NCBI GenBank assembly: GCA_016182605.1 | Contig: JACPGE010000114.1 | Coordinates: 1 to 40,182 of the forward strand | DNA from: Candidatus Hydrogenedentota bacterium | Lineage (GTDB): Bacteria; Hydrogenedentota; Hydrogenedentia; Hydrogenedentales; JAEUWI01 | DNA length: 40,182 nucleotides | Direction of reading: 5' to 3' | The notes under the pieces: generated by a model | What the model was told of the DNA's origin: nothing | Databases searched by the model: none | Seen by the model: only the letters and a program-made list of their open reading frames with translations | Part shown: one piece after another, positions 1 through 40,182 of the stretch | Layout: every line of letters begins with the position of its first letter | Position numbering within the stretch: the stretch's first letter is position 1 | Program-made: the position numbers and the translations under genes

Positions 1-104
1 AGATTGGCGATGGTGGTCTTGACCATTTTTCCGCCTTCGCGCCGTGACTCGCGCAAGAGGACGGCGGGCGGTGACTTCCGGTTGGGGACGATGTCGATGT
101 ACAT
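1..104 (-). CDS. IS1634-like transposase, N-terminal part (cut by window edge)
   Basis: Read leftward from the ATG at 104-102, 34 codons are open to the window edge. The peptide begins MYIDIVPNRKSPPAVLLRES and continues with REGGK and a TIANL-like stretch. This is the opening of a common group of IS1634/IS4-type DDE transposases (pattern: M-Y/F-I-x-x-V-P-N-R-x-S-P-P-A-x-L-L-R-E-S, then REGGK and TLANL). The start is preceded by AAGGAC. The catalytic domain lies outside the window, so activity cannot be judged. The left terminal repeat would be expected between here and about 250, but I could not define it without the other end. Confidence 0.75.
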   Translation of the reverse strand, partial: MYIDIVPNRKSPPAVLLRESRREGGKMVKTTIAN

Positions 105-276
105 GTCCTTATACTATCGCAAATGCTTCGTAAAATCAAGTACAATAATTGCATTTACATGGGTACATATAGCATCAAAATGCCGGGCCATTCCTTTGCA
201 AACGCCTGTATCCATAGGGGTGATAGAAGCGGGAAGCAATCAAATCGGGTATGAACTTCGGCTTAAAGCTGGAGGT
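105..276. other. Gap between transposase start and GxxExxY gene
   Basis: No gene is supported here. The stretch is clearly more AT-rich than its surroundings (for example 110-190), which fits the end of an insertion sequence plus a promoter region. A reading frame is open through it into the GxxExxY gene, but its translation has no recognisable character. Confidence 0.4.
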
Positions 277-651
277 ATGCAAGAAGAAATGCAGAATGAG
301 GGTACCTCGGGCGTCATCATCGGGTGTGCCATGGAAGTGCTTAATGTACTTGGGCACGGACTGCTGGAAAAGAACTATGAGAATGCCTTGGTGGTGGAGT
401 TCCGTCTGCGCGGGGTGCCATGCGAGCAGCAGGCGCGCTATGACGTGCACTATAAGGGCACGTTGGTGGGCGAGTACATACCCGATTTGATCGTGAACGG
501 GGAAGTGGTGGTCGACACGAAAACCATTGATGGCATTTCCGTTCATGATGTGGGCAAGATGATTAATTACCTCCGGATCGCCAGGTTGCCGGTAGGACTG
601 ATTCTTAATTTCAGGCGGGCAAAGCTGGAATGGAAACGGGTGGTTCTTTGA
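277..651 (+). CDS. GxxExxY protein (PD-(D/E)xK-like fold)
   Basis: A protein of 124 residues of the GxxExxY family (PDDEXK_3), small PD-(D/E)xK-fold proteins found widely in environmental bacteria and of unknown role. The family signature is present as GHGLLEKNYENAL (G-x-G-L-L-E-x-x-Y). The nuclease-like core reads IPDLIVNGEVVVDTK, where D and D-x-K sit at the expected places; most members have E-x-K, so Asp here is a conservative change. The conserved tail (INYLRIARLPVGLILNF) is complete, so the protein is full length. The frame is open back to position 4, but family resemblance starts only after the ATG at 277. GGAGG at 271-275 is too close to 277 and better placed for the ATG at 289, so the start could be either. 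No partner gene is evident. Confidence 0.85.
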   Translation: MQEEMQNEGTSGVIIGCAMEVLNVLGHGLLEKNYENALVVEFRLRGVPCEQQARYDVHYKGTLVGEYIPDLIVNGEVVVDTKTIDGISVHDVGKMINYLRIARLPVGLILNFRRAKLEWKRVVL

Positions 652-697
652 CCTCGATCAGCAGGGAAATTGACCACGGAGCAATACGGATGGGCCG

Positions 698-973
698 GTG
701 GATAACATGAAAAACGGGTTTCGTTGGCTGATGTGGAGCAATATTCCCAAGGAATGGGAGATGGGCGGAGCGGTATATTACTGGCGGCTGGGCCCGCTGA
801 TTTCGCTGCCGTTCTGGATCAATCAGATTCTGTATGCGCTTGGTTTCAGGGATTGGGCTGGGGTGCGGTTCTGGGGGAGCGTTTCGTTGGGGTTGATCGC
901 CGCTGCGATCATGTGCTGGGGAACAGTATTGTTTTTCTCGGTGAGGCCGGAGCCCAAGGGCAACCGCGAATGA
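698..973 (+). CDS. Small membrane protein, unknown function
   Basis: Encodes 91 residues with two likely membrane segments, roughly residues 28-48 and 61-82, a Trp-rich N-terminus (residues 10-30) and a charged end (PEPKGNRE). I do not recognise a family. The start is GTG at 698 (GGA at 688-690 upstream) or ATG at 707. It ends 17 bases before the stop of the convergent DUF1232 gene. Codon choice (GCG, CTG, GTG) is like other plus-strand genes on this side of the window, which supports it being real. Function cannot be given. Confidence 0.55.
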   Translation: MDNMKNGFRWLMWSNIPKEWEMGGAVYYWRLGPLISLPFWINQILYALGFRDWAGVRFWGSVSLGLIAAAIMCWGTVLFFSVRPEPKGNRE

Positions 974-989
974 AGTTGGTGGGGCGCGG

Positions 990-2063
990 CTATTTTTTCA
1001 CGGTGCGGGCGAGGAGGGAGGCGCGGAAGACGCCGAGGAGTTTAGTGCCTACGGGGAGGGAGGCGAGTGCGGTGAGGAGGATGTCGTCGAAGAATCCCAG
1101 GGGTCCGAGGAGGATCTCGGGGAGGAAATCGACGGGGATCATGAAGTAGATGCCGGCGATGCCGAGCAGGATCCAGCTTGCGATCCAGCTTGCGGCCTCT
1201 ACGAAGGCGGCCACGGGGCGGGGGAGATAACTCTGGTTGAGGACGTGTCCGGCGCAGATCTTGCCGGCGTCCGCGTTGTATTCGAGGAGGCCGGCTTCAC
1301 CGAGACGGGTAAGGGTGGTGCGTGACGCGGGGGTGAGCTGGGTACTTTGGGCAGCGGTGGCGCCTTCGAGGTAGAAGCGCACTTCGTGATCGGTGAGGGG
1401 GCGCTGGCGAATTTCGAGGAGGAGGTCGCGCGCGCCGGGGTCGAGGTGGAGGCGTTCTTCGATGGCGCGGGGGAGGTAGAGGGTTTCGCGCTGGAGGAGG
1501 GCAAATCCGGCGATCCAGAGGAGGTATGCGGTGACGATGCCGAGGTCCCAGGGGTAAAGCCCGTAGAGGAGGAAGGCGCCGATGAAGGCGAGAAAACCGA
1601 GGTAGGATTTGTAGGCGAAGGAGATGAGGAGGACGAAGGCGCACAGGAGGTAGAGGGGGCTGGTGGTGAATTCGGCGAGGCCTTCGCCACCGGCCCAGGC
1701 GACCATCTGGTGGAGGAGGGACTGAAACCAGGAGAGGAGGCGGGCGAGGGGCCAGCCGCCCTGGTTGGCGAGGACATGGGTGAAGCCGATGAGGAGGGTG
1801 ATAAAGATGACGAAGGTGGAGACGACGCCGGTGAGTTCGTGCCAGGAGCCGAGCTGGGGCCGGAGGAGGAAGAGAAAGCAGATGCAGATGAGGCTGAGGA
1901 AGGTGGCGGCGGTGACGAACTCGAAGTGGACGACGGCGCCGCTGCGCAGGGCGAGCTGGGATATGGCGCTGATCATGACGAGCCAACCGGCAAGGGTGGC
2001 CACGGTCTGGTAGAGGTCGTGTGTGTGGCCGGAAGTCTGATCGGTGGCGGCTGCCTGGCTCAT
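990..2063 (-). CDS. Multi-pass membrane protein with C-terminal DUF1232 domain
   Basis: A 357-residue inner-membrane protein. It has about six hydrophobic segments in the first 210 residues (for example around 22-42, 50-68, 78-98, 138-160, 165-190), then a soluble stretch (about 200-285) and a C-terminal pair of hydrophobic segments. The last block contains YFMIPVDFLPEILLG followed by LGFFDDILLTALA, the signature of DUF1232 (YkvA-type: a 'P-hydrophobic-D-hydrophobic-I/L-P' turn followed by G-x-x-D-D). The role of DUF1232 is unknown. The start lies one base after the stop of the upstream gene, so the two are surely cotranscribed and probably translationally coupled. Confidence 0.75.
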   Translation of the reverse strand: MSQAAATDQTSGHTHDLYQTVATLAGWLVMISAISQLALRSGAVVHFEFVTAATFLSLICICFLFLLRPQLGSWHELTGVVSTFVIFITLLIGFTHVLANQGGWPLARLLSWFQSLLHQMVAWAGGEGLAEFTTSPLYLLCAFVLLISFAYKSYLGFLAFIGAFLLYGLYPWDLGIVTAYLLWIAGFALLQRETLYLPRAIEERLHLDPGARDLLLEIRQRPLTDHEVRFYLEGATAAQSTQLTPASRTTLTRLGEAGLLEYNADAGKICAGHVLNQSYLPRPVAAFVEAASWIASWILLGIAGIYFMIPVDFLPEILLGPLGFFDDILLTALASLPVGTKLLGVFRASLLARTVKK

Positions 2064-2064
2064 G

Positions 2065-2559
2065 TTATTCCAGCTTCGCCTGGATGGTGTCGAGGCGATC
2101 CTTGAGGTGCTTGTGCAGGGTACGGCATTGGACAGACTGGACGATGAGGTATTTGTCGTCGAATCCGGCGGGGTAGTCCACGTTGGTGATGAGGCGCCAG
2201 GCCTCTTCGTAGTCGTTCCGGGCGGCGGTCCAGAAGTCTTTCCACTTCAGGTAGTTGGTGATGGCGCCGCCATCGTCGTAGTTCTTGTCGGCCCGCTCTC
2301 TGAGGGCCTGGGCCGCATCGACCTTGGCCTGGATGTCCATGGTGGCCACGGTTTCCTGCTGTGCGGGGATGGCGGCCTCCTTCGGGGGCGTGAGGTAGGC
2401 GAGGACGTTGATAGTGAGGGCCATGGCCACGAGGAGCACAGGCAGGAGGTAGCGCTTCCAGGAGTGGGGCTGGGATGCCGGTGGCGGGGGTTCCGGGTTC
2501 CGCTGGGGCAGGTGTTGCCCAATGGGTCCGGGAGATTTAAGAGGTTCGATAGCGCCCAT
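2065..2559 (-). CDS. Single-pass membrane protein, unknown function
   Basis: Encodes 164 residues from the ATG at 2559: a Pro-rich cytoplasmic N-terminus (about 1-33), one membrane helix (about 37-57), then a soluble region rich in charged residues and Ala, probably helical. I do not recognise the family. A longer version starting at 2622 is open but would overlap the promoter of the divergent DUF58 gene. Immediately upstream of 2559 on this strand is TACTAT, six bases before the ATG, which fits a -10 element and a leaderless mRNA. It is followed one base later by the DUF1232 gene, so the two form an operon. Confidence 0.6.
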   Translation of the reverse strand: MGAIEPLKSPGPIGQHLPQRNPEPPPPASQPHSWKRYLLPVLLVAMALTINVLAYLTPPKEAAIPAQQETVATMDIQAKVDAAQALRERADKNYDDGGAITNYLKWKDFWTAARNDYEEAWRLITNVDYPAGFDDKYLIVQSVQCRTLHKHLKDRLDTIQAKLE

Positions 2560-2621
2560 GCCGTTATAGTACCCCCGGGGGGCGGATTTATTCCACCGTT
2601 TGTGCTGTACGGGGCGCAACA

Positions 2622-2650
2622 TTGCGCGCGCGCCGGGCTTACGTTATTCT
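2622..2650 (+). promoter_or_regulatory. Promoter of the DUF58 gene
   Basis: TTGCGC (2622-2627), a 17-base spacer, and TATTCT (2645-2650) make a sigma70-type promoter. The ATG of the DUF58 gene is at 2658, so transcription would start at or almost at the start codon; there is no Shine-Dalgarno sequence between them. Confidence 0.5.
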
Positions 2651-2657
2651 GTAATCC

Positions 2658-3944
2658 ATGAAACACATCAAGTGGTTCCTTTGGGCCGGGGTGGCGCTGC
2701 TGCTGGCATTCTTAACGCAAAGCCCGTATGCGGCCTTTGCGATCTACACCTTTTTGCTGTTGACGCTGCTGGCGCATTTTTCATCGCTGGCGTGGCTGAG
2801 CGGCCTGGACTGCCGGCGCAGCGTGAATGTGGAGACGGTGCAGCAGGGGGAAGAGGTAGAGGTTGAGGTGGTGGTGGAGAACAAGCGGGGCTGGCCGATC
2901 CCCTGGATCTACTTTGAGGACTATTATCCGGCGGATTTTCCGCGGCAGGGCGAGAACATGCGGCTGGCGGTGTTGATGCCGGGCCGGTCCATCACGATGA
3001 AGTACCGGATTATGTGTCCGCGGCGGGGCTACCACCGCATCGGGCCGTTGCTGATGGAGACGGGGGATCTCTTTGGCTTGCAGCGGCGCTTCCGGACGGG
3101 GGTGCAGCAGCATTATATCTCGGTGCTGCCCACGATAGCCTATATCGAGACCTTTAACGTGGCGACGAAGCGGCCGCAGGGTCCGGTGCGGCTGTCGAAC
3201 CGGATCTATGTGGACCCGACGCGGATCAACAGCATCCGGGAGTATGTTCCGGGCGATCCGTTGAGCTCGATCCACTGGAAGGCGACGGCGCGCACGGGCC
3301 GGCTGCATGTGAAGACGCACGAGCCGAGCAGTGTGATGGGGGGGACGCTGCTGCTGGATCTTCATGACGAGAGTTACCTGCCGGAGGAGAAGGAAGAGCG
3401 CATGGAGCTGGCGATCACGATCACGGCTTCGATTGCGTATCTGCTGCAGATGTCCGGGGAGCAGGTGGGGATGATTACGAACGGTCAGGACGCGGCAGAA
3501 GCGGCGGCGTATGAAGTGGATGCGCAGGAGACGAATGCGCGGGACGAAGTGGACGCGGCGGTGGAAGGGGAAGCGATCTCCGATCGGATCAATCCGCTCT
3601 CGGTGCCGACAGTGCGTTCTCCGGCGCAGGCGCAGAAGATCGCGGAGAATCTGGCACGGGTGATTCCGGGTCAGGGCCTGGACGCGGCGGGGCTGATCTT
3701 GAATGAGTTCCGGCGCTTGCCGCGCGATGCGGCGCTGCTTCCGGTCTTGCCGTTTGTGGACGAGCGGCTGGCGCTGACGCTGGGATCGATGAAGCTGAGC
3801 GGGTTCAATGTGACGGTGTTTCTGGTGAAGAATCCCACGGGCTACAAGGAGGCGGCGGGGCTGCTGGCGCAACACAATATCCACTGTTTTCATATCGAGC
3901 ATGAATGGCAATTGCATGAAATTTCGCCCGCAAAGATTTGTTAG
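2658..3944 (+). CDS. DUF58 domain protein
   Basis: A 428-residue protein anchored by two N-terminal membrane helices (about 5-22 and 27-48), followed by a beta-rich region and the DUF58 signature at about residues 195-222: YVPGDPLSSIHWKATART, then GRLHVKTHE. DUF58 proteins usually sit in MoxR-AAA-ATPase operons with transglutaminase/DUF4129 proteins. Their von-Willebrand-like domain is thought to act in assembling or maturing other proteins, but the precise function is unknown. Residues about 275-330 are an acidic, low-complexity insertion (runs of Ala/Glu/Asp). Full length for the family. Next on the same strand is a DUF4129 protein, the expected partner. No MoxR ATPase lies nearby. The mRNA is probably leaderless. 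Confidence 0.85.
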   Translation: MKHIKWFLWAGVALLLAFLTQSPYAAFAIYTFLLLTLLAHFSSLAWLSGLDCRRSVNVETVQQGEEVEVEVVVENKRGWPIPWIYFEDYYPADFPRQGENMRLAVLMPGRSITMKYRIMCPRRGYHRIGPLLMETGDLFGLQRRFRTGVQQHYISVLPTIAYIETFNVATKRPQGPVRLSNRIYVDPTRINSIREYVPGDPLSSIHWKATARTGRLHVKTHEPSSVMGGTLLLDLHDESYLPEEKEERMELAITITASIAYLLQMSGEQVGMITNGQDAAEAAAYEVDAQETNARDEVDAAVEGEAISDRINPLSVPTVRSPAQAQKIAENLARVIPGQGLDAAGLILNEFRRLPRDAALLPVLPFVDERLALTLGSMKLSGFNVTVFLVKNPTGYKEAAGLLAQHNIHCFHIEHEWQLHEISPAKIC

Positions 3945-4293
3945 ACCCGTGGAGGCTTTGCCGCCCCAAGGGGACTGTACCTTGCCGGGGTGCAGTGTCT
4001 TGGATCGGATGGAAGTCTGTGGCCGGCAAGGGACTGTACCCGGGGATTTGGATGTAGACGTCCCGGGTACAGTCCCTCGCCGGTGCGGGGTTTTTCTGCG
4101 AGTGTTTGGAGTTGCAGGCCGGCAGGTACAGTCCCCTGAGTGGTGCATGTGGGCGTTGCAGGGGACAGTCCCTTTTCCTCGCAAGACTCGGATAGAGGAC
4201 AGTCCCCTTGGAACCACATCCCCCTTAATCCCCCTTCGAAGGGGGACTAAAGGGAATGTGGGTACCGTAGGGACTTTTGGTGTTGCAGGCGGT
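3945..4293. repeat. Block of GGGACTGTACCC palindromic repeats
   Basis: Six copies of a short unit GGGGACTGTACC or its reverse complement GGTACAGTCCCC lie here: about 3970-3981, 4030-4044, 4062-4076, 4125-4136, 4161-4172 and 4197-4207. The last two are the variant GGACAGTCC. Copies two and three form a perfect 15-bp inverted repeat (GGGACTGTACCCGGG at 4030-4044 and its complement at 4062-4076, 17-base loop). Behind them, 4221-4247 is a separate unit with CCCCCTT repeated and the palindrome CCCCCTTCGAAGGGGG. The block has no stop codon in the frame of the following gene. The arrangement resembles REP-type repeats. A copy of the 4042-4085 unit recurs at 35370-35412. Confidence 0.8.
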
Positions 4294-6087
4294 ATGATTC
4301 GGCTGCCGGGGCTGGCGTCGACGGATTTTCATTCGCTGATGCGTGGTCCGGATCCGGGGCATGAGCCACCACCGCCGTTGGAGCGGCGCCCGGATCGGGG
4401 CGCCGCGGATGCGACGGACTTTCATTCGTTGAAGATGGGCGGCTACAACCTGGCGGGCAAGAACCAGCAGCGGACCGCAACCGACTATCTCATCGATTTC
4501 TTTACGCCGTTTCTGCTCTTCTGCATGGTGTACAGCGTGGTGACCTTCCTCATGGATGTGCGCTACATCTACACCGAGGAGGCGGATGCCTCGTTCCGTG
4601 CGGTGGCGTTTTGTTTCATTATGGGGGTGGTGGCGTTGAACCGGTTGATCGCGCGGGAGGGGTCACAGGAGTCGATGCTCTATATAGGCGGGCTCGCGGG
4701 CGCCATTGGCTTCTACACATTTTCGATCACCGGGTTTTATGACAATCCGAATGTGGCGCGGAATTTCTTGAACGATTCTCCTGCGGCCGCGACGGCGGTG
4801 AACATGGCGATTGTGGCGTTTCTATGGTGGCTGGTGAACCGGCTGACGCATGAGTGTTGTGTGGACGAGAATTCGGTGGCGGGAGAGATCGGCATATTGA
4901 CGGGCACGGCGCGGCGTTTTCAGCGGCGGATGCAGCGGCAGGAGGCGGCGCCGAGGGCGGCGTTTGATACGCCGAAGCGGGGTTTCTTCGGCGATCCCAC
5001 GGTGGAAGACATGCTGCCGATGAATGTGCTGGAGCCCTTCGATCCGACGGAGGGCTGGAAGCCGAAGGAGAAGCCGCAGCGCCCGGGCCACTACAAGCTG
5101 AGCGATCGGCTCGCGGAAAAGCACCCTGGCATCTCTATTTTGTTTTTCTCCATACCGGTGCTTATTGTTTTTTCCATTGGACTGCGTGTGGTGCAGCAGG
5201 GAGGGTCCCAGATGGTGATGGCGGGGAAGCTGTATATGGGAGTGTACACCTTCTGCTCGCTGATGCTGTTAATGTTTACGAGCCTCGGCGGGCTGCGCGA
5301 GTACTTCCGGCGCCGCCGCGTGCAGTTGCCACCGGCGCTGGGCTGGTTCTGGATGCTGGGCGGATTCGTGATGGTGGTGATGGTTATGGTGGGCGCGTCG
5401 CAGTTGCATATGCCGGGCATGCCGCCGATGGCGTATGTGGACGAGCATGTGCGGAGCATGTACAACCGGACGAGCACATTTCAGTTGCCCGCGCAGACGG
5501 CGACGCCGGTGCAGATTCTGGAACAGTCCCAGTTCATGGACTATCTTGGGAAGGCGGTGCTGGTCTTGTTTGTGTTGTTTGGCGCGTACTGTGTGGCCAT
5601 GGGGCTCCTGGAAGCCTGTGCCGCGGTGGGGCGGAACCGCCACCAGTATCCGGATTTCGTGGTGCGCTTTTTTGACCGGCTGGAGAAGGTGCTGTCCCGG
5701 ATGACACGCATGCCGCGGATGCCGAAGCGGCGCCGGCGCATCCGTATACAGCCGGTGATTGCCACGAGCGGGGGCTTCAACAATCTGATGTCGGACACGG
5801 GGCTGGGCGAGACGATGACGGCGAACAACCACGTGGAGCATGCGTATGCGGCGCTGTGCGCGCTGGCGTATGATATGGGGGTGCCGCGGGCGCCGGGAGA
5901 AACGCCATACGAGTACCTGGCGCGCTTTCCGAAGGAGCTGGAGGGACTGCGCGCGATGGCGGAGGACCTGACGCAGTTGTATGTGATTGCGGCCTATTCC
6001 CCGGTGCGGATGGATGAGCGGGTGCAGGACCGGCTTCGCAAGTTCTGGGTGCGCTATACTCGTATCCGGGGCAAGGTGGTGCGATAA
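4294..6087 (+). CDS. DUF4129 membrane protein
   Basis: A 597-residue membrane protein, partner of the DUF58 gene. After a Pro/charged N-terminus come about four membrane helices (roughly residues 66-186), a long cytoplasmic loop (about 190-300), four more helices (about 305-470) and a soluble C-terminal domain ending in a DUF4129-like region: EHAYAALCALAYDMGVPR, then ETPYEYLARF. DUF4129 is the tail found on bacterial transglutaminase-like proteins; the transglutaminase core (Cys-His-Asp) is not seen here. The N-terminus carries the motif TDFHSL twice (around residues 10 and 41). The frame stays open to 3901 through the repeat block; I chose the ATG at 4294 (AGGCGG just upstream) because the codons before it translate repeats. 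If an upstream start is used, the protein has a repeat-derived extension. Confidence 0.7.
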   Translation: MIRLPGLASTDFHSLMRGPDPGHEPPPPLERRPDRGAADATDFHSLKMGGYNLAGKNQQRTATDYLIDFFTPFLLFCMVYSVVTFLMDVRYIYTEEADASFRAVAFCFIMGVVALNRLIAREGSQESMLYIGGLAGAIGFYTFSITGFYDNPNVARNFLNDSPAAATAVNMAIVAFLWWLVNRLTHECCVDENSVAGEIGILTGTARRFQRRMQRQEAAPRAAFDTPKRGFFGDPTVEDMLPMNVLEPFDPTEGWKPKEKPQRPGHYKLSDRLAEKHPGISILFFSIPVLIVFSIGLRVVQQGGSQMVMAGKLYMGVYTFCSLMLLMFTSLGGLREYFRRRRVQLPPALGWFWMLGGFVMVVMVMVGASQLHMPGMPPMAYVDEHVRSMYNRTSTFQLPAQTATPVQILEQSQFMDYLGKAVLVLFVLFGAYCVAMGLLEACAAVGRNRHQYPDFVVRFFDRLEKVLSRMTRMPRMPKRRRRIRIQPVIATSGGFNNLMSDTGLGETMTANNHVEHAYAALCALAYDMGVPRAPGETPYEYLARFPKELEGLRAMAEDLTQLYVIAAYSPVRMDERVQDRLRKFWVRYTRIRGKVVR

Positions 6088-6131
6088 CCGAAACGCAGGC
6101 GGCTGGCGCCGGAACGATGCGGGGATAAACG

Positions 6132-7169
6132 ATGCTATACCGGCGATTGGGCAAGGATGGACCCGAGGTATCGGTGTTGACCTTTGGCGCGTGGCAGTTG
6201 GGCGATCATGCGTATTGGGGCGAGAGCGAGCAGCATGACGCGGCGGGTGCGGTGGAGGCGGCACTGGATGGGGGGATCAATCTCTTCGACACGGCGGAGG
6301 TCTATGGTCAGGGGGAATCGGAGCGGGTGCTGGGTCAGGTCCTGGGGGCGCACCGGAAGGACGTGTACGTGGCGACGAAGGTATTGCCGCAGCACTGCCA
6401 CCCCGAGCGTTTGCGCGCGGCGTGCGAGGCGAGTCTGAAGCGCTTGAATACCGACTACATCGATCTGTACCAGGTGCATTGGCCGTTTGCGAAGGGTCCG
6501 TACCAGGATGCGGGCGGCCATTGGGTGGAGGGGGACACGGCGATCGAGGAGGCACAGGCGATACTGGAGAAATTGAAGGCGGAGGGAAAAATCCGTTGGT
6601 TTGGCGTATCCAATTTTGGGCCGCAATCCTTGAAGACGTGGAAACAAACGGGGCGGCTGGTTTCGAACCAGGTGGCCTACAGTCTGCTCTTTCGCGCGGT
6701 GGAATATGAGATCGTGCCGATCTGCCGCAAGGAGGGCGTGGGCGTGCTGGCGTACATGCCGCTGATGCAGGGGATCCTGAGCGGGCGGTGGCGCACCGTG
6801 GAAGAAATACCGCCGAAGCGGCGGCGCACGCGGCATTTTTCGGGGCGCCGGGAGGGGACGCGTCATCAGGAGGATGGCTGCGAGCGGCTGCTGATGAACA
6901 CGCTCGCGGAATTGCGCGAGTTGTCCGAGGTTCTGGAGTTGCCGCTGGCGACGATGTCGCTGGCGTGGCTGATGCGGCAGCCCGGGGTGACCTCCGTGGT
7001 AGTGGGGGCGCGGCGTCCCGATCAGGTGCGCAGAAATTTGCTTTCGGCGCAGTTGGACCTGGGCCCGGCGTTGACGGCGCGGTTGAACACGATTTCGGGG
7101 AATCTGAAGCATGCGATGGGCCCGAATGCGGATCTATGGCAGTCTGGAGAACAGGCGCGGGTGAAATAG
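6132..7169 (+). CDS. Aldo/keto reductase
   Basis: A 345-residue cytosolic NADPH-dependent oxidoreductase of the aldo/keto reductase family (TIM barrel). The catalytic tetrad is present: Asp53 and Tyr58 in FDTAEVYGQGESE, Lys83 in ATKVLPQH, His116 in YQVHWPF. The NADP-binding end is seen in TSVVVGARRPDQVRRNL near the C-terminus. Length is normal. The start has GGGGA seven bases upstream. It follows the DUF4129 gene by 44 bases on the same strand and may be read with it. The substrate cannot be deduced; members of this subgroup reduce sugar or quinone-type carbonyls, and a broad detoxifying role is equally possible. Confidence 0.9.
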   Translation: MLYRRLGKDGPEVSVLTFGAWQLGDHAYWGESEQHDAAGAVEAALDGGINLFDTAEVYGQGESERVLGQVLGAHRKDVYVATKVLPQHCHPERLRAACEASLKRLNTDYIDLYQVHWPFAKGPYQDAGGHWVEGDTAIEEAQAILEKLKAEGKIRWFGVSNFGPQSLKTWKQTGRLVSNQVAYSLLFRAVEYEIVPICRKEGVGVLAYMPLMQGILSGRWRTVEEIPPKRRRTRHFSGRREGTRHQEDGCERLLMNTLAELRELSEVLELPLATMSLAWLMRQPGVTSVVVGARRPDQVRRNLLSAQLDLGPALTARLNTISGNLKHAMGPNADLWQSGEQARVK

Positions 7170-7296
7170 GGCGGGGTTGGATGCCATCGCGTTGCGGAGT
7201 GGGGTACAATAGGGGCTGGCGCCGATTGGCGCTTGGCGCCGTCCCCAACGAATTCCATGCCGCCACAACCCCGCCGAAGCTGCCACAGGACTCCCC

Positions 7297-8514
7297 GTGT
7301 ATCGAACACTTGCGCTCATGATGCTGCTGCAATATGCCGCCCCCGGTTTTGTCATCCCCACGTTGAGCCATTACCTGAAGAACTTCCTGATTTTTGAGCC
7401 GAAGGAGGTGGGTTGGGTGATGGCGATGCCGGCGCTCTTCGGGATACTGGGGCAGCTTGCGCTTTCGCGCCTGGTGGATCGGAAGATATCCGCGGAGCGC
7501 CTGCTTTCGCTGTGTCACGCGATGTCGGGGGTGCTCATGTTCCTGCTCTACACACAGCACGAGTTTGTGCCGTTTCTGTGCATCTACGCGCTGTACGGGT
7601 TCTTTTTTGTGCCGACGTTTGGATTGACGAACACGATTGCCTTTCATCACCTCAACGACGCGCGGGACTTCGGCCGGGTGCGGATGTGGGGGCCGGTGAG
7701 CTGGGTGGTGGTGGGCTGGGCGTTTGGCTTCTTGTGGCTGCGCGCGGGCGACGCGGAACTGACGGCGGCGCGGGTGCCGCAGGCGCTGCTCTTCTCGGCG
7801 ATTACGTCGGTGAGCATTGTGGTTTTCGCGCTGGGTCTGCCGCGGAACCGGCGCGAGACGCCCGGCGTGGTGATGGCGCCGCGATCCTTGAGGACGCTCT
7901 TTTTGCGGCGGGATATGCGTGTGCTCTGTGTGTTGGCGCTGCTGACGACAATCACGCATCAGTTTTACTACTACGGCATGGCGCCGTACCTGAGCCAGAT
8001 CGGCCTGCCCGATGCGTATATGCTGCCGGTGTTGAGCCTGGGGCAGTGCGGCGAGGTGCTGGTGCTGGCGTTGCTGGGGAAGATGATTGCGCGTACGGGA
8101 TTCACCATGGCGCTCACCATCGGGCTGGCGGCGCAGTTGTTCCGGTTTGGGGCGTTTGCTTCGGGCTCGCTGTGCTTAAGTGTCCTGGCGATTCCCTTGC
8201 ATGGGTTGTGCTATGCCTGTTTCTTCAGCGTTGCCTACATCTATCTGGACACGCACTGCGAGCCTGGGAACCGGGGCGGCGCACAGCAATTATTTAACAT
8301 ATTAATAGTTGGATTGGGTAATTTGTTGGGAAGTATCCTTGCCGGGGAGGTGGCGTCGCGCCTGCCGCTTCCCGAAGGCGGGATCGATTATGGCGCGTTC
8401 TGGTGGATAACGGCGGGGGCCTCGGCGGCGCTGCTGGCGATGCTGGCGCTGCTGTTCCGGGAGGAGCCCGGGCGCTCCATTGAGCAGGGCGGGTACCAAT
8501 CTGGAAGGGGCTGA
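7297..8514 (+). CDS. MFS transporter, nucleoside:H+ symporter-like
   Basis: A 405-residue inner-membrane transporter with twelve predicted helices. The pattern QYAAPGFVIPTLSHYL at the start, KEVGWVMAMPALFGILGQ, and the loop SRLVDRKISAERLL match the MFS group related to nucleoside permeases (NupG/XapB type) and the MFS_1_like family. The start is GTG at 7297 with AGGA at 7287-7290. A TACAAT -10-like element lies at 7205-7210. The C-terminal tail after the last helix is short and basic. Substrate is a guess: nucleosides are possible, but closely related planctomycete proteins are mostly uncharacterised. Confidence 0.8.
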   Translation: MYRTLALMMLLQYAAPGFVIPTLSHYLKNFLIFEPKEVGWVMAMPALFGILGQLALSRLVDRKISAERLLSLCHAMSGVLMFLLYTQHEFVPFLCIYALYGFFFVPTFGLTNTIAFHHLNDARDFGRVRMWGPVSWVVVGWAFGFLWLRAGDAELTAARVPQALLFSAITSVSIVVFALGLPRNRRETPGVVMAPRSLRTLFLRRDMRVLCVLALLTTITHQFYYYGMAPYLSQIGLPDAYMLPVLSLGQCGEVLVLALLGKMIARTGFTMALTIGLAAQLFRFGAFASGSLCLSVLAIPLHGLCYACFFSVAYIYLDTHCEPGNRGGAQQLFNILIVGLGNLLGSILAGEVASRLPLPEGGIDYGAFWWITAGASAALLAMLALLFREEPGRSIEQGGYQSGRG

Positions 8515-8633
8515 AGAGGCCGTGGTATCATCGGGTTGTGCTCTTGGGTGCGGAAAGTTCCGGATTCCCAGGGGCGGCACGGGTTCTGCGCCGAGATGGG
8601 AACTCCGAACGGAAGAGTGGGAGTTGTGCATCC

Positions 8634-9119
8634 TTGACTACGCAGCATGATCGGATAACGCGCTTGTCGCGGAGCCGTCTCTTTCGAGGGATGAGCCCGG
8701 ATGAATTGAATGCATTGATGGAGCGCGGGACCATACTGCATATTCCGAAGGGGGACACGATTTGTTCGGAAGGGGAGCCGGGCAGTTATGTATTTGTGAT
8801 CCTGCACGGATCGGTATCCATTTACCGCAAATCGAAGATGATTGCCAAGTGCAAGGATTACGACGCGTTTGGAGAGATGTCGGTGTTGAACGGCCGCCCG
8901 CGATCGGCGACGGCGAAGGCGACGACGCAGGTGGAGCTTCTGGCGCTGGATGAGATGGAGGTGAACAAGATCCTGGGATCGGAGATCGCGGTGCGGTTTC
9001 TCCTGAATATCATTCAGGTGTTGAGCGAGCGGCTGGAAGTGGGCAACACTTGGATTGCGACGAGCCTGGAGTCGATGCGGCGTCCCCGGGTATCCGCGGA
9101 TGAAGCCGAGGCCGAGTAG
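8634..9119 (+). CDS. Cyclic nucleotide-binding domain protein
   Basis: About 162 residues from a TTG start at 8634 (GGAG at 8620-8623); the frame is open back to 8538. It is essentially one CAP-type cyclic-nucleotide-binding domain: LFRGMSPDELNALMERG at the start, GEPGSYVFVILHGSVSIYR, and the phosphate-binding cassette FGEMSVLNGRPRSATA with the conserved Glu and Arg that contact cNMP. No helix-turn-helix follows; the protein ends shortly after an amphipathic helix, so it is a stand-alone sensor rather than a Crp-type transcription factor. It could bind cAMP or cGMP and act through protein contacts. TATCAT at 8526-8531 may be its -10 element. Confidence 0.8.
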   Translation: MTTQHDRITRLSRSRLFRGMSPDELNALMERGTILHIPKGDTICSEGEPGSYVFVILHGSVSIYRKSKMIAKCKDYDAFGEMSVLNGRPRSATAKATTQVELLALDEMEVNKILGSEIAVRFLLNIIQVLSERLEVGNTWIATSLESMRRPRVSADEAEAE

Positions 9120-9150
9120 GGGCGGGAACGCGCGCTGGGGGCCGGGGGCG

Positions 9151-11007
9151 TCATGCCGAATCGCCTGCCGGCGCGAGGACGCGGTTCACATGGCGGACGA
9201 GTTCCTGGGGCGTATACGGCTTGGGGAGATAGGGGGCTTCGGGGGCAATGGGCATGCGCTGGTATACGGTGTTGTGGCTGTATCCGCTGGACAGCACAAT
9301 CAACGCGCGTGGATTCATCGCGCGGATGTGATTGTAGGCTTCGAGCCCGGAAACAAAGGGCATGGTGACGTCCAGAATCGTCAGCGCGATCTCTTGCTGA
9401 TAGCTTTCAAAGACACGAATCGCTTCTTCGCCGTCGCTGGCCAGGTACACGCGGTGTCCATGTTTCTCGAGGGTGCGTTTCGCGATGAATCGGATGGTCG
9501 GCTCGTCGTCGACGAAGAGTATGGTGACGGGAGCAGCCTCGGGCGCGGCCGATTCGCGATCCAGACCCAGCTCTGTGGTCTCCACGGCGCCCAATGGAAA
9601 GAGCAGGCGGATAGAGGCGCCCTTGTCCGGCGCGCTTTCGACCAGAACCGCGCCGCCATGCCCGCGCATGATGCCTGAGACCGCGGCGAGGCCGAGACCG
9701 CGCCCGGTGAACTTGGTGGTGAAGAACGGATTGAAGAGGTTTGCGCGCGTTTCATCGGACATGCCTGCGCCGTTGTCCCAGACTTCCAGCCACGCACATT
9801 CGCCGCCACCGAAGCTGTGTTCAAAGGGTGTGCCGGCGAAGGGTTCGCGAGAGTAGGCCCCCGTGCCCGTGCGGATGCCAATCCTGCCATTGGGGTGGGC
9901 AATGGATTCGGCGGCATTAATCACGAGGTGTTGGAGCGCCTGGGTCACTTGTCCCGGGTCCGCAAGAATGGAGAGGGCGCCGCCGCCGTACTCGTATTCG
10001 GGGTGAAGCCCTTTGGGAATCCACTCCTCGATCCTGTGGCGCAGGCCGTGGATCATATTGCGCAAGACGACGCGCCGGATTTCGAACTGGCCCTGCCCGG
10101 AATAGGCGAGCATTTGCTGGGTGAGATGCGCCGCCCGGTCCGCGGCCCGGATGATTTCCGTGAGCATGTCTTGTTGCTGGGACTCGTTGGGGAGTTGTTC
10201 CCGAAGGAGCGTGGCATAGCCGAGAATGCCCACAAGAATATTGTTGTAATCGTGGGCGATGCCTCCGGTGAGCATGGCGATGCTCTCGATGCGCTTTGCG
10301 GCGGCCACCTGTTTTTCGAGCAGGCGCTGTTCCTCCATCATCTTTTTGCGCTGCGTAATGTCCTGAACGGTGCCTTCCAGTTCGACGATCGTTCCGGCTT
10401 CGTTTTTCACTGGCACGATGAAGCTGTGGTGCGCCATCGCGTGGCCATCGGGCAGCAGGACATTCAATTCCAATTCGAACTGCTGGCCAAGTTCAATGGC
10501 GCGGCCGACGCAGTCTTGCAGATGTGCGGAGTCAGCGGGCGCATAGTAGGACATGTTCTCTTCGTAGCCTGGAACGCTGAGGCGCTTGTCGCGATGGAAC
10601 AGGCGGAAAACTTCGTCGGACCAGGTTATCTGCCGGCTGGCAACGTCGAAAGACCAATGGCCGATATGTCCGAGGGTCTGGGTTTGATTCCACTTCCGCT
10701 CTTGCTCTTCGAGCCTGCGGTTGGCCAGGGCGAGGCTGTTGAAATAGGGATGGATGGCGCCGATGCCAAGGAGGAGAAAGATGGAGATCAGCAGGGCAAT
10801 ACATTCCGTGATGAGCGAGGGTTGCACGTTGCCCAGCACGGCAAACTCGTAAAGGGTGGTAAAGCGGCGCACCGACATGAGTACAATGGCCACGGCGATC
10901 AAGAGCCAAGCCGTCTTCTCGCCGGTTTTGCGGACCAGACGCACGAGAAGCAGTGCTGCGAGAAGCTGCAAGACAAGAGAAACGATGAGGACGGATCCTA
11001 CAAGCAT
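9151..11007 (-). CDS. Hybrid histidine kinase with PAS and receiver domains
   Basis: A 618-residue membrane-bound hybrid sensor kinase. Three hydrophobic segments span about residues 2-22, 32-47 and 65-85. A PAS/PAC domain follows (about 110-220, closing with EGTVQDITQR), then the dimerisation/H-box GGIAHDYNNIL with His252, a HATPase domain (HLVINAAESI, VWDNGAGMS, FNPFFTTKFTGRGLGLAA) and a C-terminal receiver starting VTILFVDDEP with phospho-acceptor Asp546 (LDVTMP). Kinases of this DYNN/DFNN H-box type often lack a cognate DNA-binding regulator. GGGAG lies seven bases before the ATG. The input signal is unknown. It is convergent with the cyclic-nucleotide-binding gene. Confidence 0.92.
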   Translation of the reverse strand: MLVGSVLIVSLVLQLLAALLLVRLVRKTGEKTAWLLIAVAIVLMSVRRFTTLYEFAVLGNVQPSLITECIALLISIFLLLGIGAIHPYFNSLALANRRLEEQERKWNQTQTLGHIGHWSFDVASRQITWSDEVFRLFHRDKRLSVPGYEENMSYYAPADSAHLQDCVGRAIELGQQFELELNVLLPDGHAMAHHSFIVPVKNEAGTIVELEGTVQDITQRKKMMEEQRLLEKQVAAAKRIESIAMLTGGIAHDYNNILVGILGYATLLREQLPNESQQQDMLTEIIRAADRAAHLTQQMLAYSGQGQFEIRRVVLRNMIHGLRHRIEEWIPKGLHPEYEYGGGALSILADPGQVTQALQHLVINAAESIAHPNGRIGIRTGTGAYSREPFAGTPFEHSFGGGECAWLEVWDNGAGMSDETRANLFNPFFTTKFTGRGLGLAAVSGIMRGHGGAVLVESAPDKGASIRLLFPLGAVETTELGLDRESAAPEAAPVTILFVDDEPTIRFIAKRTLEKHGHRVYLASDGEEAIRVFESYQQEIALTILDVTMPFVSGLEAYNHIRAMNPRALIVLSSGYSHNTVYQRMPIAPEAPYLPKPYTPQELVRHVNRVLAPAGDSA

Positions 11008-11602
11008 CCGCGTGCTCCCGGGATTTGGTCAATGCGGCGGCACTGGGCTTGCGCGGAAACGCCCGGCCCAGGCGCTCATGATAACGGAGATTCTCCAAAA
11101 ATACTACAGGAACGAAAACGGGGGGAATCCGTGCTGCAACCTGGCAGCTTCCCCCATTTTTTCGCGGAAGCTGGAGGCGCCGGCAAGACAAATTGCTTGA
11201 GAACAATACCTTGCGACGCGCCGGCGGCTGGATGTGCGCGACCGTGCAGCGCATGCCTGGCTGCGGTTCGGGCGGCGGAAACCCAGACCTGCACGCCCGG
11301 CCACAATGCACAAACAGGTCCCTGCGTCAGCCGCAGGACTCCCCGCGCCTTGGCGCCTTTGCGTGAGATCCTCCTGATAAATTTGGTTGCGGCACCGCCG
11401 CGTCAGGGTCTTCGAGAGGAATAATCACTGCCATCGGGAGCCCTCCCCCTGTGGTGTATACTGAAATGCGATCGACGCCTTGCCAGAGATGAAGACAACG
11501 TCCCGCACGCACTGAGAACAAAGCCGCCGTGGAATCCGGGATCGCAGCCCGCCGTTGCGGCACGTACCCCGAACCCAACCCTATGGAACGGAACCGCCCA
11601 GC
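11008..11602. other. Divergent intergenic region with repeat and hairpin
   Basis: No gene is supported. The region holds a strong hairpin (11121-11155) and, at about 11323-11374, a block whose reverse complement contains TCTCACGCAAAGGCGCC. That phrase is familiar from interspersed repeats in many environmental genomes. TATACT at 11457-11462 is a likely -10 element for the glycosyltransferase gene, about 140 bases upstream of its start. Confidence 0.5.
11121..11160 (+). terminator. Bulged GC-rich hairpin followed by T-run
   Basis: GGGGGAA (11121-11127) pairs with TTCCCCC (11149-11155). Inside, GCTGC (11133-11137) pairs with GCAGC (11144-11148) around a six-base loop, leaving a five-base bulge. 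A TTTTTT run follows (11157-11162). It looks like an intrinsic terminator on the plus strand, yet no plus-strand gene lies just upstream. It may end an unseen small RNA, or act in the 5' leader of the kinase gene on the other strand. Confidence 0.45.
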
Positions 11603-12937
11603 ATGCCAGAACCCCGCCTGAGTGTGTACCTGATTGTAAAGAATGAAGCGGACTGCCTGCTGGATTGCCTGGAGAGTGTGGCCAGTGTGGCGGACGAGAT
11701 TCTGGTGGCGGATACCGGATCCACGGACAATACAGCGCGGATCGCGGAGGCGTTTGGCGCGCGCGTGATCCGCATACCGTGGACAGACGATTTTGCCGCG
11801 GCCCGCAACAGCGCGATTGCACTGCTTCAGGGGGCGTGGATTCTGCATATGGACGCGGACGAGGTGCTCGATGCGGAATCGGCCGCCACGATACGGCGGA
11901 TTGTTGACGATTCCGATTATCCGGCAGATGCCGTGGAGGTCGTGCTTGCCAACTATTCCAACGACCCACGCGCGTGGCGCTGGGTGGCCGCGCCCGCGGG
12001 CAGCGCGTACCGGCGCGGCTATGCGGGCTATTTGCCGGTGCCCTTGCTCCGCTTGTTCAGAAACCGCCTCGGCTACGCGTACCGGGAGGCGGTGCATGAG
12101 AACATAACGGCGAGCGTGCGGGAATTGGGGGGGCGGATTGCCACCGAGGACTTGTTGATCCACCATTATGGGTATGAACCGGACGCGGAGAAGCGGGCGC
12201 GGAAGGCGGATACCTACCTTGCGCTTGCGCGGGGCAAGTGCGCGTCGGAGCCGGGATCGGCGAAGGCCTGGTCCGATCGCGCGGAGCAGGCGCTTGCGTG
12301 TGGAGAGGCGCAAGAGGCCGAGGCGGCGGCGCGGCGTGCGCTGGAGTTGGATTGTGGGCATCTCGGTGCGGGCACGACGCTGGCCAACCTGTTGTTGAAT
12401 CGCGGCGATTTGGATGAAGCCCGTGCCGTATTGGAGAGATTCCGATCGGAAGAGGGCTTGATTCCGCATGTGGAGACGGCGCTGGGCGCGATCGATTATC
12501 ACCAGGGCCGTACCGATGCGGCACTGGCACGGCTGCGGCAGGTGGTACTGCGCGCCCCGCATGCCGTGCTTGCCCGGGGCTATCTTGCCCGGGTCTACGA
12601 TATTCAGGGCGATGCCCGCCACGCGGAGCGCGAACTGGCCCTTGCGGTGGATCTTGCTCCAGGCCTGGCCGAGTTTGAGGGACGCTTGCGGGCGTTGCGG
12701 TTGCGGGTGGAAGGGGAGGCTGCGTTTCAGGCGGGGCTGCTTAACGAGGCGCTGGAGATGCTGGTGGAAGCGTTGCGCCTGGATGCGGACGATCCCATCA
12801 CGCAAAATGATATTGGGGTGGTGCTTGCCGCGCTGGGCGAGGCGGAGAAGGCGCGGGAGAGCTTCGTGCGCGCGCTGAAGCTGGCGCCGGGCTTCGCGGA
12901 TGCGGAGGCCAATCTTCGTGCGATAGGTCAGGCGTGA
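11603..12937 (+). CDS. Family 2 glycosyltransferase with TPR-like C-terminus
   Basis: A 444-residue cytosolic protein. Residues 1-225 are a GT-A fold glycosyltransferase of family 2: LSVYLIVKNEADCLLDCLES, ADTGSTDNT, and the metal/nucleotide-binding DxD at Asp84-Ala-Asp86 in LHMDADEVLDAES. The rest (about 230-444) is Ala/Leu/Glu-rich with repeating helical pairs (for example EAEAAARRALELD, EKARESFVRALKLAPGFADA), typical of tetratricopeptide repeats. This GT2-TPR layout is known from bacterial S- or O-glycosyltransferases and surface-glycan enzymes. The start at 11603 is chosen because family similarity begins there; the frame is open to 11555. It is convergent with the response regulator gene. 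Confidence 0.88.
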   Translation: MPEPRLSVYLIVKNEADCLLDCLESVASVADEILVADTGSTDNTARIAEAFGARVIRIPWTDDFAAARNSAIALLQGAWILHMDADEVLDAESAATIRRIVDDSDYPADAVEVVLANYSNDPRAWRWVAAPAGSAYRRGYAGYLPVPLLRLFRNRLGYAYREAVHENITASVRELGGRIATEDLLIHHYGYEPDAEKRARKADTYLALARGKCASEPGSAKAWSDRAEQALACGEAQEAEAAARRALELDCGHLGAGTTLANLLLNRGDLDEARAVLERFRSEEGLIPHVETALGAIDYHQGRTDAALARLRQVVLRAPHAVLARGYLARVYDIQGDARHAERELALAVDLAPGLAEFEGRLRALRLRVEGEAAFQAGLLNEALEMLVEALRLDADDPITQNDIGVVLAALGEAEKARESFVRALKLAPGFADAEANLRAIGQA

Positions 12938-12958
12938 TGACAAGGGGGAGAGGTTGAA

Positions 12959-13591
12959 TCAGGCGGGGTCCCGCGGGCGCGGGTCGGGGTAGAGCAGGGC
13001 TTCGCATGCGGGGCAGATGGCGTGGGAGAATTCGGCCTGAGAGCGTTCGGAGATGTAATGCTCAATGCTGTTCCAGTAGCCCGTGTCATCCCGGACGCGT
13101 TTGCAGACAGCGCAGATGGGGAGCAGGCCCTTGAGTTCCGAGACTTCCGCGAGGGCGGCTTCGAGCTGCTCGATGGTACGTGCCTGGGCCATTTTGAGGA
13201 AGTGGTGGCTGAGGTGCACGTTGATGCGCGCCAAAACCTCTTCCTTCTGATAGGGCTTGGTAATGTAGTCGACCGCGCCCAGGGCAAAAGCGTGGACTTT
13301 GTCGAAGGTCTCGGTGTTGGCGCTGACGAAGAGGGTGGGTATGGATTCCAGCGCGGGAATACACTTCAGCCGGGAGTAGAGTTCGAAGCCGCTCATCTCC
13401 GGCATCGTGATATCGAGGAGGATGAGATCGGGCGAGGCGGATTCGGCGAATTCGAGGGCGGTGAGCGCCGAATTGAACGAGATAGGCGTATGGCCGTGGT
13501 TGCTTACGATGAGTTGCAGCAACCTCAGGTCGGCCGGGCTGTCATCCACCAGGAGAATCCGGCCCGTCTGGGCAGTTTCTGAAGTTTCCAT
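12959..13591 (-). CDS. Response regulator with C-terminal Cys4 motif
   Basis: A 210-residue soluble protein. Residues 10-130 are a receiver domain: DD at 16-17, phospho-acceptor Asp60 (LILLDITMPEMSG) and Lys112 (ITKPY). A short helical linker (about 135-155) leads to a cysteine motif: Cys160-x2-Cys163 in LLPICAVCKRVRDDTGYW and Cys193-x2-Cys196 in HAICPACEALLYP. This tail recurs in receiver and PAS-containing signalling proteins of Deltaproteobacteria and relatives and probably binds a metal. No DNA-binding or enzymatic domain is present. The start at 13591 has GGGAG eight bases upstream, better than the longer frame from 13648. It may serve one of the hybrid kinases in the window. Confidence 0.85.
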   Translation of the reverse strand: METSETAQTGRILLVDDSPADLRLLQLIVSNHGHTPISFNSALTALEFAESASPDLILLDITMPEMSGFELYSRLKCIPALESIPTLFVSANTETFDKVHAFALGAVDYITKPYQKEEVLARINVHLSHHFLKMAQARTIEQLEAALAEVSELKGLLPICAVCKRVRDDTGYWNSIEHYISERSQAEFSHAICPACEALLYPDPRPRDPA

Positions 13592-13667
13592 AGGTTCCGC
13601 TCCCATTGTGTCACGAATGACTGTTTTCGTCCAGTTTTTTACAGCCAACGATTTTCGAGGGGGCGTG

Positions 13668-15719
13668 CTACCAGAAAATATTCCCCGGGCGGGTGGGCGC
13701 GTCGATGCGTTCCAGCGTCTTGGCGAATGCCTGTTCGCGGGTATCCCGGTTCGTGGCGGCCAAGGCCTGATCCAGGAGGGGGATCAGGGAATCCAGGCTG
13801 CGCAGCGAGTTGTCCAGCTTGAAAAAGCCGGGATTGCGAACGCCGAAAAGGCGATCGGCCTCCTCCCCGCAGACGCGCGCCTCCTCGCGCAGCAGCTTCA
13901 TGTCTTCGGTTTCCTTATAGGTTGCGAGAGCGTTACGCGCGGATTGAAGGGCGCCGTATGCGCCTGTGTCGCGGGCGGCACAGACGAGGCGTCGCACTTC
14001 ATTTTCGATGTTCCGTTCCTGGCGCAGCTTGAGCTGGTTGTATTTGTCGAGGGCGGCCTTTTCCATGTGGAGGAGCCAGCGGTAGTTGTTGTTGCGGAAG
14101 TGGGGGGGCATTTTCCAGCCGGCGTCTTTCACGAGGCCGTAGTAGCGGTCGATGCCTGGGTTGGTGTCGAGGGGGGATTCCAGGCTGGACTCCAATTGCA
14201 GGAGCGCTTCGGCCATGAGTGGGGCGGCCTCTTCGCCGAAGTAGAGCGTGCCGTACTCGGAGAGGAGATCGTCGAGACTGCGCTGGGGATTCCAGAGCAT
14301 GCGGTTCCAGAGGTATTGGTGGAACTCGTCGTGGTGCCCTTCGGAGTAGATGATGTCGCCTTCGGAGAAAGGCATGATGGCGTGGAAGATGTCGTAGAAG
14401 GCTTTGGGGCGCGCGTGAAAGGTGCGGCGTCCGTAGGCTTTCACCACGTTGGGCTCGGGGTGGGCCACTTCGTATTGGGCGCTGATCCAGTGGGTGATGT
14501 CGGAGTAGTGGACGATGTACTGCTGTTTGGGGAGGGCGCGCAGGGTTTCCGCAAGGTAGCGGTTGACCCAGCCGTGGGCGGGGTACTGGAGGAGATCTTC
14601 GCGCTGTTCGTCGCGGAAGTAATCGGAGAGGGCGTTGCTGCCGGGGCCGTAGGCGAGGCCCGTGAGCCAGGGGCGCGGTGCGGCGTTGAGGTAGTCGAAG
14701 ATGGCGGCATCGCCGTCGTTGGAGAGGTCTTGGTTGGCGATGAGGACGACGGTGTTGGGGTGGGACTTGAGCCAGATCTTGGCGACGTCTTCACAGAGGT
14801 GGACGAAGGTCTTTCCCCAGGGGGCGCAGCGTTCGTCGCGGCAGCCGCCGGGGTCGCCGGCATACATGCGGAAAATGTCGTGCTGGGCGCGGGCGGGAAA
14901 GTCGGCTTCCCATTGCGCCATGACGGCGGCACGCGCCTCGGGGATGGAGGGGCAGACCCAGTCTTTGCCTTCCCAGCCTTCGAGGCCGCCGGCGCGCCAG
15001 TCTTCGGGGAATGCAGCGGCGTGCTGGTTGGGGCGGGCATCGGTGATGCTCATGCAGCCGAAGGCCTTGACCCGATCGTGGAAGGCGCCGCCTTCGCGGC
15101 CCGTGTAGAAGCAGTTGGCGCCGGCGAGAGCGTAGTCGAGGAAGTCCTCGGCATTTTCGGCCTCGGTCCAGGCGCGTGCGCCGGTGATTTTGCGCATGGT
15201 GCCGCCCTGGTTGGTGGAGAAGCCGCGATAGCGATAGGCGGGCGCGGACTGGAGGTCGAGGTTGGGGATGCGGAGGGCGTCTGGATCGTGGCGGAGCTGG
15301 CGCAGCAGCTCGCCCGCGCCGTAGAGCAGGCCGCGGGCGCCGGCGCCGGCAATGAGGAGGGCCTGGCCTTTTTTGTGGGTGAAGGACTTGAGGGTGAAGC
15401 CTTCGGCAAAGGTTTGGGTCTTCGTGCCGGGGAGGTTGAACCCGGTGGACTGGGCGAGTTCGGCGATCTTGCCGGCGGTGGCGGGGAGATGGAGGAGGAT
15501 GAGGAGGCCGGTGTCCCATTCGGGCGTGCCGCTGGTGTGGACCGTGATGGGGCTGCGCCGGGTGAGGCGTTGTTGGAGGACTTCGGCGACGGGGGTGGTG
15601 GTGGCGTCGTGGGCGATGTGGAGGGTGGTGACGCGCGCGGGCCCGGGGGACTGGGCGAAGGTGATGGGCGCGCAGCAGAGAAGAGCGAGGGTGACGAGGA
15701 AGTGGCGTGCGTGTGGCAT
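13668..15719 (-). CDS. Secreted glycoside-hydrolase-like protein
   Basis: A 683-residue exported protein with an N-terminal signal peptide (residues 1-22, cleavage after TFA). Residues about 30-160 look like the non-catalytic N-domain shared by GH20 hexosaminidases and GH67 glucuronidases (LLIAGAGARGLLYGAGELLRQL is typical). Then APAYRYRGFSTNQ starts a likely TIM barrel (about 165-480), and a helical C-terminal region follows (about 500-680). Acidic residues in the barrel could be catalytic, but I cannot assign the pair. It probably acts in the periplasm or outside on a polysaccharide. GGAG lies before the ATG. The gene stands alone on its strand, with the regulator gene 76 bases downstream. 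Confidence 0.65.
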   Translation of the reverse strand: MPHARHFLVTLALLCCAPITFAQSPGPARVTTLHIAHDATTTPVAEVLQQRLTRRSPITVHTSGTPEWDTGLLILLHLPATAGKIAELAQSTGFNLPGTKTQTFAEGFTLKSFTHKKGQALLIAGAGARGLLYGAGELLRQLRHDPDALRIPNLDLQSAPAYRYRGFSTNQGGTMRKITGARAWTEAENAEDFLDYALAGANCFYTGREGGAFHDRVKAFGCMSITDARPNQHAAAFPEDWRAGGLEGWEGKDWVCPSIPEARAAVMAQWEADFPARAQHDIFRMYAGDPGGCRDERCAPWGKTFVHLCEDVAKIWLKSHPNTVVLIANQDLSNDGDAAIFDYLNAAPRPWLTGLAYGPGSNALSDYFRDEQREDLLQYPAHGWVNRYLAETLRALPKQQYIVHYSDITHWISAQYEVAHPEPNVVKAYGRRTFHARPKAFYDIFHAIMPFSEGDIIYSEGHHDEFHQYLWNRMLWNPQRSLDDLLSEYGTLYFGEEAAPLMAEALLQLESSLESPLDTNPGIDRYYGLVKDAGWKMPPHFRNNNYRWLLHMEKAALDKYNQLKLRQERNIENEVRRLVCAARDTGAYGALQSARNALATYKETEDMKLLREEARVCGEEADRLFGVRNPGFFKLDNSLRSLDSLIPLLDQALAATNRDTREQAFAKTLERIDAPTRPGNIFW

Positions 15720-15738
15720 GGGACTCTCCGGATTGAGG

Positions 15739-15777
15739 CGCGTGTGGGTGCGTGTGGTGCGCGTGGGTGCGTGGTGG
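15739..15777. repeat. GT-rich short repeats
   Basis: About 40 bases made of imperfect tandem units GTGGGTGCGT / GTGGTGCGC lie upstream of the glycosidase-like gene. They mark the last strongly G-rich stretch before the plus-strand composition switches to C-rich at about 15,860. Confidence 0.45.
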
Positions 15778-15901
15778 TATTTAGCCAGAGTGGTGCGGGG
15801 GGATCAAGTGGGCGCGGGGGGGGGGATGTTGGGGTGGGGGGGATTGCCGTGAGGGGCGCTCACCCCACCATCCAGTCCCAACACACACGGCCATCATAAG
15901 C

Positions 15902-17251
15902 CTATCCCGCGCACCCGCCCACCACGCCCGGGCCAACGTTCGTCCCCGGATTCGGATTGACGAAGGGCACGGCCGTTTGGCCGCTCTGAATGCCAAAGAT
16001 AGGATCGCTGTAGTCCGCGCCAAAGACCGCGCTGGCGTCCGCCTTGAACCAATCCTCGATGACGTTCGCATACACCGTTCTAAAGTCCACCTCATGCGCC
16101 AGGTTGCCATTCTCCAGACGGCCTGGATCGAGATCGGGCTGGCCGCCATGGACGCCGCCATTCGCCCCGCCGCCGAGCACCAGGCAGCAGTTCGCCCCGC
16201 CATGATCCGTGCCGTGGCTGCTGTTTTCATCCACACGCCGCCCAAACTCGGAGAACGTCATGATGAGCACCTTGCCGAGATTGCCCGAGTCCTTCATGTC
16301 GCTGAGAAATCGGTCCAGGCTTACGGAAAGGTCGCTCAGGAGATCCGGGTGCTCGCCGTAATTCGGGTTGTCGTTCGACTGTTCCGCGTGCGTGTCGTAA
16401 CCGCCCTGATGCACAAAATAGATCTTCGTGTCCCGCCCGGAACGGATCAGCTTCGAGATGTTCCGGAAGCCCTCGCCCAGGCTGCCCCCCGGATAATCGC
16501 GCAGGTTGGGCGTATTGTCCGCCAGCATGAACTCTTCCACTGTCGCCTCGGCCACGTTCTCCACCCGTTGAATGAAGTCCAGGTCGGACGTGGGCACGTT
16601 CAGCCGGTTCAGCGCCGTCAGATAGGGCGCGCGCAGCTCGTTGCCCGTCTCAATGCGGAAACTCGACAGGTCGCTCACGCGCGGCGGCAGATAGAGTTCG
16701 CTGCCCGCAAGCGTGATCGGCATCTCACTCGTGCTCAGCGCCAGCATGGAGAGCGCCGGAATCTGTTCCGGCGGCACGCCCTCGCAGTTGTTGTCGAAAA
16801 AGCGCGCCGCCCAGCCCCGTCCCACGGCCTGCTGCGCGCTGCCCGGCGAAGCGCCATACTCGTAAAAATCGTTGCTCAGGAAATGCGACAGGTTCGGATT
16901 CGGATAGCCCACGTTCTGAATGACCGACAGGTAGCCGTCCTCCCACCACTTCATCAGGCCGCCCATCCGCGGATGCAGCGCATTCAACCCGTCGCCCAGC
17001 ACGTGGTAGTCGTTCTGAACGCCAAGCCGCGGCCGCGCATGGTAGTAGTTGTCGTCTTCGTAGGGGATCACGGTGTTCAGGCCGTCGTTTCCGCCGCCAA
17101 GCTGGACCAGAATCAGAATGCGGTCGTCGATGAAACCGCTGGAGAGGCCATGGGCCGACTTCGCCAGCCATACCGGCACCGTGCCCGCCGCACTCAGATA
17201 CGCAAAACTCCCCAGACCCGCCTTTATAAAATCACGTCGTGTCAATTTCAT
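15902..17251 (-). CDS. DUF1501 protein with Tat signal
   Basis: A 449-residue exported protein. The N-terminus MKLTRRDFIKAGLGSF is a twin-arginine signal, so it is folded before export. The DUF1501 features are present: LVQLGGGNDGLNTVIPY near residue 50, a central helical domain, and SHGTDHGGAN with GGGANGG toward the end. DUF1501 belongs to the alkaline-phosphatase/sulfatase fold group; its biochemical role is unknown. It is nearly always paired with DUF1800, as here: the DUF1800 gene lies 51 bases upstream in the same operon. The start at 17251 has GGAGG eight bases before it (the frame opens at 17266). A poly-Gly/Pro-rich tail (about 430-449) ends the protein. Confidence 0.92.
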   Translation of the reverse strand: MKLTRRDFIKAGLGSFAYLSAAGTVPVWLAKSAHGLSSGFIDDRILILVQLGGGNDGLNTVIPYEDDNYYHARPRLGVQNDYHVLGDGLNALHPRMGGLMKWWEDGYLSVIQNVGYPNPNLSHFLSNDFYEYGASPGSAQQAVGRGWAARFFDNNCEGVPPEQIPALSMLALSTSEMPITLAGSELYLPPRVSDLSSFRIETGNELRAPYLTALNRLNVPTSDLDFIQRVENVAEATVEEFMLADNTPNLRDYPGGSLGEGFRNISKLIRSGRDTKIYFVHQGGYDTHAEQSNDNPNYGEHPDLLSDLSVSLDRFLSDMKDSGNLGKVLIMTFSEFGRRVDENSSHGTDHGGANCCLVLGGGANGGVHGGQPDLDPGRLENGNLAHEVDFRTVYANVIEDWFKADASAVFGADYSDPIFGIQSGQTAVPFVNPNPGTNVGPGVVGGCAG

Positions 17252-17302
17252 GCGTGGACCCTCCATGAGGTTGATGTGCTTATCACCGGCATGCCGTTCG
17301 CC

Positions 17303-18940
17303 CTATTTCATCTGCCAGACCGGCAGCGACATCAGAAAATACATGATCCCGCGCACCTGCACCTGAAAGCGCCGGTCCGTGTCGTCGAAGCGGTCCGCCA
17401 CCTCGGCCATATATCCCAGCAGCAGGGTGCGCGATCCCGGCGCCCACACCTCCAGATCGTCCTGCACCAGCAGGTCTATGAAATAGTCCAGAATCCCCGC
17501 GTGATCCGCCGGCTGCAAGGACCCGCCGTTGAGCACCTGCAAGTCATCGATCCATTCGTCGCTCACGTACCAGCTCGTGATGCGCTCCACAAAATTAATC
17601 CGCTCTGCAAGATACTCCGCGTTGATCCACCGCCGTCCCTGGCGCCATCCGCTCACGTCCGGCGCATCGAAGAGCCGCATCCCCATCCATTCCATGCGAT
17701 TCGCCGGACCATCCCCATAGATGCCCCGGTAATAATCGATGTCCAGAATGCGGACCAGCATCGCCGCGAAATCCGCCGGTGTCTTCACAATCGAAAAATA
17801 GTTCGCTTCGCCGAAGAAGTACCGTGAACTCAGCAGCTTGTACATGCAAGCGCGCAAATCGTAGGGATAACGCCGCTGCGGAAAGTCCCCGGTGTCCGTG
17901 CCGCGCATGTAATCCGCCAGTTCCAGCACCGCATCCGCGGGCGGATCAAGCGCCACGTTCTGGTTCACAAACCAGCGCAACAGCTTCCACGACATATACA
18001 CCGCCGCCGCGGGCAGATTGTTGTACGGCGCAGGCAGCCCCTGCACACTCGGCTGCACGCTCACCTTGCTCAGGATCAGGTCCACCACCTGGGGCAGCTC
18101 CCCGCCGGTCATGTCCTCCGTCACGATCTGCCCGAAGACCACCTTCTCCCCGGGCTCATGGTTGCCATCGCGGAACCCGTATTCGAACGCGTCCGGCGCG
18201 CCAAAGCCCCCGTCGCAATCGCGGATGTTCGGTAGCGTCTCGCCCGTGAAACACTTCGCGATCTCGCGCACGTCGTTCTCGCTGTAATTGTCCACGCCCA
18301 TGGAGAACAACTCCATGATCTCCCGCGCGTAGTTCTCCTGCGCGCGCCCCGCCCCCGCGCCGTTCACTACATTGTCCAGGTAAAACAGCATCGCGGGATC
18401 GCGGCTGATTTGAATCAGCGTCTCCCGGAAATCGTCGATCCCGATCCGGCGCAACAGCGTGTTCTGTTGCAGCAGCAACTCCGCCGTCTTTGCGCGCACG
18501 TCCACGCAACCGCCCTGAAAGCGCTCTACCCCCTGATAGACCTTCCAGAATTCCGACACAAAATGATCGTGCAAGAACTGCCCGAACTGCTCCTGCAACG
18601 GCTGCGACGTAAAACGCAAGCGGTAGAACAGATGCGACGACAGCCACATGATCTCCGTCGGGTTCTTCGTGTTCCCCTCGTCCGTGTCGCCGTCGGGCAA
18701 GGCTGCAAAGGGGCCGCCCCACACCCCCACGCCCGATGGAGCGTCGAGATTGGGGTCGTCCGGAAGATAATCCACCAAGCCCGCGATTGCTGCTCGAAAC
18801 GCCTCCTGGCTGCCATTGCCAACCGCCGCCTCCCGTTCCGGGATGCTTCCCCCAAAGCCTGCGCGGCGCAGCAGGTGCGCCGCCTCCCGATCCGACCACG
18901 CTCCGTCTTCCCCCACGCGATACTCGTCCAATAGCGCCAT
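17303..18940 (-). CDS. DUF1800 protein
   Basis: A 545-residue protein of the DUF1800 family. The diagnostic start REAAHLLRRAGFGGSIPE (about residues 17-34) and the motif QENYAREIMELFSMG followed by YSENDVREIAKCFTG are present. DUF1800 proteins are of unknown function and occur with DUF1501 in Planctomycetes, Bacteroidetes and Proteobacteria, probably as envelope proteins. No signal peptide is visible, as in many family members. GGGAGG sits seven bases before the ATG at 18940. It is the first gene of the two-gene operon with DUF1501. Confidence 0.92.
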   Translation of the reverse strand: MALLDEYRVGEDGAWSDREAAHLLRRAGFGGSIPEREAAVGNGSQEAFRAAIAGLVDYLPDDPNLDAPSGVGVWGGPFAALPDGDTDEGNTKNPTEIMWLSSHLFYRLRFTSQPLQEQFGQFLHDHFVSEFWKVYQGVERFQGGCVDVRAKTAELLLQQNTLLRRIGIDDFRETLIQISRDPAMLFYLDNVVNGAGAGRAQENYAREIMELFSMGVDNYSENDVREIAKCFTGETLPNIRDCDGGFGAPDAFEYGFRDGNHEPGEKVVFGQIVTEDMTGGELPQVVDLILSKVSVQPSVQGLPAPYNNLPAAAVYMSWKLLRWFVNQNVALDPPADAVLELADYMRGTDTGDFPQRRYPYDLRACMYKLLSSRYFFGEANYFSIVKTPADFAAMLVRILDIDYYRGIYGDGPANRMEWMGMRLFDAPDVSGWRQGRRWINAEYLAERINFVERITSWYVSDEWIDDLQVLNGGSLQPADHAGILDYFIDLLVQDDLEVWAPGSRTLLLGYMAEVADRFDDTDRRFQVQVRGIMYFLMSLPVWQMK

Positions 18941-19466
18941 ATGCCATCCTCCCACTACCGGATGCAAGACCACCTTCCGGCACACACTCTCAGGTAGTAC
19001 CACAGGTTAATCTATTCCGCAATTGTGGAAAATCGCGCAGACTGCGAATCTCGCCGCAAAAGAATGGCAAGGTGTACTTACCGGCACGCGGCAGGACAAC
19101 TTTTCTTGTACCCGAGGAGTGCTTCCCCCAGAAAAGTATTCCCAATACCCCCCGTGAATCGGTACCCGACGCACGCTTCGGAGATGCAATCCATACCGCT
19201 CGAAAACGCCGGGGACAGGACTCCTGAGTGAAGCCAGGCCCTGACGAATTCGTCACGGGTCGACGTTGCACCCAGGAAATTTCCATTTATTGGTCGATTT
19301 GCAGCACTTGGCCTAATTTGCATAGGGCAGTTTTAGTGCGCTAGAGTTTACCCGGATCGGGTATTGCGGGTTCCGGGTTTGATTTTTTATTGACTTTATC
19401 GCTAATGCTCGATCTTCTGATACAATTGAGTTGACGCTTGGTCAAAAAATCGAAAGGAGTACAATC
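18941..19466. other. Divergent promoter region, DUF1800 / prepilin-like gene
   Basis: About 525 bases without a supportable gene, more AT-rich than the flanks. On the plus strand, TACAAT at 19421-19426 is a plausible -10 element 40 bases before the prepilin-like start, though no good -35 element lies 16-18 bases upstream. TTGACG at 19431-19436 follows it. The minus-strand promoter for DUF1800 must also lie here, but I could not pick it. Confidence 0.4.
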
Positions 19467-20354
19467 ATGTCTTTCATCCCCGCTCCCTCGCGAAGAAACC
19501 AAAAATCCGGTTTCACCCTCATCGAACTGCTCGTCGTCATCGCCATCATTGGCATCCTCGCGGCCATCCTCCTCCCCGCGCTCGCTAGAGCGCGCGAGGC
19601 GGCACGCCGCGCATCGTGCCAGAACAACCTCAAGCAAATGGGCCTTGTCTTCAACATGTATGCCAACGAAGCCAAAGACAAGTTTCCCCCCATGAAGATC
19701 TACAATTGCGACGTGCCGCCGGGCGATGCGCGGGACGCCACCTTCAACGGCCCCTCCATTTATCCTGAGTACCTGAGCGACGTGGGCACCCTGGTTTGCC
19801 CATCGGACTCGGACGCGGAAGCGACCTACAACCGGTTCCACTACAACGACAACCCGGACGACGGCGTAGAGACCTGCAAGCTTGCGCGCGGCAGCTACTA
19901 CTACCTGGGCTGGGCCTTCTATGAGCCGGCCATTCTGTTGCCCGGCACGGTTGTGCCCCGGACCGTCGAATTCGACGCTTCCGATTCGGGCTCCGTGGCC
20001 AGCTACGCTTACACGCTCTTCAATGCCGATGTGGTCACGGGCATGCTCACCATGTACACCTCGGGATTCTCACCCGAATCCAAAGAAGAACCGATTGGAC
20101 CCGTTCCCAGACTGCGCTTGGGGATTGAGCGTTTCTTCATCACCGACATCAACAACCCGGCCGCCAGCGCCGCCGCGGCAAGCCAAATCCCGGTCATGTG
20201 GGACGAAACCGCGGTCTACGGCGGCAGCACCACGTTCAACCACGTTCCCGGCGGGGGGAATATCCTCTATATGGACGGCCATGTGCAGTTCGTCAAGTGG
20301 CATGACCAATTCCCCTGCAATCTCACCGGGCTGATCATCAGCCTGGTCTTCTAG
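19467..20354 (+). CDS. DUF1559-type prepilin-like protein
   Basis: A 295-residue secreted or pilus-like protein. The prepilin signal is clear: [20 protein letters not shown] with cleavage expected before Phe and the conserved Glu at +5, followed by [23 protein letters not shown], the usual DUF1559/type II pseudopilin block. The C-terminus has [18 protein letters not shown], a variant of the H-x9-DG motif (one extra residue) of the DUF1559 families abundant in Planctomycetes, Lentisphaerae and Hydrogenedentes. AAAGGAG seven bases upstream fixes the start at 19467. It is followed by a good terminator, so it is transcribed alone. It presumably depends on a prepilin peptidase encoded elsewhere. 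Confidence 0.93.
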
Positions 20355-20415
20355 GCACGCGTTAACGCGGAAGTTCTTTACGTTCCGCGGAAACATCGAA
20401 ATTCACAGGCTTCCA

Positions 20416-20455
20416 AACGCCGGTGCGGGCCGAGCAATCCGCACGGGCGTTTTTT
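20416..20455 (+). terminator. Intrinsic terminator after prepilin-like gene
   Basis: ACGCC-GGTGCGG (from 20417) pairs with CCGCAC-GGGCGT (20439-20450) around a loop of about ten bases, followed by TTTTTT (20450-20455). It lies 60 bases after the stop codon. Confidence 0.85.
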
Positions 20456-20532
20456 CTATATGCGTTTGAACTCCGGCCTCCGCGCGCGTAGCATGATTAT
20501 GCATGCACCTTGCACGCACGGGAGATCACACC

Positions 20533-20886
20533 TTGATCATTGTCCTCTTCGTTGCACTGCTCTTCGCCGGTATGGGGCTCTGGGCCACCCTGTTTCCCTC
20601 CCAATTCCTCGCCCACTTCGGCTCGCGCGTGGAAGGCCGCGACGGACGCAGCGAAGTGCGCGCGGTCTACGGCGGCTTCGGCTTTGCCATGGCGGGGGCC
20701 CTGGCACTTTCCCTGTATGCCGGAACCTACCGGCCCGGCATTCTCCTGTGCCTCGCGCTCGCACTGGCCGGCATGGCCGCCGGCAGGCTCCTCTCCTCCA
20801 TGATCGACCGGGAGATCTCCCCGAAAATGGTCGTGGTCCTCGTTGGAGAGGCCATCGGCGCCGCCCTCCTTTTTGCCGCGGTATAA
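20533..20886 (+). CDS. DUF4345-like small membrane protein
   Basis: About 117 residues with four hydrophobic segments and the pattern EVRAVYGGFGFAMAGALALS in the middle, which fits DUF4345, a family of small four-helix membrane proteins of unknown function. I favour a TTG start at 20533 because GGGAGA (20520-20525) is seven bases upstream. The alternative ATG at 20503 has no ribosome-binding site but lies nine bases after TAGCAT and could be leaderless. It stands alone between a terminator and the fucose-isomerase-like gene. Confidence 0.65.
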   Translation: MIIVLFVALLFAGMGLWATLFPSQFLAHFGSRVEGRDGRSEVRAVYGGFGFAMAGALALSLYAGTYRPGILLCLALALAGMAAGRLLSSMIDREISPKMVVVLVGEAIGAALLFAAV

Positions 20887-21017
20887 CGCCGGCCGCCGCA
20901 ACATTGGTTCTGCCTCATGCGTGTGCTATGCTTTTCGATTGTACGCGCGCGGCAGGAAATCCCGTATGCCTCGCGCGGGTGTGACGCGGTTGGAACCTGA
21001 GACTGGGGACGTGAACC

Positions 21018-22607
21018 ATGAAAAAAGACGACACGATCTATCTGATATCCAATGGCGACTTCCGCGATGCGGCCTGCGAAACCTGCTGGCCCATGCAGGA
21101 AGTGACCCTGAAGGAAGTGCAGAAGGCCTTTAAGAAACTCGGCTACAAGACAAAAATTGCGACACTATACGACCCCAAGCGGAAGCACGGCTTCATCACG
21201 CGGCAATGCGAAGGCACCGCCGTCTTCTCCGAAATCGACCCCCTTGCGCCCGTCGTTATCGTCCTGAGCTGCTGGGCCTATGCGCACCATGTCTGCGGCC
21301 CCCTGCAAACCCACCTCGGCCCCAAACTGCTCCTGGGAAATTTCGACGGCACCTGGCCCGGACTCGTCGCACTCCTGAACCACGCGGGCACCCTCGAGCG
21401 CCTCAACGTGAAGCACAGCCGCCTGTGGACCGAAGGCTTCACCAAGGACGCCTACTTCATGGAGAAGCTCGAAGAATGGTGCGTCAAGGAAGAAGTGCGC
21501 CACAGTGAAAAACACCTCACCGACGCGGACAAACTGAAACTCTCCCCCGCCGCAAAAAAATTCGGCCGGGAACTCGCAAGCGACATTCTCAAACACCGCC
21601 GCATCATGGGCCAGCTCGATCCGGGCTGCATGGGCATGTTGAATGCCGTCATGGATCCCGCCAAAGTCGGCGCCGCCGGCATGCCCATCGAATACCTCAA
21701 CCAATCCGACCTGCTGGCCGAAGTGAGCGAAATCAGCGACGAAGAGGCCCAGGGCTATCTGAACTGGCTGCTGCGCAAGGGCTGCTGGTTCGACTGGGGC
21801 ACGGATCAATTCAACGAACTGGTCTATGGCCAGGTCTTGACCCAAATGAAAATCTACGCCGCCGCCGCGCGCTTCGTCGAGCGCTACGGCCTGAGCGCCA
21901 TCGGCATCCCCTATCAGTTGGGGCTCACCCGCTGCCTCCCCGCCACGGACCTTGTGGAAGGCATGCTGAACAACGCCGATCGCCCGCCCGTGAAAAGCCC
22001 CTTCACCAAACAGATCATCAAGAAGGGCCTCCCCATCGTCCACTTCAACGAGGGCGACTTGGGCGCGGGCATTCCGCAGTTGCTCATGCACGACATCTTC
22101 CTGCGCAAGGGCATGAGCCCCGAAACCACCCTGCACGACGTGCGCTGGGGCCGCGAATGGGAAGATAAATACGTGTGGGTCTTCCTCATCTCCGGCGGCG
22201 CGCCCCCCGAACACTTCGGCGGCTGGAAACACACCAACGTCTTCCGCCAGCCCGCCATGTACTTCCCGCTCGGCGGCGGCACCTGCTCCGGCATCTCCAA
22301 GTCTGGCACCATCACCTGGGCGCGCGCCTATGAAAAGTTTGGCGTCTTCGGCATGGATGTTGGCACCGGAGAAGTGATTGAAATGCCCGATGCGGAGGTC
22401 CAGGACCGCCTCAACAAGACCACCCCCGTCTGGCCCATTGCCAACGTCCACATTCCCGGCTATGACCGCAACGAGATGATGGCCACCCACATGTCGAACC
22501 ATATCGTCATGGGCTACGGCGATATCCTTCAAGAACTCATCGCCACCTGCCAGGCACTCGGCATCAAGACCCGCGTGGCGGGCGACGCGCGCAAAACGTT
22601 GAGCTGA
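21018..22607 (+). CDS. L-fucose/L-arabinose isomerase-like protein
   Basis: A 529-residue cytosolic protein resembling the FucI/AraA superfamily of Mn-dependent sugar isomerases: an alpha/beta N-terminal half (VIVLSCWAYAHHVCGPL; LLLGNFDGTWPGLVALLNHAG) and a C-terminal half with GIPYQLGLTRCLPATDLVEG, NEGDLGAGIPQLLMHDIF and the H-P-like end IANVHIPGYDRNEMMATH. Acidic and His residues for metal binding (for example Glu in HFNEGDLG) are present, but I cannot confirm the full set. Many family members in Planctomycetes have no tested substrate. TATGCT at 20927-20932 may be the -10 element. Neighbours give no sugar pathway. Confidence 0.75.
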   Translation: MKKDDTIYLISNGDFRDAACETCWPMQEVTLKEVQKAFKKLGYKTKIATLYDPKRKHGFITRQCEGTAVFSEIDPLAPVVIVLSCWAYAHHVCGPLQTHLGPKLLLGNFDGTWPGLVALLNHAGTLERLNVKHSRLWTEGFTKDAYFMEKLEEWCVKEEVRHSEKHLTDADKLKLSPAAKKFGRELASDILKHRRIMGQLDPGCMGMLNAVMDPAKVGAAGMPIEYLNQSDLLAEVSEISDEEAQGYLNWLLRKGCWFDWGTDQFNELVYGQVLTQMKIYAAAARFVERYGLSAIGIPYQLGLTRCLPATDLVEGMLNNADRPPVKSPFTKQIIKKGLPIVHFNEGDLGAGIPQLLMHDIFLRKGMSPETTLHDVRWGREWEDKYVWVFLISGGAPPEHFGGWKHTNVFRQPAMYFPLGGGTCSGISKSGTITWARAYEKFGVFGMDVGTGEVIEMPDAEVQDRLNKTTPVWPIANVHIPGYDRNEMMATHMSNHIVMGYGDILQELIATCQALGIKTRVAGDARKTLS

Positions 22608-22620
22608 ACCGGAACCCGGG

Positions 22621-22650
22621 TTGACGCGGTGGCGCGGGCCTGTGTATGCT
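22621..22650 (+). promoter_or_regulatory. Promoter of the large membrane protein gene
   Basis: TTGACG (22621-22626), an 18-base spacer, and TATGCT (22645-22650) lie 50 bases before the GTG start of the next gene and just after the stop of the isomerase-like gene. Confidence 0.55.
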
Positions 22651-22699
22651 CGCGCCACTGATTTATATTGTGGTGTGCGCTCAATAGCGGAGAGATGCC

Positions 22700-24778
22700 G
22701 TGAAGACTATCGCAGCGCTGCTCCGGCCTGTATGGACCGCGCTTGACGTCCAGGTCGCCCTCCTTCTCGCCTTGCTTGCCGCCATTACCGCCATGGTCTA
22801 CACCTCCACCTGGGGCGGCACCGCCCACTTTTATCAAGAGTCCTTGGGACCGTCCGTCATGATGGCATGCGGACACGGCTACGTCAATCCAGACCTGGAT
22901 AAACTGCCTGAACTGCGCGCCTTTCTTCATCCCGTCATGTCGTCCACGGAATCACCGGTGCCCGCCCAATTTGACGGCACAACACTGCCCGCCGACCCTC
23001 CAGTCGCCCCCCTGCTGCTCTATCAACGGCAACATCGGTACTTGATGATGGCCATTGCACTGCTTTGGGCCCTCTTCGGTATCGCCTGGTCATCCTTGGC
23101 GCCCCTCTATGGCGTCTTATATGGTGTCACGGCGATTGCCTGGTATGGCATCATGCGCCTCGGCACGGGAAGACTGGCCGCCGCGCTGATGACCATGCTC
23201 TTGACTTTTTCTCCGCTGCAATTGAACAATCTGTTGCGCCTGCGGGACTTCTCCAAAGCGCCGTTTATCCTGCTGACCATGCTGTTGCTCGGCACAATGA
23301 TGAAAGGCGGCTGGAACACCCGGCGCGTGCTCGCGGCCAGCGCCGCAACAGGAGTGCTGGTGGGACTGGGCGCAGGCTTTCGTATCGATGTCGTCATCTG
23401 TATTCCTGCCTTTCTCGTTGTAGTGTGGTTCTTTCTCGATCGGCGGCCTTGGCTTCATGCCGGGTGGAAAACCCTCGCCTCCGCCTTGTGTATCGCCCTC
23501 CACCTCCTCATCTCTTTACCAATCACCGGACCGCGAGAGCCGGACATGAATGCGATCCACTACTTGCTCGGACTCAGTAAGCTCTACGACGATCGCCTCG
23601 GCGTGGGTGGCGCCTCCTATCAACTAATCCACCGTTATTTAGACCTCGAACCCGTGGCCCTGCTGCAATCCACCAATTTGCAGCCGCAGAATCTTGCGTC
23701 CAAAAATTTCGAACTCGACACCTTCGCATTAGAGCAGGCCTCTACTCAATTGCTGCTTCATCACCTCCGCACCTTCCCCGCAGATCTGGTTTTGCGATCT
23801 TGGGCGGCCGTCTTGCGCACCCTTGATGAACTGCACTCCTCGCTGGATGTTCCCGCACCCAAGGGCATCGACTCCACCCTGGGCATCCATCTCTTTACCG
23901 TCACATCGGCCGCGGCCCACGTTTTGACGCGGTATACGCGTTACGCGGCCATTGGCGCTTTGATCCTTATCAGCCTGGGAAACCTCCGCCTGGCCCTGGG
24001 CACCGGCTTCTTGCTCGCCTACTTCGCCGGCTACGGCGCCATCCAATTTGCCAGCCGGCACACCTTTCATCTGGAATTCATCGGGTTCTGGGCCACCGGC
24101 ACGGCACTGACACTGCTCTTCACACGGTTTGCGCCGCTGCGCCACCGGGAAGTGCGCGCACAATGGAAATCGTGGATGGCCGACCGCCCGGTCTGGCAGC
24201 AGCCCGCGCCGCGGCGCGCAGCATGCTTCATCGCCATCGCCCTGGCCGCTGTGCTGATTCCGCTTTGGTCCCTGCGCCTCTACCAGCACCAGACGGCGAG
24301 CAATTTCTTCGCGCGTGAACTCGCCGCCGCAGTAACCACGGCAACACCCGTCAGCCAGGAGCCCGGCAGGGATGGCCACGTCCTGTTCGTCCCCGCCTTT
24401 ACAGAAGAGAAGGCACCGCTGCGCGGCAGCACGGGGGACGCTTCGGAGTATCTGACTGCGCGCTTCGACACTTCGGGCGGCGCGCTGACCCTGATGATGC
24501 AGTACGATGGCGCGCCCCCCGATGCCCAGCTTAGTTGGGGCATCACCCTGCCGCAACTCAGCGGTGCGCCCGTCGAGCTGCATTTTCCCGCCTACTACAT
24601 TGGCTGGGCGGAGAGTGCCGGTAGCTGGACGGCCTTCAAAGGCATTGAAGTCCCCGAGGCCCAGCGCGGCGCCTTCCTGGAACTTCGCCGCTGGCAAAAC
24701 GCGCCGTTTGTTCCCGCCACCCTGCTCATCGCCCCCGGTACGGAGCCGCCGCGCTATTACCAGCAACTCGTGCGCTGA
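22700..24778 (+). CDS. Large multi-pass membrane protein, possible GT-C glycosyltransferase
   Basis: A 692-residue inner-membrane protein with roughly ten to twelve hydrophobic helices in the first 470 residues, one more near residues 510-530, and a final periplasmic domain of about 160 residues rich in beta-prone segments. The layout resembles GT-C lipid-sugar-dependent glycosyltransferases (PMT/ArnT type), but I see no decisive catalytic motif. The start is GTG at 22700 with GGAGAG upstream. Codon use is strongly GCC/CTC-biased like other plus-strand genes in this block. It may build a surface glycan; the family call is weak. Confidence 0.5.
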   Translation: MKTIAALLRPVWTALDVQVALLLALLAAITAMVYTSTWGGTAHFYQESLGPSVMMACGHGYVNPDLDKLPELRAFLHPVMSSTESPVPAQFDGTTLPADPPVAPLLLYQRQHRYLMMAIALLWALFGIAWSSLAPLYGVLYGVTAIAWYGIMRLGTGRLAAALMTMLLTFSPLQLNNLLRLRDFSKAPFILLTMLLLGTMMKGGWNTRRVLAASAATGVLVGLGAGFRIDVVICIPAFLVVVWFFLDRRPWLHAGWKTLASALCIALHLLISLPITGPREPDMNAIHYLLGLSKLYDDRLGVGGASYQLIHRYLDLEPVALLQSTNLQPQNLASKNFELDTFALEQASTQLLLHHLRTFPADLVLRSWAAVLRTLDELHSSLDVPAPKGIDSTLGIHLFTVTSAAAHVLTRYTRYAAIGALILISLGNLRLALGTGFLLAYFAGYGAIQFASRHTFHLEFIGFWATGTALTLLFTRFAPLRHREVRAQWKSWMADRPVWQQPAPRRAACFIAIALAAVLIPLWSLRLYQHQTASNFFARELAAAVTTATPVSQEPGRDGHVLFVPAFTEEKAPLRGSTGDASEYLTARFDTSGGALTLMMQYDGAPPDAQLSWGITLPQLSGAPVELHFPAYYIGWAESAGSWTAFKGIEVPEAQRGAFLELRRWQNAPFVPATLLIAPGTEPPRYYQQLVR

Positions 24779-24860
24779 CCAAGCCCTGAGCGCCCTCGTG
24801 GCATTGCCCGCATCTGCTATACTTCCTGTGTACTTGCTGTCAGATTGGGGATTCGCCAGC

Positions 24861-27050
24861 GTGCCGTCAATACAGAAAACGGTTTCCACTGTCTCCAGGC
24901 CCGCGCTGGAAGCGCTGAACCAGCTCCGCGAACAAGTCTTGACCACCATCCTGCTGGTCGATGCCTTTCTTGCCTTGCCCGCCATCGCCTGGCTTTCGTG
25001 GAAAGGCACGCCAGACCTCTACTACTACGTGGCAGGCTTTGGCCTCCTCCTCTTCATCACCTTTATCCGCTTCACCGGTTACACCTTTCGCGCCGCCTTG
25101 CTGCTGTTGCTCATCTACGCCTTCGGCTTCACCGAGTACTGGAAAGACGCCTATACCAGTTCCGGCAACATCGCCTTCATGGCGATGTCCGTTCTGGCCG
25201 CCCTCTTCTTCGGCCTTCGCGCGGGCCTCGCCGCCATCGTCGTCAGCCTGGCCTCCGTCATCGCGATCGCGGGGTTTGTCCTCAACGACACCTCCCATAT
25301 TCAGCACATCGTGCGCCCTGTCGCCGCTTCCCTCGATGGATGGGTGGACAATGCGGCGGATCTGGCCGTCATCGGCGTTCCCGTGCTCCTCGTCTTCGCG
25401 TACCTCATCCGCAAGCTCGTGAATTTGATTGCCAGCCTTCATGAGGAAATCCATGAGCGGGAATGCGCCAGCGCCGCCCTGGGCGAGAGCGAACAGAAGT
25501 ACCGCCTTCTCGCGGAGAACGTCAAGGATGTGGTCTACCTCCTGGACCTCGATCTCCAGGTGGAATATTGCAGCCACTCCATCCTGGATCTCGCCGGCTA
25601 CACCGCGGAAGAACTCCTGGCCCTGCCGCTGCAAACCTTGTTCACTCAAGAGACCTTCCGCGCGATCCAGGAAACCTACACCCAGGAAATGGCCCTGGAG
25701 GCGCGCGGCGAAGGCGCCGGCGAGGGGCAGCGCCTGATCGAGTTCGAGTTGATTTGCAAGAGCGGCGTCCCCAAATGGATCGAGTCGGGTGTGGTCCTGC
25801 TTCGGGACGCGTCGGGCAAGCCCCGGAAGATCCTCGGCGTCAGCCGCGACATCACCGATCGCAAAAACGCGGAAGCGGAGCACGCCCTAATCCAGATTCA
25901 GATGCAGGAGATGCAGAAACTGGAAAGCCTCGGCCTCCTCGCCGGCGGCATCGCCCACGATTTCAACAACCTGCTCATGGGGATCGTGGGGAACGCCGAT
26001 CTCGCCCTCGAGCGCACCCGGGGCGACGAGGAACAACAAGCCTGCCTCGAAGAGATCGTGGCGAGTTCCCAGCGCGCCTCGGAACTCTGCGGCCAGCTCC
26101 TCGCCTATTCCGGCCGCGGCAAGTTTCTGGTGCAGGCTGTGGACCTCTCGGTACTGCTCCAGGAGATGGTCAGCTTGCTCAGTCTTTCCGTCGGCAAGGG
26201 CGTCTCGCTCATCTACGACTTTGAGGCGCATTTGCCGCCCGTCGAGGCCGACGTCACCCGGTTGCGCCAAGCCATCATGAACCTTATCATCAATGCGTCG
26301 GACGCTATCGGCCCCGCTACGGGAACCATTCGCCTGGTCACGCGGATGGCCTTGCTGGACGATCCCCTCCGATGCCGCATCAACGGGGGCGACACCATGC
26401 CCGGCGGCGCCTATGTATGCCTTCAGGTCCACGACACCGGATGCGGCATGGAAGAGGAGAGCCGCAGCCGCATCTTCGACCCCTTTTACACGACCAAGCA
26501 AACAGGCCACGGCCTGGGATTGGCCGCGCTCCTCGGCTTCGTGCGAAGCCACGGCGGCGGCATCCAGGTAGAATCCCAGAAAGGAACCGGCACCGTCATG
26601 AGCCTCTGGCTTCCCCCTTCAGACAAACCCGTGGATTCGCTTCAATCGGTCCCGCAAGCAGCCGATGCCTCTGCCATCACCGGCCTCATCCTGCTGGTGG
26701 ACGATGAGGAACCCATACTCCGGCTCGCCTCCAAGGCGCTTTCCAGACGCGGCTTCGAAGTCCTTACCGCAAGCAGCGGTTCGGAGGCCATAAGCATTTA
26801 TGCGACTGAGCATTCGCGCATCCACGCCGTGCTGCTGGACATGACCATGCCCGAAATGACCGGGCTCGAAACCTTTCATCTCTTGCGCGAAATCAACCCG
26901 AATATCCGCGCCATTCTCTCCAGCGGCCATGCCGCTTCAGGTTCGCCCGCATCCGCCACCGGCAAGGGGCTCGTCGGCTTCCTCCAGAAGCCCTACAGGA
27001 TTGAAGACCTCGTCAATATGGTCCGCCAGGCCGTGGAAAGCACCGTCTGA
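24861..27050 (+). CDS. Membrane hybrid histidine kinase with PAS and receiver
   Basis: A 729-residue sensor kinase from a GTG at 24861. Five to six membrane helices (about residues 27-190) form a MASE-like integral sensor. A short coiled linker leads to a PAS/PAC domain (about 211-335: YRLLAENVKDVVYLLD to GVSRDITDR), the H-box GGIAHDFNNLL with His366, the HATPase boxes (NLIINASDAI, VHDTGCGMEE, FDPFYTTKQTGHGLGLAA) and a receiver (LILLVDDEEP, phospho-acceptor Asp660 in LLDMTMPEMTG). The nearby HPt gene at 27988 may take part in its relay. The upstream frame overlaps the preceding membrane-protein gene, so the later start is preferred. TATACT at 24818-24823 is a likely -10. Confidence 0.92.
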   Translation: MPSIQKTVSTVSRPALEALNQLREQVLTTILLVDAFLALPAIAWLSWKGTPDLYYYVAGFGLLLFITFIRFTGYTFRAALLLLLIYAFGFTEYWKDAYTSSGNIAFMAMSVLAALFFGLRAGLAAIVVSLASVIAIAGFVLNDTSHIQHIVRPVAASLDGWVDNAADLAVIGVPVLLVFAYLIRKLVNLIASLHEEIHERECASAALGESEQKYRLLAENVKDVVYLLDLDLQVEYCSHSILDLAGYTAEELLALPLQTLFTQETFRAIQETYTQEMALEARGEGAGEGQRLIEFELICKSGVPKWIESGVVLLRDASGKPRKILGVSRDITDRKNAEAEHALIQIQMQEMQKLESLGLLAGGIAHDFNNLLMGIVGNADLALERTRGDEEQQACLEEIVASSQRASELCGQLLAYSGRGKFLVQAVDLSVLLQEMVSLLSLSVGKGVSLIYDFEAHLPPVEADVTRLRQAIMNLIINASDAIGPATGTIRLVTRMALLDDPLRCRINGGDTMPGGAYVCLQVHDTGCGMEEESRSRIFDPFYTTKQTGHGLGLAALLGFVRSHGGGIQVESQKGTGTVMSLWLPPSDKPVDSLQSVPQAADASAITGLILLVDDEEPILRLASKALSRRGFEVLTASSGSEAISIYATEHSRIHAVLLDMTMPEMTGLETFHLLREINPNIRAILSSGHAASGSPASATGKGLVGFLQKPYRIEDLVNMVRQAVESTV

Positions 27051-27118
27051 ACCCGTGCCCGCCTCCCGGAGCGCCGCAGGGGGACTGTGGTACAATGGGG
27101 GGAAATGGAAACGCACGC

Positions 27119-27817
27119 ATGAGCGGACTCTTCATCAGCGCCTCCGGCATCCTCAACGCCTTCCAGCGGCAGCGGGTTACCGCGAACAACATCGCCAACC
27201 TCAACACCCCTGGATTTCAGGCCAGCCGGCTCCTTTCCACCCCCACACCCGGCGGTGGTGTGCAGGTGGGCGCCATCACCCGCGACCAGAGCCAGGGCGC
27301 CCTCCAAACTACCGGCAATCCCCTGGACTTGGCCACGGCGCAGGGCTACTTCCGCGTCGAAGGCCCCGGCGGCGCCCAGGCCTATACCCGCGACGGGCGC
27401 TTCGGCCTCAACGCGAACGGCGAGGTGGTCACGGCGGATGGAAGCCGCCTTATTCCGCCCGTGCAAGTGCCCGCCGGCGCCACGAGTGTTGCCGTCACCC
27501 AAGATGGCCGCGTCTTCGCCACCGTGGCCGGCCAGGATGCGCCGGTCCCCGCTGGACAATTCGAAGTCTTCACCTTCACCAACCCCCAGGGCCTTCAGGC
27601 CATCGGCGGCGGACAATACACCGCCACGGACGCTTCCGGCGCCGCCATCCCCGCGGCAAGCCTCTCCCTCTACGCCGGCGTTCTCCAAGGCTCCAACGCC
27701 GGCCTCGCCACGGAACAGGTTGGCCTCCTCCTCGACACCCGCTACGCTCAGGCCAACGTGAACGCCTTTCGTGCCCAGGACGAGCTGCTCGGGGAATTGC
27801 TCGACCTGCAAGGATAG
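27119..27817 (+). CDS. FlgG/FlgF-like flagellar rod-hook protein
   Basis: A 232-residue protein of the flagellar basal-body rod/hook family. The N-terminal flg_bb_rod motif is clear (SGLFISASGILNAFQRQRV, then ANNIANLNTPGFQASR), as is a middle beta domain with AYTRDGRFGLNANGEVVTADG, and a C-terminal helix GLLLDTRYAQANVNAFRAQD-like end that forms the rod/hook coiled coil. It could be FlgF or FlgG; the length (232) is nearer FlgF/FlgG than the longer FlgE. It is exported by the flagellar type III system without a signal peptide. No other flagellar gene is in the window, so it is an orphan here. TACAAT at 27091-27096 is a possible -10. Confidence 0.88.
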   Translation: MSGLFISASGILNAFQRQRVTANNIANLNTPGFQASRLLSTPTPGGGVQVGAITRDQSQGALQTTGNPLDLATAQGYFRVEGPGGAQAYTRDGRFGLNANGEVVTADGSRLIPPVQVPAGATSVAVTQDGRVFATVAGQDAPVPAGQFEVFTFTNPQGLQAIGGGQYTATDASGAAIPAASLSLYAGVLQGSNAGLATEQVGLLLDTRYAQANVNAFRAQDELLGELLDLQG

Positions 27818-27987
27818 GCGCCAAGAACCGGCGATCGGCCTTGTTTGCCGCCACATTCTGCAATCTCGTGTCTGGCAATTCTGCGGCGCATGTTGCGGCA
27901 ATGACAGGAGAGAGAAGGTGTTATGAGACAAACAAGCGGCGCCCGTGATTTATCCGGGTTGGGGGTTGTTCCGTTGGCGGCGCCGGA

Positions 27988-28335
27988 TTATGCGCCGAGG
28001 TAAGCGCCGATTTCGGATTTCACCAGCTCGAATTCATCGCGGATCTTGGTGAGCAAGGCTTGTGCGTCCGGTTTTCTTGTGACGGGATCGCAGCCTTCGA
28101 GTCTCAGGGCCAGTTCTTGGAGGCGGGTTGCCCCGACATTGGCGCTGGAACCCTTGATGGTGTGGGCCTCGCGGCGGCAGAGTTCTAGATCGCCGCTGCC
28201 AATGGCGGTATCGAGCCGTTGAATGCGATCGGCGGTGTCTTCCAGATACATTTCGAAGAGTTCGGTTTCGAATGCGCGATCGCCATCGGAAGTCTCTTGA
28301 ATCCTGGAAAAGTCCATTGCGCTGTTTTCGGTCAT
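27988..28335 (-). CDS. HPt phosphotransfer protein
   Basis: A 115-residue cytosolic protein consisting of one histidine phosphotransfer domain. The site is RREAHTIKGSSANVGA with His58 as phospho-acceptor and the Lys-Gly-Ser-Ser turn typical of HPt helices. The four-helix-bundle pattern surrounds it. Such proteins carry phosphate between a hybrid kinase's receiver and a final response regulator. AAGGGG six bases before the ATG at 28335 sets the start; the longer frame to 28449 has no support. The hybrid kinase at 24861 and the regulator at 12959 are candidate partners. Confidence 0.9.
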   Translation of the reverse strand: MTENSAMDFSRIQETSDGDRAFETELFEMYLEDTADRIQRLDTAIGSGDLELCRREAHTIKGSSANVGATRLQELALRLEGCDPVTRKPDAQALLTKIRDEFELVKSEIGAYLGA

Positions 28336-28573
28336 GGCGTTCCCCTTCGAATAGCGTTCATTCCGCGTCACCGGTGTGGGAGGTTGACGTCCAAGCAGGC
28401 CATATGTTGCCACATAAATACAGTACCCAAAGTATTTGGGCGTTTTCAATATTCATTTCCTGGCCGCCTGGAGGCGTTGCGTTCAGACAGCGCGCCTTCA
28501 GACAGCGCAGTTGCAAAACGGGCTGGCCTGTGTTAAATTTACGGCGAAGGAAACGGTTGTTTTGGCTTCCACC
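28336..28573. other. Divergent promoter region, HPt / leucine leader
   Basis: TTCAGACAGCGC occurs twice as a direct repeat with a 15-base period (28482-28493 and 28497-28508). It is followed at once by TTGCAA (28511-28516) and, after a long spacer, TTAAAT (28534-28539), a weak promoter candidate for the leader transcript. The direct repeats could be operator half-sites. No gene is supported here. Confidence 0.4.
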
Positions 28574-28654
28574 ATGCACACATTGGCACTGTCGCACACG
28601 CTGCTCCGACTGCGGAGCGGCGACGGGTCCATTGTGCCGCGAGGTGCCGGTTAG
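28574..28654 (+). CDS. Leucine-rich leader peptide ORF (attenuator)
   Basis: A 26-codon ORF reading MHTLALSHTLLRLR, then SGDGSIVPRGAG. Five of the first 13 residues are Leu, four as CTG/CTC/CTG/CTG and one as TTG, with three leucines in four codons at 28601-28612. An in-frame TTG at 28562 with AAGGA at 28547-28551 is an alternative start, as the ATG has no good ribosome-binding site. It lies upstream of a terminator and a 2-isopropylmalate-synthase-like gene, the place occupied by leuL-type leaders in enterobacteria. Translation is inferred from composition and position only. Confidence 0.6.
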   Translation: MHTLALSHTLLRLRSGDGSIVPRGAG

Positions 28655-28683
28655 CGTTTTCAACATCCATCGGTAACGAATTC

Positions 28684-28716
28684 AAGGCCACGGACCCGCA
28701 CGGTTCGTGGCCTTTT
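28684..28716 (+). terminator. Intrinsic terminator of the leader (attenuator)
   Basis: AAGGCCACG (28684-28692) pairs with CGTGGCCTT (28706-28714), 13-base loop, followed by a short TTTT-C-T run. The 5' shoulder and loop hold GGACCCG (28692-28698), which is exactly complementary to CGGGTCC at 28624-28630 inside the leader ORF; pairing of these two would open the terminator stem. It lies 30 bases after the leader stop codon and about 170 bases before the LeuA-like start. Confidence 0.65.
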
Positions 28717-28758
28717 CTGTATTGCGCCGGAGTGCGCCACACGAAAGGAGGTGTTTCC

Positions 28759-28779
28759 ATGGAATTGGGGCTGCGATAG
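28759..28779 (+). CDS. Tiny ORF with perfect Shine-Dalgarno
   Basis: ATG followed by five codons and TAG (MELGLR), preceded by AAAGGAGGTG at 28744-28753 with five bases spacing, the best ribosome-binding site in the window. Two of its six codons are Leu. The stop codon overlaps the 5' arm of the hairpin at 28779-28820. It may couple translation to folding of the leader. Confidence 0.4.
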   Translation: MELGLR

Positions 28780-28853
28780 TCCGTTCCATCCTGCTGCCGC
28801 GGTGATGGAAGTGAACGGACCCTGTTTCATCACACGAATGGCACTACCGCGGC
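28779..28853 (+). promoter_or_regulatory. Alternative RNA hairpins upstream of LeuA-like gene
   Basis: GTCCGTTC (28779-28786) pairs with GAACGGAC (28813-28820), with CATC/GATG extending the stem inward. In the loop, GCCGCGGT (28796-28803) is fully complementary to ACCGCGGC (28846-28853), 30 bases before the LeuA-like start. The two pairings could alternate, or form a pseudoknot. Function is inferred from position. Confidence 0.4.
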
Positions 28854-28883
28854 GTATGCGCGGAACAAAAAGGCAGGACGAAC

Positions 28884-30107
28884 ATGAAACCGTACATTAG
28901 AATATTGGACACCACCCTTCGCGACGGGGAGCAGACCCCCGGCGTGCATTTGGATGTGGAAGAGAAGATAGCAATCGCACAGGAAATTGCGGGCTTGGGC
29001 GTGGATACTTTGGAGGCGGGCTTTCCGGCGTCGTCTCCAGGCGATTTTGAGGCGGTACGCCGGATAGCCGGGATGGTGCGCGGTTGCGAAGTGGCGGCAT
29101 TGTGCCGTTGCCGCCCGCAGGACATCGCGGCGGCCGCGGAGGCGCTTGCACCGGCAGAGCGCCCGGTGATTCACCTTGTGCTTGGGATCTCGGAGATCCA
29201 TCTGGAGAAGAAGCTTGGCATGAGCCGCGCGGCAGCGGCGCGCAGCATTGCCGAATGCACCCGCATCGCACGCAGTCACGCGGCGGCGGTGCAGTTCAGC
29301 TTCGAGGATGCGACGCGCGCGGACCCGATTTTTCTCCGGCAATGCGTGGACACGGCGATCGAACACGGGGCCACGCGCGTGAACCTGGCGGATACCGTGG
29401 GCTGCGCCTTGCCGCAGGACTTTGGCGCGCTGGTGTCGGGCATCGTGGCGTTTGCGGGGCCGGACATCATAGTGTCCGCGCATTGTCACAACGACATGGG
29501 GCTTGCGACGGCGAACACCATCGCGGCGATTCAGCGCGGCGCGCGACAGGTGGAGGTCACGGTGAACGGCATCGGCGAGCGCGCGGGCAATACGGCGCTG
29601 GAAGAGGTCGCGGTGATACTTCACGCGACGGGCATGGCGCGGCACGGCCTGGACCTCACGAGGATCGCCGCGTTGAGCGCGCGGGTCGCCGCAGCCACCG
29701 GGGTGCCGGTGCAGCCGAACCGTCCTGTGGTGGGCCGCAACGCGTTTGCCCACAGCAGCGGCATCCACCAGGACGGCATCTTGAAGGCGCCGGAGATCTA
29801 TGAGCATGTGCGCCCGCAATGGGTGGGCGTGGCCGGTCACCGGTTCATCCTCACAGCCCGATCGGGGCGGCATGCGGTGGCCCATGTGGCGCGGGAGAAC
29901 GGTTTTGCCGTAGCGGCGGAGGAACTGGACTCGGTGTACGCCGGTTTTATTGCCCAGGCGGACGCGACACGGGGCGAGGTGGGTGTGGAGTGCCTGCGTG
30001 CCGTGGTGGAACGGGTGCGGTCGGCGCCTGCGCGGCGCGTGGCCGCCCGGGGCGTTGTGCGGGAGTATAAATTCGCGCGGAGCGCCTGGCATTTGCTAGA
30101 CTATTGA
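28884..30107 (+). CDS. 2-Isopropylmalate synthase-like enzyme lacking the regulatory domain
   Basis: A 407-residue cytosolic enzyme of the DRE-TIM metallolyase group, which condenses acetyl-CoA with a 2-oxo acid (for LeuA, 2-oxoisovalerate in leucine synthesis). Visible sites: DTTLRDGEQTPG (Arg13, Asp14), the metal-binding SAHCHNDMGLATANT (His200, His202), GIGERAGNTALEEV and the LeuA-type SSGIHQDGILK (HQDG at 295-298), then TARSGRHAVAHVARENGF, which fits LeuA subdomain II. LeuA enzymes are usually about 510 residues; here the C-terminal leucine-binding dimer domain is missing. A homocitrate- or citramalate-synthase role is possible, but the leucine-rich leader favours LeuA. AGGCAGGA precedes the ATG. 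tRNA-Ser follows after 22 bases. Confidence 0.8.
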   Translation: MKPYIRILDTTLRDGEQTPGVHLDVEEKIAIAQEIAGLGVDTLEAGFPASSPGDFEAVRRIAGMVRGCEVAALCRCRPQDIAAAAEALAPAERPVIHLVLGISEIHLEKKLGMSRAAAARSIAECTRIARSHAAAVQFSFEDATRADPIFLRQCVDTAIEHGATRVNLADTVGCALPQDFGALVSGIVAFAGPDIIVSAHCHNDMGLATANTIAAIQRGARQVEVTVNGIGERAGNTALEEVAVILHATGMARHGLDLTRIAALSARVAAATGVPVQPNRPVVGRNAFAHSSGIHQDGILKAPEIYEHVRPQWVGVAGHRFILTARSGRHAVAHVARENGFAVAAEELDSVYAGFIAQADATRGEVGVECLRAVVERVRSAPARRVAARGVVREYKFARSAWHLLDY

Positions 30108-30129
30108 CCTCGAAAATCAGTTTATATGC

Positions 30130-30219
30130 GGAGAGGTGGCCGAGTGGTTGAAGGCGGCGGTCTCGAAAGCCGTTGACGGGGCAACCCGTTCCAGGGTTCG
30201 AATCCCTGCCTCTCCGCCA
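30130..30219 (+). tRNA. tRNA-Ser (anticodon CGA)
   Basis: A class II tRNA of 90 bases with encoded CCA. The acceptor arms GGAGAGG and CCTCTCC pair, the D arm has GGCCGAGTGGTTGAAGGC, the anticodon loop reads CTCGAAA (anticodon CGA, reading UCG), a long variable arm follows, and the T arm has GGTTCGAATCC. The discriminator is G. It lies 22 bases after the LeuA-like gene and is followed by a terminator, so it may be read from the leuA promoter; no good promoter of its own is visible. Confidence 0.95.
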
Positions 30220-30226
30220 TGTATTG

Positions 30227-30254
30227 AAAACCCCCAGCTTACTGGGGGTTTTTC
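30227..30254 (+). terminator. Intrinsic terminator after tRNA-Ser
   Basis: AAAACCCCCAG (30227-30237), loop CTTA, CTGGGGGTTTTT (30242-30253). A perfect stem with a T-run; it also works in the other direction because of the A-run in front. Confidence 0.9.
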
Positions 30255-30759
30255 TGTGGTGCGCCCGGCAGGGCGGTGCGGTAGGAATCTTGGGAGGATG
30301 GCGCTTCGCGGGCCACGGAACACACAGAGCACACGGAAGAAAATGTGAGGTGGGGGCGTCCCGCCCGCATAGTATTCATTGGGATCGGGTCTGGTGTGTT
30401 CGTGCTTCTTATTCGTGTGTCTTGGCGTTCATTCGTGGTCTGATTGACGGCGTGGTTCTCGGAGGAATCAAACCACAAATGGACACCGATGCACACGAAT
30501 GGGAGGCGCTTTTGCGAAACGAGGGGGATTTGATTGACTCATATTGTGCTTTATATGAAAAATGCGTATTGTTTAAGTGCGTTTGATTTGGGGGAGCGAG
30601 GCCTTGGGCGCTTCGATGGGTGAGGGCAGGGGTGCCCTGGTGGCGGGTCTGCTTGAGGGAGGCCGATGCGGTGTCGCTTTAGGCGGGGGCCCTGGATTGT
30701 GCTGGTCTTCCAGGCCGCGACGGCCAATGCTTTTTCTGGATGGCGATTCTTTTTTGGGA
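30255..30759. repeat. Gene-free region with interspersed-repeat phrases
   Basis: No gene is supported. At 30309-30345 the sequence has GGCCACGGAACACACAGAGC and a continuing CACACGGAAG unit. At 30411-30440 it has ATTCGTGTGTCTTGGCG and CATTCGTGGT, and at 30471-30500 AACCACAAATGGACACCG and GCACACGAAT. The last two are imperfect inverted copies of one 30-base unit separated by 30 bases. These phrases are familiar from many environmental bacterial genomes as widely scattered non-coding repeats. Confidence 0.6.
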
Positions 30760-30790
30760 TTGACTTGCACTAGAATCGACTGTTTATATA
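30760..30790 (+). promoter_or_regulatory. Promoter of first DUF1801 gene
   Basis: TTGACT (30760-30765), spacer 18, TTATAT (30784-30789; TATATA one base later). The Shine-Dalgarno TGGAGGA follows at 30804-30810 and the ATG is at 30817, so the transcript would have a leader of about 20 bases. Confidence 0.65.
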
Positions 30791-30816
30791 TGTGTCCATC
30801 GGTTGGAGGAATACAC

Positions 30817-31332
30817 ATGGAAGGCAGGATGTCCAAGAAACCGGCGAAGAAGGCCGTGGCCAGGAAGCCCGCTGCGAAGGCGGGCAAGCCCCGAAAGACG
30901 GTCGGGGCCTCGTCCGCCGTGGGGCCTGCGGAACCGGTCCTCCTCACGGGCGGCAATCCGCAGATTGCGAAGGCCTATGGCGATGCGCCTGTGCAGGCGT
31001 ACATCGCGGCGATGCCGGGCTGGAAAAGTGGCGTCGGGCGCCGCCTCGACGCACTCATAGAAAGCGCCGTCCCCGGTGTGCAGAAGGCGGTCAAATGGAA
31101 CACCCCGCTCTATGGCGTTGAGGGGGAGGGCTGGTTCGCCGCGTTCAACTGCTGCACGAAGTACGTCAAGGTGACTTTCTTCCGTGGTATGTCGTTGCAT
31201 CCGGTGCCGCCCGTTGCGTCCAAGCAGAAGGAGGTGCGCTATTTCCACCTCTTTGAGGAAGATGCATTGGACGAGGCGCAGTTCGTGGCCTGGGTGAAGC
31301 AGGCGAGCGCGTTGCCGGGGGAGCGGATGTGA
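30817..31332 (+). CDS. DUF1801 (YdhG-like) protein
   Basis: A 171-residue protein: a Lys/Ala/Pro-rich N-terminus (about 1-35, resembling a histone-H1-like tail) followed by a DUF1801 domain (about 55-165) with SGVGRRLDALIESAVPGVQKAVKWNTPLYG-type sequence (only the core VKWNTPLYG is the family hallmark) and VKVTFFRGMSL. DUF1801 is related to the iron-chaperone frataxin-like YdhG fold; function is unknown. The family often clusters with SRPBCC proteins, and one lies 3.4 kb downstream. TGGAGGA six bases before the ATG sets the start; the frame is open to 30577. Confidence 0.82.
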   Translation: MEGRMSKKPAKKAVARKPAAKAGKPRKTVGASSAVGPAEPVLLTGGNPQIAKAYGDAPVQAYIAAMPGWKSGVGRRLDALIESAVPGVQKAVKWNTPLYGVEGEGWFAAFNCCTKYVKVTFFRGMSLHPVPPVASKQKEVRYFHLFEEDALDEAQFVAWVKQASALPGERM

Positions 31333-31567
31333 GGGATGGGTAGTCGCTGGACCTAGGACGGGGGTAATGAGGATGAACTTCAGGTCGCCATCGCTCAAAG
31401 GACCGGGTGAAGGTCTGAGGCACAGTAGCCTGTGGTTTCTGCGGCAACTGACGACGGGGGCTTCTGCCTTTCTTTACCCTTCCGATTCCCGTACAATCCC
31501 TCCGTGAGCCGATAGAATAGCCAATTCCGCCGCCAAACCCGGCAAATTAATAGAGGAAACCGCTGTC

Positions 31568-34186
31568 GTGCAGCCCATGACCGTGACATCAGCGACGCTC
31601 AGGCCCCGCATTGAAGCGTGCGGGTACACCGGTGATCGGCTAAGGTCAAACTATTCGTTCGGCGCGGGCAGTGTTGCGCTTGGCGGCTTCATCGGAAAGC
31701 CTTGGGACGCCCGTTCGGCGTGCCTCGCGGTCGTCGATGCGACCACGGACAGCCGTCTTACCGCGCACGCTTGCATCGAGTTTGGCGCCCCCACAGCGCT
31801 CGTTTGCCGGGGAGACTCGCTGGATTGGTGGCAACTCTCGATCACCGGGCCACGCGAGCCGAAGATCGTCCGCGCGAGTGAAGTCGAAGGGTTCTTTCGC
31901 GAGCACGCCGCGCAATTGAAACCAGAAAACATTTATGCGGCCAAACTGCACCGGCCAGTCCCTTCCGGTGTGCAGATGCAGTTCGTGGATGTGGGCCTGA
32001 TGCCGGCACTGGAACGCAAGGCGGGCGAGGCGCTCAATCGGCTGGTAACATACGCAATCCGCACGCTAATGGATGAACTGGGCGAGAAGGTTCGCTCTCG
32101 TTCGGACCATGAGGGTGTATACAAGTCGGTCTTTTGGCTACTCGCTGCGAAGCTGTTGAAAGAAAAGGCGGTTAAGGGTTTTAAGTCACTTGATCTTAGC
32201 GACGCCAGTGACGTGTTTGACGTGGTGGGCCAGCACTACAAGGATGCACGTGACTACCCGCCGGGAGATCGAACCTGGAAGCCCGCTTTGCTTCGTGTTG
32301 CTTCCAGTATCGCAGGGTGGGGCGGATTGGGAAACATCACGGCTGAATCGTTGGCATTCCTTTACGAGACCGCGATGATCGATGGCCCGAAGGGGAGGGG
32401 CAGAAAGGGCGCCGGCGCGGGCCAGTCCGATGTCCGTAAGGCGTTGGGAATTCACAGCACGCCCTCAATCCTTGTGGATCACATGCTCTCGCAGGTGTGG
32501 CCGCTGGTGGATGCGGACAAACTTGCGGATCAGTGCGTATTCGAACCCGCGTGTGGGCACGCCGCGTTCCTCACCGCGGCACTCCGTGACATCCGAAACT
32601 ACTCCGGCCTGGAGGATAGTGCCGCGCGTCACCGCTACTTGCGCGGCCGCATCCGGGGAATTGAGGTTGATCCATTCGCAACGGAGATCGCGAAGCTCTC
32701 GCTTACGCTTGCGGATGTGCCCCACGGCAATACGTGGCGAATTGACACGGGCGACATGTTCAGGCCCGGCGTACTGCGGGATGCATCCAAGTGGGCAACG
32801 ATTGTGTTGTCCAACCCACCTTACGAGGACTTTAAGAAGACTGGAGCGAGTCGTTGGCTCGAATCCGAAGATCCGGTTACAGCTCAGACCAAGGCCGTCG
32901 AGATGCTCAAGCGGGTGGTGCCCAACCTCCGGCCCGGCGCGGTCTTTGGTTTTGTGTTGCCGCAGGGGACGCTCTACGACCGCGAGGCCAAGCAACTGCG
33001 CAAGGATTTGTTGAAGTCGTGTGAGGTCGCGGAGATTTCACTGTTTGAAGACAAGCTGTTCAGCGTCGCCGACCACGAGGCATGCATTGTGCTGGGCCGT
33101 AGAAAGAACGGTAAAGCGCGTGTAACTACAGTCATGTACCGCCGGGTGCGCAACAGGGATATGGACGATTTCAAGACTGCCTTAGACTTCACCCATCAAG
33201 ACGGGCTTGAGCCGTCCGAGCTGGGCCGCGACGAGGAAGTAAGTCTGTACGAGCCTGACTTGCGAAATGTGTGGAAGTACCTTGGCGAAATGCCACAACT
33301 GGGCGAGACGTTCGATGTGCAGAAGGGGTTCGAGCTGAAAGCAAGAGACGCACTGGGTAACCGCACAGTCGTTAGTCCAGCGCCGAAGCCTGGGTTCGCA
33401 AAGGCCGTGCTTCGCGCCAGCGACGACTACACCGTGTGGGAACTCCCAAGAGCTGAGTGGGTGGACCTTCGGCCCTGCAACGTGCGCAGGCCCGGTGCCG
33501 CGACCTTGCTTGGCACGCCACAGGTGCTGTTGAACTACGCGCGCATATCGCGCGTCTCATGGCGGCTTGCAGCGGTTAAAGACCGTGAGGGTCTTGCCGT
33601 ATCGAGCAGATTCCTCGCATTCCGTGCGAAGAACGCTTGTATCGCCTTGGACACGCTTTGGGCTGTGCTCAATTCACCAATCGCGAACGCGTATTCGTAC
33701 TGCTGGACAAGCAAGCGTGAAACACTTGGCAAGATGTGGCTCGCCATGCCACTGCCGGTACCTACGAAGGATCAGGTCAAGGATATCGAAGCCAGTGCCG
33801 CGGAGTATCTGAAACTTGTCAAGCGTACGAGCGAGTTCATGGTTATGGGACCGGAAGAAAGTATTATCCGGCGGGCACTGCTCAATCTCGACGCAGCTGT
33901 GCTGCGTCTGTACAACCTGCCGCCCGTGCTTGAGCGCGAGTTGCTATCCATTTTCGATGACGTGGAACGCCCGGGCGTGGGCTGCACGTTTTGCGGCTAC
34001 CCTCCGGGATGGTCCAGTCGCCCCGTAGCGCCGTCAACCGAACTGCCCAGCGACGACCGGCCGATTTGGGAGCGCATCGCCGAATTTGCAGCAGCACTTC
34101 CCGAAGAAGCGATCGCGGGTATTCCCATCGACGGGGCATCGCAACTGGATCACTACTTGTATGGAGCACCAAAGAGGAGTCTATGA
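31568..34186 (+). CDS. Single-chain N6-adenine DNA methyltransferase (type IIG / Eco57I-like)
   Basis: An 872-residue protein. Residues about 1-150 are of unknown fold; about 155-290 look helical. Then the N6-adenine methyltransferase core: SAM motif I VFEPACGHAAFL (325-334), GIEVDPFATEIAKLSL and catalytic motif IV SNPPY (415-419). A C-terminal target-recognition-like region follows (about 560-800), with CTFCGYPPGW (Cys-x2-Cys) near residue 825. It may be a type IIG restriction-modification enzyme or a solitary methylase with defence role; I could not find a clear PD-(D/E)xK nuclease motif. The start is GTG at 31568 (AGAGGA ten bases before). It overlaps the PIN gene by ATGA. Codon use is mixed and unlike the neighbours, suggesting transfer. 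Confidence 0.82.
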   Translation: MQPMTVTSATLRPRIEACGYTGDRLRSNYSFGAGSVALGGFIGKPWDARSACLAVVDATTDSRLTAHACIEFGAPTALVCRGDSLDWWQLSITGPREPKIVRASEVEGFFREHAAQLKPENIYAAKLHRPVPSGVQMQFVDVGLMPALERKAGEALNRLVTYAIRTLMDELGEKVRSRSDHEGVYKSVFWLLAAKLLKEKAVKGFKSLDLSDASDVFDVVGQHYKDARDYPPGDRTWKPALLRVASSIAGWGGLGNITAESLAFLYETAMIDGPKGRGRKGAGAGQSDVRKALGIHSTPSILVDHMLSQVWPLVDADKLADQCVFEPACGHAAFLTAALRDIRNYSGLEDSAARHRYLRGRIRGIEVDPFATEIAKLSLTLADVPHGNTWRIDTGDMFRPGVLRDASKWATIVLSNPPYEDFKKTGASRWLESEDPVTAQTKAVEMLKRVVPNLRPGAVFGFVLPQGTLYDREAKQLRKDLLKSCEVAEISLFEDKLFSVADHEACIVLGRRKNGKARVTTVMYRRVRNRDMDDFKTALDFTHQDGLEPSELGRDEEVSLYEPDLRNVWKYLGEMPQLGETFDVQKGFELKARDALGNRTVVSPAPKPGFAKAVLRASDDYTVWELPRAEWVDLRPCNVRRPGAATLLGTPQVLLNYARISRVSWRLAAVKDREGLAVSSRFLAFRAKNACIALDTLWAVLNSPIANAYSYCWTSKRETLGKMWLAMPLPVPTKDQVKDIEASAAEYLKLVKRTSEFMVMGPEESIIRRALLNLDAAVLRLYNLPPVLERELLSIFDDVERPGVGCTFCGYPPGWSSRPVAPSTELPSDDRPIWERIAEFAAALPEEAIAGIPIDGASQLDHYLYGAPKRSL

Positions 34187-34605
34187 CCCGCATCTTCGCC
34201 GACGCCTGCTATTGGATCGCGCTCCTCCACCGCAACGATCAACTGCATGAAGCTGCGATCGACGCCCAGAAGCACCTCAAGAACGCACACGTTGTCACGA
34301 CAGACGAAGTCCTTGCCGAAGTACTGAACTTTTTCAGCGGGTGTGGACAGCATATGCGGACCGCCGCAGCGCAGGCAGTTGAGGCACTTCGGAAGGAACC
34401 CCTTGTAACTGTCGAGGAGCAATCACGAGCAACATTCGACGGTGGTCTAGGTCGTTACAAGCAGTTTGCCGATAAGGAATGAAGTTTGGCCGATTGTGTC
34501 TCGTTCGAGTTGATGACGCGAGACAGTATCGCAGAAGCCCTCACCAACGATCACCACTTCGAGCAGGCCGGATTTGTCGCAATACTGCGAAAGTGCAGGC
34601 CGTAG
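34183..34605 (+). pseudogene. PIN-domain toxin-like gene interrupted by an in-frame TGA
   Basis: Starts with ATGA overlapping the methyltransferase stop. The first 99 codons give MTRIFADACYWIALLHRND, then TTDEVLAEVLNFF, the first and second acidic sites of a PIN ribonuclease (VapC-like). At 34480-34482 a TGA stops the frame after FADKE. Continuing in the same frame, codons read [30 protein letters not shown] and so on to TAG at 34603-34605 (140 codons). PIN proteins have D-K-x-W-S-L-x-D-C at this point, so TGA stands exactly where TGG (Trp) is expected, and the third conserved Asp lies beyond it. The stop removes the active-site Asp and would abolish nuclease activity unless read through. No antitoxin gene is visible. 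Confidence 0.8.
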
Positions 34606-34768
34606 TCTTCACCGGCGAACAATGCCTTCACGTGGCCCGATTCCGCTTGCCCCAGGTTGGGGTTCCCGCTACCAGGACGGAACGCCACGTGATAAACGGG
34701 CGCGGCATATTAGCCCGTATTGGCCGCTTCGCTGGAAGAGCCTGCCGGGTTGCAAGGAGTGCAGTACG

Positions 34769-35200
34769 ATGAGTTTTCATGCGTCGCGGACGATTGCTGC
34801 GGAGCCGTCGCGGGTGTTTGCGGCGTTTGAGGAGGTGGGGCGTTTGGCGGTGTGGTGGGGTCCGGCGGGGTTCACGAATACGTTTGAGACGTTTGCGTTT
34901 GAGCCGGGCGGGGTGTGGTCGTTTACGATGCATGGTCCGGACGGGAAGGACTATCCGAATGAGATGGTGGTGCGGGAGATCGATGCGCCTGGGCGGATCG
35001 TTCTTGAGCATGTGACGCAGCCGCGGTATGTGTTGACGGTAACGTTGGAGGTGGCGGAAGATGGGGGGACGCTGGTGGGGTGGCATCAGGAGTTTGAGAA
35101 TGCGGAGACGGGGCGTCGCTTGGAGGCTATTTTGGTGCAGGCGAATGCGGAGTTGCTGGAGCGGTTGTCCGCGGAGGTGTTGGGGGAGGGGGGAAGGTGA
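34769..35200 (+). CDS. SRPBCC (AHSA1-like) protein
   Basis: A 143-residue cytosolic protein of the SRPBCC/AHSA1 family: AAEPSRVFAAFEEVGRLAVWWGP at the start (hallmark 'hydrophobic-x-A-F-x-x-x-x-x-x-x-x-W-W-G-P'), FEPGGVWSFTMHGPDG, and TLEVAEDGGTLVGWHQEF, typical of the helix-grip fold that binds small hydrophobic ligands. AAGGAG nine bases before the ATG at 34769 sets the start. It is flanked by two DUF1801 genes at some distance, a combination seen in other bacteria. Third-position usage is extremely G-rich. Role unknown. Confidence 0.88.
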   Translation: MSFHASRTIAAEPSRVFAAFEEVGRLAVWWGPAGFTNTFETFAFEPGGVWSFTMHGPDGKDYPNEMVVREIDAPGRIVLEHVTQPRYVLTVTLEVAEDGGTLVGWHQEFENAETGRRLEAILVQANAELLERLSAEVLGEGGR

Positions 35201-35689
35201 GTCTGGAGACTGGAGACTGGAGGTGACAGGTATTGAGGGCAGGGGGAATGCCCGGGCTCGGTGAGCCGGGACCTACTGGGAGCTTGGACATTCGTGTTCG
35301 AAGTTTTTTGGATCGCGCATTGCGGGCGGGGAGGGAATTGCGGGTGCGGGGTGGTGGACGGTTGAGACTGGGGATTTGAGTGTTTACGTCCCGGGTACAG
35401 TCCCCGCCGGTGGGGGGGTGTGCTGCGGGCGCGGGGTGGTGGATGCCGGCGGGTACGGTCCCCTTGGGCTTGGATCTTTTTTTGCAGGCCCTTTGAAGTG
35501 GAGGGTACACGCCATAGAGGGACTGGGATGGGGAATAGCGGGCGGGACGCGCACGCTTCGTTTGATGAACTTGGTGACACGTGGGCAGAAGGCATCGCTT
35601 TGGGTGTGTGGGGGATGGGGCTTTCTTGCTGTAATTCGAGGTGTTACAGTGATGGGCGAGTGTCTGTAACGTTGAGGAGAAGAGCAACG
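35201..35689. repeat. Gene-free region with GGGACTGTACCC and CTGGAGA repeats
   Basis: No gene is supported. Right after the SRPBCC stop, 35203-35223 holds a short tandem of CTGGAGA. At 35250-35275 is a hairpin CCCGGGCTC/GAGCCGGG-like. At 35370-35412 lies a near-copy of the unit seen at 4042-4085, with CCCGGGTACAGTCCCC at 35390-35405, and at 35451-35463 GGGTACGGTCCCC. TACAGT at 35645-35650 could be a -10 for the DUF1801 gene. Confidence 0.6.
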
Positions 35690-36166
35690 ATGATGAAGAA
35701 AGTGACCAGCAGTGCAAAGAAGTCGGGTGGTGGGAAGATGAAGGGCAGTGGCGAGGCCGCTGCTCAGGGGGGTGATGCGCGTGGTGTGGAAGGGGGCGAT
35801 TGGCGGGTGGAGACGCTGGCGCGGGTGCGCGCGCTTATCCAGCAGGCGGATCCGGAGGTGGTGGAGGAGGTGAAGTGGCGGAAGCCGTCGAATGGGATGG
35901 CGGGGGTGCCGGTGTGGTCGCACGAGGGCATCCTGTGCACGGGGGAGACCTACAAGCAGGTGGTGAAGCTGACCTTTGCCCGGGGGGCGTCGTTGGCGGA
36001 TCCTTCGGGGCTCTTCAACGCGAGCCTGGACGGGAATATGAGGCGCGCGATCGATATTCGCGAGGGGGAGAAGATTGATGAGAAGGCGCTGAAGGGACTG
36101 ATTCGTGCGGCGGTGGCGCTGAACGTGTCGGTGAAAGCTGCGCGGCCGGCGCGCGGGAGGAAGTGA
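35690..36166 (+). CDS. Second DUF1801 protein
   Basis: A 158-residue protein from ATG at 35690 (GAGGAGA at 35674-35680). A Lys/Gly-rich tail (about 1-30) is followed by a DUF1801 domain (about 38-145): RVRALIQQADPEVVEEVKWRK, then GILCTGETYKQVVKLTFARG and RAIDIREGEKIDEKALK. It is of a different DUF1801 subtype from the gene at 30817, which it otherwise resembles in size and basic N-terminus. Codon use is strongly G-ending like the SRPBCC gene. Function unknown. Confidence 0.82.
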   Translation: MMKKVTSSAKKSGGGKMKGSGEAAAQGGDARGVEGGDWRVETLARVRALIQQADPEVVEEVKWRKPSNGMAGVPVWSHEGILCTGETYKQVVKLTFARGASLADPSGLFNASLDGNMRRAIDIREGEKIDEKALKGLIRAAVALNVSVKAARPARGRK

Positions 36167-36186
36167 TAGGGGCGCGGAGGAGGGGG

Positions 36187-36287
36187 GATGAGATCTCTCA
36201 CTGTGTTCGAGATGACAATGGGGGGCGAAGGACGGCGGGGACGGCAGGGACAGGGATTGCATGTTGGGGATGCGGGGGACAATCCCC
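36187..36287. repeat. Repeat-derived spacer before Fur promoter
   Basis: At 36187-36215 the phrase GAGATCTCTCACTGTGTTCG plus AGATGACA is familiar as a scattered non-coding repeat. GGGGGACAATCCCC at 36274-36287 is a variant of the GGGACTGTACCC/GGACAGTCC family. The rest, to about 36380, shows nothing else I can support. Confidence 0.45.
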
Positions 36288-36388
36288 TGGGGGTGTGGGG
36301 GCGGAAGTTTGGGTATTACACTCCTGATCGGAATTGGGAGCCATGGAGGAACTTTCGATCTGGAATCCGGAGTGATTTTGGATTGAAA

Positions 36389-36424
36389 CAAGATCTTGAC
36401 AGAGTCCAGAATCCGATCTATACT
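36389..36424 (+). promoter_or_regulatory. Strong promoter with palindromic operator candidate for the Fur-family gene
   Basis: TTGACA (36396-36401), a 17-base spacer, and TATACT (36419-36424). The palindrome CAAGATCTTG (36389-36398) overlaps the -35 box and could be the binding site of the regulator itself. The ATG lies at 36431, six bases after the -10 box, so the transcript would start at the start codon. Confidence 0.7.
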
Positions 36425-36430
36425 CCGGGC

Positions 36431-36898
36431 ATGACTGATCCCGCCCAACTTTTGCGTGAACATGGTGTCCAGGTGACGGCGCAGCGCCTGGCGGTGCTGC
36501 GTGCAGTGTCTTGCCGGCCGCATGGGACGGCGGACGATATTGCGGAGGAGGTTCGTGCGGAGATTGGGGCGATTTCGCGTCAGGGGGTCTATGACGCGCT
36601 GGGGATTCTGGCGGAGAAGGGGCTTATCCGGCGTATCCAGCCGGCGGGGTCGCCCGCCCGCTATGAGGATCGGGTCGGCGACAATCACCATCACTTGATC
36701 TGCCGCACGTGCGGGAAGACGGTTGACGTCGACTGCGCGGTGGGCTTCACGCCGTGTTTGACTGCCGCCTCGGACTCGGGGTATCAGATTGACGAGGCGG
36801 AGGTGGTGTATTGGGGCACGTGTCCTGAATGTCTCGCGGGCACGGCAGGGGGATCGCGTGGCGAAGGGGCGGTCCGTCGCGCCGGGCCAGGGGAGTGA
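36431..36898 (+). CDS. Fur-family regulator, PerR-like, next to katG
   Basis: A 155-residue cytosolic metal-dependent repressor. The winged-helix part (about 1-80) has [11 protein letters not shown] and [20 protein letters not shown]. The metal part has [19 protein letters not shown] with His86-88 and the structural zinc cysteines Cys91-x2-Cys94, matched by Cys131-x2-Cys134 in TCPECL. In Fur proteins of the PerR type this set senses peroxide through iron-catalysed His oxidation. The katG gene begins 70 bases downstream, so I infer a peroxide regulator of katG. Start codon ATG at 36431 has no Shine-Dalgarno, consistent with a leaderless mRNA. The Gly/Arg-rich tail (about 138-155) is odd for the family. 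Confidence 0.9.
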
Positions 36899-36923
36899 GT
36901 GAAGGGCCGGCGCAGCACTTTGA

Positions 36924-39164
<2,241 letters not shown>

Positions 39165-39220
39165 TCGCAGCGGATGTATCGGATTCGGCGGGCCAATAAG
39201 TTCGCCGCGGCTACCATGGC

Positions 39221-39260
39221 AGGGACCTGCCCGGAGGCAACTCCGGGCAGGTCCCTTTCC
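39221..39260 (+). terminator. Perfect 16-bp hairpin after katG
   Basis: AGGGACCTGCCCGGAG (39221-39236), loop GCAA, and the exact complement (39241-39256), followed by only TTTCC. It is probably the katG terminator, though the T-run is poor; the GGGACC arm also resembles the palindromic repeats in the window. Confidence 0.7.
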
Positions 39261-39819
39261 GATCTGGACATCTCACGACTTTCCGAGTTCCGGATTGGTA
39301 ATGTGGTGGAATATGATCGGCGCGATCCCGGTGGTGGCCGATCGTACCGCCCGCACTGGGGAACTGCACAGAGCGCGCCAATGCCTACGCTCATCGAGCG
39401 AAGGCCTACTTCCGGCGGCGCGAACAAGAACATAGATCCTCGCCTCGTTGCCAAGTTAATTGAGCTGTGAGCCGCATATTTTCCATGGTAGCGAAATGGA
39501 TGTGGGCAACGTTATTGCGGTGCGAGACCTTAGGGTGAAGCGGCCGGCGTTCATTGGGCAGCCTGAACTGCTTGAAGGGTTTGAAGGTAGCTCGAAAGCT
39601 GGGAAAATTCGAAGTATCCTTGTCTTGACCGGGAGCGTCGTTTCGATTCCATCTGGAGGAAATTCTTTGCTCAATCCTTGCCAAGCCATGGCGTCAAATT
39701 TGCGTTTGTCTGGTAAATTGTAGGTATGGATAGATTTCCGGGGGGCCGTGAAATTTGTGGCGGCGTAGAAACGCGCACCCCGCATGGTGAAGCGGAGCGG
39801 TGCGGAATGAGGAAGGCTT
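39261..39819. other. Gene-free region downstream of katG
   Basis: No gene is convincing in either strand. Open frames exist (for example 39460-39723 plus, 39456-39896 minus), but their translations show no domain and their codon use differs from the neighbours. Composition is nearer 50-55 percent GC than the genes around. It may be a decayed gene or a regulatory stretch for the next gene. Confidence 0.4.
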
Positions 39820-40056
39820 ATGTTGTGCAGTAGTGCTTTCCACATCGCCATCGGGGTGTTTTTGTGCTGTAACTTCGCGCTTTCCGCGGGCGCCACGGAC
39901 CCGAATCCGCCGAGTATTCATTCCAGGTCCGGCGCCTGGCCCATCACCCGGCAGTGGACCCCGGCGGAGACGCAACACTATGCGCAGTGGATGGAGCACA
40001 TCTATTTGATGAAGACGAAAGGGGATGTGGAGCAGCGCACGGCTAAGGGTCTGTGA
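39820..40056 (+). pseudogene. Secreted protein cut short by an insertion sequence
   Basis: Starts at ATG 39820 with AGGA six bases before, within GAGGAAGG. A signal peptide (residues 1-24, ending SAGA) is followed by a mature part with PITRQWTPAETQHYAQWME and MKTKGDVEQRTAK, then stops at 40056. The last residues (GL, stop) come from sequence that looks like the left end of the following ISAzo13-like element (GTCTGTGACAAAATAAC from about 40049), so the original gene very likely continued. The family is unknown to me; the charged helical end is typical of secreted proteins in Planctomycetes. Confidence 0.6.
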
Positions 40057-40102
40057 CAAAATAACTCGACTATATTTATTCTGTTGTGCGATACTGTTAT
40101 CC

Positions 40103-40182
40103 ATGAAAACAGTAACCGATATCGCGCGACAATATAAGCAACTGCAGGGCTCGTTGGACGAGCGCGGCCGTCGTGAGTGGGC
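40103..40182 (+). CDS. ISAzo13-like transposase, N-terminal part (cut by window edge)
   Basis: Begins MKTVTDIARQYKQLQGSLDE and continues RGRREWA at the window end. The pattern 'I-x-x-x-Y-x-x-L-x-x-x-L-D-E-R-G-R-R-x-W-A' is the opening of ISAzo13-family DDE transposases. The upstream 50 bases are AT-rich and probably contain the element's left end. Catalytic part is outside the window. Confidence 0.78.
   Translation, partial: MKTVTDIARQYKQLQGSLDERGRREW

What the first reader, a model, noticed from the sequence alone, without database searches (positions are those of the whole stretch)
28562..28883. Leucine attenuator in front of a LeuA-like gene without regulatory domain
Seen: a 26-codon ORF with five Leu in its first 13 codons, a terminator hairpin at 28684-28716, and CGGGTCC (28624-28630) exactly complementary to GGACCCG (28692-28698) in the terminator. 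Known: enterobacterial leu operons use a Leu-rich leader peptide (leuL) to attenuate transcription. Inferred: ribosome stalling at the Leu codons lets 28624-28630 pair with 28692-28698 and opens the terminator. The enzyme downstream lacks the C-terminal leucine-sensing domain, so control may have moved to the leader. Ribosome-mediated leu attenuation is little described outside Proteobacteria and Actinobacteria.
Basis: partly seen in the sequence, partly recalled or inferred. Interest (0 to 1): 0.72.

Follow-up and report, generated by a model that had tools for sequence, protein, structure and literature searches.

The report
Leucine attenuator of an extra leuA
In an uncultured bacterial phylum (Hydrogenedentota), a spare copy of a leucine-biosynthesis enzyme gene sits behind an RNA switch in which a ribosome reading a leucine-rich mini-gene appears to decide whether transcription goes on; a second mini-gene next to the enzyme start is also conserved, and in several lineages the enzyme has decayed or vanished while the switch remains.

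Summary
Confirmed and extended. The leader ORF, terminator and 7-nt complementarity are at the stated coordinates. The phylum is Candidatus Hydrogenedentota. A covariance model of the leader finds it in 31 of 68 genomes held. The leader peptide keeps a Leu run (e.g. SLLLPLLLL). The terminator (97% of cells paired) and the competing antiterminator (94%) both covary; slid controls fall to at most 52% and 45%. Ribosome-mediated leucine attenuation is therefore well supported; leucine dependence itself is untested. Corrections: the leader probably starts at TTG 28562, and every near-complete genome also has LeuA/CimA enzymes with the regulatory domain, so this short LeuA is an extra. (2) The same leader stands before LeuA proteins that have lost active-site residues (6 genomes), before truncated, deleted or fragmentary copies (4), or before no leuA at all (2). 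The attenuator is a new member of a known kind; the double-uORF layout and the survival of the leader after enzyme decay make it an unusual variant.

The parts
28511..28539 (+). Putative sigma70-type promoter TTGCAA-17-TAAATT
   Evidence: Best promoter-like match 22 nt upstream of TTG 28562; a TTG...-17/18-TA..T box lies 9-34 nt upstream of the leader start in nearly all relatives. Consensus match only; missed by the stricter scan.
28547..28551 (+). Candidate Shine-Dalgarno (AAGGA) of the leader ORF
   Evidence: Sequence; similar AGGA motifs precede many relatives' leader starts.
28562..28654 (+). Leader ORF1, Leu-rich leader peptide (TTG 28562 or ATG 28574, stop TAG 28652)
   Evidence: homologous Leu-rich ORFs; leader model R2 matches 28562-28647, E 9e-8.
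28571..28650 (+). Leader hairpins P1/P2 that cover the Leu codons and hold the 5' half of the antiterminator
   Evidence: P1/P2 consensus 88% of cells paired, 14 pairs with double changes, slid controls 33-43%; in the MFE fold.
28624..28630 (+). Antiterminator 5' segment CGGGTCC
   Evidence: Homologous columns pair with the terminator 5' arm in 94% of cells, 5 of 7 pairs with double changes; per-sequence complementarity.
28684..28714 (+). Intrinsic terminator hairpin, T-rich tail to about 28719
   Evidence: 97% of cells paired, 7 of 12 pairs with double changes.
28692..28698 (+). Antiterminator 3' segment GGACCCG, inside the terminator 5' arm and loop
28744..28753 (+). Near-perfect Shine-Dalgarno AAAGGAGGTG of uORF2
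   Evidence: Conserved with 7-9 nt to ATG in all 18 close loci; element-2 model R1.
28759..28779 (+). uORF2, MELGLR* (ATG GAA TTG GGG CTG CGA TAG)
   Evidence: M[D/E]x[G/E]L conserved; Leu5 uses all four CTN codons and the same-family stop is TAG, TGA or TAA; bimodal length in 24 loci.
28761..28787 (+). Hairpin H2 starting in the uORF2 start codon
   Evidence: Predicted in most loci, mean z -3.0; covariation not shown on alignment A4.
28884..30107 (+). Short LeuA-like gene (407 aa, HMGL-like + HCS_D2 domains, no LeuA_dimer domain)

Best explanation
The 5' leader of this extra, regulatory-domain-less leuA is a ribosome-mediated leucine attenuator. With leucyl-tRNA plentiful, a ribosome passes the Leu codons quickly; the antiterminator segment stays covered or sits in the P1/P2 hairpins, the terminator forms and transcription stops at about 28716. 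With leucyl-tRNA short, the ribosome stalls in the Leu run and opens P1/P2; 28624-28630 pairs with 28692-28698, the terminator is prevented and leuA is transcribed. A second mini-ORF (28759-28779) with a near-perfect Shine-Dalgarno then probably sets how well leuA is translated. Shown: ORF1 with its Leu run, the promoter-like box, two mutually exclusive covarying helices, a terminator, and uORF2 with a conserved start, a Leu codon and a constrained stop position. Inferred: leucine-dependent stalling and read-through, and the role of uORF2.
For: Leader found by a covariance model in 31 of 68 Hydrogenedentota genomes. Leu run kept with varied Leu codons; 163 Leu in 715 leader residues. Antiterminator helix 94% paired, 5 of 7 pairs with double changes, slid controls at most 45%. 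Terminator 97%, slid controls at most 52%. P1/P2 88% with 14 double-change pairs. Promoter-like boxes at similar distance in nearly all loci. No T-box, riboswitch or other Rfam family in the leader. Target is an IPMS-family enzyme, and only this leuA, not the main one, has the leader. uORF2: 8 loci stop at codon 6-9, 16 run into leuA, none in between; 7.5 long ones expected from shuffles.
Against: No expression data. Alignment shuffles do not remove relatedness, although slid controls and de novo model hits argue against an artefact. In the f11 genera and in the window the Leu run is shorter (4-5 Leu). The substrate of the enzyme is not proven; its scores lie below the curated IPMS cut-offs. 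In G009 and G035 the leader has no leuA to control.
Confidence: 0.86

Rival explanations
1. The leader is (or has become) mainly a stand-alone small RNA or leader peptide acting in trans, as described for rnTrpL/peTrpL of Sinorhizobium; control of leuA in cis is secondary.
For: Leader, promoter-like box and terminator persist where leuA is gone (G009; G035 with a convergent neighbour) or reduced to pieces (G023, G014). ORF1/P1/P2 are conserved at nucleotide level beyond what Leu codons need. Trans action of a leader peptide is known (PMC7298713, abstract seen).
Against: Most loci keep a leuA-like gene and a covarying antiterminator, which only makes sense in cis. G024 and G065 show leaders without a terminator, i.e. 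decay. No target was identified.
Confidence: 0.12
2. Non-translational attenuator: a protein or small molecule binds the conserved P1/P2 hairpin and switches the terminator; the Leu-rich ORF is incidental.
For: P1/P2 is strongly conserved in sequence and structure.
Against: The ORF keeps its frame and Leu run in all 25 loci listed, with in-frame indels of 3 nt and varied Leu codons, while the other frames often have stops; no Rfam riboswitch match.
Confidence: 0.06
3. Element 2 is not a regulatory uORF but merely a structured translation enhancer or standby site for leuA.
For: Near-perfect SD, hairpin H2 right after it; leuA SD only weakly more sequestered than in shuffles (0.38 vs 0.46, p 0.025).
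Against: uORF2 length is bimodal (6-9 codons or overlapping leuA in two different frames), Leu5 is kept through all four CTN codons, and Arg-stop is kept through different codons in the window's family.
Confidence: 0.3
4. Chance: a random Leu-rich ORF next to an ordinary terminator.
For: In the window alone the Leu run is modest.
Against: Conservation and covariation across many genera.
Confidence: 0.01

Closest known systems
Proteobacterial leu operon attenuator (leuL; Rfam Leu_leader)
   Same: Leu-rich leader peptide, terminator, mutually exclusive antiterminator, upstream of leuA (from general knowledge).
   Different: No Rfam match; unrelated sequence and phylum; single gene, not leuABCD; second uORF before leuA; the target is an extra LeuA without regulatory domain.
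Actinobacterial LEU element (PMC1262725)
   Same: uORF with a Leu-codon run upstream of leuA; RNA-level control.
   Different: There, a conserved pseudoknot or alternative hairpin in which the Leu-codon run pairs with the leuA Shine-Dalgarno; here a strong intrinsic terminator and antiterminator.
Staphylococcus aureus ilv-leu attenuator (PMC5794164)
   Same: Leu-rich attenuator peptide with terminator; tested genetically there.
   Different: Controls a whole operon together with CodY; no second uORF described in the passages read.
Tandem or two-leader attenuators (Salmonella mgtCBR PMC3641672; ermB with ermBL/ermBL2 PMC8274638)
   Same: Two short ORFs in one leader (abstracts).
   Different: Different signals and genes; here the first ORF is a Leu transcription attenuator and the second often overlaps the enzyme start.
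rnTrpL/peTrpL trans-acting attenuator products (PMC7298713)
   Same: Precedent for attenuator products acting without their operon (abstract).
   Different: Trans activity here is only a possibility suggested by orphan leaders.

Membership tests
Ribosome-mediated amino-acid transcription attenuator (class) | Short translated leader ORF with control codons of the pathway amino acid | tested here: met
   Leu-rich ORF1 in the window and relatives. Translation itself inferred from frame conservation.
Ribosome-mediated amino-acid transcription attenuator (class) | Intrinsic terminator between leader ORF and structural gene | tested here: met
Ribosome-mediated amino-acid transcription attenuator (class) | Alternative antiterminator pairing that excludes the terminator | tested here: met
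   94% of cells paired, covarying.
Ribosome-mediated amino-acid transcription attenuator (class) | Read-through depends on charging of the cognate tRNA | not testable with these tools
   Needs a reporter or RNA-seq.
Rfam Leu_leader and other Rfam attenuator or T-box families | Match to the covariance model | tested here: not met
   No Rfam family in 28450-28950 apart from chance-level miRNA hits.
Actinobacterial LEU element | Pseudoknot with the Leu-codon run paired to the leuA Shine-Dalgarno | not tested
   No pseudoknot prediction was run; the terminator/antiterminator layout differs from the published description.
2-isopropylmalate synthase LeuA (TIGR00973/NF002086) | Score above the curated cut-off | tested here: not met
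   420 vs 598.7 and 447 vs 532 bits, since the C-terminal domain is missing; best solved relatives are IPMS, 3rmj first.
2-isopropylmalate synthase LeuA | Catalytic barrel motifs TTLRDGEQ, SAHCHND, SGIHQDG | tested here: met
   Present in the window protein and 15 other intact relatives; lost in whole or part in the six degenerate ones.
2-isopropylmalate synthase LeuA | C-terminal LeuA_dimer (PF08502) regulatory domain | tested here: not met
   Pfam finds only HMGL-like and HCS_D2; two other genes of the genome have PF08502.

The most novel reading that the evidence does not exclude
A two-stage leucine switch not described before: a transcription attenuator followed by a second, strongly initiated uORF that gates translation of leuA by overlapping its start. 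It controls an extra LeuA that in several lineages is turning into a non-catalytic, still selected protein, while the leader itself survives gene loss as a stand-alone RNA.
Probability: 0.2. Interest if true: 0.8.

Novelty: new variant of a known kind. Interest (0 to 1): 0.52.

Why it matters
It adds an uncultured candidate phylum to those with a convincing leucine attenuator and supplies sequence models that find it. It also offers a natural series (intact enzyme, damaged enzyme, degenerate enzyme, fragment, orphan leader) for asking what happens to a cis-regulatory RNA when its gene decays. The second uORF makes a two-layer, transcription-plus-translation leucine switch directly testable in an ordinary reporter strain.

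Tried and rejected
Rfam at gathering and relaxed thresholds: nothing relevant. Operon context: no conserved leu neighbours; the gene looks monocistronic. Similar leader before the main LeuA genes: no conserved one in 20 loci, only three unrelated Leu-rich ORFs by the simple filter. Models R1/R2 against 27 LeuA loci of other phyla: no significant match. H2 hairpin covariation on A4: not supported, although single-sequence folds are stable. Sequestration of the leuA SD: weak. Programmed frameshift from uORF2 into leuA: rejected, because the frame differs between genomes while the overlap is kept. G032 orphan status dropped, because the contig ends just after the terminator.

Full report
OBSERVATION. 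The window is contig C53 of a 6.76-Mb genome. Two database contigs that match relatives G048 and G036 in length and position are titled Candidatus Hydrogenedentota, so that is the phylum. All 68 genomes held for the phylum belong to one order.

COMPARATIVE TEST OF THE ATTENUATOR. Close homologues of the short LeuA occur in 18 of the 68 genomes (G036 has a damaged copy). In 17 of them a Leu-rich ORF of 26-32 codons lies upstream; in the 18th, G001, it is there too, about 620 nt further up because repeat DNA is inserted. Typical peptides are MCNSKHITSLLLPLLLLEDAGSSCLEFPK and MFTNSKHSLELRLPLLLLLEERSSVVPRILIR. Each ORF is followed by a GC-rich terminator with a T-tract. On alignment A2 the terminator is paired in 97% of cells, with double changes in 7 of 12 pairs. 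The competing antiterminator helix (columns 78-84 with 146-152; window 28624-28630 with 28692-28698) is paired in 94% of cells, with double changes in 5 of 7 pairs, while slid controls reach at most 45%. The P1/P2 hairpins that contain the Leu codons are 88% paired, with 14 double-change pairs. A covariance model of the ORF1/P1/P2 core (R2) finds the leader in 31 of 68 genomes, once per genome except for a second, decaying copy in G036. Promoter-like TTG-17/18-TA..T boxes lie just upstream in nearly all loci, including the window (28511-28539). In register with relatives, the window leader starts at TTG 28562 rather than ATG 28574. Two conserved helices that cannot form together, plus a maintained Leu run, is what ribosome-mediated attenuation predicts. 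Leucine dependence itself is inferred.

SECOND ELEMENT. Between terminator and leuA lies AAAGGAGGTG-N5-ATGGAATTGGGGCTGCGATAG (28744-28779). All 18 close loci have it about 100 nt upstream of leuA. A model of it (R1) finds it de novo in six further genomes, always before a LeuA-like gene, plus weak hits. Its codons behave as coding at position 5, where Leu is kept through CTG, CTC, CTA and CTT. In the window's family the ending Arg-stop is kept through CGA, CGT and CGG and through TAG, TGA and TAA. Over 24 loci the ORF either ends after 6-9 codons (8 loci) or runs through the leuA start and ends 61-121 nt inside it (16 loci, two frames); none ends in between. Shuffling the spacer predicts 7.5 long ones (the loci are not fully independent). 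A hairpin starting in its start codon is stable in most loci (mean z -3.0), but covariation was not shown. The leuA Shine-Dalgarno is only slightly more buried than in shuffles (p 0.025). I take uORF2 to be a translated mini-ORF that modulates leuA translation; how it does so is open.

THE GENE AND ITS DECAY. The window protein has the IPMS barrel and its motifs but no LeuA_dimer domain. The genome also has a full LeuA (565-aa ORF) and a CimA-like enzyme with PF08502, as nearly all genomes of the phylum do; so this is an extra isoform, and it is not part of a leu operon. Of the 31 genomes with the leader: 16 have an intact short LeuA; 2 have a truncated or internally deleted one (G029, G036); 6 have degenerate proteins of about 210-330 aa that lack some or all of TTLRDGEQ, HCHND and SGIHQDG (G015, G019, G038, G040, G044, G050); 2 have only fragments (G014 about 100 aa, G023 57 aa); 2 have none (G009; G035, whose next gene is convergent); 1 is undetermined at a contig end (G032); 2 have a leader without a terminator (G024, G065). 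The one close degenerate pair has dN/dS 0.36, against 0.10-0.21 for pairs of intact enzymes: relaxed, but not neutral. The simplest reading is repeated decay of a redundant enzyme, with the small leader lasting longer. A non-catalytic role for the degenerate proteins and a trans role for the leader RNA or peptide are not excluded.

DISTRIBUTION AND PRIOR KNOWLEDGE. Neither model matches 27 LeuA loci from other phyla, and no conserved leader of this kind precedes the main leuA genes. No Rfam family matches. A search of the paper library found no paper naming both Hydrogenedentota and attenuation among the top results; this is not proof of absence.

VERDICT. The finding is real and its mechanism well supported by comparative evidence. 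As an attenuator it is a new member of a known kind; the double-uORF layout and the enzyme decay behind a surviving leader make it an unusual variant.

Noticed in passing
window 28744-28787; L113-L129: Second conserved mini-ORF with near-perfect Shine-Dalgarno and start-codon hairpin between terminator and leuA; length bimodal (6-9 codons, or overlapping leuA).
   Followed up: yes
L158 483-1358, L159 2030-2935, L160 5075-5974, L161, L162, L163 5324-6229: LeuA-like proteins behind the same leader that have lost active-site motifs; one close pair has dN/dS 0.36, i.e. still constrained.
   Followed up: partly
L199 2960-3042; L202 3034-3117 (-); L198 from about 3027: Orphan leaders with promoter-like box and terminator but no leuA (G009, G035), or only a 57-aa C-terminal leuA piece (G023).
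   Followed up: partly
L164 (G036:C35 about 2821-3073, -): Second, decaying copy of the whole leader plus element 2 upstream of an amidohydrolase-like gene.
   Followed up: no
L204 about 1320-1850; L120 (G022) spacer between terminator and uORF2: Repeat DNA of the form GTCATTCCCGCGAAAGCGGGAATCC inserted between terminator and uORF2, leaving both elements intact.
   Followed up: no
window 30130-30219: tRNA-Ser(CGA) gene directly downstream of leuA on the same strand.
   Followed up: no
window 31568-34186: 872-aa protein with N6_Mtase / MmeI_Mtase / Eco57I-type methylase matches (restriction-modification-like).
   Followed up: no
G047:C37:78335-79465 and G049:C740:11232-12407: Distant LeuA-like matches (38-39%) with one in-frame TGA each inside the match, in two genomes of one genus.
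   Followed up: no
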